DNA of 64,000 nucleotides, taken from NCBI RefSeq assembly GCF_032911445.1, contig NZ_JAWJEJ010000001.1:1550001-1614000 (forward strand), given 5' to 3'. A program made the position numbers and the translations under genes. Within the stretch, counting starts at the first letter, position 1; each line of letters begins with the position of its first letter. Of this stretch, positions 1 through 64,000 are shown piece by piece. The DNA comes from Sphingomonas sp. HF-S4. Its GTDB lineage: Bacteria; Pseudomonadota; Alphaproteobacteria; Sphingomonadales; Sphingomonadaceae. A model generated the notes under the pieces. It was not told the origin of the DNA. It saw only the letters and a program-made list of their open reading frames with translations, and searched no databases.

Positions 1-2454
1 CGTCCGCGTCACGTCCTCGCGGATGCTCGAGAGCATGCGCTCGAACATCGAAAACGCCTCGTGCTTGTATTCGTTGATCGGCGTCTTCTGCGCATAGGCA
101 CGCAGATGGACGACCTGGCGCAGCGCGTCGAGCAGTGCGAGATGCTCCTTCCAGTGATGGTCGAGATTCTGCAGCAGGATCGACTTCTCGATCTGCGTCC
201 AGGTCTCGGTCTCGAGCTCGGCCGCCTTGGTGTTGACCACCGCATCGGCCATCTCGCGGATGCGCTCCTCGACGATCTCGGGCTCGATCGCCTCCTCGGC
301 AACGATCCACTCGTCGACCGGTGCCTCGACGCCGAGCGTCGCAGAGACCTTCTCCTTCAGGCCCGCCACATCCCACTGCTCGGGATAGCTGCCGACCGGG
401 CAGGCATCACCGACGATCGCGTTGACCGTCTCGTGCCGCATGTCCTCGACGACTTCGCCGACGGTTGCAGCGTCCATGATGTCGGCTCGCTGCTCATAGA
501 TGACCTTGCGCTGGTCGTTCATCACGTCATCATATTCGACGACCTGCTTGCGGATGTCGTAGTTGCGCGCCTCGACCTTCTTCTGTGCGGTCTCGATCGC
601 CTTGGTCAACCACTTCGAGCCGATCGCCTCGCCATCCTCGATATTGTTGCGCATCATCTTGGCGAACAATGTGTTCGATCCGAAGATGCGCAGCAGATCG
701 TCGTCGAGGCTCAGGTAGAAGCGGCTGAGGCCCGGATCGCCCTGGCGGCCCGAGCGGCCGCGCAGCTGGTTGTCGATGCGGCGGCTCTCGTGGCGCTCGG
801 TGCCGAGCACAAACAGCCCGCCCGCCTCGCGCACGCGCTGCTTCTCGGCCTGGATCTCGGCCTTGATCTGCTCGATCGCCGCCTCGCGCGCCGGGCCTTC
901 CTCCATGCCTTCCAGCTCGTCATGGACGCGGAATTCGAGGTTGCCGCCCAACTGGATGTCGGTGCCGCGGCCCGCCATGTTGGTGGCGATCGTCACAGCC
1001 CCGATCCGCCCCGCCTGCGCGACGATCCCGGCCTCGAGCTCGTGGTGGCGCGCATTGAGCACCGAATGCTCGACGCCTTCCTTCTTGAGGAACTCGGAGA
1101 GCAGCTCGGACTTCTCGATCGAGACGGTGCCGACCAGAACCGGCTGGCCCTTCGAAGCATGCTCGCGGATCTTCTTGGCGATCGCCCCGAACTTTTCCTC
1201 GGTGGTCTTGTAGAACTCGTCTTCCTCGTCGACGCGCGCCACCGGCAAATTGGTCGGGATGGTGACGACGTTCATCTTGTAGATGTCGAAGAATTCGGGC
1301 GCCTCGGTCGCGGCGGTGCCGGTCATGCCCGCCAGCTTGGGGTACATGCGGAAATAGTTCTGGAAGGTGATCGAGGCGAGCGTCTGGTTCTCGGGCTCGA
1401 TGTTCACCCCTTCCTTGGCTTCGACCGCCTGGTGAAGCCCCTCGGACCAGCGGCGCCCGTCCATCATGCGGCCGGTGAACTCGTCGATGATGACGACCTT
1501 GTCGTCCTTGACGATGTAATCGATGTCACGCTTGAACATCACGTTCGCGCGCAGCGCCTGGTTGAGGTGGTGGACCACCTGGGTGTTCTCGAAATCGTAG
1601 AGATTGGCGCCCTGGAGCAGCCCGGCATTTTCGAGCATCCGCTCGACCTTCTCGGTGCCGTCCTCGGTCAGCACGATCGTGCGCTGCTTCTCGTCCTTCT
1701 CGTAATCGACCGGCACGAGTTGCTTCACGATCGCGTCGACGCTCATATACAGCTCACTGCGATCGTCGGTCGGGCCCGAAATGATCAGCGGGGTGCGCGC
1801 CTCGTCGATCAGCACCGAATCGACCTCGTCGACGATCGCCATCGCGAACGGCCGCTGGACCATCGACGCGCGATCATACTTCATGTTGTCGCGCAGATAG
1901 TCGAAACCGAACTCGTTGTTCGTCCCATAGGTGATGTCCGCGGCATAGGCGTCGCGGCGCTGCTGGTCGGTGAGGTTCGGGACGATCACCCCGGTGGTGA
2001 GGCCCAGGAAGCCATAGACCTGCGCCATCCATTCGGCGTCGCGCTTGGCGAGGTAATCGTTGACGGTGATGACGTGGACGCCCTCGCCCGGCAGCGCGTT
2101 GAGATAGGTCGCAAGCGTCGCGACCAGCGTCTTGCCCTCGCCGGTGCGCATCTCGGCGATCTCGCCGCGGTGGAGGACGATGCCGCCGATCATCTGGACG
2201 TCGTAATGGCGCTGGCCGAGCGTGCGCTTGGCCGCCTCGCGCACCGTCGCGAATGCCTCGGGCAGGATCGAATCGATCTTCTCGCCGCGCGAGAGCCGGT
2301 CGCGGAACAGGATCGTCTGGGTCGCGAGTTCCTCGTCGCTCATCGACGAGATCGCCGGCTCGAACGCGTTGATCTTCTGGACGATGCTACCGAGCGACTT
2401 GACGTAGCGTTCGTTCGAGGAGCCGAAAAGGGTCTTGGCAATGCCGCCGAGCAT
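1..2454 (-). CDS. secA: Preprotein translocase ATPase SecA, 3' end beyond window
   Basis: This is the motor ATPase that drives unfolded preproteins through the SecYEG channel at the inner membrane. The reverse-strand frame is open for 818 codons from an ATG at 2454 to the left edge, so roughly the last 90 residues, including the C-terminal zinc/SecB-binding tail, lie outside the window. The start [19 protein letters not shown] is typical of SecA. The Walker A motif MRTGEGKT lies near residue 102, the DEAD-type motif [11 protein letters not shown] near 207, and the helicase part carries [13 protein letters not shown] and [14 protein letters not shown] Shine-Dalgarno AGGA sits 7 nt upstream of the ATG. 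The identification is essentially certain. A small secreted-protein gene precedes it in the same direction. Confidence 0.98.
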
Positions 2455-2494
2455 GGGAATTCCTGTCGTGATCTGATGTTGGTCGGGCGGGCAC

Positions 2495-2511
2495 GGCCCG
2501 GCTAACGGGCC
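2495..2511. other. GC-rich hairpin in the secA leader
   Basis: GGCCCG and CGGGCC arms of 6 bp flank a 5-nt loop in the 114 bp between the small secreted-protein gene and secA. The hairpin ends about 40 nt before the secA start codon, so it does not cover the visible Shine-Dalgarno. It may affect mRNA stability or leader folding, but no function can be shown from sequence alone. Confidence 0.4.
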
Positions 2512-2568
2512 CCCGCAGAGGGCGAAAATGCGAAAAGCGCAGCCCGCCTCAGCGTGCCGCGCGAAACC

Positions 2569-2829
2569 TCACTCGAGCCGACGCTCGAAGGGCAGATAGG
2601 TTGCGACAATCGCGATGCTTTCGCCGCGCGGCCAGGTCGTCCGCCGGGCTTCGGCGAGGCGAGGCGCCGGTACGGCCGGGATCGCCCGCTGCGACGGGTG
2701 CACCGCCGCCTGCGCCACCTGCGCCGCCTGCACCACCGCCACGCCCTGCACCTGGCGCAGCACGCGCTCGCCCGAACCGGCACCGGTCAGGCTCGCAAAC
2801 AGCGCAGTGAGGAGAAGCAGCAGGTTCAT
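2569..2829 (-). CDS. Small secreted protein upstream of secA (possible leader peptide)
   Basis: This 86-residue reading frame begins MNLLLLLTALFASLTGAGSG, a short but good signal-peptide-like hydrophobic start. An Ala/Val-rich middle and a basic, proline-containing tail (QRAIPAVPAP at residues 47-56) follow. I do not recognise a family. It is co-directional with secA and ends 114 bp before it, the position occupied by secM in enterobacteria. No strong Shine-Dalgarno is visible and the ATG is the only convincing start. It could be a genuine small exported protein, a translation-arrest leader sensing secretion, or a chance frame. Support is moderate to low. Confidence 0.42.
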   Translation of the reverse strand: MNLLLLLTALFASLTGAGSGERVLRQVQGVAVVQAAQVAQAAVHPSQRAIPAVPAPRLAEARRTTWPRGESIAIVATYLPFERRLE

Positions 2830-2931
2830 TGCGCGGGCTGATGTAGTGCGCCCGTCGGCGTTCGTCTAATCAAAAGCAGGCAAAACCAGCCACAGGGACT
2901 GGTGCGCCGACCTGCCGCCAGGTCGCTATCG

Positions 2932-3597
2932 CTATCTACCGGATGAATCATCGACAAACTCGACTAGGAACATCCGCGTATCCGGCTTCCGTGGCAGATT
3001 GCCCTGCATCTCCGGACGCTCTGCTTGAGCAAGCGCCTGCTCGCATGCCACGGTATCGATAGCGGGGTTTCCGCTTCCCTGTTCGACGTTGCACCAATCG
3101 GCTGCGCCCCGGGCGTCGAAACGCACCCGCGTCAGCGGTGCCTGCTTGTAGTTCGTAGGCAGCTTTTTGACTGTGACACGGCTGGAGATCGGTTCGGTCA
3201 CTTCCTTGACCAACACATTCCAATCCTTCTTGTCGAAGTCGCCATGTGCCCAGAAGAAGTTGCTTATGAACCAGCTTTCAACCGCTACGCCATCCTTGCG
3301 CGCTGGAACGAACCGGGCGCGTGCGGTCAACAGCTTGCAGGTGTGTTGATCCAGCATCCAGAAACCGGATGTGTTGAGAATGTTGCATGCGGAAACCTTG
3401 CCCGCTGCATCTATGGTCAATCGAAAATGGACGACGCCGAACCCGCGCTTGTTGAGCGCCGCGGTTGGATAGTCGCTGACCGACACCCAGTCACGCGGAG
3501 AGGTTTGCGGTTGTACCGGAACCGTCTCGCCGCCATCGCCCGCCGCCGCATCTTGCACAGCCAGCAGCAGCAGCGGCAGCATTGCCCCCAAGATCAT
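2932..3597 (-). CDS. TonB C-terminal-domain-like exported protein
   Basis: This is a 221-aa protein. A hydrophobic N-terminus (MILGAMLPLLLLAVQDAAAG) looks like a signal peptide or anchor. The middle section, roughly residues 38-100, has the pattern of the energy-transducer TonB C-terminal fold: YPTAALNKRGFGVVHFRLTI, then DAAGKVSACNIL and a closing ARFVPARKDG. No proline-rich spacer is present, so it is unlikely to be a classical TonB that spans the periplasm. Similar stand-alone TonB_C proteins are common in sphingomonads and have no settled role. It runs divergently from argJ with about 54 bp between the start codons. Its base composition is slightly less GC-rich than that of its neighbours. 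Confidence 0.7.
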   Translation of the reverse strand: MILGAMLPLLLLAVQDAAAGDGGETVPVQPQTSPRDWVSVSDYPTAALNKRGFGVVHFRLTIDAAGKVSACNILNTSGFWMLDQHTCKLLTARARFVPARKDGVAVESWFISNFFWAHGDFDKKDWNVLVKEVTEPISSRVTVKKLPTNYKQAPLTRVRFDARGAADWCNVEQGSGNPAIDTVACEQALAQAERPEMQGNLPRKPDTRMFLVEFVDDSSGR

Positions 3598-3651
3598 TGA
3601 TCTTTGCCCCCCTTTGCCCGAAGCAGCCCCACCCTCTCATCAGGTTGTCGC

Positions 3652-4878
3652 ATGTCCATCGAACGCTCCCCGCTAGCTCTCCCCTTCCCCGCTCTGCCCG
3701 CAATCGCCGGCGTCACGCCGCGCGTCGCCCGCGCGCACTACAAGACATGGGATCGCTGCGACCTGACCTTCGTCACGCTCGATCCCGGCACGTCGGTCGC
3801 CGGCGTGCTGACCAACAGCAAATGCCCGTCGCCGGAGGTGGAATGGTGCCGCAAGGCGCTGGTCCTCGGCCAGGCGCGCGCGCTCGTCGTCAACGCCGGC
3901 AATTCGAACGCCTTCACCGGCAATCGTGGCCGCGCCGCGGTCGAGGCGATCGCCGCGCGCACCGCCGGCCATCTCGGCTGCGCGCCATCGGATGTCTTCG
4001 TCGCCTCGACCGGGGTGATCGGCGTACCGCTGCCGATCGACAAGGCCGAGGCTGGCCTCGACGCCGCCTTCGCCGCCGAACCCGCATGCTGGGAAGCCGC
4101 GGCGGAAACGATCATGACCACCGACACCTTCGCCAAGGCCGCGGTGACGACTGCGCTGGTCGACGGCCGCACGGTCAACCTGATCGGCATCATCAAGGGG
4201 TCGGGGATGATCGCGCCGGACATGGCGACGATGCTCGGCTTCGTCTTCACCGACGCCGCGGTTGCCCCCGAATTCCTGCAAGCTGCATTGAGTCAGGCGA
4301 ACACCGCGACCTTCTCGTGCATCACCGTCGATGGCGACACCTCGACCAGCGACACGATCCTCGCCTTCGCCACCGGCCAGGCAGGCAACACGCTCCTCTC
4401 CGACGAGGACAGCGATGGCGCCGACGCCTTCCGCGCGGCGCTCGCCGATCTCTGCCACCAGCTCGCCTTGCTGGTCGTCCGCGACGGCGAAGGCGCGCAG
4501 AAGCTGATCGAGATCACGGTCGAGGGCGCCGAGTCCGACCGCAGCGCACACCGCATTGCGATGTCGATCGCCAATTCGCCCTTGGTGAAGACCGCGATCG
4601 CGGGCGAGGACGCCAATTGGGGCCGTGTCGTCATGGCAGTCGGCAAGGCCGGCGAGCCCGCCGAGCGCGACAAGCTCGCGATCCGCTTCGGCGCCACCCA
4701 GGTTGCCAGTGGCGGGCTTGCAGTCGAAGGCTATGACGAAGCCCCGGTCGCCAAGCACCTCGTGGGCCGCGAGATCGAGATCGGCGTCGATCTCGGCCTG
4801 GGCGAAGGCCGCGCCACCGTGTGGACCTGCGATCTCACCCACGGCTATATCTCGATCAACGCCGATTATCGGAGCTGA
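3652..4878 (+). CDS. argJ: Bifunctional ornithine acetyltransferase / N-acetylglutamate synthase ArgJ
   Basis: ArgJ transfers the acetyl group from N-acetylornithine to glutamate in the cyclic arginine pathway, and the bifunctional type can also use acetyl-CoA. The 408-aa length from ATG 3652 fits the family. The self-cleavage site GMIAPDMATMLGF is present, with the nucleophile Thr193 that becomes the N-terminus of the beta chain. KGSG upstream and the glycine-rich NAGNSNAFTG and ASTGVIGVPL segments are also typical. An in-frame ATG 48 bp upstream would add 16 unconserved residues, so I prefer MSIERSPL as the start. The gene is divergent from the TonB-like gene. Confidence 0.95.
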   Translation: MSIERSPLALPFPALPAIAGVTPRVARAHYKTWDRCDLTFVTLDPGTSVAGVLTNSKCPSPEVEWCRKALVLGQARALVVNAGNSNAFTGNRGRAAVEAIAARTAGHLGCAPSDVFVASTGVIGVPLPIDKAEAGLDAAFAAEPACWEAAAETIMTTDTFAKAAVTTALVDGRTVNLIGIIKGSGMIAPDMATMLGFVFTDAAVAPEFLQAALSQANTATFSCITVDGDTSTSDTILAFATGQAGNTLLSDEDSDGADAFRAALADLCHQLALLVVRDGEGAQKLIEITVEGAESDRSAHRIAMSIANSPLVKTAIAGEDANWGRVVMAVGKAGEPAERDKLAIRFGATQVASGGLAVEGYDEAPVAKHLVGREIEIGVDLGLGEGRATVWTCDLTHGYISINADYRS

Positions 4879-5003
4879 GGTCGTTGCTCGCCGGCGGTGC
4901 GAGTACCCTTTCACCGGCAACCGTCTCGTTCCCGCGCTGATTGCGGTTGCGGGATTTGGCGCGTCGGCGCATCCCGGCGTCACCAGTCTTGGAGACTTGT
5001 CCG

Positions 5004-5546
5004 ATGATCGTTGCCTTGTTGCTTACCAGCTTGCTGCCCGGACAGAGCGCGCCCGTGGTTCCCGATGCGCCTGCGCTCTCTGCCGATCCGCTGGCGCCCG
5101 CACGCGCCGGCAAGCTGCGCTGCATCTCGCCCAACCCGGCACGGCTCACCTGCCAGACGATCATCCGCTACAAGCTGAGCGGCGCGAAGAGCTTCGATGC
5201 AAAGGTGAGCGGGCTGGTCGGCGGCGATCCGACATTGCTGCTGCGCTACGATACGTTCGGCGATATCGAGCAGGGCGGCGTCTGCGTGACGATGCGCATC
5301 GGCGATTTCCAGAACGGGATGCTGCTGCGCAGCGGCAAGAAACTGTCGCCCAATGACGAGCGCGCGTTGCGGCTGCAGGTGCTCGACACGGTGCAGCCGA
5401 TGCAGGGCAAGAAGCGGTGCTATATCGACCGCACCGAGGCCGGCGTCACGCGCGCCGTCGTGACGATCGACGGCGTGGCGCACCCCGAGCTCGGCCAGAC
5501 CGTCGCCTGGGTGTCGCCCAGCGACGGCTATGCCCTAGGGCGCTGA
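5004..5546 (+). CDS. Secreted hypothetical protein, paralog A of a tandem pair
   Basis: This is a 180-aa protein with an N-terminal hydrophobic leader (MIVALLLTSLLPGQSA). The ATG at 5004 is preferred because GGAGA lies 8 nt upstream and the leader begins there; the frame is open further upstream. Hallmarks are DPLAPARAGK after the leader, two cysteine-containing segments, DFQNGMLLRSGKK, and the C-terminal VAWVSPSDGYALG. The downstream neighbour at 5854 shares DPLAPARAGK, DFQ, IDGVA.PE and the WVSP.DGY.LG tail, so the two are a tandem duplication. The family is not recognised. The cysteines suggest disulfides in the periplasm or outside the cell. Confidence 0.75.
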   Translation: MIVALLLTSLLPGQSAPVVPDAPALSADPLAPARAGKLRCISPNPARLTCQTIIRYKLSGAKSFDAKVSGLVGGDPTLLLRYDTFGDIEQGGVCVTMRIGDFQNGMLLRSGKKLSPNDERALRLQVLDTVQPMQGKKRCYIDRTEAGVTRAVVTIDGVAHPELGQTVAWVSPSDGYALGR

Positions 5547-5853
5547 CCCTAACGGCAACCGCGCCGGTTGACCAAATTGACTCGAAACGGCGTTTTCGCT
5601 GGAAGCGGCGAGTTGGTAATACGAGGCGCCAGATACGCAGCATCGGTACGCTGGACGCGGCACCAGTAAAAGCGCGCGTGCCCGCGCAGCTTTCGGGAGA
5701 CTCGAACGATGGCAAAGAGCGGCCGGCAGCACCAACCGCGTCATGCAACCAGACGAAATCCTACATTGCAACTCGCATGAGGCTGGCTCCCCGAGCGGCT
5801 TGCGGATTGTCGGCGCGCGCAGCATGGTCGTCGTACCTGATGGAGTCCGGCCG
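5547..5853. other. Intergenic region between tandem paralogs
   Basis: These 307 bp separate the two paralogous secreted-protein genes. A short hairpin (CAACCG/CGGTTG, 3-nt loop) lies just after the first stop codon but has no T-run. I see no credible coding sequence. Frames crossing the region are extensions of the downstream gene without coding character. The second gene's Shine-Dalgarno (GGAG at 5842-5845) lies at the end. Confidence 0.5.
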
Positions 5854-6366
5854 ATGATCGAAGCGTTTCTTCTCCTACTGGCCGGCACGACGCCGCAGGC
5901 CGCCGACCCGCTCGCCCCGGCACGGGCAGGCAAGCAGCAATGCGCCAATCCGAATATCGAGAAGAAGACGTGCGCGGCGATGAGCAGCTACGCGCTCAAC
6001 ACCGATGGCAGCTTCGAATCAACAACCACGATGGTTGTCTCGCCCCAGCCGCTGATCACGATGCAAGTGAAGTCGAAAGGCACGGTGAAGGACGGCGCGA
6101 CGTGCGGCTTGATCCGCAGCGAAGATTTCCAGGCGGCAACCTTTGCGATGGACGGCAAACCCGCCGATCCGGCAATGGCTGACGCGATCCGCCCGCAGGT
6201 GGTGGCGTCGATTGCACCGATGGCCGGCAAGACCGGCTGCACGCGCGAGACGCCGGACGGCGCCACTGCAAAGGCCGAAGTGTCGATCGATGGCGTTGCC
6301 CGGCCGGAGATGGCCCAGCGGGTGCTCTGGGTCAGCCCCGCGGACGGCTACAAGCTCGGGATGTAA
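5854..6366 (+). CDS. Secreted hypothetical protein, paralog B of a tandem pair
   Basis: This is a 170-aa protein starting MIEAFLLLLAGTTPQA, a signal-peptide-like leader followed by ADPLAPARAGKQQC. The same DPLAPARAGK, SEDFQ, SIDGVARPEM and VLWVSPADGYKLG blocks occur in the gene at 5004, so this is a diverged copy. The start at 5854 is chosen because GGAG lies 8 nt upstream and because the leader aligns with that of its paralog. The frame is open for 37 more codons upstream, but they do not resemble coding sequence. Function is unknown. It is followed by a hairpin and by alaS in the opposite direction. Confidence 0.75.
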   Translation: MIEAFLLLLAGTTPQAADPLAPARAGKQQCANPNIEKKTCAAMSSYALNTDGSFESTTTMVVSPQPLITMQVKSKGTVKDGATCGLIRSEDFQAATFAMDGKPADPAMADAIRPQVVASIAPMAGKTGCTRETPDGATAKAEVSIDGVARPEMAQRVLWVSPADGYKLGM

Positions 6367-6406
6367 GACGGATCGACATTTGCGTCCGCCACTCATTCTC
6401 CCGTCA

Positions 6407-6425
6407 CCCCGGCCTGGTGCCGGGG
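6407..6425. terminator. Hairpin between convergent genes, terminator-like repeat
   Basis: CCCCGGC and GCCGGGG form a perfect 7-bp stem with a 5-nt loop, midway between the end of the secreted paralog and the end of alaS. There is no T-run. A bidirectional hairpin in a convergent gap fits a terminator or a dispersed repeat, and similar 'CCCCGGC..GCCGGGG' palindromes are common in sphingomonads. Confidence 0.5.
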
Positions 6426-6437
6426 CGACGATAGGCC

Positions 6438-9089
6438 TTACACCGCCGCGTCCGCGCCCGCCATCGCGCCCTTGACCGCCTCGAGCGCCTCCGCTCCCTT
6501 GGAGCCGTCGGGACCACCGCCCTGGGCCATGTCGGGACGGCCGCCACCGCCCTGCCCGCCGAGCACCGCCACCGCGGCCTTGACCAGGTCGACCGCGCTC
6601 AGCCCGAGCCCGTCGCTAACCCCGACCGCGACCGAGGCGCGGCCTTCGTTGACTGCGACCAAAGCGACCACGCCGCCGCCGATCCGGGCCTTGGCCTCAT
6701 CGACCGCGCCGCGCAGCGCCTTCGGATCGAGTCCCTCGAGCACCTGGCCGACGAAGTTGATGCCGCCCACCTGCTCGGGGCCTGCTGGCGCCGCCGCACC
6801 GCCGCCGCCGAGCGCGAGTGCCTTCTTGGCCTCGGCAAGCTCGCGCTCGAGCCGGCGGCGCTCCTCGACCAGCGCCGCGACGCGTGCCGGCACGTCGTCG
6901 GGCGAGGTCTTGAGCGCGGCGGCGGCTTCCTTGAGCCGATCGTCGCGAGCGTTGAGCCACTGGCGCGCGCCTTCGCCGGTCAGCGCCTCGATGCGGCGGA
7001 TGCCCGAGGAGACCGCGCTTTCGGATATGATCTTGAAGATCGCGATGTCGCCGGTGGCATTGACATGGGTGCCGCCGCACAATTCGACCGAATAATGCTG
7101 TTCGTCGCCGCGGCCCATCGAGAGCACGCGGACCTCGTCACCGTACTTCTCGCCGAACAACGCCATCGCACCCGCGGCGATCGCATCCTCGGGCGTCATC
7201 AGCCGGGTGCCGACGCTCTCGTTATGGCGGATCTGCGCGTTCACATCGGCTTCGATGTCGGCGATATCCTGTGGCGACAGCGCCGAGGGATGCGAGAAAT
7301 CGAAGCGCAGGCGATCGGGGGCGACGAGGCTCCCCTTCTGGGTGACGTGCCCGCCGAGACGCTGGCGGAGCGCGGCGTGAAGCAGATGGGTGGCGCTATG
7401 ATTGGCGCGGATCGCATCGCGGCGCTCGGCATCGACCGAGAGCTTGACGGTGTCGCCGACGGCGAGTTCACCGCTTTCGATCTTCGCATGGTGTGCGTGG
7501 AGGCGCCCGAGCGGCTTCGACGTGTCCTCGACGCTGGCAGTCATCTTATCATTGGCGATCACGCCGGCGTCGCCCATCTGGCCGCCCGATTCGCCATAAA
7601 AGGGCGTCTGGTTGGTGAGGATGGTGACGCTGTCGCCCTGTACGGCGGTTTCGACACGCTTGCCGTCCTTGACCAGCGCGACGACCTGGCCCTCGCCTTC
7701 GGTGCCGACATAGCCGGTGAATTCGGTGCCTCCGAGCTCGTCGGCGATGTCGTACCAGACCTCGTCCGACGCCTTGTCGCCCGAGCCCTTCCACGCGGCA
7801 CGCGCGGCGCGCTTTTGCTCGGCCATCGCGGTGTCGAAGCCGGCACGGTCGACCTGGATGCCGTCGGCACGCAACGCGTCCTCGGTCAGGTCATACGGGA
7901 AGCCGAACGTGTCGTAGAGCTTGAATGCGGTGGCGCCGGGCAGCGTATCGCCCTCGCCCAACCCCGTCGTCGCCTCGTCGAGCAAACGTAGTCCGTTGGC
8001 CAGCGTCCGGCGGAAGCGCGTTTCCTCCTGGAGCAACGTCGCCTCGATCAGCGGCTGGGCGCGGACCAGCTCGGGGAAGGCAGCGCCCATCTCGGCGACC
8101 AGCGACGGCACCATGCGGTGCATCAGCGGATCCTTGGCACCGAGCAGATGGGCATGGCGCATCGCGCGGCGCATGATGCGGCGCAGGACATAGCCGCGGC
8201 CCTCGGCGGCGGGCAGCACCCCGTCGGCGATGAGGAAGCCCGATGAGCGCAAATGATCGGCGATCACGCGGTGGCTCGCCTGATTTTCACCGGTGGTCGC
8301 GGCGCCGGTGAGCGCGCCCGATTCGGCGATCAGCGCCTTGAACGTGTCGGTATCGTAATTGTCGTGGACGCCCTGGAGCACCGCGGCGACGCGTTCGAGC
8401 CCCATGCCGGTGTCGATGCTCGGCTTGGGCAGCTCGCTGACGATCTCGTCGGCCTCCTGCAGATACTGCATGAAGACGAGGTTCCAGATCTCGACGAAGC
8501 GGTCGCCATCCTCTTCGGGGCTGCCGGGAGGGCCGCCATAGATGTGGTCGCCGTGATCGTAGAAGATTTCCGAGCACGGGCCGCACGGGCCGTCCGAGCC
8601 CATCGCCCAGAAATTGTCCTTGGTGGCGATGCGGATGATCCGGCTCTCGGGGAGCCCGGCGATCTTCTTCCAGAGGTCGAACGCCTGGTCGTCGGTGTGA
8701 TAGACGGTGACGGTCAGCTTGTCGGCGGGAATGCCCCAGGTCTTGGTCAGCAGCGTCCACGCATGCGTGATCGCCTGTTCCTTGAAATAGTCGCCGAACG
8801 AGAAGTTGCCGAGCATCTCGAAGAACGTGTGGTGGCGCGCGGTATAGCCGACATTGTCGAGATCGTTGTGCTTGCCGCCGGCGCGGACGCACTTCTGCGA
8901 GCTGGTCGCAGTCGAATAGGGCCGCGTCTCTAGGCCGGTGAACACGTTCTTGAACGGCACCATGCCCGCGTTGACGAACATCAGCGTGGGATCGTTGTGC
9001 GGGACGAGCGGTGCGCTCGGCACGCGGGCATGACCCTGACCCTCGAAATAGTCGAGGAAGCTGCGGCGGATATCGTTCGTGGACGTCAT
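6438..9089 (-). CDS. alaS: Alanyl-tRNA synthetase
   Basis: The enzyme charges tRNA-Ala and edits mischarged Ser/Gly. It is 883 aa from ATG 9089, the usual length. The catalytic domain starts [18 protein letters not shown], with [14 protein letters not shown] and the class II motifs following. The editing domain carries the zinc-binding pair HSATH and CGGTH. The C-terminal oligomerisation/C-Ala domain ends in a Gly-rich stretch. The frame stays open for 182 codons upstream, but that stretch is antisense to the next gene and has no synthetase similarity. The gene is divergent from the monooxygenase-like gene at 9237. Confidence 0.97.
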
Positions 9090-9167
9090 GCGCGCGGATG
9101 TAGGCGGGCGCAGCGCGGCACTCAAGCGAAACGGGCATCCGGACGCACGGATATGGCGTTTCCTCAT

Positions 9168-9193
9168 GGAACTCGCCCGGCCCAGCACACGTT
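9168..9193 (+). promoter_or_regulatory. EcfG-type general stress promoter
   Basis: GGAAC at 9168-9172 is followed by exactly 17 nt and then CGTT at 9190-9193. This matches the alphaproteobacterial EcfG (general stress sigma factor) consensus GGAAC-N16/17-CGTT. The site ends 43 bp before the start codon at 9237, a sensible distance for a short 5' leader. It lies in the divergent gap with alaS. Confidence 0.65.
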
Positions 9194-9236
9194 CACTTCG
9201 GTTCGCCACCGCGTTTCCGGCTCGGAAGGAATGCTT

Positions 9237-9869
9237 ATGCAGTCGAAGGCGCCGTTCGTGGCGATGCAGGCCGGCTCCGGCAATGGAGAGAGAGTCGCGA
9301 CATGGCTGCGCGAGGCGCTGACCCCGATCGCCGAGGAGCCCGAGACCCGCGACTGGTTCGCGCTGCGCTTTGGGCCGGACAACTTTGCGATCTTCGATAC
9401 GTTCGACGGCAATCGCGGGCGGCTGGTGCATCTGCTGGGCAAGGTGGGCCGCGGACTGGTGGTGCGCACCTTCACGATGCTGAGCGGCCTGCCCGACATC
9501 GCGATGACCGACGTCGTCGCGGCACGCGTATCGCCGGGCGACCAACGCCTCACCGGCGCGGTGCGGACTCACTGGATCGCAGGCGACGGACAGGGCCGGA
9601 ACCTGGAAGCGGCATTGGTCGAGGAACTGGAACACGCGACGATTGGCGAGGGCACCGCCCGCTATGTGCTGCGCCTTCGCGATGACGACTTCCTCCTGCT
9701 CGACTTCGCCGCCCAGGGTGCGTCGGTGCCCGACGTGTCGGAACGCCTGTCGGCATCGGGCCGGGTGGCAAGCCCGCCGGTGCAGGCGGAGATACTCGCC
9801 TACAAGCTCGGCTCACTGGAGACGGCGCTCAGCCCATCGGCGCTTCGAGCGACCTCGGCGGCACGCTGA
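9237..9869 (+). CDS. Antibiotic biosynthesis monooxygenase (ABM)-like protein
   Basis: This is a 210-aa protein. Residues about 20-75 ([12 protein letters not shown], then [20 protein letters not shown] and [11 protein letters not shown]) match the ABM-like dimeric ferredoxin-fold pattern also seen in YgiN-type proteins. The second half, ending in [14 protein letters not shown], is not recognised. ATG 9237 is preferred over ATG 9231 because GGAAGGA at 9224-9230 is then spaced 6 nt. An EcfG-type promoter lies immediately upstream, which suggests induction in the general stress response. The 3' end overlaps the convergent M24 peptidase gene by 41 bp. Confidence 0.65.
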
Positions 9870-11091
9870 ACCATTTGGGGCCGGCCGCGGTCATGTGGAA
9901 GCAGTCCTCCAGCCGAATACCGAAGCTGCCGGGAAGGTAGAGACCGGGCTCGTTGGAGAAGCACATGCCGGGTGCCAGACGCGTTTTCTCGCCGCGAACG
10001 AGGTTGACGGGCTCGTGGCCGTCCATGCCGATGCCGTGGCCGGTGCGATGCGACAGGCCGGGAAGCTTGTAGTCGGGGCCGTAGCCGAGCGAGGTGTAAT
10101 AGCCGCGCACCGCGTCATCGACGGCGCCTGCGGGCGTGCCGACCTTGGCGGCTTCGAATGCTACCTGCTGACCGCGGGCAACCTGGTCCCACACCTTACG
10201 CTGCTCGGCACTGGGTTTGCCGAAGACGAAGCTGCGCGACACGTCCGACTGATAGCCCTGGACGCTGCACCCGCAGTCCATCAGCACGACCTCGCCGGCG
10301 CGGACCGCCTGCGGCTTGCCGCTGCCGTGCGGATAGGCGGCAGCCTCGCCGAGCAGGATGAGGTTCCATTCGTTGCCGCCGCCGAGCTTCCGCGTGGCGG
10401 CGCTCATCAGCGCGGCGATGTCGCGCGGGGTCATGCCCTCGCGAATGCGGGGATAGGTCCAGCGATAGGCCGCGATCGTCACGTCGGTGGCCGCCTGCAT
10501 CAGCGCGATCTCGGGCGCGGTCTTGATCATCCGGCAGCCGCGCACGACCGGGTTGGCCGAGACGAGTCGCGCCGACGGCAATGCCTTCCGCAGGCCGTCG
10601 ACGATGAAATAGCGGTTGGTCTCCTCGATCCCGACCGGCCTGGCGGCGAGCCTGCGCTCCTTGAGGAAGCCGGCGACGACCTTGAGCGGATCCTCGTCCT
10701 CCTGCCAGACGCGGACCTGCGCCGGGATGCCGAGGCTCTCGCGCACCGACGGTTCCTCGAAGAACGGCGTGACGATGCACGGCTCGCCTTCGACCGGGAT
10801 CACCACGCAGGTCAACCGCTCGCTGCGGCTCCAGCGCACCCCGGTGAAGTAGATCAGCGACGAGCCCGGCTCGATCAGCACTGCGCCGATGCCTTCTGCC
10901 TTCATCAGCGCCTGGGCGCGGGCGATGCGCGCGAGGCGCTCGTCGCGGCCGATCGGCACGGCGCCCTTGGTGATATCGTCCAGCCCCGAAACGTCGATCT
11001 CCTCGGCGCGGAGCAGGCCCGGCAGCGCCAGCAACGGGACGGTGCCGGCGGCGCCGATCAGCGCGCGGCGGCTCAGCGAAAGGCGTGGCAT
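9829..11091 (-). CDS. M24-family metallopeptidase (Xaa-Pro peptidase-like), Tat-exported
   Basis: This is a 420-aa pita-bread-fold peptidase of the aminopeptidase P/creatinase group. The N-terminus MPRLSLSRRALIGAAG has the twin-arginine motif SRRALIG followed by a hydrophobic stretch, so export in folded form is expected. All five metal ligands are visible: Asp in LMDCGCSVQGYQSD and its second Asp, His in GHGIGMDGHE, Glu in SNEPGLY and Glu in IRLED. This suggests an active dinuclear enzyme removing N-terminal residues before proline. The frame is open upstream of 11091, but the Tat signal fixes the start. The 3' end overlaps the convergent gene at 9237 by 41 bp. Confidence 0.9.
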   Translation of the reverse strand: MPRLSLSRRALIGAAGTVPLLALPGLLRAEEIDVSGLDDITKGAVPIGRDERLARIARAQALMKAEGIGAVLIEPGSSLIYFTGVRWSRSERLTCVVIPVEGEPCIVTPFFEEPSVRESLGIPAQVRVWQEDEDPLKVVAGFLKERRLAARPVGIEETNRYFIVDGLRKALPSARLVSANPVVRGCRMIKTAPEIALMQAATDVTIAAYRWTYPRIREGMTPRDIAALMSAATRKLGGGNEWNLILLGEAAAYPHGSGKPQAVRAGEVVLMDCGCSVQGYQSDVSRSFVFGKPSAEQRKVWDQVARGQQVAFEAAKVGTPAGAVDDAVRGYYTSLGYGPDYKLPGLSHRTGHGIGMDGHEPVNLVRGEKTRLAPGMCFSNEPGLYLPGSFGIRLEDCFHMTAAGPKWFSVPPRSLEAPMG

Positions 11092-11194
11092 CGGGGCGAC
11101 TCCGGGCAAGAATTGCGTGGACAGCCGCGATACGGTCCTTGACCCGGCGACGACAATCCCCTTCCCTGCCGCGAAATTTTCCCAGGGGATGTTT

Positions 11195-12532
11195 GTGGGC
11201 AAGCGACTGACATGGTTCATTCTGGCCGGGCTGCTGCTGGGCGGCCTGATCGGCTGGGGGCTCAATGTCGCCTATGACGACGGCACCGCGGCGGGCACGC
11301 AGCAGCTGAAGGACATCAGCTACTGGTTCGACATCCCGACCCAGATGTTCCTGCATTTGATCAAGATGATCATCGCGCCGCTGGTGGTCTCGACGCTGGT
11401 CGTCGGCATCGCGCATATGGGCGGCACCGGCGCGATCGGGCGCGTGGGGCTGAAGGCGTTCCTGTGGTTCGTCACCGCCAGCCTGGTATCGCTGACGCTG
11501 GGGCTGATCCTGGTCAATGTGCTCCAGCCGGGCGTCGGGCTCAACCTGCCGCTGCCCGACGTGGCGGCATCGAGCGGCGTCGACCGCTCGGGGTTCGATG
11601 CGGCCAAGTTCTTCATCCACATCGTGCCGACCTCGGCGATCGACGCGATGGCGACCAACGACATCCTCCAGCTCGTGATCTTCTCGCTGTTCTTCGGCGT
11701 GGGGATGGCCGCGGTGGGCGAGAAGGCCGCGCCGCTGCTCAAGGGGCTCGAGGCGCTGGTGTCGGTAATGCTGACCGTCACCGGCTACGTCATGCTGTTC
11801 GCGCCGGTGGCCGTGTTCTGCGCAGTGGCGCGGACGCTGGCGACACGCGGGCTCGGCGTGGTCGGCGACCTCGCTTACTTCATGGGCACCTTCTATATCG
11901 GGCTGTTCGTGCTGTGGGCGGTGCTGCTCGGCGCGTGCTTCGTGTTCGTCGGGCCGCGCACCGGCACGCTGCTGCGCTACCTGCGCGATCCGATCCTGCT
12001 CGGTTTCTCGACCGCCTCGTCCGAGGCCGCCTATCCGCGCACGCTCGAGGCGCTCGACCGGTTCGGGGTGCCGCCGCGGATCGCGAGCTTCGTGCTGCCG
12101 CTCGGATACTCGTTCAACCTAGACGGCTCGATGATGTACATGACGTTCGCGTCGATCTTCATCGCCCAGGCCTATGGCATCCCGCTCGACTGGGGGACGA
12201 TGATCACGATGCTGCTGATGCTGATGATCACCAGCAAGGGCATCGCCGGCGTGCCGCGCGCGAGCCTGGTGGTGATCACCGGCACGCTCAGCCACTTCAA
12301 CATCCCAGAGGCGGGAATCCTGCTGATCCTGGCGGTCGACCATTTCCTCGACATGGGACGGACCGCGACCAACGTGATCGGCAACGCCGTCGCGGCGACG
12401 GTGGTGGCGCGGTGGGAGGGCCAGCTCGATCCGCCCGAGGCCGCGGCGCCCGGGGTCAAGCCGGTGCCGGCAGCAGGCGCGCCCGACCTCGACAGCTTCG
12501 AGGAATATGGCGAGGGCAAGCCGCGGCCATGA
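11195..12532 (+). CDS. Dicarboxylate/amino acid:cation symporter (DAACS family)
   Basis: This secondary transporter takes up C4-dicarboxylates or acidic amino acids with Na+ or H+. It is 445 aa with about eight membrane segments and two re-entrant loops. Family hallmarks are the serine-rich FSTASSEAAYP, the GYSFNLDGSMMYM loop (NMDGT region), MITSKGIAGVPRASLVV, and DHFLDMGRTATNVIGNA near the C-terminus. The first in-frame ATG (11189) directly abuts the AGGGG Shine-Dalgarno. GTG 11195 has 6-nt spacing and is preferred; the difference is two residues. It overlaps the next gene by ATGA, indicating translational coupling. Confidence 0.92.
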   Translation: MGKRLTWFILAGLLLGGLIGWGLNVAYDDGTAAGTQQLKDISYWFDIPTQMFLHLIKMIIAPLVVSTLVVGIAHMGGTGAIGRVGLKAFLWFVTASLVSLTLGLILVNVLQPGVGLNLPLPDVAASSGVDRSGFDAAKFFIHIVPTSAIDAMATNDILQLVIFSLFFGVGMAAVGEKAAPLLKGLEALVSVMLTVTGYVMLFAPVAVFCAVARTLATRGLGVVGDLAYFMGTFYIGLFVLWAVLLGACFVFVGPRTGTLLRYLRDPILLGFSTASSEAAYPRTLEALDRFGVPPRIASFVLPLGYSFNLDGSMMYMTFASIFIAQAYGIPLDWGTMITMLLMLMITSKGIAGVPRASLVVITGTLSHFNIPEAGILLILAVDHFLDMGRTATNVIGNAVAATVVARWEGQLDPPEAAAPGVKPVPAAGAPDLDSFEEYGEGKPRP

Positions 12533-12981
12533 GGCGCGCGGTGATCGCCGCAGCGCTGGCGTGTTGGCCGGCAGCGCATGTCGCGGCACAGGACGCCAAA
12601 TGGGTCAGCCTCTACACAGATCGCGACGGCGAGACCTTCTACGGTCCGGCTAGCGTGACCCGCACTGGCGGGCGGACGCGGCTCAAGCTGCGCGTGGTCG
12701 CCAAGAGCGACACGCCCTGGTCGGCGATCATGCACGCCGAGATCGACTGCAAGGCGCAGACGATGGGCATGCTGTCGATGGCACAATATGGCGCGGGGCC
12801 CGAGCCGGTGCGCACGCGGACCGTGCCCGCCGAGCAGATCGAGCGCCAGCCGCTGTTCGTCGGCGAGGACATGGCGCCGATCTACCGCGTCGCCTGCCCC
12901 AGGGGCGCGCCGCTGCCCGCATTCAAGGGGCCGACGATCACCGTCGTGCCGCCGCCCTCTCGTCCGAAACCTGGCCCTTAA
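12529..12981 (+). CDS. Small exported protein, surface-adhesin E-like
   Basis: This 150-aa protein has a signal peptide (MRRAVIAAALACWPAAHVAA). The mature part starts DAKWVSLYTDRDGETFYGPA and has conserved-looking cysteines in EIDCKAQTM and YRVACP. The arrangement resembles small surface-adhesin E-like/periplasmic proteins of proteobacteria, but the match is weak. Its ATG overlaps the stop of the symporter gene (ATGA), so it is co-translated with it and might assist or depend on that transporter. It ends 18 bp from the convergent methyltransferase gene. Confidence 0.72.
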   Translation: MRRAVIAAALACWPAAHVAAQDAKWVSLYTDRDGETFYGPASVTRTGGRTRLKLRVVAKSDTPWSAIMHAEIDCKAQTMGMLSMAQYGAGPEPVRTRTVPAEQIERQPLFVGEDMAPIYRVACPRGAPLPAFKGPTITVVPPPSRPKPGP

Positions 12982-12999
12982 GGCCGGACCGGGCGCTCC

Positions 13000-14622
13000 C
13001 TACAACAAGCTGCCCTGCGCGCTGGCCTGATGCGATTCGCGCATCTCCACGCGCGCCGCCTTCTTCACCGGACTGATGAGCGGCGGAAGCTTTGGTCTGC
13101 GCCCCATGAACAGCTCTGCCAGTGTCACGAACTGCAGCGCCGGAAAGCGCCCGAACTCGGTCTCGATCACCGGCTGCGACGCCGCTTCGTCGCGCATCCC
13201 CTTGGTCGGCAGGCCTTTCATCACGAACAGACCGAAGCGATGCTTGTCGCGCTCCATTACCCGGCCAAGATCGCGCACCATGTTGGGCGTCACATTGTCT
13301 CCCGCCTTGACGCTGATCACCCCCGTCTCGATCCGGTCCTTCGCGGCGAGATAATTGAACCAGCCATCGACGCCCTTGTCCCCGCCCTTCTTCTCGCGCG
13401 GGAAGCCGCCGACTTGCCACGACACCCATTGCTGGAACTGGTGCGGGTCCTCCACCGCCAGCCGCTCGGCACTTGCCAGGTCCTTGGGCACCCCGATCGT
13501 CTCGAACGCGATTCCCGGATACCCATCGCGCATACGGTTCTCTATCATCCCGATGGCGATGTGCGTGACATCGATCCCTATCCACGTCCGCCCCAGCTTC
13601 TGGGCGGCATCCACTGCCGTGCCGCACCCGCAGAACGGGTCGAGCACCACGGCGCCGGGATTGGAGGAAGCCGCAACGATCCGCTCGAGCAGCGCGCGCG
13701 GCTTCTGGGTGGGGTAGCCCAACCGCTCCTGGGCATTGGCCGATAAGGGAGGGATATCGGTCCACAGCGATTGCAGGCGCGCGCCCAGGCTTTCGTCCTC
13801 GTACATTTTGAGGCGGAGAGAGCCGCTCTCCTTCGTCGGATAGTGCAATCGTTTTTCCCGATCATATCGGGTCATGCGCTCGATGTTGCACGACCATCCG
13901 TTGGGATGCGGCTGATAGGTGATCCCGTTCGCGGCGGTGTAAGGATAATGCAGATTGGGGCGGACGCTCGGATTTCGCAGCGTCACGGACTGCCAGCGCC
14001 GTCCGTCGGGATCCGATTGCGCATAGACCTTGTCGGCCTTCTCTGCCGGCATCCGCGTGTAGAGCTGGTTCCAGACGAAGTCCCTGGTCTTCGAATAGAA
14101 GAAGATCGTGTCCGTGACATCGCCATAGCCACGCGAGACGTTGCCGTGCGCGAAGGTCCGCTTCCAGATAATCTCGTTCCGGTAATTTTCCGGGCCGAAC
14201 ACGGCATCCAGCACCAGCTTGAGGGAGTGGCTCGCGGTCGAGTCGCAGTGGAGATAGAGCGAGCCGGTCGGCTTGAGCACCCGATGCAGTTCGACCAGCC
14301 GCACCGTCATCATCGCCAGGTACGCCATCAGCGGCGAGTCACCCAGCGTGTCGTGCATCGTGCGCATCATTCCCTGCAATGCGCGGTTGGTGCCGCACGC
14401 GATGTCCAGCAAGGCACTCTTCGATGCCTCGCCCCATGTCCAGGTGTCGTCAAAGGCCTGGATGCTGGCATCCGCACCCTGGCCGTTCACTGGTTTGAAA
14501 ACGAGGTTGTAGCCGGTATTGGAATTGAACGGCGGGTCCAGATAGACGAGATCGACGCTCTCTTCGCGCACATGCTCGCGAAGAACATCGAGATTGTCTC
14601 CATAATATAGCCTGTTGCCCAA
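13000..14622 (-). CDS. DNA methyltransferase fused to an Mrr-like nuclease domain
   Basis: This 540-aa protein has two parts. Residues 1 to about 370 are a beta-class amino-methyltransferase: the catalytic motif IV (DPPF, residues 29-32) comes before the SAM-binding motif I (LDPFCGCGT, near 326-332). It is expected to methylate adenine N6 or cytosine N4 in DNA. Residues about 390-480 (KGGDKGVDGWFNY near 417, GVISVKAGDN near 436, then MVRDLGRVMERD) follow the pattern of Mrr/PD-(D/E)XK restriction nucleases, though the usual QxK is SVK here. The start is TTG 14622 with GGGGAC upstream; no better start exists. An HNH endonuclease gene lies 156 bp upstream on the same strand, so this is probably a restriction-modification locus. 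Confidence 0.88.
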   Translation of the reverse strand: MGNRLYYGDNLDVLREHVREESVDLVYLDPPFNSNTGYNLVFKPVNGQGADASIQAFDDTWTWGEASKSALLDIACGTNRALQGMMRTMHDTLGDSPLMAYLAMMTVRLVELHRVLKPTGSLYLHCDSTASHSLKLVLDAVFGPENYRNEIIWKRTFAHGNVSRGYGDVTDTIFFYSKTRDFVWNQLYTRMPAEKADKVYAQSDPDGRRWQSVTLRNPSVRPNLHYPYTAANGITYQPHPNGWSCNIERMTRYDREKRLHYPTKESGSLRLKMYEDESLGARLQSLWTDIPPLSANAQERLGYPTQKPRALLERIVAASSNPGAVVLDPFCGCGTAVDAAQKLGRTWIGIDVTHIAIGMIENRMRDGYPGIAFETIGVPKDLASAERLAVEDPHQFQQWVSWQVGGFPREKKGGDKGVDGWFNYLAAKDRIETGVISVKAGDNVTPNMVRDLGRVMERDKHRFGLFVMKGLPTKGMRDEAASQPVIETEFGRFPALQFVTLAELFMGRRPKLPPLISPVKKAARVEMRESHQASAQGSLL

Positions 14623-14778
14623 CCGGCGTCCCCGTCGCCAAGGGACACAACGCTAAAGGGAGGACAATCCTGTTCTAGATCTATACTTGTCCGCTTCGAA
14701 CCAAAACCCGCTCTTCGGATCCGTTACGGAGTATTTACGATTGGGACGACGCTAGGCCAACACCGGGTCGCGCGTGCT

Positions 14779-15936
14779 CTAGTCGCGAAAGCATGCCGTC
14801 CTATGCCAGTCCAAATAGCGCGGATGCGGTCGGTGCGCGGGCACTTGGGGCAACCGCGCCTTGCGATCCGGGAAGATTAGGCGCTCGACGCTTTCCAGGT
14901 CGTTGATCTTTCGCGACAACAGGATATCGCCGGCATCGCTGAGCGAAATCAGCCCGCGATCGAACATCCAGTGGATCGTGCCGGACAGCGCAATGCCGTT
15001 GTCGATGGCATCCGGGCCGCCTGCATCCACGCTCATGATGTGCGCGGCCTCGGTTTCCGCACGCCCTCCCCCATTGAGAAGCTTCATTCCGGTCAGCGCA
15101 CAGCGTGCGCCATAGACGTCGAGCACGCGTTTGCGGAACTGGCGGTTACGCACCTTTCGATTGACGAGCATCGTCGTGCGGTCGATCGGCCCGTTCCAGG
15201 GGTCGGTCTCCTCTGCCACTTTGTGCGCCGGCGGCATGTCCTCGCAGGCGTCGATTCGCGGCAACAGATCTTCCTCGGTCACCAGCCCGAACTCCAGGAT
15301 CCGGTTGAAGTCGGCGCTCGAGAGCGCGCGAACCAGTTGTGCGGCGCGATCGCCATCCAGTCGGCCATCCGCCTTCAGCAATTCACGCTCAATGATCGTG
15401 CCATCAAGTTCGAACGGCACCGCACGCCCGAATTCCAGGAACGTGCCGCGCGCGATCTGCGCGACGAAAATACCGTCGCTGCCCAGCTCGGGATCGATCC
15501 GCTCCACCCGCGCGGCCGCGTAATAGTCGCCGCCATACGGCCTTTCGGGGCGCTGGTGGATGACCCACTGATCGATCATCCGTGTAACGCTCGGCAACCA
15601 CCGCCCCTCGAAACGATAGCGGAACTCCGACAAGTCGTCGCCCGGATGCGGCACGAGCTGGAAGACCCCGTTGGTCGGAACGACCGGCTCCATCTCCGGC
15701 ATGGTGCCGAGCCAGCGATAGGTGCCGCGTACCACGAATTCGATCAGGCCTGCATCGCGAAGCTGCTGCAACTCACGCCCCAGGGTTTGGGTCGGAGTAA
15801 GACCCGACGTACGCGTTTCCGCTTCGATCGCCTCGATTTCCGCCGCGATGAAAGCCTTGCGCGTGAACTCAGGCGAACCGGTTCTGGCGACGTAGCGCCG
15901 GATCGCCGCCGTTACGGCGCTGGCCCATATAGGCAT
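14779..15936 (-). CDS. HNH restriction endonuclease-like protein with winged helix
   Basis: This is a 385-aa protein. The N-terminus (FTRKAFIAAEIEAIE, then LGRELQQLRDAGLIEFVVRG, ending YRWL) is the winged-helix domain found in many type II restriction enzymes. A middle section (DGIFVAQIARGTFLEFG) is unassigned. The C-terminal third is an HNH_2-type nuclease: YGARCALTG, then EAAHIMSVDAGGPDAIDNG and ALSGTIHWMFDRGLI supply the His, Asn and His. ATG 15936 has GGAG 7 nt upstream. It precedes the methyltransferase gene on the same strand, consistent with a restriction partner. The recognition sequence cannot be read from the protein. Confidence 0.86.
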   Translation of the reverse strand: MPIWASAVTAAIRRYVARTGSPEFTRKAFIAAEIEAIEAETRTSGLTPTQTLGRELQQLRDAGLIEFVVRGTYRWLGTMPEMEPVVPTNGVFQLVPHPGDDLSEFRYRFEGRWLPSVTRMIDQWVIHQRPERPYGGDYYAAARVERIDPELGSDGIFVAQIARGTFLEFGRAVPFELDGTIIERELLKADGRLDGDRAAQLVRALSSADFNRILEFGLVTEEDLLPRIDACEDMPPAHKVAEETDPWNGPIDRTTMLVNRKVRNRQFRKRVLDVYGARCALTGMKLLNGGGRAETEAAHIMSVDAGGPDAIDNGIALSGTIHWMFDRGLISLSDAGDILLSRKINDLESVERLIFPDRKARLPQVPAHRPHPRYLDWHRTACFRD

Positions 15937-16074
15937 GCCTCACTCCCCATCGTCCCCGGACTGATACCGCGAGACCCGGCCGGCTCAAAGCGTCCCCATC
16001 TGCCGATCGTATCGCGGCGGATACGCTCCCGTAGCGCGGCAGGATTTGAGATACCGCCCGCCCGTCTCGCGGGC

Positions 16075-18315
16075 CTAGTCGTCCGCCAACGACGGATGGA
16101 ACGCACGCATCACCGGCAGGACCGAGGCGTAATCGTCAGTCCAGGCGCGGAAGCCGGGCTTGGGCGCGAGCGGGCGCCATTGCGGATCGCCTCGGGTCAG
16201 CCTGTCCAGCGTCGCCTGGTCGCGCGACAGCGCGATCCAGTCCGAGGTGCTCGCCTGGTCGAGTTGCTCGAGCGCCGAGGGTTGGTAGACCATCCGCGCC
16301 GCGTGCCACCCGCCCTCCGCCGCCGCCCCCGCGACGACCGGCGCCAGCGCGAGGAAGCGGTTCGAGATATGGACAAGCAGCAACCCATTGGGCGCAAGCA
16401 CGCGGCCATAGGTGGCAAACGCCTCGCTCGTCATCAGATGCATCGGCACCGCGTCCGACGAGAAGGCGTCGAGCGCGAGCAGGTCGAGCGTCGCGGGCGT
16501 CGCCTCGGCGAGCCGGATGCGGGCATCGCCCAGCGCGATCTCGGCTTGGGGCACGCATTGGCGGATGAAGGTGAATTTGCCCGAATCGCGCGCGATCGTG
16601 ACGACTTCAGGGTCGATCTCGTAGAAGCGCCATTGCTGGCCGGGCACCGCATAGCAGCCGAGCGTGCCCGTCCCCAGCCCGACCACGCCGATCCGCGCCG
16701 CCGGCCCGTAGAGCCCCGGCGCGGCGAGCATCGCGCGGCCGACACCCGATCCGGGGACGTAATAGGTCGTCGGCATTGTCGCGCGGGGCGCCTTGAGCTG
16801 GATGCCGTGGAGCGTCGTCCCGTGCGCGAGCCGCACTTCGTCGGGCAGGTCGCTCACCGTGTAGACCCCGAAATAGCTGCGGGTACGGTCACCGCTCAGC
16901 GACGTCTCGATCGCGCGATAGCCGCCGAACAGGAAGAGCCCGCCCGCGAGCGCGATCACATACGCCGCGCGCCGCCCGGTCGCGATCAGCCCCACCACCG
17001 CCACTGCCAGGAAAGCGAACTGCTCGTGCATCTCACCGAGTACGCCGCCCGGATTGAGAATACCGAGCCAGACGAACACCACGACCAGCAGCGCCGCGGC
17101 AAGCACCTTGATCCGCAGTATCTGCCCCTCGCCGCTCCACAGCCTCGCCAGCGCGGGCAGCAGGAACGCCTGGGGCATCAGCACCCCCGCGGCGAGGATC
17201 AGCAGCGGATATTCATAGGTCCAGTCGAACAGCACCGGCGCGACCAGCCCGGAGAAAACCCCGCCCAACGCGCCGCCGACCGACATCGCCAAATAGAAGC
17301 CGGTCAGTCGGTCTGGCGCCGGGCGCAGCTGATACATCCGCGAATGCAGCGAAACCGCGACGACGAACAGCAGGATCAGCCCGATCAGCGCGTTGAGATA
17401 GGCAAGCTTCTGGTGCCCCGCGATCAGCGTCGCGCCGAACAGCAGCACGATCACCGGAGTGAACTTGGCGAGCAGGTCGGGGATCGTATCGCCCTTGCGG
17501 AAGGCGAGCGAGAAGCTCAGCAGATAGAGCCCGAGCGGCAGCACCCACAGCATCGGCATCGCGACGATGTCGGTGGTGAGGAAGGTGGTGGTCGCGAGCA
17601 TCAACCCCGAAGGGACGAAGGCGAGTGCGATCCAGTGGAGCACGCGCCAGCGGCCCGCCGGCGGGCTGTGGTGCGCGACATGCGGCTCCGCGCCGGACTT
17701 GCGCGGCAACAGCAGCGCGCAGCCGGCGACGAGCACGAACACCAGGCCGTAGCCGATGCTCCACAACAGGCTCTGCCCCTTGATCGCGAGGCCCGGCTCG
17801 ACGAGCAGCGGATAGGCGATCAGCCCACCGAAACTGCCGATGTTCGACGCCGCGTAGAGCGCATAGGGATCGCGCCCGCCGCTCGCGACGCTGTACCAGC
17901 GCTGGAGCAGCGGTGCCTGCGCCGAGATCGCGAAGAACAGCGGACCGATCGACGCGCCGAACAGCCACGGCACCCACAAAGCCGGCTCGGCATCGGCAGG
18001 CAGGTTCATCGCGGTCAGTCCGATCGGCAGCCACAACGCCGCCACCGCGAGCACGGCGAGGTGGATCCCCGCCTGCATCCGCACCGGCACCCGCCCGAGC
18101 CAATGCGCGTAGGCATAGCCGCCGAGCAGCAGCGCCTGGTAGACCAGCATCGCGCTGTTCCACACCGCCGGCGCGCCGCCGAGCTTGGGCAGCGCCATTC
18201 GCGCAACCATCGGCTGGACGAGGAACAGCAGGAACGATCCGCCGAGGATCGCGACGACGAACAACCAGTGGAACCGCGTTCGCTCCACGCTCGCGCGTTC
18301 GACACCGTCGTTCAT
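16075..18315 (-). CDS. Membrane transporter-like / spermidine synthase-like fusion
   Basis: This is a 746-aa inner-membrane protein. The first 450-500 residues hold about 12 hydrophobic segments beginning HWLFVVAILGGSFLLFLVQP, typical of the fused MFS-like half. The C-terminal part is a SpeE-like methyltransferase fold: IGVVGLGTGTLGCYA (SAM-type glycine loop), FYEIDPEV, then LGDARIRL and LLALDAFSSDAVPMHL. Bacterial proteins of this fused type are widespread, but their substrate is not established. I therefore do not assign polyamine synthesis. The start is ATG 18315 because GGAAGGA lies 6 nt upstream; a GTG 15 nt earlier is the alternative. Confidence 0.85.
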   Translation of the reverse strand: MNDGVERASVERTRFHWLFVVAILGGSFLLFLVQPMVARMALPKLGGAPAVWNSAMLVYQALLLGGYAYAHWLGRVPVRMQAGIHLAVLAVAALWLPIGLTAMNLPADAEPALWVPWLFGASIGPLFFAISAQAPLLQRWYSVASGGRDPYALYAASNIGSFGGLIAYPLLVEPGLAIKGQSLLWSIGYGLVFVLVAGCALLLPRKSGAEPHVAHHSPPAGRWRVLHWIALAFVPSGLMLATTTFLTTDIVAMPMLWVLPLGLYLLSFSLAFRKGDTIPDLLAKFTPVIVLLFGATLIAGHQKLAYLNALIGLILLFVVAVSLHSRMYQLRPAPDRLTGFYLAMSVGGALGGVFSGLVAPVLFDWTYEYPLLILAAGVLMPQAFLLPALARLWSGEGQILRIKVLAAALLVVVFVWLGILNPGGVLGEMHEQFAFLAVAVVGLIATGRRAAYVIALAGGLFLFGGYRAIETSLSGDRTRSYFGVYTVSDLPDEVRLAHGTTLHGIQLKAPRATMPTTYYVPGSGVGRAMLAAPGLYGPAARIGVVGLGTGTLGCYAVPGQQWRFYEIDPEVVTIARDSGKFTFIRQCVPQAEIALGDARIRLAEATPATLDLLALDAFSSDAVPMHLMTSEAFATYGRVLAPNGLLLVHISNRFLALAPVVAGAAAEGGWHAARMVYQPSALEQLDQASTSDWIALSRDQATLDRLTRGDPQWRPLAPKPGFRAWTDDYASVLPVMRAFHPSLADD

Positions 18316-18353
18316 TCCAATTCCTTCCACGACGATCCTGATACCCGTACGGT

Positions 18354-18893
18354 TTAGACGGGCTTAACCGCGCCGCGCGCGATGCGATAGGTGACGTGGC
18401 GACGCAGCCGTTCGACCGCCTTGGGATGATCGAAATCGTCCTGCGGCGCGCGGACCATGCCCAGCCGCTCCATCAGTCCCCAACTGCGGTCGTTGTCGAC
18501 GCTGGTGATCGCGGCGATGCGCGGCACGTCGAGGTTCGCCCAGCCCCAGTCGAGGCTTGCCTGCGCCGCCTCGCGGGCATAGCCCCGCCCCCAATGGTCG
18601 TATGCGAGCCGCCAGCCGATCTCGATCTCGCCTTCGATCGGCGTCTCCTCGGCACCCGGCTTGAGCCCGCAAAACCCCAGGAACGCGCCGTCGCTGCGCC
18701 GCTCGACTGCCCAGAAGGTGTAGCCCATGTCGTCGAGAATGCGCTGCACCCGATCGATCAGCGCATCGCTCTCGTCGCGCCACAGCAGCGGCCCGAGCGT
18801 CGCCATCACGCGCTCGTCCTGGCTCATCGCATGAAACGGTTCGCGATCGGAGTCGCGCCAGCCGCGCAGGATCAGGCGTGGCGTCTCGATCAT
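18354..18893 (-). CDS. GNAT acetyltransferase (RimJ/RimL type), second of a pair
   Basis: This 179-aa protein starts MIETPRLILRGWRDSD and has the RimJ/RimL-type signature: EGEIEIGWRLAYDHWGRGYA with the acetyl-CoA loop, then REAAQASLDWGW and DNDRSWGLMERLGM. It probably acetylates a small molecule or an N-terminal amine; the substrate is not predictable. Its ATG overlaps the stop codon of the preceding GNAT gene (ATGA), and that gene in turn overlaps hemB, so the three form one translationally coupled unit. The two GNAT proteins are clearly related to each other. Confidence 0.88.
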   Translation of the reverse strand: MIETPRLILRGWRDSDREPFHAMSQDERVMATLGPLLWRDESDALIDRVQRILDDMGYTFWAVERRSDGAFLGFCGLKPGAEETPIEGEIEIGWRLAYDHWGRGYAREAAQASLDWGWANLDVPRIAAITSVDNDRSWGLMERLGMVRAPQDDFDHPKAVERLRRHVTYRIARGAVKPV

Positions 18894-19426
18894 GCCGGCC
18901 GGTCGATCGCATGGACGATCATCGCGCCGAACGGGTCTCCAACCGGATATTCGGGATGATGGAAGTCGAGATCGGCGCGGCGGCGCATGCCCAATCGCTC
19001 CATCAGCCCCCACGACCGCGTGTTGCCGATCACGGTCCAGGCGGCGATCCGGGGCCGCGCCGTATGGGCCCAGCCCCAGGCCAGGCTTGCTTCGGCAGCC
19101 TCGCGTGCGATGCCCTGCCCCCAATGCTTCTCGCCGATCCGCCAGCCGATCTCGAGCTCTTCGGGCACCGGCGTTCCCGGATGCCCGCCGATCCGCAGCC
19201 CACACACACCGGCAAGCTCGCCCGTGGCACGTAGCTCGACGGCCCACATGCAATGGCCGAAGCGTTCCTGCTGCTCCATCTGCTTGTCGAGAATCGCGTC
19301 GTGCTTGGCCTGCGGCACCGGTCCGCCGAAATGCGCCATCATCGCCGGCGTGTTGACCAGCGCGTGGAACCCCGGCTTGTCTGCCTGGCGCCACGGGCGC
19401 AGCAGCAGCCGTTTTGTCTCGATCAC
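18890..19426 (-). CDS. GNAT acetyltransferase (RimJ/RimL type), first of a pair
   Basis: This 178-aa protein reads (V/M)IETKRLLLRPWRQADKP at the start, with ELEIGWRIGEKHWGQGIARE in the acetyl-CoA region and GNTRSWGLMERLGM near the end. These are the same landmarks as in the following gene, so the pair arose by duplication. The start is GTG 19426, which overlaps the hemB stop (GTGA). An open frame continues upstream into hemB but lacks similarity. The substrate is unknown. Confidence 0.86.
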   Translation of the reverse strand: MIETKRLLLRPWRQADKPGFHALVNTPAMMAHFGGPVPQAKHDAILDKQMEQQERFGHCMWAVELRATGELAGVCGLRIGGHPGTPVPEELEIGWRIGEKHWGQGIAREAAEASLAWGWAHTARPRIAAWTVIGNTRSWGLMERLGMRRRADLDFHHPEYPVGDPFGAMIVHAIDRPA

Positions 19427-20409
19427 GCGCCCAGCAGCCGCGCGGCGAGCGGCGCGTGATAGGTCAGCACGCCCGAGCAGCCGGCGCGCTTGAACGCCAT
19501 CAGCGTCTCCATCACCAGCGCCTCGCGGTCGCCTGCGCCGCATGCCGCGGCGGCCTCGATCATCGCATATTCGCCAGATACCTGGTACGCGAAGACAGGT
19601 ACTTCGAACGCGTTCTTCACACGCACTATGATATCGAGATAAGGTAGGCCCGGCTTGACCATCACGCTGTCGGCGCCCTCGGCCACATCGAGCGCGACTT
19701 CGCGCAGCGCTTCCTCGGCATTGGCCGGGTCCATCTGATAGGTCTTCTTGTCGCCCTTGAGCAGCCCGCGCGATCCCACCGCGTCGCGGAACGGCCCATA
19801 GAAGCCGCTGGCGTACTTGGCGGCATAGGCCATGATCTGGACGTTGACGTGCCCGTTGGCCTCGAGCGCCGATCGGATCAGCCCGACCCGCCCATCCATC
19901 ATGTCCGAAGGCGCGACGATGTCCGACCCTGCCTCGGCCTGGACCAGCGCCTGGTCGGTGAGCATCGCCGCGGTCGTGTCGTTGAGGACATAGCCGGCAT
20001 CGTCGACGATCCCGTCATGGCCGTGGCTCGTATAGGGATCGAGCGCGACATCGGTGAGCACCCCCAGATCGGGCACCGCATCCTTGATCGCGCGGATCGC
20101 GCGGCACATCAGATTGTCCGGGTTGAGCGCCTCGCGCCCGTCGTCGCTGCGCAGGCCTGCGGGCGTGTTGGGAAACAGCGCCACGCAGGGGATGCCCAGC
20201 GCAGCCGCCTCCTTGGCGCGCGCCGCCACGCCCGCCACGGACCAGCGCGACACCCCCGGAAGCGACGTGATCGGTTCCTCCGCGTCGCCCTCGGTGACGA
20301 ACAGCGGCCAGATCAGGTCGGCCGGGGTGAGCACGGTCTCGGCATGCATCCGCCGGCTCCACGCGGCGGCACGGGTGCGGCGAAGGCGAAGCGCAGGATA
20401 CTGACTCAT
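19423..20409 (-). CDS. hemB: Delta-aminolevulinic acid dehydratase (porphobilinogen synthase)
   Basis: HemB condenses two 5-aminolevulinate molecules to porphobilinogen in haem and bacteriochlorophyll synthesis. It is 328 aa from ATG 20409 (MSQYPALRLRRTRAAAW). Both active-site lysine regions are present: MAYAAKYASGFYGPFRDA and GADSVMVKPGLPYLD. The metal site reads DVALDPYTSHGHDG, with Ala/Asp/Asp in place of the zinc cysteines, which marks the Mg-dependent type. The stop codon overlaps the start of a GNAT gene. It is divergent from the lipid kinase gene. Confidence 0.97.
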   Translation of the reverse strand: MSQYPALRLRRTRAAAWSRRMHAETVLTPADLIWPLFVTEGDAEEPITSLPGVSRWSVAGVAARAKEAAALGIPCVALFPNTPAGLRSDDGREALNPDNLMCRAIRAIKDAVPDLGVLTDVALDPYTSHGHDGIVDDAGYVLNDTTAAMLTDQALVQAEAGSDIVAPSDMMDGRVGLIRSALEANGHVNVQIMAYAAKYASGFYGPFRDAVGSRGLLKGDKKTYQMDPANAEEALREVALDVAEGADSVMVKPGLPYLDIIVRVKNAFEVPVFAYQVSGEYAMIEAAAACGAGDREALVMETLMAFKRAGCSGVLTYHAPLAARLLGA

Positions 20410-20482
20410 GCCGATCCGTTTGGGGGATCGAGTGACGCCGCGCAAGCGTTACACAGCTGAAACGTCCCGGAGTGCCTCCCGC

Positions 20483-21367
20483 TTGTCCAAGCCCCAAATT
20501 CGCTCCGCCGCGATGATCGTCAACGCCAAGTCCCGGCGCGGCCAGGATCTGTTCGAACAGGCGTGCAGCCTGATGAAGGGCCTCCCCTTCCCGGTCGACG
20601 CGCACGCCGTCGAGGAGCCGGAGCAGCTCGAACCCACTCTGAAGAAGGCACTGGCGGCAAAGCCCGATCTCGTTATCCTCGGCGGCGGCGACGGGACGAT
20701 CAGCGGGCTGGTCGATTTCCTCACCGGCACCGGCGCGGCGCTCGCGGTCCTCCCGCTCGGCACCGCCAACAGCTTCGCGCGCTCGCTCGGCATCCCGCTC
20801 GACATCCCCGGCGCCGTCGAGGTGATCGCCACGGGCGAGTTGCGGCGTATAGATCTCGGCATGATCGACGACGATTATTTCGCCAATTGCGCTGCGATGG
20901 GCATCTCGCCGCAGATCGCCGAGAACGTGCCCTCGGGGCTCAAGCGCTGGTTCGGCCGCGCCGGCTATCTTGCCTGGGCGGCGTACGAATTCTCGCGCTT
21001 CCACCCGTTCACGCTGATCGTGGGCGAAGGCGCCGAGGCCAAGCGGCTGCGCGTCGTCGAGGTCCGCATCGCCAATGGTCGCTTCCACGGCGGCACCGAG
21101 ATAATCGACGAAGCCAGCGTCGACAGTGGCGAGATCGTCGTCCAGGCGGTCCGCGGCCATGCCCGCCGCCGGCTGCTGCGCAACTGGTTCAACAGCGTCC
21201 TGCGCCGCGAGGCGCGGCATGAGGACACGGTGAGCTTCTCGGGCAAGTCACTCCGCATCGCCACCGAACCGCCGCTGCCGGTATCGATCGACGGCGAGGT
21301 TCTGGCGCGCACCCCGGTCACCGCACGGATTGCGGCGGCGGTGATCGACGTCATGGTGCCACGCTAA
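20483..21367 (+). CDS. Diacylglycerol kinase-family lipid kinase
   Basis: The protein has the DAGK catalytic fold: MIVNAKSRRGQDLFE near the N-terminus, VILGGGDGTISGLV (the GGGDGT nucleotide loop) and PLGTANSFARSLGIP (the PxGTxN(D/S)xA motif), then a C-terminal beta domain ending VSIDGEV. It should phosphorylate a lipid such as diacylglycerol, sphingosine or a related molecule. The start is uncertain. TTG 20483 with GGAG upstream is used here (294 aa), ATG 20513 gives 284 aa, and GTG 20432 or ATG 20408 would run into the hemB start. Codon usage becomes clearly coding only from about 20480. Confidence 0.88.
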   Translation: MSKPQIRSAAMIVNAKSRRGQDLFEQACSLMKGLPFPVDAHAVEEPEQLEPTLKKALAAKPDLVILGGGDGTISGLVDFLTGTGAALAVLPLGTANSFARSLGIPLDIPGAVEVIATGELRRIDLGMIDDDYFANCAAMGISPQIAENVPSGLKRWFGRAGYLAWAAYEFSRFHPFTLIVGEGAEAKRLRVVEVRIANGRFHGGTEIIDEASVDSGEIVVQAVRGHARRRLLRNWFNSVLRREARHEDTVSFSGKSLRIATEPPLPVSIDGEVLARTPVTARIAAAVIDVMVPR

Positions 21368-21437
21368 CCGCTATTCTTGCGAGTGCCGGAGCATGCGCAA
21401 CCGGCGCGTACGCCGGGTACGAGGGCCAATCAGAATT

Positions 21438-21517
21438 CCGTGCTCCGGCGAAGGCCAGAGCGCTGGCCTCAAGCGAGACGCGCGCAACCCATTGCTTCGA
21501 CCTTCGCCGGAGCACGG
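21438..21517. repeat. Inverted repeat (19-bp arms) between convergent genes
   Basis: The arms at 21438-21456 and 21499-21517 are inverted copies that differ at one position, reading CCGTGCTCCGGCGAAGG on the left. Inside the left arm end, GGCCAG-AGCG-CTGGCC (21453-21468) forms a second small hairpin. The unit lies between the 3' ends of the lipid kinase gene and valS. It may act as a bidirectional terminator. Repeats with a 'CTCCGGCGAAGGCCGGAG' core are common in sphingomonads. Confidence 0.7.
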
Positions 21518-21555
21518 TTTCCTTCTCAAGTAGTTCCAGCCTTAGTCAGTAACTA

Positions 21556-24246
21556 TCACTCCAGCCGCGTTAGCGCCGCACTCAGCCGCTCGGCCTCGGC
21601 CGCCTTCTCGGCATGGTCCGCCCGCGCTTTCTCCACCGCCTCGGGCTTGGCCCGCTCGACAAAGCTCGGATTGTTCAGCCGGCCCGCAAGCCCGTCGCGC
21701 TCCTTCTCCGCCGCCGCGATTGCCTTGGTGAGGCGCGCGCGCTCCGCTTCGAGATCAACCACCCCGCCGATCGGCACCACGAACGTCGCCTCATCGACGA
21801 CGATTTGCAACGATCCGCCCGCAGGCGCCTCGCCGCCAGCCTGATCGACCCGCGCGAGCCGCGCCAGCGCCGCAAACTGGCGTTCGAGCCGCGCCGCCGT
21901 TTCGCCGGAAGCATCCCGAACATGCAGCGGCAAGCGCGCGCCCGGCGGCACGTTGAGCTCGGTCCGCGCCGCGCGAATCTCGCTCACCAGCCGGATCAGC
22001 CAATCGATTTCCTGTGCAGCCGCCGGATCGAGGGCCCGCGCGTCGGCCATCGGCCAGTGCGCGACGATGATCTCGTGGTCGCGCGTGCCCATCTTCGACC
22101 AGAGCTCTTCGGTGATGAAGGGCATGAACGGGTGGAGCAGGACGAGGATCTGGTCGAGCACCCAGCCCGCCACCGCACGCGTCTCGTCGGCGCCGGCACC
22201 GGTAGCAGGCACACCGCCTTCGCCCTGGATCACCGGCTTGATCAGTTCGAGATACCAGTCGCAGAAGCGGCTCCAGGTGAACTGGTAGATCGTGTTCGCG
22301 GCTTCGTCGAAGCGCAGGTCCGCCAACGCAAGATCGAGCGCCTGCACCGTCGCCACCGTCTCGGCGATGATCCAGCGATTGACCGCCAGCTCGGCCACGG
22401 GCGGCTCGAGCGTGGCGCTCGCGCCGATCCCGTTCGACTGGCAGAAGCGCGCGGCATTCCACAGCTTGGTCGCGAAGTTGCGATAGCCCTCGATCCGGCG
22501 CTCATCCATCTTGATGTCGCGGCCCTGGCTTTCCATCGCCGCCATGAAGAAGCGCAGCGCATCGGCGCCATACTGTTCGATCAACCCGAGCGGATTGACG
22601 ACATTGCCCTTGGACTTGGACATCTTCTGCCCGTCCGCGGCGCGCACCAAACCGTGGAGATACAAGGTCTTGAACGGCACTTCCTTCATGAAGTGCAAGC
22701 CCTGCATCATCATCCGCGCATCCCAGAAAAACAGGATGTCGAAGCCCGAGATCAGCACGTCGTTGGGATAGCGGCCAAGCGCCTTCACGTCGGTGTCGGG
22801 CCAGCCCATCGTCGCGAACGGCCAAAGGGCGGAGGAGAACCAGGTGTCGAGCACGTCGCTGTCCTGGATGAGCGCTACGCCTTCTCCTGCCTGCGCCTGC
22901 GCTTCGGCCTCGCTCTCGGCGACATGGATGTTGCCGTCGTCGGCGAACCACGCCGGAATCCGGTGCCCCCACCAGAGCTGACGGCTCACGCACCACGGCT
23001 GGATGTTCTCCATCCAGTTGAAGTACGTCTTCTCCCAGCTCTTCGGCACGATCCTGGTCGCACCCGAGTGTACCGCCTCGATCGCCGGCTTGGCGAGCGT
23101 CGCCGCATCGACATACCATTGGTCGGTCAGCCAAGGCTCGATCACCACGCCCGAGCGGTCGCCATAGGGCGTCTGGATCGTGCGCGGCTCGGAATCGTGC
23201 GACTCGCCGTCCTTGTCGGTCCAGGGTACGAGGAAGCCCTCGTCCTTGAGCCGCTGCACCACCAGCTTGCGCGCCTCGAACCGGTCGAGTCCGAGCAGTT
23301 CTGCCGGGATCAGCCCGTCCGATGTCTGGGTGATCTGCGCCTTGGCGTCGAGCATGTTGAGCATGTCGCGCGCTTCGATCCCGGCGCGACGGCCGACCTC
23401 GAAGTCGTTGAAGTCATGCCCCGGCGTGATCTTGACTGCGCCCGAACCCAATTCGGGGTCGGCATGGTCGTCGGTGAGGATCGGAATCAGGCGGCCAGTG
23501 ATCGGCAGCCGAACCTTCTTGCCGACCAGCGCCGCATAGCGTTCGTCCGACGCGTTCACCGCCACCGCCATGTCGGCGAGCATCGTCTCGGGCCGCGTCG
23601 TCGCGACCTGGATGAACCCGCTGCCATCCTCGAGCGGATAGCGCAAGTGCCAGAAATTGCCCTTGATCTCGCGCGTCTCGACCTCGAGATCCGAGATCGC
23701 CGTGCCCAGGCCCGGATCCCAGTTCACCAGCCTTTTGTCGCGATAGATCAGCCCCTGCTTGTGGAGCTCGACGAACACTTTCAGGACGGCCTTGGAAAAG
23801 CCCTCGTCCATCGTGAAGCGCTCGTTCGCCCAGTCCATCGAGCAGCCGAGCCGGCGAAGCTGCTGGGTGATCTCCCCGCCGCTCTCTTCCTTCCACTCCC
23901 ACACTTTCGCGACGAATTCCTCGCGGGTGAAGTCGGTACGCTTAGCTCCCGCGGCATTGAGCTGGCGCTCGACCACCATCTGCGTCGCGATACCCGCATG
24001 ATCGGTCCCGACCACCCAGCGCGCGTCCTTGCCCTTCAGCCGGGCATGGCGGACGAGAATATCCTGCAGCGTGTTGTCGAGCGCATGCCCGATATGCAGG
24101 CTGCCGGTGACGTTGGGCGGCGGATTGACCAAAGTCCACGGATCGGCCCCCGGCCGCTCGGGCGCGAACAGGCCCTTGGTCTCCCAATGGCCATACCAGC
24201 GGGATTCGATTTCGGCGGGGTCGAAGGTCTTGGGGAGTTCGGTCAT
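21556..24246 (-). CDS. valS: Valyl-tRNA synthetase
   Basis: This class Ia synthetase charges tRNA-Val and edits Thr. It is 896 aa. The start [20 protein letters not shown] is typical, followed by [21 protein letters not shown] (HIGH motif), the CP1 editing domain, [13 protein letters not shown] (KMSKS motif), the anticodon-binding domain and a C-terminal coiled coil (residues about 830-896). It belongs to a run of same-strand genes (pcm, tolC, popZ, the S9 peptidase, valS). The order tolC-popZ-valS is common in sphingomonads. Confidence 0.97.
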
Positions 24247-24293
24247 GATGGAGGGCGCTTAGCGCGCAACCGCCCTCCCCCACAACCCGCCGT

Positions 24294-26378
24294 TCAGTCG
24301 CACACTGGCTTGTCACAGCCCTTCGCAACGAAACCGTCACGCCCGCCGGTATGATTGTTCAGCCACCCCAGCACTTCGCCATACCATTGCATGCTGTTCT
24401 TGGGCTTGAGCACCCAATGGTTCTCGTCAGGGAACACCACCAGCCGCGAGGGGATCTCGCGCCGCTGGAGCGCAGTGAAGCTCGCCAGCCCCTGGGTATA
24501 GGGGATGCGGAAGTCCTTCTCGCCGGTGATCACCAGCATCGGGGTCTTCCACTTGTCGACATGGTGGACCGGGTTCCATTTCTCGAACGCTTGCGGATCT
24601 TCGAAATAGGCTTTCCCGCCATGTTCCCACTCGTCGAACCACAATTCTTCGGTCTCATAGGCCATCGCGCGCGCGTCGAACACGCCGTCATGCTGGACGA
24701 GGCACTTGAACCGGTCGGGCCACTGCCCCGCGATCCAGTTCATCATGTAGCCGCCATAGGAGGCGCCGAGCGCGCAGGCATTGTCGCCGTCGAGATAGGC
24801 GAACTTGTCCGTGGCCGCCTTGAGCCCCTTTTGCAGGTCCTCGAGCGGCCAGCCGCCCCAATTGTTGCGGATCGCGTCGGTGAAGGCTTGGCCATAGCCG
24901 GTCGAGCCGTGGAAATCGACCGAGACCACCGCATAGCCCGCGCCCGCGAATATCGCGGGGTTCCAGCGATACGACCAGCTGTTGTTGCTCGATCCCTGCG
25001 GCCCGCCATGGACCACGAACGCGATCGGCGCCTTCGCGCCCTCGGCGAGCGAGGCCGGGCGCACGGCATAGCCCCAGACCGTATCGTTGTTCGCGCCGGT
25101 GAAGCTGAAGCGCTCGACCTTGGGCAAGTCGATCCCCGCCAGCTTCGCCGCATTGACCGAGGTCAGCCGCTCGACCTTGCTCCCGCCCAGCCGATAGAAA
25201 TCGTCCGGCGCGGTCAGGCTGTTCATCGCGAACACCACGCCGCTCTTGGTCGGCAGCACCGCCGAGACTACGCCCGCCTGGGTCAGCCGCATCACTTTGC
25301 CGCTCTTCGCATCGACTCGGAAGATCGGTTCTTCCTGCGTGTCCTGCGCAGTGACGTAGAGCGACTTGCCGTCAGGTGCCCAGGCGATCGAGGACACCGA
25401 ACGATCCCACGCCTCGGTGAGCGCACGCACCTGCCCACTCGCCAGATCGCGCAGCATCAGCACCTGCCGGTCGGCTTCATAGGTCGCTCGGGCCATTGCG
25501 AAATAGGCCAGCCATTTGCCGTCGGGTGATACGGTCGGGAGGTTGTCCATCCCGTCATTGTCGGCGGTCAGGTTGGTCGGCGGCGCCGAACCGTCGGCGG
25601 GCGTCGCGAAGATATCGAGATTGGTCGAGGTCGCCTCGATCCGACCCGCCTCGCGCAGCGCGAAATAGACCGTCTTGCCGTCGGGGCTCCACGCCAGTTC
25701 CTCGCCGCCGCCGAATGGCTTGGACGGCGTATCTCCGATCAGTTCGCCACCGATCGCCACGCCATTGCCGGTCGCACCCTCGAGACCGAACGGCAACACG
25801 AACAGCTGCGAGCGATCGCCGTTCGCCCACGTGTCCCAATGGCGCACGAACAACTGGTCATAGGTGCGGCCCGACCCCGCATTGGGGTCCTTCTTGACCT
25901 GCGGCAGCTCGAGGCTCGGCGCACCCGGCTTGCGGTCGGCCCAGACAAGGACCTTGTCGCCGGTCGGCGCCACCTTGAACCCGCTGAACCCGCCGGGGAT
26001 CGCGCTCAATTTACGCGCCGTGCCGCCGGTGACCGCGACACTCCACACCGCGTCCTCGCCACCCTTGTCCGACTGGAACCAGACGGTCGCCCCGTCCTTC
26101 GAGAATTGCGGGCTGGTTTCGTTGACCTCGGCCTCGGCGACGAGCTTCTCGGGCGTCGCGCCCTTCTTGCTCAAATCCAGCCGCCACAGGTCATAGCGCC
26201 CGCGATTGGCAGCGAGATCGGTCTCGCGCTGCTGCCAGACGAGCCATTTGCCGTCGGGCGACACCACCGGCGCACCGACGCGCGAGAGGCTCGCGACATC
26301 CTGGATGGTGAGATCGCGCGCCAGGGCCGGCGCGGCAGCGGAAGCGAGCGCGACGCCCGCGAGCAGGAGGTGCTTCAT
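24294..26378 (-). CDS. S9-family prolyl oligopeptidase, secreted
   Basis: This 694-aa serine peptidase is of the acylaminoacyl-peptidase/dipeptidyl-peptidase IV type. The signal peptide MKHLLLAGVALASAAAPALA directs it to the periplasm. Residues about 25-400 form a WD40-like beta-propeller with repeats such as SPDGKWLVWQQ and SPDGKWLAYF. The C-terminal alpha/beta-hydrolase domain has the nucleophile in GASYGGYMMNW, Asp in VITGEKDFRIPY and His in DENHWVLKPKN, a complete catalytic triad. It likely degrades short peptides. It lies between popZ and valS on the same strand. Confidence 0.94.
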   Translation of the reverse strand: MKHLLLAGVALASAAAPALARDLTIQDVASLSRVGAPVVSPDGKWLVWQQRETDLAANRGRYDLWRLDLSKKGATPEKLVAEAEVNETSPQFSKDGATVWFQSDKGGEDAVWSVAVTGGTARKLSAIPGGFSGFKVAPTGDKVLVWADRKPGAPSLELPQVKKDPNAGSGRTYDQLFVRHWDTWANGDRSQLFVLPFGLEGATGNGVAIGGELIGDTPSKPFGGGEELAWSPDGKTVYFALREAGRIEATSTNLDIFATPADGSAPPTNLTADNDGMDNLPTVSPDGKWLAYFAMARATYEADRQVLMLRDLASGQVRALTEAWDRSVSSIAWAPDGKSLYVTAQDTQEEPIFRVDAKSGKVMRLTQAGVVSAVLPTKSGVVFAMNSLTAPDDFYRLGGSKVERLTSVNAAKLAGIDLPKVERFSFTGANNDTVWGYAVRPASLAEGAKAPIAFVVHGGPQGSSNNSWSYRWNPAIFAGAGYAVVSVDFHGSTGYGQAFTDAIRNNWGGWPLEDLQKGLKAATDKFAYLDGDNACALGASYGGYMMNWIAGQWPDRFKCLVQHDGVFDARAMAYETEELWFDEWEHGGKAYFEDPQAFEKWNPVHHVDKWKTPMLVITGEKDFRIPYTQGLASFTALQRREIPSRLVVFPDENHWVLKPKNSMQWYGEVLGWLNNHTGGRDGFVAKGCDKPVCD

Positions 26379-26433
26379 GCCCCGAGATAAGCAGATGGTA
26401 GCGAACGTTACAATCGTCCGCGCGGCACCAATC

Positions 26434-26901
26434 TCAGTTCCGCCCGGTGATCCGGGTGATCTCGCGCGCGACCATCTCTTCGACGATCTTGGGCAAATTG
26501 GCGTCGAGCCAGTCGCGCAGCATCGGCTTGAGCAGTTCGCGGACCAGCCCCTCGAGCGTGTCCGACCCCGCCACCTCGGGCTTTACCACCATCCGCGACA
26601 GCGCCTCGAGCGGCCCGCGGGTCGCCTCGACGGCGCGTTCCGACAGAATCGGCTCGACGCGCTTCTCGGCCACCGGCGCGGCGGCGGCAGGCTCGGGCGC
26701 CGCGACCTGATCGCTCAGCTCGAGAACCTCGTCCTCGTCCTCCGCCTCGACCTGCGGCGCGCGTGCCCCTGCGGTCGTGGCAGTGCCGGCACGGCCGCGG
26801 CGGGTACGCGACGCCGTCGCCGCATCGCCTTCCTCGGCGATGATGCGTTTGATCGAGGAGAGGATCTCCTCCATCGAAGGCTCGCTACTGATATCCCCCA
26901 T
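26434..26901 (-). CDS. popZ: PopZ-like polar organising protein (DUF2497)
   Basis: PopZ forms a polar matrix that anchors chromosome origins and cell-cycle factors in alphaproteobacteria. This 155-aa protein has the expected three parts: an N-terminal helix PSMEEILSSIKRIIAEE, an acidic Pro/Ala-rich spacer (about residues 45-85), and the C-terminal oligomerisation region TLEGLVRELLKPMLRDWLD followed by ANLPKIVEEMVAREI. ATG 26901 has AGGAG about 10 nt upstream; a GTG 9 nt earlier is the alternative. It lies 35 bp downstream of tolC on the same strand. Confidence 0.9.
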   Translation of the reverse strand: MGDISSEPSMEEILSSIKRIIAEEGDAATASRTRRGRAGTATTAGARAPQVEAEDEDEVLELSDQVAAPEPAAAAPVAEKRVEPILSERAVEATRGPLEALSRMVVKPEVAGSDTLEGLVRELLKPMLRDWLDANLPKIVEEMVAREITRITGRN

Positions 26902-26936
26902 CGCCGACACGTCTCCTGCAGGCAGTCATGGTTAAA

Positions 26937-28532
26937 TCAGGGATTTCGGGGCGTGGTGTCAACCGATCGCTGCAACAAAGGATCCGCGGGGGCTGCGGTC
27001 ACCATCGCGCCCTGCGCCGGGGTGCCGGCGGTCGAGGTGCTCGTGCCGACCGGCTTGGGATCGTCGTTCCAGTCGCTCCAGCGGCCGCGGACGCGCTCAT
27101 AATTGGCGGCAGGATCGTAGAGCGGCCCGCCGTCGAGCCCAAGATCCTTGGCCTCGGCGCGCCCCATCGACGCCAGCAGGCTGAACCCCGCGACATAGGC
27201 GTCGCGCTCGGCAGTCACGTAATTGACCTGGCTGTTGAGCAGTTCCTGCTCGGCGTTGAGGATGTCGAGGATCGTGCGCGTGCCGACGCTGTTCTCGGCG
27301 CGGACGCCCTCGAGGCTGAGCTGGTTGGCCTGCACCGCGCTGCGCGACGATTCGATCACGCGCAGCGCACCCTGATAGCTCGCATAGGTCGAGCGCGCCT
27401 GCGCGATCACCCCGCGCTCGGTGAGCGTCACCTGCTCGATCGCCGCGGCCTGGCGCGCCTGCGCCTGGCGGACCTGCGCCGCAGGGCGTCCGCCCTGGAA
27501 CAGCGGCAGCGTCAGCTCGGCGCCGAACGTCGCCGATTCGCCGCTCCCGCTCGCCCCCTGCGCCGCCGCGGCGGCCGGGATCGAGCCGAGATAATTGTAA
27601 TAATTGCCCCCTACGCCAACGCTCAGGGTCGGCAATCGGCTCGCCCGCGCCACGCTGACGTCATAGCGCGTCGCGTCGCGGCCCAGTTGCGCGGCCTCGA
27701 GAAACGGATTGTTGGCAAGCGCAGTCTGCTCGGCAGTCATCACGTCATCAGGCAAATTGGGCAGCGCGGGCGGCGCATCGAGCACCCCCGGCGGTGAGCC
27801 GACGATGCGGATATAGGACTCGCGGCTGCCGATCAGCCGCGCCTCGGCAGTGCGCAATTGCCCCTCGGCCAGCGCCAGCCGCGCCTCGGACTGCGCGACG
27901 TCGGTGCGCGTCAGGTCGCCCACTTCGAAGCGGTCGCGCGTCGCCTGGAGGTTGACGCCCAGCACGCGGACATTCTGCTGGTTGAGCCGAACGATCGCCT
28001 CGTCGCGCAGTACATCGACATAGACCGTCACCGCCTGGGTGAACACGTCCGCTTCGGTGCCGCGGAGGTTGGCCTGCCCCGCCTCGACCCGCGTCTCGGC
28101 CGCGCGCACCGAATTGCGCACCGCGCCGCCGCTGTAGATCGGCTGCGACAGGTTGATGCCCAGCCGCGCCTGGCGCGTCGCCGAGATCAGGTTCGCGTCG
28201 CTGTCGTAAATACTCGTGTTTGCCGAGCCCGTGGCGCTCGCGCCCGGCAGCCCGCGCGAGCGGGCGATCGGAACATTCTCGTCATTGGCGCGCTGATTGG
28301 CACGTTCGCCGGCAAGGTCGGGATTGCTGTTATACGTCTGGACCAGTGCGTCGCGCAGCGTCGTGGTGGGCCGCACGCCCGGCGCCGGCGCGAGCGCGGG
28401 AGTCGCCGTCCGCGGCGCGGTCTGCACCGTCACCGGAGTCGAGGTGCCGGTGCGCGTCGTCGTGGTCTGCGCGGATGCAGGCACGGCGAGCGCCGTCAGG
28501 CTCACGCCCAGGAGCAGGGAGGTCAGTCGCAT
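26937..28532 (-). CDS. tolC: TolC-family outer membrane efflux/secretion channel
   Basis: This 531-aa outer-membrane channel would serve type I secretion or RND efflux. The signal peptide MRLTSLLLGVSLTALAVPASA is followed by a Thr/Pro-rich stretch. The two OEP repeats start LRDALVQTYNSNPDLAGERA and QTALANNPFLEAAQLGRDA; each has the beta-strand landmarks SQPIYSGGAVRNSV and LPLFQGGRPAAQVRQAQA. Long amphipathic helices rich in Ala/Gln/Arg make the periplasmic tunnel. ATG 28532 is used in place of a TTG one codon earlier. It is 16 bp downstream of pcm, in an operon-like arrangement. Confidence 0.93.
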   Translation of the reverse strand: MRLTSLLLGVSLTALAVPASAQTTTTRTGTSTPVTVQTAPRTATPALAPAPGVRPTTTLRDALVQTYNSNPDLAGERANQRANDENVPIARSRGLPGASATGSANTSIYDSDANLISATRQARLGINLSQPIYSGGAVRNSVRAAETRVEAGQANLRGTEADVFTQAVTVYVDVLRDEAIVRLNQQNVRVLGVNLQATRDRFEVGDLTRTDVAQSEARLALAEGQLRTAEARLIGSRESYIRIVGSPPGVLDAPPALPNLPDDVMTAEQTALANNPFLEAAQLGRDATRYDVSVARASRLPTLSVGVGGNYYNYLGSIPAAAAAQGASGSGESATFGAELTLPLFQGGRPAAQVRQAQARQAAAIEQVTLTERGVIAQARSTYASYQGALRVIESSRSAVQANQLSLEGVRAENSVGTRTILDILNAEQELLNSQVNYVTAERDAYVAGFSLLASMGRAEAKDLGLDGGPLYDPAANYERVRGRWSDWNDDPKPVGTSTSTAGTPAQGAMVTAAPADPLLQRSVDTTPRNP

Positions 28533-28548
28533 CAATCTCTTCTTCTGG

Positions 28549-29229
28549 TCAGAAGGTGAAGGTCCGTAGGCGTCGGAAACCAGGCAGTTCGGTGCATTCG
28601 ATATCGGCGAAATCCACGAGGCCGAAGCCTCCCTCGGTCCGCCGGCCGGCGGCGAGCCGAGTTACGCCCCGGTCGACCACGCCGCTGACGACGCGCCCAC
28701 CGGGCTTCACTTGTGCGACCAGTGCCGCGGGCAGTTCTTCGACTGCGCCGTCGACGATGAGCAGATCATAGGGGCCGCGCGCTACCCAGCCGGCATTTAG
28801 CGGGCCCTGGACGACCTCGACCTTCGACTCGCCGGCAAGCGCGCCGCGCGCGATCCCGACCAGCGATTCGGATTCCTCGAGCGCGACCACCGATCCGGCG
28901 ATCTGCGCGATCAGCGCCGCGGCATAGCCGCCCGCCGCGCCCACGAGCAGGACATGGTCGCCCGGGCGGATTTCCGCCTCGGTCAGCAGCCGCCCGGTGG
29001 CGAGCGGCGAATTGTGCTGGCGCCCGCCGCCCAGCGGCAACAGGCCGTCGCGATAGGCGATGCCGTGCTGCTCGGCGGGCAGATAGGTTTCGCGCGGGGT
29101 GCGGGCCATCGCCTCGACCACGCGAGCATCGTTGACCGCGTTGGTACGCAGCTGGCTGGCCACCATCGCGTGGCGCATCGCCTCGAAGCGGTTCGCTTCG
29201 ACGGGCGCAGTATCGACCGTCAGGGTCAT
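28549..29229 (-). CDS. pcm: Protein-L-isoaspartate O-methyltransferase-family protein
   Basis: This 226-aa SAM-dependent methyltransferase belongs to the PCMT family, which repairs isoaspartyl damage. The N-terminal helix reads MRHAMVASQLRTNAVNDARV and is followed by MARTPRETYLPAEQ. The SAM loop is VLLVGAAGGYAAALIAQIAG and the acidic ribose position is VVALEESESL. The usual ISQP-type substrate motif is replaced by NSPLATGRLL, so repair activity is uncertain; this is a divergent subfamily often found next to tolC in alphaproteobacteria. Of two adjacent ATGs, 29229 has the better GGAG spacing. Confidence 0.85.
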   Translation of the reverse strand: MTLTVDTAPVEANRFEAMRHAMVASQLRTNAVNDARVVEAMARTPRETYLPAEQHGIAYRDGLLPLGGGRQHNSPLATGRLLTEAEIRPGDHVLLVGAAGGYAAALIAQIAGSVVALEESESLVGIARGALAGESKVEVVQGPLNAGWVARGPYDLLIVDGAVEELPAALVAQVKPGGRVVSGVVDRGVTRLAAGRRTEGGFGLVDFADIECTELPGFRRLRTFTF

Positions 29230-29394
29230 CATAACTCCGGCTTTCTGGCACAACCGTATTAGTTGCGCAATACACGTGTTGCACTCGTTGCGCTTCTATC
29301 GCGCCGCAGCGTCGCCGCCAAGCGAGGCCAAGCGCATTTTGAAACTATGTTGACACAGCGCCACCCCTCGCGCATTTCGCCGCCTCGCTTTCGA

Positions 29395-29468
29395 GGCCCG
29401 ATGGCGGAGTGGTGACGCAGAGGACTGCAAATCCTTGCACCCGGGTTCGATTCCCGGTCGGGCCTCCA
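29395..29468 (+). tRNA. tRNA-Cys (GCA)
   Basis: This is a 74-nt tRNA with the 3' CCA encoded. The acceptor arms GGCCCGA and TCGGGCC pair perfectly. The T arm is CCGGG-TTCGATT-CCCGG. The anticodon loop CTGCAAA carries GCA (cysteine) on a GAGGA/TCCTT stem with one G-T pair. The discriminator base is T, as usual for tRNA-Cys. It lies between pcm and the protease fusion gene. cysS is 2.7 kb away. Confidence 0.96.
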
Positions 29469-29477
29469 GCTCCCAAT

Positions 29478-31409
29478 CTATCGCCGCAGATCGGCCACGC
29501 GTTCCAGTTGCCGCCGCATCCGAGCGCGACTGGCGGGCGTGCTGGTGGGAATCGACTCGATCTGGGGCAAGCTAGCGAGTCCTGCTATCATCAGGTCCCG
29601 CTCATCGCGGATGCGCGCCAGCGTCGAAAGCAGCGTCGCCTTGTCGTTGTCGAATCCGCCATGGCTCCGCGCCGCGGAGGCCGGATTGCTCGGTGCCACG
29701 ATCCATTCGATTCGCTGGCCATCCCACAAATCGTCCAGGCGGCCCCGAACGAATCGCGCCAGGCCGAGCAGCGGCTCGCCACCATTGGCGCGAATGGTTT
29801 CCTCGAACGCGGCGCTCACCAGGTAGAGCAGCGACTTGTTGTAGATATGCGCGCAATGATCGTCGCGTTCGGTGGCGTCGTCCATCGTGTACAGCCCGAA
29901 CCGGTCGATCCGGCCATCCTCAATCAGCGGCCGGTAGCAGCGATCGAACAGGTCGATCGTGCAGGCCGGGGCGAGCAGCGAGACGCTGGCGATCGGAACC
30001 CCGGCATCGGCGAAATATTGGGCCAGCTCGGCATGGAAGATCGATCCGGCGCTGTGGCCGACTAGGTGGATCTCGTCGATTTGCTTGTTCTGATACATGC
30101 CGATGAGGAGATCGGCCGTCAGCCGCGCGGCGCCCGCCTCCTTTCGCGTCGCGCCGAACGCATTCTCCTTCATCTCGTCCCACATCGCCTTGCCGCCGAA
30201 CCGCCGCGCGACCGGCTCGAGCATGTCGTCGACCCGATCGAGCAGGAAATCGAACACCCCGCCGATCATACTCTCGTCGCGGCGGCTGGACAGCGCCTCG
30301 GCAAGGATGTTGCGGATCGTCGACAAGGCGTCGGAGCGCCAGATGAACGCGAGCGGATAGACTTCGGCATCGAGCGCCGCCTGGCGGTTGGCGGCCACCA
30401 CCTGGATCGCATCACTTTGCCTGACCAGCCCGCCATGCGCATAGAGCATCACCCGCTTGCGCGCCCACGTCTCCATGCACTTGGGCATCTGCCGCGTGAT
30501 GACGTCGTTCAATCCCTCGCGCGTCAGGCCGTATTCGCCCTTGTCGTCGAGCACACCGTCATTGCGCGCGGTGACGATGTGCGGGCGCAGCGCCGAATAC
30601 ACATAGGCCGGCAAACTCTGCGGCGCCCAGGTCCGCAGTTCGGCCGAGGCCGAAGGCTGGCCGAGATGTACCGGCACCCCGAGCGAGGCGACCCAAATGT
30701 CGCTGCCATTGGCCAGCCAGTCGTCATAGCCCAGCCGCGCAAAGCCGCCATCGCCCCAGTCCTCGCCCCAGCTGTTCTGGATCCAGAAGCCCTTCTGGTC
30801 ATAGCCGACGATCGCGAAGGCGTGCCCCCCGACCCGGCCGGGGACGAACGGAATATGCGGCTCGCCCAGGGACACCTCCCCCCAGCCGGCATGGATGTCC
30901 GCCGATGCGAGCAGCACCCCGACTTCGGAAATCGCCGCATGCATCGCCACGAGATCGCGGTGATTGACGCGGTAATAGGCGCCGAGCGGCCGGGTTATGG
31001 CGTCGGCCGCGGCCTCGTCGCTCGGCCATTGCCCCGTAATGTCCTTCCACAGTCGCTTGGCGCACACGCCATGCTTGTGCCATGCCTTGACCGCGCCGCG
31101 CACGCTCGACCCCACATACGCCTCGCCGGGCCATTCATCGTATCGGCGCGCCATCGCATACAGCATGTACGCGCTGACTTCCTCGGCATCGGGGTTCTCG
31201 CCGCGCGCGCGCAGCAGGTAGTTGGCGACCGTGGCAAGCGCGAAGCCGGTGCACGCGCCTTCGCCGCCCTGGTCGAGGATCGGGACGGAGCGCTTCCGAT
31301 ACGCTTCGAGCTTCGCTTCCTCGGGCACGCGGATCAACGAGGGCCGATACATCGCGTCGCGGAAGTCCACGGTATCGGGAAGCGCGTCGAGCTTGGAAAG
31401 GATCGGCAT
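29478..31409 (-). CDS. Papain-like (C1) peptidase fused to an alpha/beta-hydrolase
   Basis: This 643-aa protein has no signal peptide. Residues about 35-245 are a C1 papain-like protease with all catalytic residues: oxyanion Gln47 and Cys53 in ILDQGGEGACTGFAL, His196 in RVGGHAFAIVGYD and Asn212 in IQNSWGEDWGDGGFA. Residues about 315-560 are an alpha/beta-hydrolase: oxyanion-like HGG at 324-326, nucleophile elbow HLVGHSAGSIFH (Ser452), and a later LLAPACTIDLFDRCY segment. There is no propeptide. The lack of a leader suggests a cytosolic role. The start ATG 31409 has GGAG 9 nt upstream. The 3' end is 9 bp from tRNA-Cys. The biological role is unknown. Confidence 0.85.
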   Translation of the reverse strand: MPILSKLDALPDTVDFRDAMYRPSLIRVPEEAKLEAYRKRSVPILDQGGEGACTGFALATVANYLLRARGENPDAEEVSAYMLYAMARRYDEWPGEAYVGSSVRGAVKAWHKHGVCAKRLWKDITGQWPSDEAAADAITRPLGAYYRVNHRDLVAMHAAISEVGVLLASADIHAGWGEVSLGEPHIPFVPGRVGGHAFAIVGYDQKGFWIQNSWGEDWGDGGFARLGYDDWLANGSDIWVASLGVPVHLGQPSASAELRTWAPQSLPAYVYSALRPHIVTARNDGVLDDKGEYGLTREGLNDVITRQMPKCMETWARKRVMLYAHGGLVRQSDAIQVVAANRQAALDAEVYPLAFIWRSDALSTIRNILAEALSSRRDESMIGGVFDFLLDRVDDMLEPVARRFGGKAMWDEMKENAFGATRKEAGAARLTADLLIGMYQNKQIDEIHLVGHSAGSIFHAELAQYFADAGVPIASVSLLAPACTIDLFDRCYRPLIEDGRIDRFGLYTMDDATERDDHCAHIYNKSLLYLVSAAFEETIRANGGEPLLGLARFVRGRLDDLWDGQRIEWIVAPSNPASAARSHGGFDNDKATLLSTLARIRDERDLMIAGLASLPQIESIPTSTPASRARMRRQLERVADLRR

Positions 31410-31520
31410 GCGGAGTCTCCAATCGCCAGTCAGAGTTTGTCACCGAACGCTGTCACTGGCGGCGCACCGCAAAGGCATGTCTCTCACAAGCTGGCGGGCG
31501 GGAATGTGGCATTCCGCGCG

Positions 31521-31552
31521 AAAAGGGCGCCCGCTTCGCAGCGGACGCCCTT
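31521..31552 (-). terminator. Rho-independent terminator after the glycine-zipper gene
   Basis: A long stem (AAGGGCG/CGCCCTT plus CCGCT/AGCGG, one mismatch, 4-nt loop) ends in TTTT when read on the reverse strand. It sits 20 bp past the stop codon of the glycine-zipper gene, so it most likely ends that transcript. Confidence 0.75.
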
Positions 31553-31572
31553 CGTGTTGAAATTAGACTGTT

Positions 31573-31956
31573 TTAGCGGCGACCGCGGCAGTTGCCGCCG
31601 TCCACTTCACGGCCGAGCAGCGCGCCTGCACCAGCACCGATGATCGTGCCGGTCGTGCTGCGGCCGCGATACGAGCTGCCGCGGCCGATCTCGCCGCCCA
31701 GCAGGCCGCCGGCGACTGCGCCGAGGATCGTGCCGGTGGTGCCGCTCGAGCAGCGGCGATAGTCGCGGTTGCGATAGCCACGATAATCGCGGCGATACCC
31801 GCGGCGGTCGTCGCGATAGCCACGGTCACGATAGCCGTCGCGATAATCGCGCTCGTAATAGCCACGACCGTAATCCTGGGCGGCGGCGGGGGTGGCTGCC
31901 ATGCCGCCGATGGTGACGGTAGCGGCAAGCGCGGCGGTGAGCATCGACTTGATCAT
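31573..31956 (-). CDS. Glycine-zipper (2TM-like) exported protein
   Basis: This 127-aa protein has a signal peptide (MIKSMLTAALAATVTIGGMA, cleaved near ATPAAAQ). An Arg/Tyr/Asp-rich low-complexity stretch (about residues 30-70) follows. Then two glycine-zipper segments, GTILGAVAGGLLGGEIG and GTIIGAGAGALLG, match the pattern of 17-kDa/OsmB-like outer-membrane-associated proteins. ATG 31956 is supported by a strong GGAGG. It has its own terminator. It probably has an envelope role of unknown detail. Confidence 0.85.
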   Translation of the reverse strand: MIKSMLTAALAATVTIGGMAATPAAAQDYGRGYYERDYRDGYRDRGYRDDRRGYRRDYRGYRNRDYRRCSSGTTGTILGAVAGGLLGGEIGRGSSYRGRSTTGTIIGAGAGALLGREVDGGNCRGRR

Positions 31957-32183
31957 TTCATCCTCCTTCGGGGGCCTAGGGTTGCCTCCACATGCCGACT
32001 CTTCTGCCACGCCGCACATGGTGCGAGCCTGAATGCCTCCGTTAGCCACCGTTCATCCGAAGGGGTTGGAGGGGAACTGGTCAGCGGAAAGCCACGCTTC
32101 GTCGCCGAGCGCCCGGAAAAAACGAATCGCGCGGCACCGCGGCGGGGCATGACGAACCCGAATCGAGCCGCTATGCCGCGGCC

Positions 32184-33611
32184 ATGTCCGCCCCGCTCAC
32201 GCTCTACAATTCGCTCACCCGCAGCCTCGAGCCGTTCGCGCCGCTCGATCCCGAAAAGGGCGTGCGCGTCTATTCGTGCGGGCCGACGGTCTACAATTAC
32301 GCCCATCTCGGCAATCTGCGCGCCTACGTCTTCACCGACACGCTGAGCCGCGTGCTGCGCTGGAAGGGCCATGACCTTACCCACGTCATCAACATCACCG
32401 ATGTCGGCCACCTGACCAGCGACGCCGATGCCGGCGACGACAAGATGGAAGCGGCCGCCAAGGCCCAGGCCAGGAGCATCTGGGATATCGCCGCGCATTA
32501 CACCGCGGCGTTCAAGCAGAACATCGCCGACCTCAATATCCGCGAGCCCAGCCGGTGGTCGGTCGCCACCGACCATATCGACGAGATGCTCGACTTCGCG
32601 AAGAAGATCGCGCCCGCGCATTGCTACGAGCTCGACACCGGGCTCTATTTCGACACCAGCACCGTCGCCGACTATGGCCGCCTAGCCGGCTCGCAGGACG
32701 ATACCCGCGAAGGCCGCATCGAAGCCGTCGAAGGCAAGCGCCACCCGCAGGACTTCGCGATCTGGCGCAAGTCGCCTCCCGGCGAGCAGCGCCAGATGGA
32801 ATGGGACAGCCCCTGGGGCAAGGGCGCGCCGGGCTGGCATCTCGAATGCTCCGTGATGAGCCTGAAGTATCTCGGCGCGCCGTTCGACATCCATACCGGC
32901 GGAATCGATCATCGCGAGATCCACCACCCCAACGAGATCGCCCAGAACCAGGCCTATTGCGGCTGCTCGGATAGCGGCGCGCATTTCTGGATGCACAACA
33001 ACTTTCTGGTCGATCGTCAGGGAAAGATGAGCAAGTCCAAGGGCGGCTTCACCACGCTCCAGTCGCTGATCGACGCGGGCGTCCACCCCCTCGCCTATCG
33101 CCTGCTCTGCCTCCAGGCGCATTATCGCAGCGAGCTGGAGTTCAGCGCCGAGAACCTCGCCGCCGCACTGACCCGGCTCAAACGGCTGGTGATGACCATA
33201 ACGGCGCTCAAGGCAAAGACGCAGGGCGAAGGCACCGCCCCGCAGCCTTGGCTCAAGCGGCTCGACGAAGCCGTTTCCGACGACCTCAACACCCCCAAGG
33301 CGCTGCCGATCCTCGACGAACTGCTCGCCGAGAAGAGCGTGTCCCCCGCCGACCGGCTCGCCGCGCTCGCCGAATTCGACACCGTCCTCGGCCTGAACCT
33401 CCTGAACCTCACCCGCGAGGAACTTCGCGTCCGCCCGGCAAGCGCCACGCTCACGCCCGAGCAAATCAGCGACCGCCTCGTCGAGCGCCAGCAGGCACGC
33501 GTCGTGAAGGACTTCCAGCGCTCCGACACGATCCGCGACGAACTCGCCGCCGCCGGCGTCGAAGTCATGGACGGCGACCCCCTGGGGTGGGACTGGAAGC
33601 CGGCGCTCTAA
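32184..33611 (+). CDS. cysS: Cysteinyl-tRNA synthetase
   Basis: This class Ia synthetase for tRNA-Cys is 475 aa. The start MSAPLTLYNSLTRSLEPFAP leads into YSCGPTVYNYAHLGNLRAYV, where the HIGH-type motif is AHLGN and the Cys is a zinc ligand. Further zinc ligands lie in HLECSVMSLKYLG and HHPNEIAQNQA. KMSKSKGGFTTLQ is the KMSKS motif. A C-terminal helical domain and tail follow. The gene is single and not in an obvious operon upstream; TM2 and dehydrogenase genes follow in the same direction. Confidence 0.97.
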   Translation: MSAPLTLYNSLTRSLEPFAPLDPEKGVRVYSCGPTVYNYAHLGNLRAYVFTDTLSRVLRWKGHDLTHVINITDVGHLTSDADAGDDKMEAAAKAQARSIWDIAAHYTAAFKQNIADLNIREPSRWSVATDHIDEMLDFAKKIAPAHCYELDTGLYFDTSTVADYGRLAGSQDDTREGRIEAVEGKRHPQDFAIWRKSPPGEQRQMEWDSPWGKGAPGWHLECSVMSLKYLGAPFDIHTGGIDHREIHHPNEIAQNQAYCGCSDSGAHFWMHNNFLVDRQGKMSKSKGGFTTLQSLIDAGVHPLAYRLLCLQAHYRSELEFSAENLAAALTRLKRLVMTITALKAKTQGEGTAPQPWLKRLDEAVSDDLNTPKALPILDELLAEKSVSPADRLAALAEFDTVLGLNLLNLTREELRVRPASATLTPEQISDRLVERQQARVVKDFQRSDTIRDELAAAGVEVMDGDPLGWDWKPAL

Positions 33612-33677
33612 TTCGACACGCCCCCTTGCCTCCCGCCCCCCGCTTCCGCAAAACGCGGCGCAACAGGGAGGGCAAGA

Positions 33678-34130
33678 ATGCGCGGACAGGTACTGGGCGT
33701 CGATCGCACCAGCGGCGAGGGCCAGATTTCGGGCGAGGACGGCCAGCGTTACTGCTTTCGCCCCGGTGACTGGAGCGATGAGCGCGGCCCCGCGGTCGGC
33801 GCGCGCATCGATTTCGCCACCGAGGGGAACCGCGCGCTGCGCATCTTCCGCCTGCCCGAATCGGACACCGCGCCGGTCGCCTACCGCCAGCCCCCCGCCA
33901 ACGACCGCAACAAATATGTCGCCGCCTTGCTCGCCTTCTTCCTCGGCACGCTCGGCATCCACCGCTTCTATCTCGGCCGCAACGGCACCGGGGTGCTGAT
34001 GATCGTCATCTCGATCACCATCGTCGGCCTCATCTTCACCGGTCTCTGGGCGTTCATCGACACGGTGCGCTACCTCGTGATGTCCGACGCCGAGTTCGCG
34101 CACCGCTACGCCCGCACCTATCCGGCATGA
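33678..34130 (+). CDS. TM2-domain membrane protein with cold-shock-like N-terminus
   Basis: This is a 150-aa inner-membrane protein. Residues about 1-60 (RGQVLGVDRTSGEGQISGED, then GQRYCFRPGDW) resemble the OB-fold/cold-shock-like module often put before TM2 domains. Residues about 78-130 are the TM2 domain with two membrane helices: KYVAALLAFFLGTLGIHRFY, then LGRNGTGVLMIVIS. The DRF-like turn is GIHRFYLGR. The function is not established. It overlaps the following dehydrogenase by ATGA, implying coupled translation. Confidence 0.85.
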   Translation: MRGQVLGVDRTSGEGQISGEDGQRYCFRPGDWSDERGPAVGARIDFATEGNRALRIFRLPESDTAPVAYRQPPANDRNKYVAALLAFFLGTLGIHRFYLGRNGTGVLMIVISITIVGLIFTGLWAFIDTVRYLVMSDAEFAHRYARTYPA

Positions 34131-35062
34131 AGGCCGTCCTCCCCGCGCTCGCCCGCCCGCTCGTCGAGCCGCACCTCCCCGCGGGGCTCGACGTCCACTG
34201 GTTCGCCAGCGCCGAGGAAGCCGAGGCGATGGTCGCCGACGCCGATATCGGCTGGGTCGACATCAACCGCCCACCCGAATGGGCCCGCGCGGTCGCCGCC
34301 GGCACTCGGCTCAAATGGCTGTCGACCATCTATGCCGGGCTCGACCGGCTCGACACCGCCCAGCTCGCCGCGCGCGGCACCCGCGTCACCAACGGCAGCG
34401 GGGTCAACGCGCACACGGTGGCCGAATATGCCGTGATGGGCGCGCTCGTCGCCGCCAAGCGCTACGACCAAGTAGTCCGCATCGCCGACACCCGCGAATG
34501 GCCCTATGACGCACCAGGCAAGCTCGAGCTGTTCGAGACCAGCGCATTGGTCATCGGCTACGGCACGATCGGCAAGCTGATCGGCGAGCGCCTCGCCGGC
34601 TTCGGCGTCGCCGTCACCGGCGTGACCCGCACCGGCGCGCCCGGCACGATCGGTCCCGACGCCTGGCGCGACCGCCTCTCCGAATTCGACTGGATCTTCC
34701 TCTCCGCCCCCGCCACCGACACCAGCCGTGCGATGATCGGCGAGGCAGAGCTCAGGGCGATGAAGCCCTCCGCCTGGATCATCAATGTCGGCCGCGGCGA
34801 GCTGATCGACCAGGACGCGCTGATCGAGGCGACCACCAGGCGCCGCATCGCCGGCGCGTTCCTCGACACCGTCACTCCCGAGCCGCTCCCGCCCGAGCAC
34901 CCGCTATGGACCGCGCCCAACATACTCCATTCGATGCATTTGTCGGGCCGCAGCCAGACGCGCATGTTCGTCCGCGCGGCGGAATTGTTCGTCCGCAACC
35001 TCCACGCCTTCCTCGAAGGTCGCCCGCTGGAGAATGAAGTCGACCTGACCGCCGGCTATTGA
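34127..35062 (+). CDS. D-2-hydroxyacid dehydrogenase-family protein
   Basis: This 311-aa NAD(P)-dependent oxidoreductase belongs to the D-isomer-specific family. The Rossmann loop is ALVIGYGTIGKLIGERL (about residue 145), followed by APATDTSRAMIG and WIINVGRGELIDQDAL with the catalytic Arg region. Glu in TPEPLPPEHPLW and His in HSMHLSG complete the expected triad. The substrate is unknown; glyoxylate/hydroxypyruvate-type or other 2-oxo acids are possible. It is translationally coupled to the TM2 gene and overlaps the convergent small gene by 7 bp. Confidence 0.9.
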   Translation: MKAVLPALARPLVEPHLPAGLDVHWFASAEEAEAMVADADIGWVDINRPPEWARAVAAGTRLKWLSTIYAGLDRLDTAQLAARGTRVTNGSGVNAHTVAEYAVMGALVAAKRYDQVVRIADTREWPYDAPGKLELFETSALVIGYGTIGKLIGERLAGFGVAVTGVTRTGAPGTIGPDAWRDRLSEFDWIFLSAPATDTSRAMIGEAELRAMKPSAWIINVGRGELIDQDALIEATTRRRIAGAFLDTVTPEPLPPEHPLWTAPNILHSMHLSGRSQTRMFVRAAELFVRNLHAFLEGRPLENEVDLTAGY

Positions 35063-35376
35063 GGCTTCTCAATCGCGAACAGCTTGTCCCAGAAGCCGTC
35101 GTTGAGCAGCGCTTCCATCGCCTTGCCGTCGCTGCGGTCGTCCGGACACCCCGCCTGGTAGGCGAAGGTCCGCGCCGCCATCTCGTCGCTCACTTCGCGC
35201 GCGAAGTCGGGCCCCAGCCGCCGGGTGAGCACCACCAGCATCGCCCGCGCCGCTTCCGATCCCCAGAGCGATCGCGGATCGGGCACATAGTCGTGATCCT
35301 CGACCTCGTCGGTCTCCGCATCGGCGACGAACTCGTTGTCGAGCTCGGCTTCCAGGTCGATATGCACCGCGTCCAT
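35056..35376 (-). CDS. Acidic hypothetical protein
   Basis: This is a 106-aa acidic protein from ATG 35376 (GGAGA upstream), starting [16 protein letters not shown]. It contains the Asp/Glu-rich [16 protein letters not shown] stretch and a more ordered second half ([20 protein letters not shown], then [17 protein letters not shown]). It has no signal peptide or membrane segment, and I do not recognise a family. It is divergent from the XRE-DAHP synthase gene and shares an intergenic region with two palindromic operator-like sites, so it could be co-regulated with it. Confidence 0.72.
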
Positions 35377-35440
35377 CAGGCGATCTCCTCGTAGCGGGAT
35401 CAACGCCAGACCCGCCACTTCGGTCCACCCGCACGCGATC

Positions 35441-35457
35441 TTACCCATCCAGGGTAA
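35441..35457. promoter_or_regulatory. Palindromic operator candidate, distal site
   Basis: TTACCC-ATCCA-GGGTAA is a 17-bp perfect two-arm palindrome (6-bp arms, 5-bp centre). The proximal site at 35477 has identical arms and spacing, exactly 36 bp away. Both lie in the divergent gap upstream of a protein whose N-terminus is an XRE-type DNA-binding domain, which suggests autoregulation. Confidence 0.7.
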
Positions 35458-35476
35458 TTTTCACCCTTGCCAACAT

Positions 35477-35493
35477 TTACCCCCCGCGGGTAA
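35477..35493. promoter_or_regulatory. Palindromic operator candidate, proximal site
   Basis: TTACCC-CCCGC-GGGTAA shares the 6-bp arms and 5-bp centre length of the site at 35441 but has a different centre, so selection on the arms is likely. It ends 10 bp before the ATG at 35504 and would block transcription or translation initiation when occupied. A weak TTGCCA -35-like element lies at 35467-35472. Confidence 0.7.
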
Positions 35494-35503
35494 GGCGCCC
35501 GGC

Positions 35504-37087
35504 ATGACCACGCTCGCAGGTTCCAAGATCCGCCGCTTCCGCGAGGAACGCGCCCTTTCCCGCGCCGCTTTCGGCGCCTGGTTCGACACGCCCGGCTCGA
35601 CCGTGCAGGGCTGGGAGGAAGACGGCAAGCGCGCCTCCCCCGCCGTTCTCAACCAGATCGCCGCCAACGGCATCGCCCATCACCAGGACTGGTACGTGCC
35701 CGTCCGCAACCTGGAGCAAGCCATGGGCTGGACCCCTGACAGCTGGACGCAGGCCGAAGCGCGCCAGCTCCCGACTTACCCCGATCAAGCCGCGCTCAAC
35801 GCCGCCACTGCGCAGATCGCCAACTTCCCCCCGCTCGTCTTCGCCGGCGAGGCGCGCGAGCTCACCACCGAGCTCGCCAAGGTCTCGCGTGGCGAGGCCT
35901 TCCTCCTCCAGGGCGGCGACTGTGCCGAGAGCTTCGCCGAGTTCCACCCCAACAACATCCGCGACACCTTCCGCGTCATCCTCCAGATGGCGGTCGTCCT
36001 CACCTTCGCGTCGAAGCTGCCGACAGTGAAGCTCGGCCGCATGGCCGGCCAGTTCGCCAAGCCGCGCAGCGCCGATACCGAGACGATCGACGGCGTCGAG
36101 CTGCCCAGCTACCGCGGCGACAACGTCAACGACATCGCCTTCACCGCGGCGTCGCGCATCCCCGACCCGCAGCGCATGGTCCAGGGCTACAGCCAGTCCG
36201 CCGCGACGCTCAACCTGCTGCGCGCCTTCGCCACCGGCGGCTATGCCAATCTCCACCAGGTCCACAAATGGACGCTCGACTTCATGGGCCGCAGCCCGTG
36301 GTCGAAGAAGTTCGCCGCCGTCGCCGATCGCATCGGCGAGTCGCTCGATTTCATGGAGGCGTGCGGGATCAACCCCGACACCGTCCCCCAATTGAAGGGC
36401 ACCCAATTCTACACCAGCCACGAGGCACTGCTCCTCCCTTATGAGCAGGCGCTCACCCGGCAGGACAGCCTCACCGGCGACTGGTACGACACCTCGGCCC
36501 ATTTCCTGTGGATCGGCGACCGCACCCGCTTCGAGGGCAGCGCGCATGTCGAGTTCCTGCGCGGCATCGGCAATCCGATCGGGATGAAGTGCGGCCCCAG
36601 CCTCGAGCCCGACGCCCTGCTGCGCCTGCTCGACACGCTAAACCCCGCCCGCGTCCCGGGCCGCATGACGCTGATCACCCGCTATGGCCACGACAAGATC
36701 GAAAAGGGCCTCCCGGCCCTGGTCCGCGCGGTCAAGCGCGAGGGGCATCCGGTGGTGTGGAGCTGCGACCCGATGCACGGCAACGTCGTCAAGGCCGCCA
36801 ACGGCTACAAGACCCGCCCCTTCGAGCGCATCCTCGCCGAAGTCCGCGGCTTCTTCGCCGTCCACCGCGCCGAGGGCACCTTCGCCGGCGGCATCCACGC
36901 CGAGATGACGGGACAAAACGTCACCGAATGCACCGGCGGCGCGATCGACGTGACAGAGCAGGCGCTGGCCGACCGGTATCACACGCATTGCGACCCGCGG
37001 CTGAACGCGGGGCAGTCGCTGGAGCTGGCGTTTCTGCTGGCGGAGATGTTGAATGACGAGATGGCGGAGCGACGGAAGGCGGCGTAG
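35504..37087 (+). CDS. Class II DAHP synthase with N-terminal XRE-type HTH domain
   Basis: This is a 527-aa fusion. Residues about 8-55 are an XRE/Cro-type helix-turn-helix: [32 protein letters not shown], then [13 protein letters not shown]. From Met74 ([20 protein letters not shown]) a full 454-aa class II 3-deoxy-D-arabino-heptulosonate 7-phosphate synthase follows, with [40 protein letters not shown] and [18 protein letters not shown]. It starts the shikimate pathway from PEP and erythrose 4-phosphate. The whole frame is open with coding-like codon usage. An internal ATG at 35723 has GGAG 6 nt upstream, so a short synthase-only form may also be made. Two palindromes lie directly upstream. 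Confidence 0.9.
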
Positions 37088-37232
37088 GTGGGGACAGAAT
37101 TTAGGCCGCTCGCTGACTGGCCGGTTACGGATGCCCGCCTGAGGAACCAGCCAGTCGCCTCTCGACCTGCGCGGTGTGAACGAGCCGCTTTATCGATGGC
37201 GCGAATTTTCGACTCTGCGCCTTCAGGAGCGA

Positions 37233-37988
37233 TTAGGCTGGGAACTGCTCGAAGACGTTCAGAATTAGCGTTTCGATATGGCTCGCCACCATATTGGGTC
37301 CGATCTTGAGGCTGTTGGGATGACCACACCCGTTCCGCAGTTTCAACGCCTTCGCCAGTTCCTCCTTAACGTTCTTACCGACAACGCCAATCGGCACCAG
37401 ACGGTCGAGAAAATCGGCCTCCTGCATCTTCGCGAGGCCGTCCTCATTGACTGCCGCCTTCCATTTAGCGTTGGTCTTTTGAGCCTCCGCATTGAAAGCG
37501 GCGAGGTGATTGGCGACCACCTCACGATAGAGCACGTCCACCGCAGCAACCCAAGACATGACGATGGCTGACCGATACAGCTTCGCCTCATGGCACTTAA
37601 TGGCCTCCTCGACGAACGCGCGTGTGGTCACATTCTGCACGTTGTCCAAATGCTTGCGGAGGTCTGCCGCAACCTGCATCGCTGCTGGACTAACTGAATC
37701 GACCCCCAGGTTACGGAGGTGATTCTTGCCTGTATCGGTAAGCTCCCATCCTGACGGAACACGGATGCCCAATCCGCCGCTACGACCCAGCACATCGGAA
37801 ATGTTCCACCTTTTTGGAATCTTAAAGCCTGCCTCTTCGGACCGGGTTCGCATATCCGCAAGTTGTACTGGCTGATCGAACGTGGCCAAGATTAGCAGGA
37901 GCTTATCGCGAACTGGTAGATCGCGATGCAGCCAGTCCTTCAGCCCGGACGGTTCAAGCAAGCTGCGCTTCCAACGACTGATATGCAT
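37233..37988 (-). CDS. HEPN-like protein with winged-helix N-terminus
   Basis: This 251-aa protein is from the AT-richer island. Residues about 20-95 look like a winged helix (RDKLLLILATF, then WNISDVLGRSGGLGI and GWELTDTGKNHL). The C-terminal half is helical (EEAIKCHEAKLYRSAIVMSW, AAVDVLYREVV) and ends LRNGCGHPNSLKIG, in which Arg218-x4-His223 fits the RX4-6H motif of HEPN ribonucleases. HEPN proteins often act as RNase toxins or defence effectors. Its start lies inside the end of the upstream 163-aa gene (35-bp overlap), so the two are a coupled pair. Family assignment is by motif only. Confidence 0.72.
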   Translation of the reverse strand: MHISRWKRSLLEPSGLKDWLHRDLPVRDKLLLILATFDQPVQLADMRTRSEEAGFKIPKRWNISDVLGRSGGLGIRVPSGWELTDTGKNHLRNLGVDSVSPAAMQVAADLRKHLDNVQNVTTRAFVEEAIKCHEAKLYRSAIVMSWVAAVDVLYREVVANHLAAFNAEAQKTNAKWKAAVNEDGLAKMQEADFLDRLVPIGVVGKNVKEELAKALKLRNGCGHPNSLKIGPNMVASHIETLILNVFEQFPA

Positions 37989-38445
37989 CCGCAGTCAACG
38001 AATACACCCCGTCGCTAACCTGATTGAACTTCGAACCGACCAGTGCGGCCAAAATTTTGCTCAGGTTCCCAGTCATACTATCCTTGAAGTGCATGTTGGC
38101 TTTCTTCATCATATCAAGCAATTCAGCTCGGTTGAACGTATGCTTATTCTCGTAAATCTGAAGCGCAGCGGCAGCAGCTTCAGCTACCTCTGGACCAGTC
38201 TTGGCTTTCAGCTTGGTTGCGATGCTATTAATGTGCAGCTTCTGGGCCGGCACAGCACCAGCGGGTGGATTGGACGCAGGCGGTACCGCCGGTGAATGAC
38301 TTTCCGGAACCTCCGCAAGAATCGGCACCTTGAAGAGCGTTTCGATGTGCGTGAACAGGTCCTTGATGTCGGAGACACCAAGTTCAGTCTCTCCCTCGTA
38401 CTCAAACTCGACCGGTCCAGCTTTAATACGAACCTTCGCTGTCAT
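37954..38445 (-). CDS. Accessory protein, partner of the HEPN-like gene
   Basis: This is a 163-aa protein from ATG 38445 (GGGGGA upstream). The N-terminus MTAKVRIKAGPVEFEYEGE is a beta-rich module also seen in DNA-segregation-like small proteins. A Pro/Ala linker (about residues 50-70) follows. The C-terminal part (FNRAELLDMMKKANMHFKDS, then NLSKILAALVGSKFNQV and GVYSLTADA) looks like a winged helix. It overlaps the HEPN-like gene by 35 bp and is likely its partner, either an antitoxin or a target-recognition subunit. I do not know the family. GC content is lower than in flanking core genes. Confidence 0.7.
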   Translation of the reverse strand: MTAKVRIKAGPVEFEYEGETELGVSDIKDLFTHIETLFKVPILAEVPESHSPAVPPASNPPAGAVPAQKLHINSIATKLKAKTGPEVAEAAAAALQIYENKHTFNRAELLDMMKKANMHFKDSMTGNLSKILAALVGSKFNQVSDGVYSLTADAYQSLEAQLA

Positions 38446-38741
38446 GATGCATCCCCCTGTATGCCGCTGCCCCAGCGGTCGGAGGGAAGATGGGTTCGTA
38501 AGCTGTAAAGTCAAGAATGGGGCGTAAATGTTCCTTCTTCGCGCACATTGGGCGTATTGAGACACGCGCGTCTAAATGAAGCACGCTTTTGGAAGTGCTT
38601 AGCTAGGTCTTGTCAAACGAGCGGCTTGGCGTCCAGCGCTTGAACTTTGATAAGCGGCCCGGCGCCGTCCCGCAATCATGCAAAGCGAGCAGCCTACACA
38701 GCGGAGTGGCCCGGTTCCAAGATTGGTCTGGCGTCGCGAAA
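38446..38741. other. Intergenic region in the accessory island
   Basis: These 296 bp lie between the DUF6615-like gene and the small partner gene, both on the reverse strand. No convincing coding frame, tRNA or terminator is visible. The promoter of the two-gene pair probably lies here, but I see no clear sigma-factor motif. Confidence 0.45.
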
Positions 38742-39701
38742 CTAAGTTTCGGAAGGATTGTCTTCGGCGATGAGGATCACTCGCGGGCGCTTGACGCGCG
38801 CTGGCACAATCCGTTCGTCGCGACGCTCGATCGCGGTCCGGATGATTGCCGGAAGCTGCCGCGCGCGCAGATCGCGCGGCACCGCATCGGACCGCCGGCG
38901 CCGGCCCCCATCCGGCCCCGCCAGACTTTGAACTTGGGGCGGCGCAAGTATGCGCAGCGTCTGGCCAAAGCCCGCCAGCGCGCTTCGCATCTCGATGGCC
39001 TCCTCGACTGCGCTGCGGACTTCGGTCGGCAACGGGATTGCCGGGGCGCCGACCGGTCGCGGTGGACAAAGGATCGTCGACAGTGGAAAGAAGAGCGGCT
39101 GCAGCGAGCCTATCCGCTTGTAGGGCAGGCGCTTGGGCTTGATCTTGACCATTGCCTTGACACGCTCCCGGATTTCCCAGCCGCTCGCCAGCTCGATGCC
39201 TGTTACCGTGTCACCCGAGGCAGCGCAGACATGCGCCGGGTTGTAGAAGGCGTAGAGGGGAATAGTTGGAAGGGACTCCCGGCCTACACCGCTCACTAGC
39301 AGTCGCGATTGGATCCCGCTGTTATGCGGATGCGAGAGTTCGACATAGGACCCGGTCGTCCAGTCATTTGCATGAGGCGTGAGCCGCTTTGCCTGAACGC
39401 GGAACTGGACGGCGTCCTCACTCGCGGGGGCGACTATGACCAAGTCGAAATCGCCGCCGGTCTTCGCCTCGGACGGTGTCTGCACCACGACGTCATTGCC
39501 GGGCAGCGACAGCAGCGAGGCGATGAGGATGTCGGTGATACTGTCCTCGCGAAAGCGCCGCTTAAGATGTTTCTCGACATCGAGAAACTCGGCGATCATC
39601 GCCGGCAGGCGCGAGGCTAGATCGCACGGCGATGTGAAGACTGGTGCGATCGGCAATCCATCCCCCTTTTCGCAGACGCTGGCGGCTCGCGCAGCGGACA
39701 C
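38742..39701 (-). CDS. DUF6615-like protein with PD-(D/E)XK-type fold
   Basis: This 319-aa protein is from the island. CDLASRLPAMIAEF, then FREDSITDILIASLLSLPG, SEAKTGGDFDLVI and FRVQAKRLTP give an E..D..GGDFD..QAKR pattern. The pattern resembles DUF6615 and PD-(D/E)XK-like nuclease folds (Asp and QxK motifs). YAFYNPA follows, as in that family. The start is uncertain: GTG 39701 is used because the conserved segment begins near residue 26, while ATG 39599 would cut into it. The C-terminus is Arg-rich. It probably belongs to the accessory cargo with the HEPN-like pair. Confidence 0.62.
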   Translation of the reverse strand: MSAARAASVCEKGDGLPIAPVFTSPCDLASRLPAMIAEFLDVEKHLKRRFREDSITDILIASLLSLPGNDVVVQTPSEAKTGGDFDLVIVAPASEDAVQFRVQAKRLTPHANDWTTGSYVELSHPHNSGIQSRLLVSGVGRESLPTIPLYAFYNPAHVCAASGDTVTGIELASGWEIRERVKAMVKIKPKRLPYKRIGSLQPLFFPLSTILCPPRPVGAPAIPLPTEVRSAVEEAIEMRSALAGFGQTLRILAPPQVQSLAGPDGGRRRRSDAVPRDLRARQLPAIIRTAIERRDERIVPARVKRPRVILIAEDNPSET

Positions 39702-40056
39702 TATCTGCCGCCCGGATGCAAACTGGCATTGATTGCGCCGGGATCAGCCTACGCCACGAGCAACCGGCGGCTCGACATACTCGGAGACCTCGTTCTTGGG
39801 GCGGCCCGAATTTCACTCGCAGGTTCAGCGTCTTGACAAAGCGCCTCCACCACTCCGTGCCCGCTGCCTGCGCGGATGCCAGCGAGGCGTCGGGCAACGG
39901 CGGATGTTGGTCAGCTAGAAGTGCAGAAAAGCGCCAAGAGTCTCGGCCCTCTACCATGACAAATGAATTGCGGCTTTGGAGCCAGCGATGGGATCAGCTC
40001 AACGGCCGATATTGGGCGCCAAACCGATATTTCCTACAACGTTGTTATATGCTATT
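39702..40056. other. Gap with no recognisable gene
   Basis: This stretch separates the accessory island from the LexA-box gene. A 131-codon reverse-strand frame runs through part of it but overlaps the DUF6615-like gene in another frame, has no recognisable domain and has poor codon bias. I see no integrase, tRNA or direct repeat that would mark the island's edge. Confidence 0.4.
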
Positions 40057-40071
40057 GTTCCCTATTTGTTC
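40057..40071 (+). promoter_or_regulatory. LexA (SOS) box
   Basis: GTTC-CCTATTT-GTTC is an exact match to the alphaproteobacterial LexA operator GTTC-N7-GTTC. It ends 18 bp before the start codon of the HTH gene at 40090, so LexA bound here should repress that gene until DNA damage. Confidence 0.78.
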
Positions 40072-40089
40072 GCGCACAGGACAAGCAGC

Positions 40090-40692
40090 ATGGAACACCT
40101 CGAAGATCCGGAAGGCCCCGATCCCCTCCTCCTTTTCACCCCCGTCGCGCTCGCGCGGGTGCGGCGGAACGGGTGGTCGCCCGAGCGGCAGATCGCGTTC
40201 ATCGCCATCCTCGCGCGCACCGGGGTGGTGCGCATCGCCGCGGCGTCGGTGGGGATGAGCCCGCGCTCGGCCTATCACCTGCTGGGCCGGATTCCCTTCG
40301 ACCATCCCTTTGCCCAGGCCTGGGACACCGCGATGGACCGCGCGCGCGAGGCTGCGCTCGGTCATGCGCTGCGCAGCCTCACCGAGCCCCAGCAGGTGCC
40401 GGTGATCCACCGCGGCCGGATCATCGGCACGCGCACCTGGTTCGACGAGCGGCTCGCGCTCGCCGTGCTGCGCGTCTCCTCGACGCTCACCGGCCCGCCC
40501 GAATCGCATGCCGAGCGCCGCTGGGGGCGCAAGCGCCTGCGCGACATGGCCGAGATGCGCGCCAACGAGCGCGTCCGCCGCGAGATGGCGCAGGCGCAAC
40601 GCCCGCCGCTTCCGCCGCCCGAGACGCCGCGTCCCAGCCCCCTCCGCCCGCCGCGCGACACCGCAACCGGCCCGCGGATCAGGCTGCTCTAA
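40090..40692 (+). CDS. HTH protein (terminase small-subunit-like), likely SOS-regulated
   Basis: This is a 200-aa basic protein from ATG 40090. The N-terminal part is a helix-turn-helix of the kind seen in phage terminase small subunits: GWSPERQIAFIAILARTG, then AAASVGMSPRSAYHLLGR. A conserved FAQAWDTAMDRAREAALGHA segment follows, then TRTWFDERLALAVLR. The C-terminus is Arg/Pro-rich and probably disordered. Proteins of this type are common as single genes in sphingomonads. The LexA box 18 bp upstream implies induction by DNA damage. A frame-extension upstream of the ATG would run through the LexA box and is rejected. The function is unknown. Confidence 0.8.
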   Translation: MEHLEDPEGPDPLLLFTPVALARVRRNGWSPERQIAFIAILARTGVVRIAAASVGMSPRSAYHLLGRIPFDHPFAQAWDTAMDRAREAALGHALRSLTEPQQVPVIHRGRIIGTRTWFDERLALAVLRVSSTLTGPPESHAERRWGRKRLRDMAEMRANERVRREMAQAQRPPLPPPETPRPSPLRPPRDTATGPRIRLL

Positions 40693-40883
40693 TCGTGCGC
40701 GCGCGCGCAACTTTCGGAATGAAAAAGTGCGCAAAGTGCGAAGTTACGCCGCGCATCTCCTACAGCCGGTCGCGCGACCGGGCGCACTGCAACAAACTGA
40801 CACATGGTTGTAACGCCGCGCCCCTAGCGCAGCCGCTGCCGGCGCAGGGTCCCCTCCTGCCGCGCCGGCTCTCCCCGAACTAC

Positions 40884-40911
40884 GGGGCGGCTCCGGCCGC
40901 CCCGCCTTTTT
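40884..40911 (+). terminator. Rho-independent terminator
   Basis: GGGGCGGC and GCCGCCCC form an 8-bp stem closed by a stable TCCG tetraloop. GCCTTTTT follows on the forward strand. It lies about 190 bp past the HTH gene and just before the convergent VOC gene, so it most likely ends forward transcripts. Confidence 0.75.
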
Positions 40912-40916
40912 GCCCG

Positions 40917-41303
40917 TCATTCGGGCCGCTGGCACACCGCTTCGATATTGTTGCCGTCGGGGTCGCGGACGAACGCGGCATAGTAATTGGAGTGATAGTG
41001 CGCGCGGATGCCCGGCGGGCCGTTGTCGGTGCCGCCCGCCGCCAGCGCCGCCAGGTGGAACGCGTCGACCTGCGCGCGGTCGGCGGCGCCGAAGGCGACA
41101 TGGGTGCCGTGCGAGACCTGCGCGTCGTCGGCGATCCAGAAATACGGGTGGTCGCTGCCATAGCCGATCCGGGTGACGCTGCTCCCGGCCTGTTCGGGCC
41201 TGACGCGCATCACTTCGGCCATGCCGAGCGGCGCCAGCGCGGCGGCGTAGAAGGCCTCGGCGCGGGCAAGGTCGGAGATCGAGAAGCCGACATGGTCGAT
41301 CAT
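40917..41303 (-). CDS. VOC-family (glyoxalase-like) protein
   Basis: This 128-aa protein has the vicinal-oxygen-chelate fold. It starts MIDHVGFSISDLARAEAFYA, with the first metal-site His4, and ends AAFVRDPDGNNIEAV, the typical C-terminal strand with the metal Glu. A GTHVAFGAADRAQVDAF segment supplies the second half of the fold. It could be a glyoxalase, dioxygenase or resistance-type protein; the substrate cannot be inferred. It lies 16 bp downstream of the DUF488 gene on the same strand. Confidence 0.9.
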   Translation of the reverse strand: MIDHVGFSISDLARAEAFYAAALAPLGMAEVMRVRPEQAGSSVTRIGYGSDHPYFWIADDAQVSHGTHVAFGAADRAQVDAFHLAALAAGGTDNGPPGIRAHYHSNYYAAFVRDPDGNNIEAVCQRPE

Positions 41304-41319
41304 ATTGCGTCCTTCCTGG

Positions 41320-41751
41320 TCAGGGATAGAGGTCGATCACGTGCGCGCCTTCGCCCTCGGCGTCGAGCAGCAGCGTGCGGTGGCAATGCTCCGGGTTGCG
41401 TTCGTAGCAGAGCAAGGCGCTCGGCTTCTCCGCCGCGAGCGCGCGCATCTTCGCCGCCTCGGCCTGGGCCTCCGGCAGCCCGAGCTGCGCGTCGTACACG
41501 GCCTCCAGCGTGGCGACATCGCCCTTCTTGGCCGCGTCGCGCCCCGGCTTGGGCGTGCCGAGATTCTTCAAATGGACATAGTCGATGCCTTCGTCGCGCA
41601 GGCTGGCGGCGAGGATGTTCTTGGAGAAGCCCGGCCGCCGGGAGAGCGGCAGCGCGCGCACGTCGATCACCCGCTCGACTCCCGCCTTGTGGAGCGCCGC
41701 GACGAACTCGGCCATCGTCGTCGCCTCATAGCCGATCGTGTAGATTTTCAT
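41320..41751 (-). CDS. DUF488-family protein
   Basis: This 143-aa protein starts [20 protein letters not shown], a hallmark of DUF488, and includes VIDVRALPLSRRPGFSK and ALLCYERNPEHCHRTLLL. The Cys-x6-Cys-His pattern is conserved in the family and suggests a metal or catalytic site. The biochemical role of the family is not established. The ATG lies inside the end of the lysoplasmalogenase gene (26-bp overlap) and the VOC gene follows, so the three are probably one operon. Confidence 0.9.
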   Translation of the reverse strand: MKIYTIGYEATTMAEFVAALHKAGVERVIDVRALPLSRRPGFSKNILAASLRDEGIDYVHLKNLGTPKPGRDAAKKGDVATLEAVYDAQLGLPEAQAEAAKMRALAAEKPSALLCYERNPEHCHRTLLLDAEGEGAHVIDLYP

Positions 41752-42370
41752 GGCTCACACTCCGCACCACGCCCCAGGCGATCAACGCCTGGCCGGCGAA
41801 ATAGGTCGGCCAGATCAACAGCCCCGGCAGCGCCGAGGTCGCCAATGGCCCAAGCTGCCCGAAGATGAGGAGGTCCGAAAAGACGAACAACGCCGCCCCC
41901 ATCGCCACGCCGAGCGGAAACCGGCTGACGGCGGCGGTCCCGAACATCGCCCCCAGTCCGGCGGCGTACAGCGCGATTCCCGGCGCCGCGCCGCGGTCCG
42001 CAGGCAATGCCCAGGAAATCGCGGTCACCGCGAGCGCGATCACTCCCGCCTGCCAGAGCGGCCCGCTCCGGTTGCGCAGGTATAAGCCCGCGGCGACGAG
42101 ATGCCCGGCCAGGAAGGCGACTGCCCCGGTGGTCAGCCCATGCGTCTCGAGCAGCACGTCGCCCAGCGCGTACAGCCCCAGCGCCCCGGCGATCAGCCAC
42201 CCGTCGGCGGTCCGCGCCTGCGCCGCCGCCCACGCCGCGAGCAGCCCGACCCCGGCGCCCTTCCACGCCGCACTCGCGGCCAGCGGCACGGCGATCCAGT
42301 GCGTGGCGGTGAAGCTCGCCCCCGCGATCAGCGCGAGCAGGAGCAGCGGGCGGGCGGTGCGGGCATGCAT
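41726..42370 (-). CDS. Lysoplasmalogenase-like membrane protein (YhhN family)
   Basis: This is a 214-aa integral membrane protein with about eight hydrophobic segments, starting [20 protein letters not shown]. The family includes TMEM86B-type lysoplasmalogenases, which cleave the vinyl ether bond of lysoplasmalogens. Landmarks are [16 protein letters not shown] and [15 protein letters not shown], holding the conserved acidic and His residues, and [11 protein letters not shown]. The start may be ATG 42370 or ATG 42382; neither has a good Shine-Dalgarno. It is divergent from trmFO. Confidence 0.82.
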
Positions 42371-42435
42371 GCCGCCGAGCATACCGCAGTCGCCGCCTTT
42401 GTCATGCGCCGCGCATGGCGCTATCGGCACCGCCA

Positions 42436-43749
42436 ATGACTCACGACATCCACATCATCGGCGGCGGCCTCGCCGGCTCCGAAGCCGCCTGGCAGCTTGC
42501 TCAGGCCGGCCACAAGGTCAAGCTCTCCGAAATGCGCGGCTCGGGCGAGAAGACTCCCGCCCACCACACCGATCACCTCGCCGAGCTGGTCTGCTCGAAC
42601 AGCTTCCGCAGCGACGATGCCGAACGCAACGCCGTCGGCCTGCTCCATCAGGAAATGCGCGACCTCGGCTCGCTCATCCTCAGCCAGGGCGACATCCACA
42701 AAGTCCCCGCCGGGTCGGCGCTGGCGGTCGATCGCGACGGCTTCTCTGCCGGCGTCACCGCCGCGCTCGAAGCGCATCCCAACATCACCATCGTCCGCGA
42801 GCGCGTCGACCAGCTGCCGTCGGAGGGCCTGACGATCGTTGCCACCGGCCCGCTCACTGCCCCCGGCCTCGCCGAGCGCATCGGCACCGCCACCGGCAAA
42901 GAAGCGCTCGCCTTTTTCGACGCCATCGCACCGATCGTCCATTTCGAGAGCATCGACTTCGAAACCGCCTGGTATCAGTCGCGGTGGAACAAGGGCGAGG
43001 GCAAGGACTATATCAACTGCCCGATGTCGAAGGAGCAGTATCTCGCCTTCCACGCCGGGCTCCTCGCCGGCGAGAAGACCGAGTTTCGCGAGTGGGAAGA
43101 CGTCCCCTATTTCGAAGGCTGCATGCCCATCGAAGTGATGGCCGAGCGCGGCGTCGACACGCTGCGCTATGGCCCGATGAAGGGCGTGGGGCTCGACGAT
43201 CCGCGCACCGGGCGCTGGCCCTATGCCGTGGTCCAGCTCCGCCAGGACAATGCCTCGGGCACGCTGTGGAACCTGGTCGGCTTCCAGACCAAGCTCAAAT
43301 ATGCCGCCCAGGTCGAGCTGTTCCGCACGATCCCCGGGCTCGAGAACGCCGAGTTCGCCCGGCTCGGCGGTCTCCACCGCAACACCTTCATCAAGTCGCC
43401 CGAGCTGCTCGACTCGACCCTGCGATTGAAGGCACGTCCCAACATCCGCTTCGCCGGCCAGATCACCGGGTGCGAAGGCTATATCGAGAGCGCCGCGATC
43501 GGGCTGCTCGCGGGGCGCTTCGCCGCCGCCGAATTGACCGGCACGACGCTGCCCGCCCCGCCGCGCGAAACCGCGCTCGGCGCGCTGCTCGCCCACATCA
43601 CAGGCGAGGCCGAGGTCGAGACCTACCAGCCGATGAACGTCAATTTCGGGCTGTTCCCGCCGATCGAGGGCCGCACCAAGAAGGCCGACCGCAAGCTGAT
43701 GTACACGAGCCGCGCCCGCGAAGCGTTTCGAGGCTGGGCGCCTGCCTAG
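42436..43749 (+). CDS. trmFO: TrmFO, folate/FAD-dependent tRNA uracil-54 C5-methyltransferase
   Basis: TrmFO makes ribothymidine at position 54 in the T loop of tRNA using methylenetetrahydrofolate and FADH2. It is 437 aa from ATG 42436. The FAD loop is [20 protein letters not shown]. Characteristic segments are [43 protein letters not shown] and FGLFPPIEG. An upstream ATG at 42415 would add seven unconserved residues. The stop codon overlaps the convergent EF-hand gene's stop by 3 bp (CTAG). Confidence 0.96.
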
Positions 43750-44222
43750 TCCTCGGCCTCTTCCTTCGCAGGAGCGGCAGGGCACACGCATTTGGGCTTG
43801 GCACCCGCCCGCGGCTTGGGCGCGGTGCTGGCGAACTCGGTGCGGCTAAGCGCGCCCGACCGGTCGGCGTCGGCCCCGGCGAACTTGGTGGTGGTCTTCA
43901 GCGCCCATTCCTCGAAATCGAGCCTGCCGTCGCGATTGATATCGAGCTTTGCAAACGCTTTCCGGCGCGACAGCAGATATTCGTCACGCGTCACCGCGTC
44001 GTTGCGGTCCTTGTCGTAGCGATCGAAGCGTTTCTGCTCGCGGGTCTTGGCGCTCGCGGCAGGCGCTTCCGCGGGCAGCGCCTCCTCTGGCGCCAGCGCC
44101 GCCGCGCGTGCTGCCGGCGCAGTCGGGAGGATCGACTCCGACGCGGCCGAGCCGCGAAACAGGAACATTCCCGCGAACGCCAGCAACAACGCCGCGCCCG
44201 CCCCTGCAAAATAGCGCCACAT
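43746..44222 (-). CDS. Membrane-anchored EF-hand protein
   Basis: This is a 158-aa protein from ATG 44222 (GGAGA upstream). A single hydrophobic segment, [19 protein letters not shown], anchors or exports it. An Ala/Pro spacer follows, then three EF-hand loops: [24 protein letters not shown] and [12 protein letters not shown]. The C-terminus is Lys/Pro-rich with CVC. A calcium-binding role in the periplasm is likely. It is convergent with trmFO and downstream of the squalene-synthase-like gene's strand. Confidence 0.85.
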
Positions 44223-44284
44223 CGAAGGTCTCCCCCGATCGTCGAAGCGCACAGGCTACGCTTCCTGCGGCGGCTGACAAGCCC

Positions 44285-44971
44285 CTAGCGGCCGGTCAAC
44301 CGGTGCCAGAGCAGCCGCCCCACGCGATGCGGCGCGCCAACCGGCGGCTCCCCCTCCGCCCGCAGGTCCAGCCGCGCCAGATGCACCAGCGCACCCAGCG
44401 CCCGGCCGTTGCGGCTCCAGCGTCCGGCGGCTGCTTCATCGAGCAATGGCACCGCCAGCACCTGTGCCGACTCGGCTTCCGCACTCCCGCGCAGGTTGCG
44501 CGACAAATCGGCCAGCGCCCAGCCCTGCCCCGCCGCCAACAGCGGATCCCCCGGAGAAGCGCCCACGGCAGCCCCGGCGGCCACGAATAATTGCCCGCGC
44601 CCCTCGCCGAAGCGCTGCAATGCCGCGCGGTCTAGCACCTCTTCCTCGATCAGCACTTCCCAGCCATGCACGATCGGCACCAGCGCCTCGCCGCGCACGC
44701 CCCTTGTCAGCACCTCGCCTGCAATCGCCGTCAGCACGGGCTCGGCCGGCGCAGCTTCGCGGTCGAGCCTGGCCAGCGCCTCGCGCCACCACGCCAGTCG
44801 CAACTGACCCAGCGCCGGCTCGCGCGTCGTGCGCAGCAGCAGCGCCAGCGCATCGTCGAGCGCCAGCAGCGCCTCGAGCGCACCGCGCGCCTCCATCGGC
44901 GCATAGGACAGCGCCAGCGCACGCTCGGGGTTCGCTACGGGCATGCCCGCTACGGTCATCTCCGTATCCAT
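44285..44971 (-). CDS. Squalene/phytoene synthase-family protein, catalytic Asp motifs degraded
   Basis: This 228-aa helical protein resembles the prenyl-head-to-head synthase family: PERALALSYAPMEARGALEA, LRTTREPALGQLRLAWWREA and QGWALADLSRNLRG. The aspartate-rich motifs that bind Mg-diphosphate (DxxED and DxxRD-type) are not intact: the first is LALDDALA, the second ADLSRNLRG. It is also shorter than typical synthases (about 270-350 aa). It may be a non-catalytic relative like the NDUFAF6-type assembly factors. Its start is ATG 44971. Confidence 0.78.
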   Translation of the reverse strand: MDTEMTVAGMPVANPERALALSYAPMEARGALEALLALDDALALLLRTTREPALGQLRLAWWREALARLDREAAPAEPVLTAIAGEVLTRGVRGEALVPIVHGWEVLIEEEVLDRAALQRFGEGRGQLFVAAGAAVGASPGDPLLAAGQGWALADLSRNLRGSAEAESAQVLAVPLLDEAAAGRWSRNGRALGALVHLARLDLRAEGEPPVGAPHRVGRLLWHRLTGR

Positions 44972-45058
44972 AAGCGCAACGTTAACCAGCGGGATTTAAA
45001 GGGCGTTAGCTGTGCGTGCGGCAGGATGCCGCGTTGATCGGGGACCGGGATCAAGAAA

Positions 45059-47125
45059 ATGGTGGGCAATCGGCAGGATTTGGCGCTGGCAAAGGGATTC
45101 CTCGCGAGGTTCGCCCGCGATACCCGCGCCAACACGCTCGCCATCATGGCGATGGCGATTATTCCTCTGGCAGGCATGGTAGGCGGCGGCATCGACATCA
45201 GCCGCATGTACATCGTCAAGACGCGGCTGCAACACGGTTGCGACGCCGGCGCGCTGGCTGGCCGCAAGGCAATGGGCGGTGGCAACTGGACTCAAACGGT
45301 CAAAGGCGTCGCCAACTACCCTCGGACTACCGCCAACCAATTCTTCGACTCGAACTTCGACGAGAATGCCTATGGCGGGACCAACCCCACTCGGAGCTTC
45401 ACCGAGAGTGCCGGCAAGGTCACCGGCACCGCGAGCGCCATCGTACCGATGACGCTGATGAGGATCTTCGGCCGGACCTCAGAGACGCTCACGGTCTCGT
45501 GTCAGGCGGATATGCGATTGCCCAATACCGATGTGATGTTCGTATTGGATACGACCGGATCGATGGCATCTAAGGCGAACGGCAAGTCGTGCGACGCCAC
45601 CTGTCTGGCAGCTGGCGATTCGAAGATGCAGAACCTTCGCTATGCGGTGAAGTGCTTTTACGAGATCGTTTCGCGGCTCGCTACCACCGCGGATTGCGGC
45701 GACGATCCGTCCGGCGGCGTCGGCAGTCTTTCGCAGATCCGCTTTGGCTTCGTGCCCTATTCCACCAACGTGAATGTCGGACGGCTGCTTCCATCCGAAT
45801 ATTTTCAAGACAATCCGCTCTATCAGACCCGCAAGCTGGAATCGGTGAGCTGGGATTATCCGAAGAATGGAACCCCTTCGGCAACCTCTACTGAGACGAA
45901 ATGGGGTAATGCGAGCGGGTGGACCGACAAGGGCTTTGAGGTATCGGCCAGCAAGGCGAGCGCCTGCGCCAATCCTCGGGCGGATTCGACGCCTACGAAC
46001 AACGGCGCATCAACCACGACACAGCTAAGCGTAAGCGAAAATGATGGCGTACGCACCGTGACGTACAAGGTGGATCAGCCGATCATCAAAACCCAGTACT
46101 CGTATGACAGCTTTTCGTCGGGCAAGTGTCGCTACGATACCCGTACCGTGCCCGGAACGACGACGACCTATTACACGCGCAACGATGCAGGCGTCGCAAC
46201 GCCGACCTGGCGATATGGTCAGTTTCCGCAGTCCATAGTAGGTCTGAAAAACGGCTCGAACTGGAACAATTCGTTTCAGCTTCGCCTGGCTGACGGATAC
46301 AAGCCGAAGACGATCTCTTGGGCGGGCTGCATCGAAGAGGCGGACACGGTCCGCCAGACCAGCTTCAGCTCGATCCCCAATAGCGCTTTCGATCTCGACA
46401 TCAATTTGGTGCCGAGTAGCGACGCGCAGCGTTGGCGGCCTGCGCTGCCCGGCCTTGTCTGGCTTCGAAACGCCACCACTACGGGCAGCACGACGACGAC
46501 GGATTGGTCAACGAACCAGAGCGTCACCTCCACGAATTACAAGAACAACGTGAGCTCCTCGTGCCCCAGCGCGGCACATAAGCTCGACGTGTGGAACGCG
46601 CCGGATTTCGAAGACTATGTCGATGATCTTACTGCATCGGGGGCGACCTATCACGATATCGGGCTGCTCTGGGGTGCGCGGCTGATTTCGCCGACCGGCT
46701 TGTTCGCATCGGAAAACGCACTCACTCCGGGAGGGGGCGAGATAGAACGCCACATCGTCTTTATGACCGACGGCACTACCAATGCCAACGCGACCGACTA
46801 CGCCGCTTACGGTCTCCCTTGGTTCGACCGCCGCCAGACCGACCCGAACAATGTCCCTTCAAAGGACGAGCTCGACGATCAGGTAGACATGCGTTTCGCT
46901 GCGCTTTGCACGTCGATCAAGAACCTGCGGGATCAGAATGACAAGGTGGCGGTCACCTTGTGGGTCATCTCTTTCGGCACCGACGTCGATCAGGCGACCA
47001 AGACGCGCATGAAGAATTGCGCAACCTCGACAACCTACTTCTTTGATGCGCCCGACAAGCCGACCCTGCTGACCGCATTCCGATCGATCGCCAATCAGAT
47101 CTCCGCGCTCAGGCTGACCAACTGA
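45059..47125 (+). CDS. TadG-like pilus-assembly protein with vWA domain
   Basis: This is a 688-aa protein. The N-terminal TadE/G segment, with a hydrophobic helix (LAIMAMAIIPLAGMVGGGID) and DISRMYIVKTRLQHGCDAGAL, matches the pseudopilin-like start of TadG. A von Willebrand A domain has the MIDAS core FVLDTTGSMASK (Asp164). HIVFMTDGTTNANA near residue 560 is a later MIDAS-type loop. The rest is Ser/Thr/Asn-rich and exported. It is followed by two TadE-like genes with overlapping ends. No Tad ATPase or secretin genes are within this window, so the assembly machine must be elsewhere. GC is lower here than in the flanking core genes. Confidence 0.88.
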   Translation: MVGNRQDLALAKGFLARFARDTRANTLAIMAMAIIPLAGMVGGGIDISRMYIVKTRLQHGCDAGALAGRKAMGGGNWTQTVKGVANYPRTTANQFFDSNFDENAYGGTNPTRSFTESAGKVTGTASAIVPMTLMRIFGRTSETLTVSCQADMRLPNTDVMFVLDTTGSMASKANGKSCDATCLAAGDSKMQNLRYAVKCFYEIVSRLATTADCGDDPSGGVGSLSQIRFGFVPYSTNVNVGRLLPSEYFQDNPLYQTRKLESVSWDYPKNGTPSATSTETKWGNASGWTDKGFEVSASKASACANPRADSTPTNNGASTTTQLSVSENDGVRTVTYKVDQPIIKTQYSYDSFSSGKCRYDTRTVPGTTTTYYTRNDAGVATPTWRYGQFPQSIVGLKNGSNWNNSFQLRLADGYKPKTISWAGCIEEADTVRQTSFSSIPNSAFDLDINLVPSSDAQRWRPALPGLVWLRNATTTGSTTTTDWSTNQSVTSTNYKNNVSSSCPSAAHKLDVWNAPDFEDYVDDLTASGATYHDIGLLWGARLISPTGLFASENALTPGGGEIERHIVFMTDGTTNANATDYAAYGLPWFDRRQTDPNNVPSKDELDDQVDMRFAALCTSIKNLRDQNDKVAVTLWVISFGTDVDQATKTRMKNCATSTTYFFDAPDKPTLLTAFRSIANQISALRLTN

Positions 47126-47739
47126 TGGTGCGGCGATCATTCCTGTCTCGGCTGCATGCAGACGAGCACGGTTCGACGATCGTCGAATTCGCAATCATTG
47201 CGCCGGTCGTTGGCATGCTGCTTTTTGGCGCATTCGATGTCGGTCACACTCTCTACATGCGCGCCGTACTCCAGGGGGAACTGCAAAAAGCGGCGCGCGA
47301 CTCCGCTTTGGAAACCGGGAGCAGCGCCGCCCAGCTCTTGATCATAGACAACAAGATCAAGGAACGGGTGGCGACGCTCGCCAGCAACGCGACGATCGAG
47401 ATCAAGCGCCGCTACTATCGCACTTTCACCGATGCCTCCGCGGCACTGGCGGAAGGTTGGACCGACAGCAACAGCAACGGCAAGTGCGACGAGGGCGAAC
47501 CCTATGTCGATCGCAACCTCAATAACAGATGGGACGCCGATGGCGGCGATGGCGGACAGGGCGGCGCGCGTGACTCGACCGTCTACACCGTCAACGTGAG
47601 CTATCCGCGCTTCTTTCCGATCTACAAGATAATCGGCGGATCGGACACGACCAAGGTGAGTGCAGAGACCGTCCTGCGAAACCAGCCATATGCGGAGCAA
47701 AGCACCTATGGCACGCCGAAGGTGGGGAACTGCACATGA
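47125..47739 (+). CDS. TadE-like protein with calcium-loop insert
   Basis: This 204-aa minor pilin-like protein starts MVRRSFLSRLHADEHGSTIV, and EFAIIAPVVGMLLFGAFDV is the TadE transmembrane segment with the conserved Glu. Residues about 112-140 (DSNSNGKCDEGE, then DRNLNNRWDADGGDGG) contain two EF-hand-like loops with Asp/Asn at positions 1, 3, 5 and 9. Such calcium loops are not part of the basic TadE fold. The start overlaps the stop of the TadG gene by one nucleotide (TGATG). Confidence 0.85.
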   Translation: MVRRSFLSRLHADEHGSTIVEFAIIAPVVGMLLFGAFDVGHTLYMRAVLQGELQKAARDSALETGSSAAQLLIIDNKIKERVATLASNATIEIKRRYYRTFTDASAALAEGWTDSNSNGKCDEGEPYVDRNLNNRWDADGGDGGQGGARDSTVYTVNVSYPRFFPIYKIIGGSDTTKVSAETVLRNQPYAEQSTYGTPKVGNCT

Positions 47740-48422
47740 CCATCCGATCCTTGATGCATCGGCTGGCTGGCGATCAGCGCGGCCTGGCGTTGCTCGAGTT
47801 CGCCTTCTCCTTGCCGATCTTCCTGACCATGTCGCTCGCCGGCGCGGAATTGACCAACTATATCATTACGCGCATGCGAGTCAGTCAGATTGCGCTCCAG
47901 GTGGCGGACAATGCGGCGCGGATCGGATCGGGAAGCCAGCTCGAAGCCAAGAAAATTTCTGAAGCCGACATCAACGACCTGCTGATCGGTTCCGGGATGC
48001 AGGCTGGCGAGTTGGGCCTGATGACGCGCGGACGCGTGATCATCTCCTCACTCGAGCCAGATCCGAACAATGCTGGCAAGTATCGTATCCGCTGGCAACG
48101 TTGCGGAGGAGCCAAGACGGGCCACGCCTCGCGCTATGGGGCAGCTGGCGCCGACAATCTCACGGGCATGGGCCCCGCCCCGCAGATCACCGCCCCGGCA
48201 GATGGCGTAACGATGTTCGTCGAGGTCTATTACGAGTATCAACCGTTGGTGAAGACCTCGCTATCGCCCTCGACGGAGATGGACGAGATCGCATCGATGA
48301 TGGTCCGCGACCGGCGCGATACGAGCGACGACAGCAAGCTGGCCAATGGGAACAACAATCCCACGCCGCAGCATCCCAACGGCGTGTACAAGGTCGCCGG
48401 CGTCACTGCGTCCACCTGCTGA
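47736..48422 (+). CDS. TadE/TadG-like minor pilin protein
   Basis: This is a 228-aa protein. MTIRSLMHRLAGDQRGLALL, then EFAFSLPIFLTMSLAGAELT, is the TadE-type hydrophobic segment with the conserved Glu. The rest is polar and has two cysteines (QRCGGAK and the C-terminal STC). It overlaps the preceding TadE gene by ATGA, completing a three-gene coupled set. A strong terminator follows 24 bp after the stop. Confidence 0.85.
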   Translation: MTIRSLMHRLAGDQRGLALLEFAFSLPIFLTMSLAGAELTNYIITRMRVSQIALQVADNAARIGSGSQLEAKKISEADINDLLIGSGMQAGELGLMTRGRVIISSLEPDPNNAGKYRIRWQRCGGAKTGHASRYGAAGADNLTGMGPAPQITAPADGVTMFVEVYYEYQPLVKTSLSPSTEMDEIASMMVRDRRDTSDDSKLANGNNNPTPQHPNGVYKVAGVTASTC

Positions 48423-48446
48423 CAGGCACGCTCAGCAACGGAAAGA

Positions 48447-48474
48447 AAAAGGCCGGGGTTTCCCCCGGCCTTTT
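48447..48474. terminator. Bidirectional terminator between tad genes and pdhB
   Basis: AAAAGGCCGGGG and CCCCGGCCTTTT make a perfect 12-bp stem with a 4-nt loop. T-runs result on both strands. It lies between the convergent TadE-like and pdhB genes and should end both transcripts. Confidence 0.9.
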
Positions 48475-48497
48475 GGCATTCGAATTCGAGGTGAGAC

Positions 48498-49904
48498 TCA
48501 CCCCTTGTAGGTGACCTTCTTCACCGCCGTCACCACCCGCGCGGCATCGACCAGCGCGAGCTTCTCGAGATTGGCGGCGTAGGGCAGCGGCACGTCCTCA
48601 TTGGTGACGCGCAGCACCGGGGCGTCGAGATCGTCGAAGCCCTGTTCCATCGCCACCGCGATGATCTCCGACGCGATCGAGCAGACCGGCCAGCCTTCCT
48701 CGACCACGACCATGCGATTGGTCTTCTTGAGGCTCTCGAGCACCGTCGCGGTGTCGAGCGGGCGCAGCGTGCGCAGGTCGATGACCTCCGCCTCCACGCC
48801 CTCGCCCGCCAGCGTCTCGGCGGCTTCGAGCGCGACGCCGACGCCGATCGAATAGGACACGATCGTCACGTCCTTGCCCTCGCGGACGATCCGCGCCTTG
48901 CCGATCGGCAGGACGTAATCGTCGAGCTTGGGCACTTCGAAGTGGCGGCCGTACATCAGCTCGTTCTCGAGGAACACGACCGGATCCTCGCTGCGGATCG
49001 CCGCCTTGAGCAGCCCCTTGGCATCGGCCGCGTCATAGGGCGCGATCACGATCAGGCCCGGCACCGAGGCGTACCACGGGCCATAGTTCTGCGAGTGCTG
49101 TGCACCGACGCGCGACGCCGCGCCGTTGGGACCGCGGAACACGATCGGGCACCGCATCTGGCCACCGGACATGTAGTTGGTCTTCGCAGCCGAATTGATG
49201 ATGTGGTCGATCGCCTGCATCGCGAAGTTGAACGTCATGAACTCGACGATCGGCTTGAGGCCGCCCATCGCCGCGCCAGTGCCGACGCCGGCAAAGCCGT
49301 ATTCGGTGATCGGCGTGTCGATGACGCGCTTGGCGCCGAACTCCTCGAGCAGGCCCTGGGTGACCTTGTACGCGCCCTGGTATTCGGCGACTTCCTCGCC
49401 GATCACGAAGACGCGCTCGTCCTTGCGCATTTCCTCGGCCATCGCGTCGCGCAGCGCTTCGCGGACGGTGGTCTTGACCATCTCGGTGCCCGCGGGGATC
49501 GCGGGATCGGCGACGGTCGCCGCCTTGTCGCTGGCGAGCTGCTTGGTACCGCTGTCGGCCTTCTTGGGGCCGCCATCCTCGCTGCCGAGCTCGCGCTCGG
49601 GCGCCTTTTCGGCGGCGGGAGCCTCGGCCTTGGGCGCCGGCGCCGGCGAGGACGCGTCCTCGCCCTCGGCGGCGATCGTCGCGATCACGGTGCCGACCTT
49701 CACGTTGTCGGTGCCCTCGGCGATCACGATCGAGGCGATCGTGCCTTCGTCGACGGCTTCGAATTCCATCGTCGCCTTGTCGGTCTCGATCTCGGCGAGG
49801 ATGTCGCCGGACTTCACGACATCGCCTTCCTTGACGAGCCACTTGGCGAGCGTGCCCTCTTCCATGGTCGGCGAGAGTGCCGGCATCTTGAGTTCGATCG
49901 CCAT
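48498..49904 (-). CDS. pdhB: Pyruvate dehydrogenase E1 beta subunit with lipoyl domain
   Basis: This is the beta subunit of the E1 component, which makes acetyl-CoA from pyruvate with E2 and E3. It is 468 aa. Residues 1-75 are a lipoyl domain whose lysine is Lys43 (ETDKATMEF), an alphaproteobacterial trait. An Ala/Pro/Glu-rich linker (about 80-135) leads to the transketolase-like domain ([49 protein letters not shown]). The ATG lies 1 bp after the pdhA stop codon, so they are one operon. Confidence 0.96.
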
Positions 49905-49905
49905 C

Positions 49906-50955
49906 TCAATAGGTCTCCACCAGCACGTCGGTGTATAGTTCCGCGGGGTCGGGTTCGGGGGTCTGCTCGGCGAAATCGGCGGATTCGTTCACCACCTTGC
50001 GGATTTCCTGCTCGAGCGCCTTGAGCTCGTCTTCCTTGACGCCGAGCGTGTCGAGCTCGCGCTTGACCGCCTCGATCGGGTCTGACTTGTCGCGAACCGA
50101 CTGGACTTCCTCGCGGCTGCGATACTTGGCCGGGTCGGACATCGAGTGGCCGCGATAGCGATAGGTCTTCATCTCGAGGATGATCGGGCCCTTGCCCGCG
50201 CGGACCCAGGCCAGCGCCTCTTCGGCCGCACCACGGCAGGCGAGTACGTCCATGCCGTCGACCTGGATGCCCGGGATGCGGAAGCTTTCGCCGCGCTTGT
50301 AGAGCTGGTCCTCGGACGAGGAGCGATTGACGCTCGTGCCCATGGCGTACTGGTTGTTCTCGATCACATAGATGATCGGGAGCTTCCAGAGCTCGGCCAT
50401 GTTGAACGATTCGTAGACCTGCCCCTGGTTCGACGCGCCATCGCCGAAATAGGCCATCGCGACGCCGCCGTCCTCGTTATATTTGTGCGCAAAGGCGAGG
50501 CCGGTGCCGAGCGAGACCTGTGCGCCGACTATGCCGTGCCCGCCGTAGAACTTCTTCTCGGTCGAGAACATGTGCATCGAGCCGCCCTTGCCGCGGCTGA
50601 TGCCCGCGCCGCGCCCGGTCAGCTCGGCCATGATCACCTTGGGATCGATGCCATAGGCCAGCATGTGGCCATGGTCGCGATACCCGGTGATCACCGAATC
50701 CTTGTCCCCGTCCAGCGCCGATTGCAGGCCGACCGCAACGGCCTCCTGGCCGATATAGAGGTGGCAGAAGCCGCCGATGAAGCCGAGGCCGTAAAGCTGC
50801 CCAGCCTTCTCCTCGAAGCGGCGGATCAGCAGCATCTGCTTGTAGAATTCGAGCAGCTCCTCCTTGGAGGCGCTGTACCGCTCTGGTTCGTTCGGTCGTT
50901 CGCGGTTCGGTACCGCAGGTTCGGTGGACGCTTTTCGTGCCGGTGCTTTGGCCAC
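49906..50955 (-). CDS. pdhA: Pyruvate dehydrogenase E1 alpha subunit
   Basis: This TPP-dependent decarboxylase subunit is 349 aa. A Lys/Ala/Pro/Glu-rich leader (residues 1-25) precedes the domain. [15 protein letters not shown] and [12 protein letters not shown] are the substrate-binding regions, and [17 protein letters not shown] is the TPP/Mg motif ending in the expected Asn (IENNQYAMG). [14 protein letters not shown] is the phosphorylation-loop equivalent. It directly precedes pdhB, and ftsB and eno lie upstream on the same strand. Confidence 0.96.
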
Positions 50956-51161
50956 AGGAAATCCTCATGCCCGGGGGAGGTGAATGGGGCGCCTATAAGC
51001 GCGTTAATGGCCGGGACGCAACGTCAACGCGCAATGCGGGGGTGCCGGTCCCCGCGCGGCAACGAAGTGTAACAAAGCGAACGGCCTCGCGCCCCTGCAA
51101 GAACGCCAGGCACGACTCGACCGCCCCGGTCGCACGGAGCGGCTCCGCCCTGTCCATCCAT

Positions 51162-51479
51162 TTACTTGTCGAGGGGGACGATCACTTCGTCGGGGCGCGC
51201 GACGTTGAGCTGCTTGCGCACCAGCTCGTCGACCATGTCGGGATCGGCACCGCGCTTGGGATCGAGCAGGTCGACGCGGTTCTTGAGCTCGGCGCGCTTC
51301 TTGGCGAGCGCGGCATATTCCTTGTCCTTCACCGCCGCCTCGGCCTTGAACTCCTTGGCCGCGACGACGCCGGTGGGCCCGAGCACGGCATTGTAGCCGA
51401 AAAAGCCCATGGCGATCAGCACCGCGGCGGGAAGGCCCGCGCGGCGAAGCAAGGTACGGATCGGAGAGGTACGCGCCAT
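51162..51479 (-). CDS. ftsB: FtsB/DivIC-like cell division protein
   Basis: This is a 105-aa single-pass inner-membrane protein from ATG 51479. The membrane helix is LPAAVLIAMGFFGYNAVLGP, followed by a leucine/lysine/glutamate-rich coiled coil (KEYAALAKKRAELKNRVDLL) and the septum-formation-initiator signature DPDMVDELVRKQLNVARPDE. It links the FtsQ-FtsL complex to septal peptidoglycan synthesis. It lies between eno and pdhA, as is usual in alphaproteobacteria. Confidence 0.93.
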   Translation of the reverse strand: MARTSPIRTLLRRAGLPAAVLIAMGFFGYNAVLGPTGVVAAKEFKAEAAVKDKEYAALAKKRAELKNRVDLLDPKRGADPDMVDELVRKQLNVARPDEVIVPLDK

Positions 51480-51556
51480 GGTGTTGATTCTCGCGTAACC
51501 ACGTTCGTTAGGCAAGGTCGCACTTTCACGTAAGGCGGGAAGCACGCCGCGATTGC

Positions 51557-51580
51557 TCCCCTCCCGCGAGCGGGAGGGGA
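51557..51580. repeat. GC-rich palindrome (REP-like)
   Basis: TCCCCTCCCGC and GCGGGAGGGGA make perfect 11-bp arms separated by 2 nt, between ftsB and eno. The same palindromic core recurs at 56254, 56323, 61959 and 62343, so it is a dispersed family here. It may influence transcript ends or stability. Confidence 0.8.
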
Positions 51581-51586
51581 ATCGGC

Positions 51587-52873
<1,287 letters not shown>

Positions 52874-52953
52874 CTACTTAGGAACGATCGGGATTGCCCG
52901 AAGGCGCGCGCGAGCCTCTAACCGCTTGCACGCCCCCGGGCAACGCAGAGGAT

Positions 52954-52978
52954 GGAACCGGCGCAATCGGGCTTGGTT
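52954..52978 (+). promoter_or_regulatory. EcfG-type general stress promoter
   Basis: GGAAC (52954-52958) is followed by 16 nt and GGTT (52975-52978), one mismatch from the EcfG consensus GGAAC-N16/17-CGTT. The -10 element ends 32 bp before the ATG at 53011. The operon downstream encodes small envelope proteins of the YqjD/YqjE type, which fits a stress regulon. Confidence 0.62.
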
Positions 52979-53010
52979 CTCTGCGGTGATACACAGAAAG
53001 GGCCCATGCC

Positions 53011-53514
53011 ATGGCTGACGCGAAGAATTCCAACACCCCGAGCGGCACCACCCCCGATCCCGCGATCGAGAGCACGACCGGCAGCGACAATCCCGCGATC
53101 CGCTTCGACGAAGGCGCCAGCGCCAAGCCCGGCGCGACCCAGCAGCTCAAGGACGAAGCGTCCAAGCTCGGCACCCAGGCAGCCGATCGCGCCCGCGAAT
53201 ATGCCGGCCAGGGCAAGGAAAAGGCGACCAACGCGCTCGACGAGGTCGCCAAGATGTTCGAGGGCGCGGCGCTCGACGTCGATGCGCGGCTCGGCGAGGA
53301 ATATGGCAAATATGCCCGTTCCGCGGCGCAGGGCATCTCGAGCTTCGCTGACTCGCTGCGCGGCAAGGAAGTCGACGACCTGATCACCGACGCCACCGAG
53401 CTGGTGAAGAAGAGCCCGGTGATCGCGGTCGGTGCCGCTGCCGCGGTGGGCTTCGTCCTCGCCCGGCTGATCAAGTCGGGGGTCGATGCAGCTTCCGAAA
53501 CCAGCGACGCCTGA
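53011..53514 (+). CDS. ElaB/YqjD-like membrane-anchored protein
   Basis: This is a 167-aa protein. A polar, disordered N-terminus (residues 1-40) is followed by a helical middle (QQLKDEASKLGTQAADRARE, then EVAKMFEGAALDVDAR and GISSFADSLRGKEVDDL). A C-terminal hydrophobic anchor, KKSPVIAVGAAAAVGFVLAR, resembles ElaB/YqjD ribosome-associated membrane proteins. ATG 53011 has AAAGGG 8 nt upstream. It is the first gene of a four-gene set probably transcribed from an EcfG-type promoter. Confidence 0.75.
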   Translation: MADAKNSNTPSGTTPDPAIESTTGSDNPAIRFDEGASAKPGATQQLKDEASKLGTQAADRAREYAGQGKEKATNALDEVAKMFEGAALDVDARLGEEYGKYARSAAQGISSFADSLRGKEVDDLITDATELVKKSPVIAVGAAAAVGFVLARLIKSGVDAASETSDA

Positions 53515-53528
53515 CGGGATAGCGGGGG

Positions 53529-53870
53529 GTGGCCGAACCGGAAGTCCAGGAAGAGAGCATCGGCGCGCTGATCGGGCGGCTGGCCGAAGACGGCAAGGCC
53601 TATGCCCGCGCCGAACTCGGCTATTACCGCACGCTCGCGGCGAGCAAGCTTGGCGAGGCGAAGGCCGGGCTGGTGCTCGGCGCTGCGGCGCTGGTGATCG
53701 CGCTCTGCTCGGTCACTGCGCTGCTCGTCGGGCTGATCCTCAGCCTCGCACCGCTGGTCGGTCCCGGCTGGGCGACGTTGATCGTGATCGTCGGCGCGCT
53801 GGCCTTGTCGGGCCTGCTGGGCTGGCTGGCCTATCGGCATATCCAGCGCCTGTTCGGCGGCGAGTCATGA
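53529..53870 (+). CDS. Phage-holin-family / YqjE-like membrane protein (DUF1469)
   Basis: This 113-aa protein is from GTG 53529 (GGGGG upstream). An amphipathic N-terminus (IGALIGRLAEDGKAYARAEL) is followed by two hydrophobic helices, GLVLGAAALVIALCSVTALL and LIVIVGALALSGLLGWLAY. This arrangement is that of YqjE/Actinobacterial holin-X-type proteins. It overlaps the next gene by ATGA. It probably acts in the inner membrane with the YqjD-like protein. Confidence 0.75.
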   Translation: MAEPEVQEESIGALIGRLAEDGKAYARAELGYYRTLAASKLGEAKAGLVLGAAALVIALCSVTALLVGLILSLAPLVGPGWATLIVIVGALALSGLLGWLAYRHIQRLFGGES

Positions 53871-54214
53871 GCAGCGATCCCCAACTCGTGGCCGCAGAAG
53901 CCCATGTCCGTGCTTCCCGCGCGCGACTGTTCGCCACGCTCGGCGAAGTCCAGCAGCGCCTCAAGCCCGCCAATCTCGCCCAGGACGCCGTCGAGACTGC
54001 CGCGCAGGGCATCGCCTCGACGGCGCGCAAGGGCGCCGAGGCGGTTCGCTCGCGTCCCGTCGCTGCCGCGGCGATCGCCGGAACCGTCGGCCTCGTCTTC
54101 GCGCGCGGCTGGATCGGCGACCTGCTGCGCCGGCGCAATGAAACCGCCCCCGCCGCCGATGGTTTGAACAAGAAGACATCCGCGAAGCCCGCGAAGAAAG
54201 GACCTTCCAAATGA
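53867..54214 (+). CDS. DUF3618-like small protein
   Basis: This is a 115-aa protein. Residues about 5-45 (VAAEAHVRASRARLFATLGE, then VQQRLKPANLAQDAVE) match the helical pattern of DUF3618 (RxxLxxTLxxLxxRLxP). A hydrophobic segment, VAAAAIAGTVGLVFARGWI, follows, and the C-terminus is Lys/Ala-rich. It overlaps both neighbours by ATGA. It is the third gene of the stress-promoter operon. Confidence 0.7.
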   Translation: MSSDPQLVAAEAHVRASRARLFATLGEVQQRLKPANLAQDAVETAAQGIASTARKGAEAVRSRPVAAAAIAGTVGLVFARGWIGDLLRRRNETAPAADGLNKKTSAKPAKKGPSK

Positions 54215-54549
54215 CCACCGCCAACAGCACCGCCCCGTCCGGCACAGCTACGCGCGAAACCAGCGGCGCAGGCATCGGCGACAATCCGGTCGCGCTGCTC
54301 GTCGGCGGCGTCGCCCTTGGCGCACTGGTCGGCGTGCTGCTGCCCCGCGCCGCCAAGGAGCGCGAATTGCTCGCGCCGGTCGGCCGCCAGCTCGCCGACC
54401 GCGTTACCACCACCGCGCAGGCGGTGAAGGACGCCGGCAAGGCCGAGTTCGACTCGCTGCTCCCCGGCCGCGACGCCACCAAGGAGAAGGTCACCGCGCT
54501 GTTCGGCAACATCCTCGATGCGGCCAAGGGCGCGGGACAAAAGGCCTAA
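54211..54549 (+). CDS. Small membrane protein, hypothetical
   Basis: This is a 112-aa protein from ATG 54211 that overlaps the previous stop (ATGA). A Thr/Ser/Ala-rich N-terminus leads to a single membrane segment, PVALLVGGVALGALVGVLLP. An alternating charged/Ala helix follows (QLADRVTTTAQAVKDAGKAE). The family is not recognised, but composition and position fit the YqjD-type operon. It is the last gene of the set; DUF4170 follows after 75 bp. Confidence 0.68.
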   Translation: MTTANSTAPSGTATRETSGAGIGDNPVALLVGGVALGALVGVLLPRAAKERELLAPVGRQLADRVTTTAQAVKDAGKAEFDSLLPGRDATKEKVTALFGNILDAAKGAGQKA

Positions 54550-54624
54550 GGATCAGTTCGGGGTTGAGCGGTTAAGGCTTTGCCCGGTAAGGGCAGCGCC
54601 GAACCGCTCTCCCCAGGAGTATCC

Positions 54625-54849
54625 ATGAGCAAGCTGCACCTCGTCTTCGGTGGTCGCGTGACCGACCCCCAGACGCTCGATTTCGCCGATCCGTCCAAGC
54701 TCGACGTCGTCGGCGTGTTCCCCGATTACGCCGCCGCCGAAAAGGCCTGGCGCGCTGCCGCGCAGCGCACCGTCGACGACGCCGAGATGCGCTATGTCGT
54801 CGTCCACCTCCACCGCCTGCTCGAGCCCGATCTCGAAAAGTCCGCTTGA
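54625..54849 (+). CDS. DUF4170 family protein
   Basis: This is a 74-aa protein from ATG 54625, with AGGAG 5 nt upstream. It starts SKLHLVFGGRVTDPQTLDF, and VVGVFPDYAAAEKAWRAAAQ and RYVVVHLHRLLEPDLE follow. These are the conserved segments of DUF4170, a small cytoplasmic family of alphaproteobacteria of unknown function. An inverted repeat follows, then a convergent rhomboid gene. Confidence 0.85.
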   Translation: MSKLHLVFGGRVTDPQTLDFADPSKLDVVGVFPDYAAAEKAWRAAAQRTVDDAEMRYVVVHLHRLLEPDLEKSA

Positions 54850-54880
54850 GGCTCCATCCCGAACGGCTCCCCCGTCCGGG

Positions 54881-54943
54881 CTGAGCTTGTCGAAGCCCTG
54901 TTCTTTCTTGGCGTAGAAGGACCTGCCCTTCGACAAGCTCAGG
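54881..54943. repeat. Inverted repeat with CTGAGCTTGTCGAAG arms
   Basis: Arms CTGAGCTTGTCGAAG (54881-54895) and CTTCGACAAGCTCAG (54929-54943) are perfect 15-bp inverted copies separated by 33 bp. The core is a widely dispersed proteobacterial intergenic repeat. Its place between two convergent genes suggests a terminator-like or mRNA-stabilising role. Confidence 0.85.
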
Positions 54944-54958
54944 GCGAACGGTAGCGCT

Positions 54959-55585
54959 CTAAGCCCGCCGCCAGCGCCACATCAGCAGCGGCCGCGCCAG
55001 CGCCAGCCCGGCGAAGAACCCGCCGATATGCGCCGCCGCCGCCACCGCGACACCGGCGCCGAGAAACGCATAGGCGATCATCAGATTGACCACGGTCCAC
55101 GCCACCGCGAGCCAGGCGACATGAACCACCTGTGCCGGGATCGGCCCGATCGCCTGCGCGCGCGAACGCCCGAACAACAGCGAATAGGCCCCGACCACCG
55201 CTGACGCCGCGCCGCTCGCGCCGATCATCGGCGTCACCGATTGCGGATCGGGCAGCCATTGCGCGAACGCCGCGGCATAGGCCCCGACGACGTACAGCAC
55301 CAAAACGCCCCACGGCCCCACCGCGCGCTCGGTCTCGCGCCCGGTGAAACCCAGCATCAGCATGTTCATCGCCAGATGGAGCAGCCCGGCATGGAGCAAG
55401 GTGCAGCTCAGCGGGGTCAGCAGCGCCGGCACGGCGAGATAGTCGGTCTCGATCCCGCTAAGCCGCGCCGGGATGAACCCCGCACGCATGCTCGCGGCAT
55501 AGCCGTCGCCGCCACCCAGCGTGACGACGAGGCTCACTGCCACCGTCAGCAGGATCAGGGCTGCAGTCGCCGTGCTCCGGCGCAT
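54959..55585 (-). CDS. Rhomboid-family intramembrane serine protease
   Basis: This 208-aa polytopic protein cleaves transmembrane substrates within the membrane. LLHAGLLHLAMNMLMLG holds the HxxxN region. The nucleophile is the Ser in IGASGAASAVVGAY (GxSG), and the catalytic His is in AAAAHIGGFFAGLALARP. About six membrane helices are visible. It ends 8 bp before greA on the same strand. Confidence 0.92.
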   Translation of the reverse strand: MRRSTATAALILLTVAVSLVVTLGGGDGYAASMRAGFIPARLSGIETDYLAVPALLTPLSCTLLHAGLLHLAMNMLMLGFTGRETERAVGPWGVLVLYVVGAYAAAFAQWLPDPQSVTPMIGASGAASAVVGAYSLLFGRSRAQAIGPIPAQVVHVAWLAVAWTVVNLMIAYAFLGAGVAVAAAAHIGGFFAGLALARPLLMWRWRRA

Positions 55586-55593
55586 CGCGGCTC

Positions 55594-56070
55594 TCAGATG
55601 AATTCGACTTTGGAGACCAGATAGTAACGGTCGCCCGCGGGCACCGAGACCTCGACTTCCTCGTCGACCTTCCGTCCGATCAGCGCGCGGCCGATCGGCG
55701 AATTGTACGAGATGCGGCCCTTGCTCGCATCCGCCTCAGTCTCGCCGACGATCTGATAGCGGATCGGCTTGTCGTCCTCGTCGAGCAGCGTCACCGTCGC
55801 GCCGAACACGACCTTGTCGCCCGAAAGGTCCTTCGGGTCGATGATCTGGGCGCGGCTCAGCTTGCCCTCGATATCCGAGATGGTGGCCTCGTTCTGGCCC
55901 TGCTGCTCCTTGGCGGCGTGATATTCGGCGTTTTCCGAGAGGTCGCCGTGCGCGCGCGCTTCCTCGATCGCATCGACGATCAGCGGGCGCTCGGCCTTGA
56001 GGCGCTTCAGCTCGGTGCTGAGCTTCTCATACCCTTCCTGGAGCATCGGCATCTTTTCGACCGTAGCCAT
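55594..56070 (-). CDS. greA: Transcription elongation factor GreA
   Basis: GreA stimulates RNA polymerase to cleave backtracked transcripts. It is 158 aa. The N-terminal coiled coil starts [20 protein letters not shown] and carries the tip acidic residues in [20 protein letters not shown] (Asp and Glu), needed for cleavage. The C-terminal FKBP-like domain contains [10 protein letters not shown] and [13 protein letters not shown]. The length fits the family exactly. It shares a direction with carB, which ends 306 bp upstream. Confidence 0.96.
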
Positions 56071-56253
56071 TCCACTCGTCCTTCAAACGCCTCGGTCCCC
56101 AAGCGTCCCACAAAGGGCACGCCCGCACATTAACATCAGTTGGGGGAGATCAATTGTGCGATTGCGAATAATAAGACTGCGAGGGCCAAACATCAAGCGC
56201 CCGCCCGATTGCCGCCGCAATTCGTTACAGGGCGTGACGCCTGCCGCAGCCGT

Positions 56254-56290
56254 TCCCCTCCCGCTTGCGGGAAGGGTCGGGGGGAGGGCC
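56254..56290. repeat. REP-like palindrome, left member of an inverted pair
   Basis: The core CCCCTCCCGC-TT-GCGGGAAGGG (one mismatch) is followed by TCGGGGGGAGGGCC. The same element occurs inverted at 56323, with 32 bp between. The pair sits between carB and greA. It belongs to the family seen at 51557, 61959 and 62343. Confidence 0.82.
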
Positions 56291-56322
56291 TGACGTGAAT
56301 GGGTCGGAAAGATCCTCCCCAT

Positions 56323-56360
56323 GGCCCCCTCCCTAACCCCTCCCGCAAGCGGGAGGGGGA
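56323..56360. repeat. REP-like palindrome, right member of an inverted pair
   Basis: This is the inverse complement of the element at 56254: GGCCCCCTCCC-TAA-, then the palindrome CCCCTCCCGC-AA-GCGGGAGGGG. It ends 17 bp before the carB stop codon. The pair forms a BIME-like structure, in which two REP units face each other. There is no coding sequence in the 306-bp gap 56071-56376. Confidence 0.82.
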
Positions 56361-56376
56361 CTTGAAGGTCGCGTAT

Positions 56377-59300
56377 CTATCGCCCGGCGTAGAATGCCTG
56401 TAGCGGCTTCACGTCGAGGCTGCGTTCGCCCATCGCCTCGATCGCCCGCGCCGCCGCCACGCTCGCCGGCGCGGTGGTGTAATACGGAATCTTCTGCCCC
56501 ATCGCGGTCGCGCGGATGCTCGACGAGTCCTTGAGCGACTGCCAGCCTTCGGTGGTATTGAAGATCAGCGCGATGCCGCCGTCCGCAATCCGGTCGACGA
56601 TGTGCGGCCGGCCCTGCGCCACCTTGTTGACGCGCTCGACCGCGATGCCCGCGGCCTCGAGATAGTCGGCGGTTCCGCCGGTCGCGACGATCCCGAAGCC
56701 GAGCCCGGCGAGGATCTTCACGCCGGGCAGGACCACCGGCTTGTCGCTGTCCTTGACGCTGACGAACAGCGTGCCCGACGCTGGCAGCACCGTCCCCGCC
56801 CCGAGCTGCGCCTTGGCAAAGGCAGTGGCGAAATCGCTATCGATCCCCATCACTTCCCCGGTGGACTTCATTTCGGGTGAGAGCACCGGATCGACCCCGG
56901 GGAAGCGCGCCCAGGGGAACACCGCTTCCTTGACTGCGATATAGTCGATGTCGCGATCGATCTTGGGCAGGTCCTTGAGCTTCTCGCCGGCCATCACCCG
57001 GCTGGCGATCTTGGCGATCGGCGTCCCGATCGCCTTGGCGACGAACGGCACCGTGCGGCTGGCGCGCGGATTGACTTCGATCAGGTAGACCTCGCCGTCC
57101 TTGACCGCGAACTGGATGTTCATCAGCCCCTTGACCTTGAGCGCGCGCGCCAATGCCTCGGTCTGCTTCTCGATCTCGGCGACGATCTCCGCCGACAGCG
57201 AATAGGGCGGGATCGAGCAGGCGCTGTCGCCCGAATGGACCCCGGCTTCCTCGATATGCTGGAGCACGCCGGCGACCACGACGTCGTCGCCATCGGCAAT
57301 GGCATCCACGTCCACCTCGATCGCATCGCGCAGATACTGGTCGATCAGCACCGGCGAGTCCCCGGAGACCTGCACTGCGGTCTGGATATAATCGTCGAGC
57401 TGCTGGAGCGTATCGACGATCTCCATCGCCCGCCCGCCGAGCACGTAGCTCGGCCGCATCAGCACCGGGAAGCCGATCCGCTCGGCCGCCGCCACCGCCT
57501 CGTCGCGGCTGCGCGCGAGGCCGTTGGCCGGCTGCTTGAGCTCCAGCTTCGCGACCAGGTCGGCGAAGCGCTCGCGGTCCTCGGCGAGGTCGATCGCGTC
57601 GGGCGAGGTGCCCAGAATCGGGATCCCTGCATCCTCGAGCGCCTTGGCGAGGTTGAGCGGCGTCTGCCCGCCGAACTGGACGATCACGCCCAGCAGCTCG
57701 CCGTTCGACTTCTCGACCTCTAGGATCTCGAGCACGTCCTCGGCCGTGAGCGGCTCGAAATAGAGCCGGTCCGACGTGTCATAGTCGGTGCTCACCGTCT
57801 CGGGGTTGCAGTTGACCATGATCGTCTCATAGCCCGCATCCGCCAGCGCGAAGCAGGCATGGCAGCAGCAATAGTCGAACTCGATCCCCTGCCCGATCCG
57901 GTTCGGCCCGCCGCCGAGGATCACCACCTTCTTGCGATCGGTGGGATTGGACTCGTTCTCGGGCTCGCCGAAGCTCGGCGCCTCGTAGGTTGAGTACATG
58001 TACGGCGTCTTGGCGTCGAACTCCGCCGCGCAGGTGTCGATCCGCTTGAACACCGGGCGCACGCCCAGTTTCTGCCGATGCGCGCGGACGTCGGCCTCGG
58101 TCACGCCGCCGGTCATCATCTTCGCGACTTCGCCGATCAGCCCCGAACTGCGTGCCATCGCGGCGGTGCCCTCCCGCATGTTCATGGACTTGAGCGCGAG
58201 ATAGGCAAGGCGCTTGTCGCTGAAGCCCATCGACTTGAGCTTGCGCATCCCCGCCGCGTCCTGCGGCAGACCGCCGCGGCACACCGTCTCCTCCGCCGCG
58301 ACGATCTCCGCGATCCGCTCGAGGAACCACGGGTCATACGCCGTCAGCGCCTGCACCTCGGCGACGGTGAAGCCCTCGCGCAGCGCCTGCGCGGCGATCA
58401 GCAGCCGGTCGGGCGAGCGCACCGCCAGCGCCGCCTCGATCACGTCGCGCGGCGCGCCGGCCAGCCGGTCGACCTGGTTGAAGCCGCTCAGCCCGGTTTC
58501 CAGCCCCCGCAGCGCCTTCTGCATCGATTCGTGGATGTTGCGGCCGATCGCCATGACCTCGCCCACCGACTTCATTGCCGTGCCGAGCGTCGCCTCGGCG
58601 CCCTTGAACTTCTCGAACGCGAAGCGCGGGATCTTGGTAACGACGTAATCGATCGTCGGCTCGAAGCTCGCCGGGGTCGCCCCGGTGATGTCGTTCATGA
58701 TCTCGTCGAGCGTGTAGCCCACCGCCAGCTTGGCCGCGACCTTGGCGATCGGGAAGCCGGTAGCCTTGGAAGCCAGCGCCGACGAGCGCGATACGCGCGG
58801 GTTCATCTCGATGACGATCAAGCGACCGTCCTTCGGATTGACTGCGAACTGCACGTTCGAACCGCCGGTTTCGACGCCGATTTCCCGGAGCACCGCGATC
58901 GATGCATTACGCATGATCTGGTATTCCTTGTCGGTCAGCGTCAGCGCTGGGGCGACGGTGATCGAGTCGCCGGTATGCGTGCCCATCGCGTCGATATTCT
59001 CGATGCTGCAGATGATGATGGCGTTGTCCGCGCGGTCGCGGACCACCTCCATCTCATATTCCTTCCAGCCGAGCAGCGATTCCTCGATCAGCACTTCGGT
59101 GGTCGGCGACAGGTCGAGCCCGCTGCGCACGATCGCGATGAATTCCTCGCGATTATACGCGATGCCGCCGCCCGATCCGCCCATCGTGAAGCTCGGGCGG
59201 ATGATCGCCGGCAGCCCGACATGCTCGAGCGCCGCCAGCGCCTCGGCCTCGCTATGCGCGATCGCCGAGCGGGCGCTTTCGAGCCCGATCTTGGTCATCG

Positions 59301-59703
59301 CATCCTTGAACTTCAGCCGGTCCTCGGCCTTGTCGATCGCCTCGGCATCCGCACCGATCATGATGCAGCCGAACTTCTCCAGCGTGCCGTCATTGGCGAG
59401 TGCCAGCGCGGTGTTGAGCGCAGTCTGCCCGCCCATCGTCGGCAGCACCGCATCGGGGCGCTCCTTCTCGATGATCTTGGCGACGATCGCCGGGGTGATC
59501 GGCTCGACATAGGTCGCGTCGGCGAGCTCGGGATCGGTCATGATCGTCGCCGGGTTCGAATTGACCAGGACGATACGATAGCCCTCTTCCTTGAGCGCCT
59601 TGATCGCCTGCGTGCCCGAATAGTCGAACTCGCAGGCCTGACCGATGACGATCGGACCGGCGCCGATGACGAGGATGGAGGAGATGTCGGTGCGTTTGGG
59701 CAT
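56377..59703 (-). CDS. carB: Carbamoyl-phosphate synthase large chain
   Basis: CarB makes carbamoyl phosphate from bicarbonate, ATP and ammonia delivered by CarA, feeding arginine and pyrimidine synthesis. It is 1108 aa. Two homologous ATP-grasp halves are present ([19 protein letters not shown] in the first, [16 protein letters not shown] in the second). The central oligomerisation domain lies around 410-560. The C-terminal allosteric domain (MGS-like) contains [25 protein letters not shown] and [13 protein letters not shown] 142-aa gene lies between it and carA. Confidence 0.97.
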
Positions 59704-59720
59704 CTAGTTCGGAATCGCTT

Positions 59721-60149
59721 TCAGCAACGGATCTTGGAGATTTCGACGACGTTCCCCGGATAGGTCTCGTCGAACCATTCGGCCTGAAGAGTCTCGGCCG
59801 TGAAAAGATCGAAATCCGACCAATGGTCCTCGGGGATCGCTTTGAGATATGCCATAAACTTGCGCTTGTCGGTGACGTCGCGCAGATCGATCATCATGCT
59901 TTCCAGACCCCGGCTGGGATCCAGTCGCAACGCATTGGGCTTGGCAAAGCGGGCCGCTTCACGCGCAATGCGATACATCGGACTGCCCGGCTTCTCCGCA
60001 TGTTCGAATTCGACCATAAAGAGATATTTGGTGACGCAGGAAGAGCCGGTTTCGTTCACGCTGACCTGAATATCCGTCGCGTAGGCCGTTGTTGAAAACA
60101 ACGCGGCAGCCATCGTGGCGCTGAGCAACCCAATATTGCACTTGATCAC
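59721..60149 (-). CDS. Small exported protein between carA and carB
   Basis: This is a 142-aa protein from GTG 60149, with a strong GGGAGG 6 nt upstream; a longer frame from 60176 would overlap the end of carA. IGLLSATMAAALFSTTAYA is a signal peptide. The mature region has two Cys (GSSCVTKYLFMVEFEHAEK and the terminal KIRC), perhaps disulfide-linked. The family is not recognised. Codon usage is more AT-rich than in carA and carB, suggesting a later insertion into the operon. Confidence 0.7.
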   Translation of the reverse strand: MIKCNIGLLSATMAAALFSTTAYATDIQVSVNETGSSCVTKYLFMVEFEHAEKPGSPMYRIAREAARFAKPNALRLDPSRGLESMMIDLRDVTDKRKFMAYLKAIPEDHWSDFDLFTAETLQAEWFDETYPGNVVEISKIRC

Positions 60150-60175
60150 AGCAAACCTCCCAAATGACAAACGCA

Positions 60176-61357
60176 TCAGCCCCGCGTCATCATCCCCACG
60201 AACTTCTCGAACAGATACAGGCTATCCTGCGGCCCCGGGCTGGCCTCGGGATGATACTGCACTGCGAATGCCGGCCGGTCGGTCAGCTCGAAGCCGGCGT
60301 TCGACCCGTCGAACAACGACACATGCGTCTCGCGCGCGTTTGCCGGCAGCGTCTCGCTCAGCACCGCGAAGCCGTGGTTCATGCTGGTGATCTCGACCGC
60401 GCCGTCGCTCAGCCGCTTGACCGGGTGGTTGGCGCCGCGATGCCCCTGGAACATCTTGCTGGTCTGCGCGCCCACCGCCAGCGCCATCAGCTGGTGGCCC
60501 AGGCAGATGCCGAACACCGGCTTGCCGCTGTCGAGCATCTGCCGGATCACCGGTGCGGCATATTCGGCGGTCGCGGCGGGGTCGCCCGGGCCGTTCGACA
60601 GGAAGAAGCCGTCTGGCGCGAACGACATCGCCTGCTCGAACGTCGCCGTCGCGGGCAGGACGGTTACTTCAGCCCCAGCGTTAACAATGTTCCGGAAGAT
60701 ATTGTGCTTGCTGCCATAATCGATCGCAACGACGTGTGGGCGTTTTGGCGCGTTCGCCTCACCTTTACTTACCTTTGAATAGCCGGCGCCCAGCTGCCAG
60801 GCGCCGCCTTCCCACCCGAAATGAGTCTCTGCGGTCACCGAAATGGCGAGGTCCATCCCCTCCAGCCCCGGCCACGCCCGCGCCATTTCGAGCAGCAGCG
60901 GAATGTCGAATTCGCCCGCAGCCGAATGCGCGATCACCCCGTTGGGCGCCCCGCCGGCGCGGATGCGCTTGGTCAGCGCGCGCGTGTCGATCCCCGACAG
61001 GCCGATCCGGGCGTGCTTCTTCATCCACATTTCGAGATGCTCGGTCGAGCGGAAATTGCTCGGCTCGGTGACGTCCTCGCGGACGATCATGCCCAGCGCG
61101 TGCGGGCTGTCCGCTTCGACATCGTCGGGGTTGGCGCCGACATTGCCGATGTGCGGAAAGGTGAAATTGATGATCTGCCCGGCAAAGGACGGGTCGGTCA
61201 TGATCTCCTGATAGCCCGTCATCGCGGTGTGAAAGCACACTTCGCCGACGGCCTGCCCTTCGGCGCCGAATCCCCTGCCCCACACGACGTCGCCGGAGGC
61301 GAGCACCAAAACACCGGTGGCTCCGGCGGGCACAGACATGGGTTTGGCTTCGGCCAT
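60176..61357 (-). CDS. carA: Carbamoyl-phosphate synthase small chain (glutamine amidotransferase)
   Basis: CarA hydrolyses glutamine and passes ammonia to CarB. It is 393 aa from ATG 61357 (MAEAKPMSVPAGATGVLVLA). The class I GATase domain has Cys in VFGICLGHQLMALAVGA, and the His/Glu pair in FAVQYHPEASPGPQDS. LFEKFVGMM ends the protein. The frame is open for 29 more codons upstream; MERHPYMAEA (ATG 61375) is an alternative, but neither has an ideal Shine-Dalgarno. It is divergent from yqeY. Confidence 0.95.
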   Translation of the reverse strand: MAEAKPMSVPAGATGVLVLASGDVVWGRGFGAEGQAVGEVCFHTAMTGYQEIMTDPSFAGQIINFTFPHIGNVGANPDDVEADSPHALGMIVREDVTEPSNFRSTEHLEMWMKKHARIGLSGIDTRALTKRIRAGGAPNGVIAHSAAGEFDIPLLLEMARAWPGLEGMDLAISVTAETHFGWEGGAWQLGAGYSKVSKGEANAPKRPHVVAIDYGSKHNIFRNIVNAGAEVTVLPATATFEQAMSFAPDGFFLSNGPGDPAATAEYAAPVIRQMLDSGKPVFGICLGHQLMALAVGAQTSKMFQGHRGANHPVKRLSDGAVEITSMNHGFAVLSETLPANARETHVSLFDGSNAGFELTDRPAFAVQYHPEASPGPQDSLYLFEKFVGMMTRG

Positions 61358-61497
61358 GTAAGGGTGGCGCTCCATTAGAAGTTGCGGCGATGTCGCTAAG
61401 TGGTGGCGGCTAGACCCCTGTCCGGCATCCGTCAACCGGTTCACGGATGCGCCGTTGTCGGCTAGGGCTGATCGCTTTCCGATTATCGAGAGACGAC

Positions 61498-61950
61498 ATG
61501 ATTCGCGACGACATCAAGGCCGCGCAGATCGCCGCCATGAAGGCCGGTGACAAGGCAGCGCGCGGCGCCATCAGCCTGATCCAGGCCGCGATCAAGAATC
61601 GCGACATCGAGGCGCGCACCGGCAAGGCGCCCGAGGACGACGATGCGCTGGTGGTCGAAGTGCTCCAGAAGATGGTCAAGCAGCGCCGCGAATCGATCGA
61701 GATGTACACCAAGGGCGGGCGCCAGGAGCTCGCCGATGCCGAAGCCGCCGAAGTCGCGGTGATCGAACGCTTCCTGCCGCAGCAGATGAGCGAAGCCGAA
61801 ACCGCCGCGGCGATCGAGGCGATCAAGGCCGAGCTGGGCGCGTCCGGCATGAAGGACATGGGCCGCGTGATGGCCGAGCTCAAGGCGCGGCATGCGACGA
61901 CGCTGGACATGAGCAAGGCGAGCGCGGCGGTGAAGGCGGCGTTGAGCTGA
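61498..61950 (+). CDS. GatB/YqeY domain protein
   Basis: This is a 150-aa protein from ATG 61498. It starts MIRDDIKAAQIAAMKAGDKA, and ISLIQAAIKNRDIEARTGK and VLQKMVKQRRESIEMYTKGG follow. It ends in the tRNA-binding helical domain, FLPQQMSEAETAAAIEAI then KDMGRVMAELKARHA. YqeY-type proteins are related to the GatB C-terminal domain and their role is unclear. It is followed by a palindromic repeat and by the DUF559 cassette that precedes dnaG; yqeY-dnaG adjacency is conserved in sphingomonads. Confidence 0.93.
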   Translation: MIRDDIKAAQIAAMKAGDKAARGAISLIQAAIKNRDIEARTGKAPEDDDALVVEVLQKMVKQRRESIEMYTKGGRQELADAEAAEVAVIERFLPQQMSEAETAAAIEAIKAELGASGMKDMGRVMAELKARHATTLDMSKASAAVKAALS

Positions 61951-61958
61951 TGGCAAAG

Positions 61959-61993
61959 TCCCCTCCCGCTTGCGGGAGGGGTCGGGGGAGGGC
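61959..61993. repeat. REP-like palindrome, left border of the DUF559 cassette
   Basis: The palindrome TCCCCTCCCGC-TT-GCGGGAGGGG is followed by TCGGGGGAGGGC. The same 35-bp element in inverse orientation borders the other side at 62343-62378, with about two mismatches. Its GGGGGAGGG tail is placed where a Shine-Dalgarno for the DUF559 gene would be, 4 nt before TTG 61997. Confidence 0.9.
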
Positions 61994-61996
61994 TTG

Positions 61997-62386
61997 TTGG
62001 ACAAGGGCTATAAGCGCCCCACTTCCCAAGCGCGCGATCTGCGCAATAATGCCACCCATGCCGAGCGTGCATTGTGGCTGCGTCTCAGCGCCCGCCAACG
62101 GCTCGGCGTTCGATTTAATCGCCAGGTGCCGATAGGCCCCTACATCTGCGACTTCGTATCGCGGTCAGCGATGCTCGTCATCGAAGTAGATGGCGGCCAG
62201 CACGACTGGCAAAGTGACCGGGATGCGACTCGGTCATGCTATCTCCAATCTCAGGGCTTCCAAGTGATCCGTTTCTGGAACAACGACGTTATGGAACGGA
62301 TCGACGGCGTCGTGGCCGAAATCGAGCGCGTGCTTGGGGACAGGCCCTCCCCTAACCCCTCCCGCAAGCGGGAGGGGAACTCTTGA
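61997..62386 (+). CDS. DUF559 (Vsr-like) endonuclease
   Basis: This 129-aa protein is a DUF559 member of the Vsr/PD-(D/E)XK nuclease fold. HAERALWLRLSARQRLGVRF, then NRQVPIGPYICDFVSRSAML and VIEVDGGQHD carry the expected Asp52, Glu63, Asp65 and His69. QGFQVIRFWNNDV follows as in the family. TTG 61997 is the only reasonable start. The tail RPSPNPSRKREGNS is encoded entirely by the right border repeat. The stop overlaps the dnaG start (TTGA). It is probably a mobile or REP-associated nuclease. Confidence 0.85.
   Translation: MDKGYKRPTSQARDLRNNATHAERALWLRLSARQRLGVRFNRQVPIGPYICDFVSRSAMLVIEVDGGQHDWQSDRDATRSCYLQSQGFQVIRFWNNDVMERIDGVVAEIERVLGDRPSPNPSRKREGNS
62343..62378. repeat. REP-like palindrome, right border of the DUF559 cassette
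   Basis: GGCCCTCCCC-TAA- is followed by the palindrome CCCCTCCCGC-AA-GCGGGAGGGG. This is the inverse complement of the 61959 element. It lies within the 3' end of the DUF559 reading frame and supplies GGGAGGGG as the apparent Shine-Dalgarno 5 nt before the dnaG TTG start. Confidence 0.9.
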
Positions 62387-64000
62387 GCCTCACCCCCCAA
62401 TTCCTCGACGAGCTCCGCGCGCGCACGCTCCTCTCGGGCCTCATCGCCAAGACGGTGAAGCTCCAGAAGGCCGGGCGCGAGTTCCGCGCGTGCTGCCCGT
62501 TCCACCAGGAAAAGACGCCGAGCTTCTACGTCAACGACGACAAGGGCTTTTACCACTGCTTCGGCTGCTCGGCGCATGGCGACGCGATCCGCTGGATGAC
62601 CGACCAGCGTGGGCTGCCCTTCATCGATGCGGTGAAGGAGCTTGCCCAGGCCGCGGGGATGGAAATGCCCGAGCAGGACCGGCGATCGGCGGAAAAGGCC
62701 GAGCGTGCCAAGGGGCTGCACGAGGCGATGGCCGATGCTGCGACCTGGTTCGTTGAGAAACTGAACGGGATCGAAGGCGCCGAGGCGCGCAACGTCCTCA
62801 AGCGCCGCGGGGTGACCGAGGAAACCGCGCGGAGTTTCGGGCTCGGATTCGCCCCCGATTCGCGCGGCAAGCTCAAGGAAGCGCTCAAGAGCTATGGCGA
62901 CGCGATGCTGGTCGAGGCCGGCATGCTGATCCAGGTCGAGGAGAAGGAGCCCTATGACCGCTTCCGCGGCCGGCTGATGATCCCGATCCGCGACGTTCGC
63001 GGCCGGACGATCGCGTTCGGCGGGCGGATCATCGGCGATGGCGAGCCCAAATACCTAAATTCGCCCGAGACGCCGCTCTTCGACAAGGGCCGCACGCTCT
63101 ACAATCTAGATCGCGCCCAGGCGGCGGCGCGCAAGGCGAACCGGATCATCGCGGTCGAGGGCTATATGGACGTGATCGCGCTCGCCCAGACCGGGTTCGG
63201 CGAGGCGGTGGCGCCGCTCGGCACCGCGCTGACCGAACACCAGCTCGAGCGGCTGTGGCGCATTTCCGACGTGCCCCTGCTCTGCTTCGACGGCGATTCG
63301 GCCGGGCAGAAGGCGGCACTGCGTGCCGCGCACCGCGCGCTGCCGATGCTCCAGCCCGGCCGCAGCCTCGCCTTCGTGACGCTGCCCGACGGGCTCGATC
63401 CCGACGACATGGTCCGCAGCAAGGGGCCCGGCGCGTTCGAGGCGCTGCTCAAGGCGCCGCAGCCGCTGGTCGATCGGCTGTGGGAGAGCGAAGTCGCCGC
63501 CGAGCCGCTCGACACTCCCGAGCAGCGCGCCGGACTCAAGCGCCGGCTCACCGAGCTGGCAGGCGGCATCGCCGATCCGAACGTGAAGCACGAATATATC
63601 GCCGAATTCCGCGAGCGGATCGACACGCATCTCGGTCGCGGCCAGCGCGCGTTCGAGGCGCGAAGCCAGCGCAGCGGCCCCGCCCCTGCCCGCGGCAAGC
63701 GCGACAAAAGGGGCAATTGGCTGCCGCCCGAGGCGATGCCCGGCGCGACGATGCGCGGGGTGAATGCCGCCGGGCTCGATCCGATCCTGGCCAAGGCAGT
63801 GCTCGCCGGGCTGATCCGTCACCCGGCCGAGATCGCGCGGCACATGGAGGTGCTCGGCAGCCTGCGCAGCGCCTCGGGTGCGCTTGGCAAATTGTTCGAG
63901 GCGGTGATCGATGTCGCGCTCGAGGACCGGCAGCTTGATAGCGGCAAAGTCCTCACCATATTGGCGAGGTCCGGATTTGATTCTGTGGCGAGCGATCTCT
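62383..64000 (+). CDS. dnaG: DNA primase DnaG, 3' end beyond window
   Basis: DnaG synthesises RNA primers for replication. 539 codons are visible; the C-terminal DnaB-interaction part is probably cut off. It begins SLTPQFLDELRARTLLSGLI. The zinc-binding domain has CCPFHQEKTPSF and FYHCFGCSAHGDA (C-x2-H and C-x2-C). The TOPRIM domain has IIAVEGYMDVIALAQTG and LLCFDGDSAGQKAA. The start is TTG 62383, overlapping the DUF559 stop codon (TTGA), with GGGAGGGG of the repeat as Shine-Dalgarno. The Arg/Lys-rich linker near residue 425 precedes the helicase-binding domain. Confidence 0.96.
   Translation, partial: MSLTPQFLDELRARTLLSGLIAKTVKLQKAGREFRACCPFHQEKTPSFYVNDDKGFYHCFGCSAHGDAIRWMTDQRGLPFIDAVKELAQAAGMEMPEQDRRSAEKAERAKGLHEAMADAATWFVEKLNGIEGAEARNVLKRRGVTEETARSFGLGFAPDSRGKLKEALKSYGDAMLVEAGMLIQVEEKEPYDRFRGRLMIPIRDVRGRTIAFGGRIIGDGEPKYLNSPETPLFDKGRTLYNLDRAQAAARKANRIIAVEGYMDVIALAQTGFGEAVAPLGTALTEHQLERLWRISDVPLLCFDGDSAGQKAALRAAHRALPMLQPGRSLAFVTLPDGLDPDDMVRSKGPGAFEALLKAPQPLVDRLWESEVAAEPLDTPEQRAGLKRRLTELAGGIADPNVKHEYIAEFRERIDTHLGRGQRAFEARSQRSGPAPARGKRDKRGNWLPPEAMPGATMRGVNAAGLDPILAKAVLAGLIRHPAEIARHMEVLGSLRSASGALGKLFEAVIDVALEDRQLDSGKVLTILARSGFDSVASDL

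Follow-up and report, generated by a model that had tools for sequence, protein, structure and literature searches.

Why does a DAHP synthase, the enzyme at the entry step of aromatic biosynthesis, carry a DNA-binding-type domain, and could that domain act on the palindromes that lie directly in front of its own gene? The gene in question lies in a 64,000-nucleotide stretch of the Sphingomonas sp. HF-S4 genome (the window), where a single open frame of 527 amino acids (35504-37087, forward strand) joins an N-terminal Cro/C1-type helix-turn-helix (HTH) domain to a class II (type IIA) DAHP synthase. This confirms a sequence-only reading of the window, which had described one frame combining an XRE-type HTH with a complete class II DAHP synthase. 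The HTH domain and linker occupy residues 1 to 73 (35504-35722, forward strand), with support from Pfam, an AF2 model and dN/dS. The recognition helix, which contains GSTVQGWE, corresponds to residues 31 to 40 (35594-35623, forward strand) and was placed from the AF2 helix and from residues that covary with the operator. The class II DAHP synthase domain spans residues 76 to 513 (35729-37042, forward strand), in agreement between PF01474, TIGR01358 and a phmmer alignment to 5uxm.

We then characterized the enzyme part. Pfam matched the frame to the whole of DAHP_synth_2 (PF01474; residues 76 to 513, model positions 1 to 438 of 438, E = 7e-207), and the NCBIfam equivalog model for class II DAHP synthases, TIGR01358, scored 689.6 bits, above its cut-off of 614.7. 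From residue 74 onward, the protein aligned over its full length with the type IIA enzyme PA2843 of P. aeruginosa (5uxm; phmmer, E = 4e-195). The helices alpha2a and alpha2b, absent from type IIB, define the type IIA DAHP synthases according to an excerpt of PMC6435475. The alignment spanned the corresponding region of 5uxm, residues 179 to 225, with just a 2-residue gap directly afterwards. With the class II model matched over its length and the alpha2a/alpha2b region present, we assign the enzyme part to type IIA. The whole genome contains one match to class II DAHP synthase, and a search of the same genome with PF00793 for a class I enzyme returned no match at an E value of 0.001 or better; the fused protein is thus very probably the sole DAHP synthase of the cell. 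The PF00793 family also covers KDO8P synthase, which, judged by the same search of the whole genome (E ≤ 0.001), is likewise missing.

By profile, the HTH matched HTH_31 over residues 6 to 53 of the frame (Pfam, E = 2.9e-5) with 24.7 bits, slightly below the curated cut-off of 27. In the AF2 model of residues 1 to 79, block means of pLDDT were 95 to 98 across residues 1 to 60, and the fold is helical, like that of phage repressors; the full-length AlphaFold model had a mean pLDDT of 46 and was unusable for geometry on DNA. Foldseek found no PDB match for the HTH at an E value of 0.001 or better (best, 0.06), and the best HTH match in the PDB by sequence profile had an E value of 0.003. The structural matches include HTHs on other enzymes, HppE and MPnS, so the fold by itself is no proof of regulation. 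That the HTH is an untranslated upstream extension of the frame is ruled out by codon-position bias and by a dN below dS: between the window and the 42 other DAHP synthase fusions, the median dN of the HTH was 0.14 and the median dS 0.69, as expected for a domain that evolves as protein. Read in this way, the gene product is a DNA-binding-type domain and an enzyme in one chain, with the HTH part under coding constraint.

Directly upstream lie two palindromes with identical arms, a putative distal operator, TTACCC-ATCCA-GGGTAA (35441-35457), and a putative proximal operator, TTACCC-CCCGC-GGGTAA (35477-35493). They start 36 bp apart and the proximal one ends 10 bp ahead of the ATG, exactly as first described. 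They are the only matches to TTACCC-N5-GGGTAA with up to 2 mismatches in the window (shuffled sequences gave a mean of 0.39 and reached two in 5 of 100 cases) and the only exact ones in the 4.44-Mb genome, which holds no exact match to the backward pattern. Loose matches (≤ 2 mismatches) were not enriched in the 4.44-Mb genome, with 14 compared with 60 for the backward control.

To place these sites relative to a promoter, we drew on all fusion loci collected in this study, including fusions to NAD synthetase (NadE) described below (108 loci, reduced to 94 distinct ones by removal of repeats: 43 DAHP synthase and 51 NadE fusions). The operator ends 9 to 12 bp before the ATG in 93 of the 94, and a TTG stands 9 to 10 nt ahead of the operator in 91 of the 94. 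In the window, this TTG belongs to a predicted −35 element, TTGCCA (35467-35472, forward strand), 10 nt ahead of the proximal operator. From the position of the TTG and the usual promoter spacing, the right arm of the operator would supply the −10 element, GATAAT or GATACT in the NadE fusions and the −10-like GGTAAG in the window (35489-35494, forward strand). A −10 element in the right arm would set the start of transcription near the ATG, and the promoter, judged by this geometry, is probably leaderless. Protein bound to an operator over the predicted −10 would block RNA polymerase, an arrangement that favors repression.

We next compared fused and unfused genes, using the best 80 of 588 relatives from a scan of genome_contigs, of which 36 encode the HTH and 44 do not. 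Among these 80, TTACCC-N5-GGGTAA (≤ 2 mismatches) ends 9 to 12 bp before the ATG in all 36 of the other fused loci and is absent from the 260 bp upstream of all 44 unfused genes, as had been predicted for orthologous fusions. Fused loci from whole genomes likewise carry the palindrome in seven of seven cases, one of which (L092) is identical in sequence to L038. A second palindrome (≤ 1 mismatch, spacing of 33 to 36 bp) occurs in 20 of the 36 fused loci among the best 80 relatives, and the distal site is therefore an addition and not the core of the design; the claimed operator pair exists in the window but is no general rule.

The tie between site and fusion also holds across the genus of the window. 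Among 121 genomes, the exact palindrome was found in 45 and the HTH in 50; 41 had both, 4 the site only, 9 the HTH only, and 67 neither, a co-occurrence with a Fisher p of 7e-19, uncorrected for relatedness. In all nine genomes with the HTH only, an imperfect site occupies the usual position. Of the 60 exact sites in these genomes, 53 lie within 90 bp ahead of an HTH gene, and the seven orphans comprise five in the four genomes that lack the HTH and two in G995. Inspection of the frames neighboring the seven orphans, made without family searches, revealed no common gene. With 53 of 60 sites preceding an HTH gene and no common neighbor seen at the orphans, we rejected a wider TTACCC regulon; the enzyme's own promoter is the one target found and may be the single target of the domain.

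When the HTH alone was used to query 397 genomes of the family, 69 gave matches, of which 8 are DAHP synthase fusions in the genus of the window (the window included) and 61 fall in other genera, 57 of them in frames of 564 to 1050 aa and 4 in frames of 77 to 202 aa. The frames that were read in other genera encode glutamine-dependent NAD synthetase (CN_hydrolase plus NAD_synthase), an assignment made by Pfam for L161 and L151 and by motif for the rest; L134 was counted as NadE by its sequence, though unlabelled by the script. The HTH-NAD synthetase fusions L094-L115 and L151-L162, from other genera of the family, display two operator/helix types. The 22 fusions L094-L115 are preceded by GTATCC-N5-GGATAC, exact in 21, at the same distance from the ATG as the DAHP synthase operators, and ten fusions with a diverged HTH (L151-L160) by TTATC[CT]-N5 sites. 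By profile, the HTH was detected in 57 of 296 genomes of the order and in 4 of 385 of the class, every match lying within this family, and the NadE-type HTH of L109 had no match to curated HTH models. Perfect 6-N5-6 repeats are missing ahead of the start in all eight unfused NAD synthetase genes; one of them, the nadE L171, has a GTATCC site with 2 mismatches that spans its start codon. Among the matches listed, 50 of 75 GTATCC-N5-GGATAC sites precede an HTH gene and the remaining 25 are orphans (17 from genomes that gave no HTH match, 8 from HTH genomes). The orphans that were read (seven of these 8 and L231 from the 17) all lie inside one conserved coding frame of ~473 aa (L224-L231), which we take to be probably tldD, and hence look incidental.

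The same set of 94 loci allowed us to compare operator and recognition helix. Ahead of the start, 73 loci have a perfect 6-N5-6 inverted repeat as their best one, 19 a repeat that pairs at 5/6 positions, and 2 one that pairs at 4/6, compared with 0.7% perfect and 10.6% 5/6 repeats in shuffled controls that keep base make-up only. A perfect repeat was found at none of the 44 unfused DAHP synthase starts among the best 80 of 588 relatives. At two loci, L019 and L021, the scan ranked a repeat other than the operator first, and the operator sites are imperfect. All 41 loci with a GSTVQ helix have TTACCC as the left arm, and in 33 the right arm is perfect; helices with SRTVY or SRTIY go with GTATCC-like sites (41 loci), and TQTVF with TTATC[CT] sites (10 loci). 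The single locus with GTTVQ has TTACTC in both arms, and TTACTC also occurs as the right arm with GSTVQ and GSTIQ helices. The residues that distinguish these types fall within the recognition helix predicted by AF2, residues 31 to 40. Three recognition-helix types thus appear to pair with three operator types, a match that rests on few independent changes, since the three classes are largely clades. Together, these comparisons point to a specific operator at the enzyme's own promoter.

We consider it highly likely that the fused oligomeric enzyme represses its own gene as its single target, having arisen from the Cro-like cassette of a phage; DNA binding and repression are steps that we infer from the comparisons above. 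Within the DAHP synthase oligomer, the Cro-like HTHs of two subunits would bind the palindrome that overlaps the predicted −10 element of the gene's own promoter, and the bound fusion would block RNA polymerase, so that the concentration of the enzyme would limit its own synthesis. The design occurs on two enzymes that share no evident ligand, which makes plain homeostasis of enzyme concentration the simplest mechanism. A different outcome of operator binding would be activation, or a switch governed mainly by ligand through tryptophan or substrate occupancy, as PutA is by proline. Type IIA DAHP synthases have a tryptophan site at the tetramer interface, according to an excerpt of PMC6435475, and with the full-length alignment to 5uxm this means that ligand state could move the HTHs. 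The overlap of the operator with the predicted −10 favors repression over such activation, however, and the shared design of NAD synthetase offers no evident common ligand; we regard this alternative as rather unlikely, although a ligand may gate repression. It is also conceivable that the palindrome serves a separate regulator and that the enzyme retains its HTH as a structural relic or for protein interaction, as may hold in HppE-like enzymes. The palindrome, however, accompanies the fusion and is not seen where the fusion is lacking, its sequence differs together with the fused recognition helix, and most of the distinct free-standing relatives described below have a similarly placed imperfect repeat, which makes a separate regulator very improbable.

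If the fused enzyme represses itself, a further question is whether the gene yields one protein or two. An internal GGAG (35713-35716) and the ATG of Met74 (35723), together covering 35713-35725 on the forward strand, stand at the place of the Shine-Dalgarno (SD) sequence and start of unfused genes, and the sequence-only reading had proposed that a synthase-only form arises there. A junction Met is kept in 37 of the 43 DAHP synthase fusions and absent in 6. When the best Met was taken where several were present, all 37 junctions scored −5 kcal/mol or better with the anti-SD sequence, compared with 28% of 493 control Mets, and 32 of the 37 have GGAG at −10, encoded through differing codons. Each gene might therefore give a long autorepressor and an enzyme-only form from Met74, whose ratio in mixed oligomers would tune repression. 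Many unfused DAHP synthase genes, however, show SD-like sequence in the equivalent position, so that the fusion seems to run through an old ribosome-binding site and start codon, and the junction signal may be a relic. Moreover, only 8 of 45 NadE junction Mets are SD-like (18%, compared with 20% of controls). This similarity to controls and the six DAHP synthase fusions without a junction Met indicate that an internal start is not essential to the design. We therefore view two functional forms per gene as a tentative idea, with somewhat less than an even chance; an enzyme-only product from the Met74 ATG is plausible but would not be general, and the SD-like signal behind the earlier proposal is shared by the 37 fusions and does not extend to the other six or to the NadE fusions.

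Where did the domain come from? Ten free-standing relatives of the HTH, 73 to 109 aa in length, were found. At L148-L150 and L214, the HTH gene is divergent to a C1-like regulator and lies near, and on the same strand as, a primase-like gene, an arrangement that recalls the C1/Cro layout of phages. Of these neighbors, the C1-like genes at L148-L150 and the L148 primase were put through family scans, and the others were judged by resemblance. Two IMG/VR contigs carry a free-standing HTH gene; L221 and L222 also have it divergent to a C1-like gene and near a primase-like one, and the viral contig L222 is identical in sequence to L148, whose product passes HTH_3 (24.8 against a cut-off of 23). 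In four of five distinct free-standing genes, a 5/6 repeat (6-N5-6) lies 25 to 29 nt before the ATG with a TTG 9 to 10 nt ahead of it, and L149 has a repeat at −31 with other arms; 5/6 repeats arise in ~11% of shuffles, and those at the free-standing genes are therefore suggestive only. A Cys-rich tail (CPRCE...CPL) is present in some of L148, L149, L150, L214, L221, and L222, and the 106-aa free-standing relative P0083 is named DAHP synthase in one source. Searches by tblastn gave no match, whether the free-standing HTH was run against phage and plasmid records or the window HTH against plasmids.

A tree of the HTH (73 columns; 18 DAHP synthase fusions, 22 NadE fusions, and 10 free-standing proteins, hand-chosen) separates the DAHP synthase fusions and seven free-standing proteins from the NadE fusions and three free-standing proteins (100/98). 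In the AU test, neither a single clade of all fusions (p = 0.13) nor a single clade of NadE fusions (p = 0.58) was rejected. The split, with free-standing proteins on both sides, suggests two captures, and the p value of 0.13 leaves one fused clade allowed; phage origin and two captures are our own reading of these data. Most likely, a phage cro-like cassette (HTH, promoter, and operator) would have been placed ahead of the enzyme gene, and an in-frame fusion would then have carried the HTH through what had been the ribosome-binding site and start codon; in sister genera, this design arose on NAD synthetase as well. We give an even chance to the broader proposal that the family captured, at least twice, a portable cassette of phage cro type made up of a promoter, an operator, and a small HTH. 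In this view, DAHP synthase and NAD synthetase each received such a cassette, each oligomeric enzyme became a repressor with its own gene as the single target, and the specificities of helix and operator later shifted together. If true, such a portable phage-derived module would be a larger discovery than the DAHP synthase fusion.

In E. coli NadR and BirA, an HTH is joined to an enzyme of the regulated pathway. These proteins regulate other genes of their pathways, whereas for DAHP synthase and NAD synthetase, the enzymes involved here, only the own promoter was found as a target. What sets the domain apart from phage Cro/C1-type repressors (P22 c2 and 434) is its attachment to a housekeeping enzyme; compared with the type IIA DAHP synthase 5uxm, the catalytic domain is shared, and the match to solved relatives begins no earlier than residue 74, past the HTH. 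PutA is described in an excerpt of PMC5293562 as a trifunctional enzyme with an N-terminal DNA-binding domain and autogenous repression of its genes, and our fusions resemble it as metabolic enzymes with an N-terminal DNA-binding domain and probable self-repression. However, PutA has a ribbon-helix-helix on a catabolic flavoenzyme and is switched by proline and the membrane, whereas the fusions have a Cro/C1-type HTH on anabolic enzymes and one target promoter found. In an excerpt of PMC5343134, regulators of aromatic and NAD genes are described as separate proteins or NadR; NadQ, NrtR, and NadR, given there as transcriptional regulators of NAD genes, share the control of NAD biosynthesis with our fusions but are not a domain on NAD synthetase itself. 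We found no description of an HTH-DAHP synthase or HTH-NAD synthetase fusion in the open-licence literature searched, which is no proof of absence.

The fusion is seen in many Sphingomonas-like bacteria, in which the enzyme very probably limits its own production. If so, two steps, entry into aromatic biosynthesis and the final reaction of NAD synthesis, would be held at set enzyme levels by the enzymes themselves, without a separate regulator. The natural helix-operator pairs could yield a recognition code in a very small HTH, the route from phage repressor to housekeeping regulation would be a plausible one, and the compact autoregulation module might be usable in engineering.

Finally, we looked at the genes on the other side of the palindromes. 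The divergent 106-aa frame (35376-35056) is present as described, but a relative of it occurs in just 3 of the 36 other fused loci, which leaves the suggested control of this gene by the fusion unsupported. Also upstream of the fusion, at 34127-35062, lies a gene that is presumably D-isomer 2-hydroxyacid dehydrogenase-like; its tblastn matches fall in 16 of the 36 fused loci and in 10 of the 44 that lack the fusion, some of them partial and one only 29% identical.
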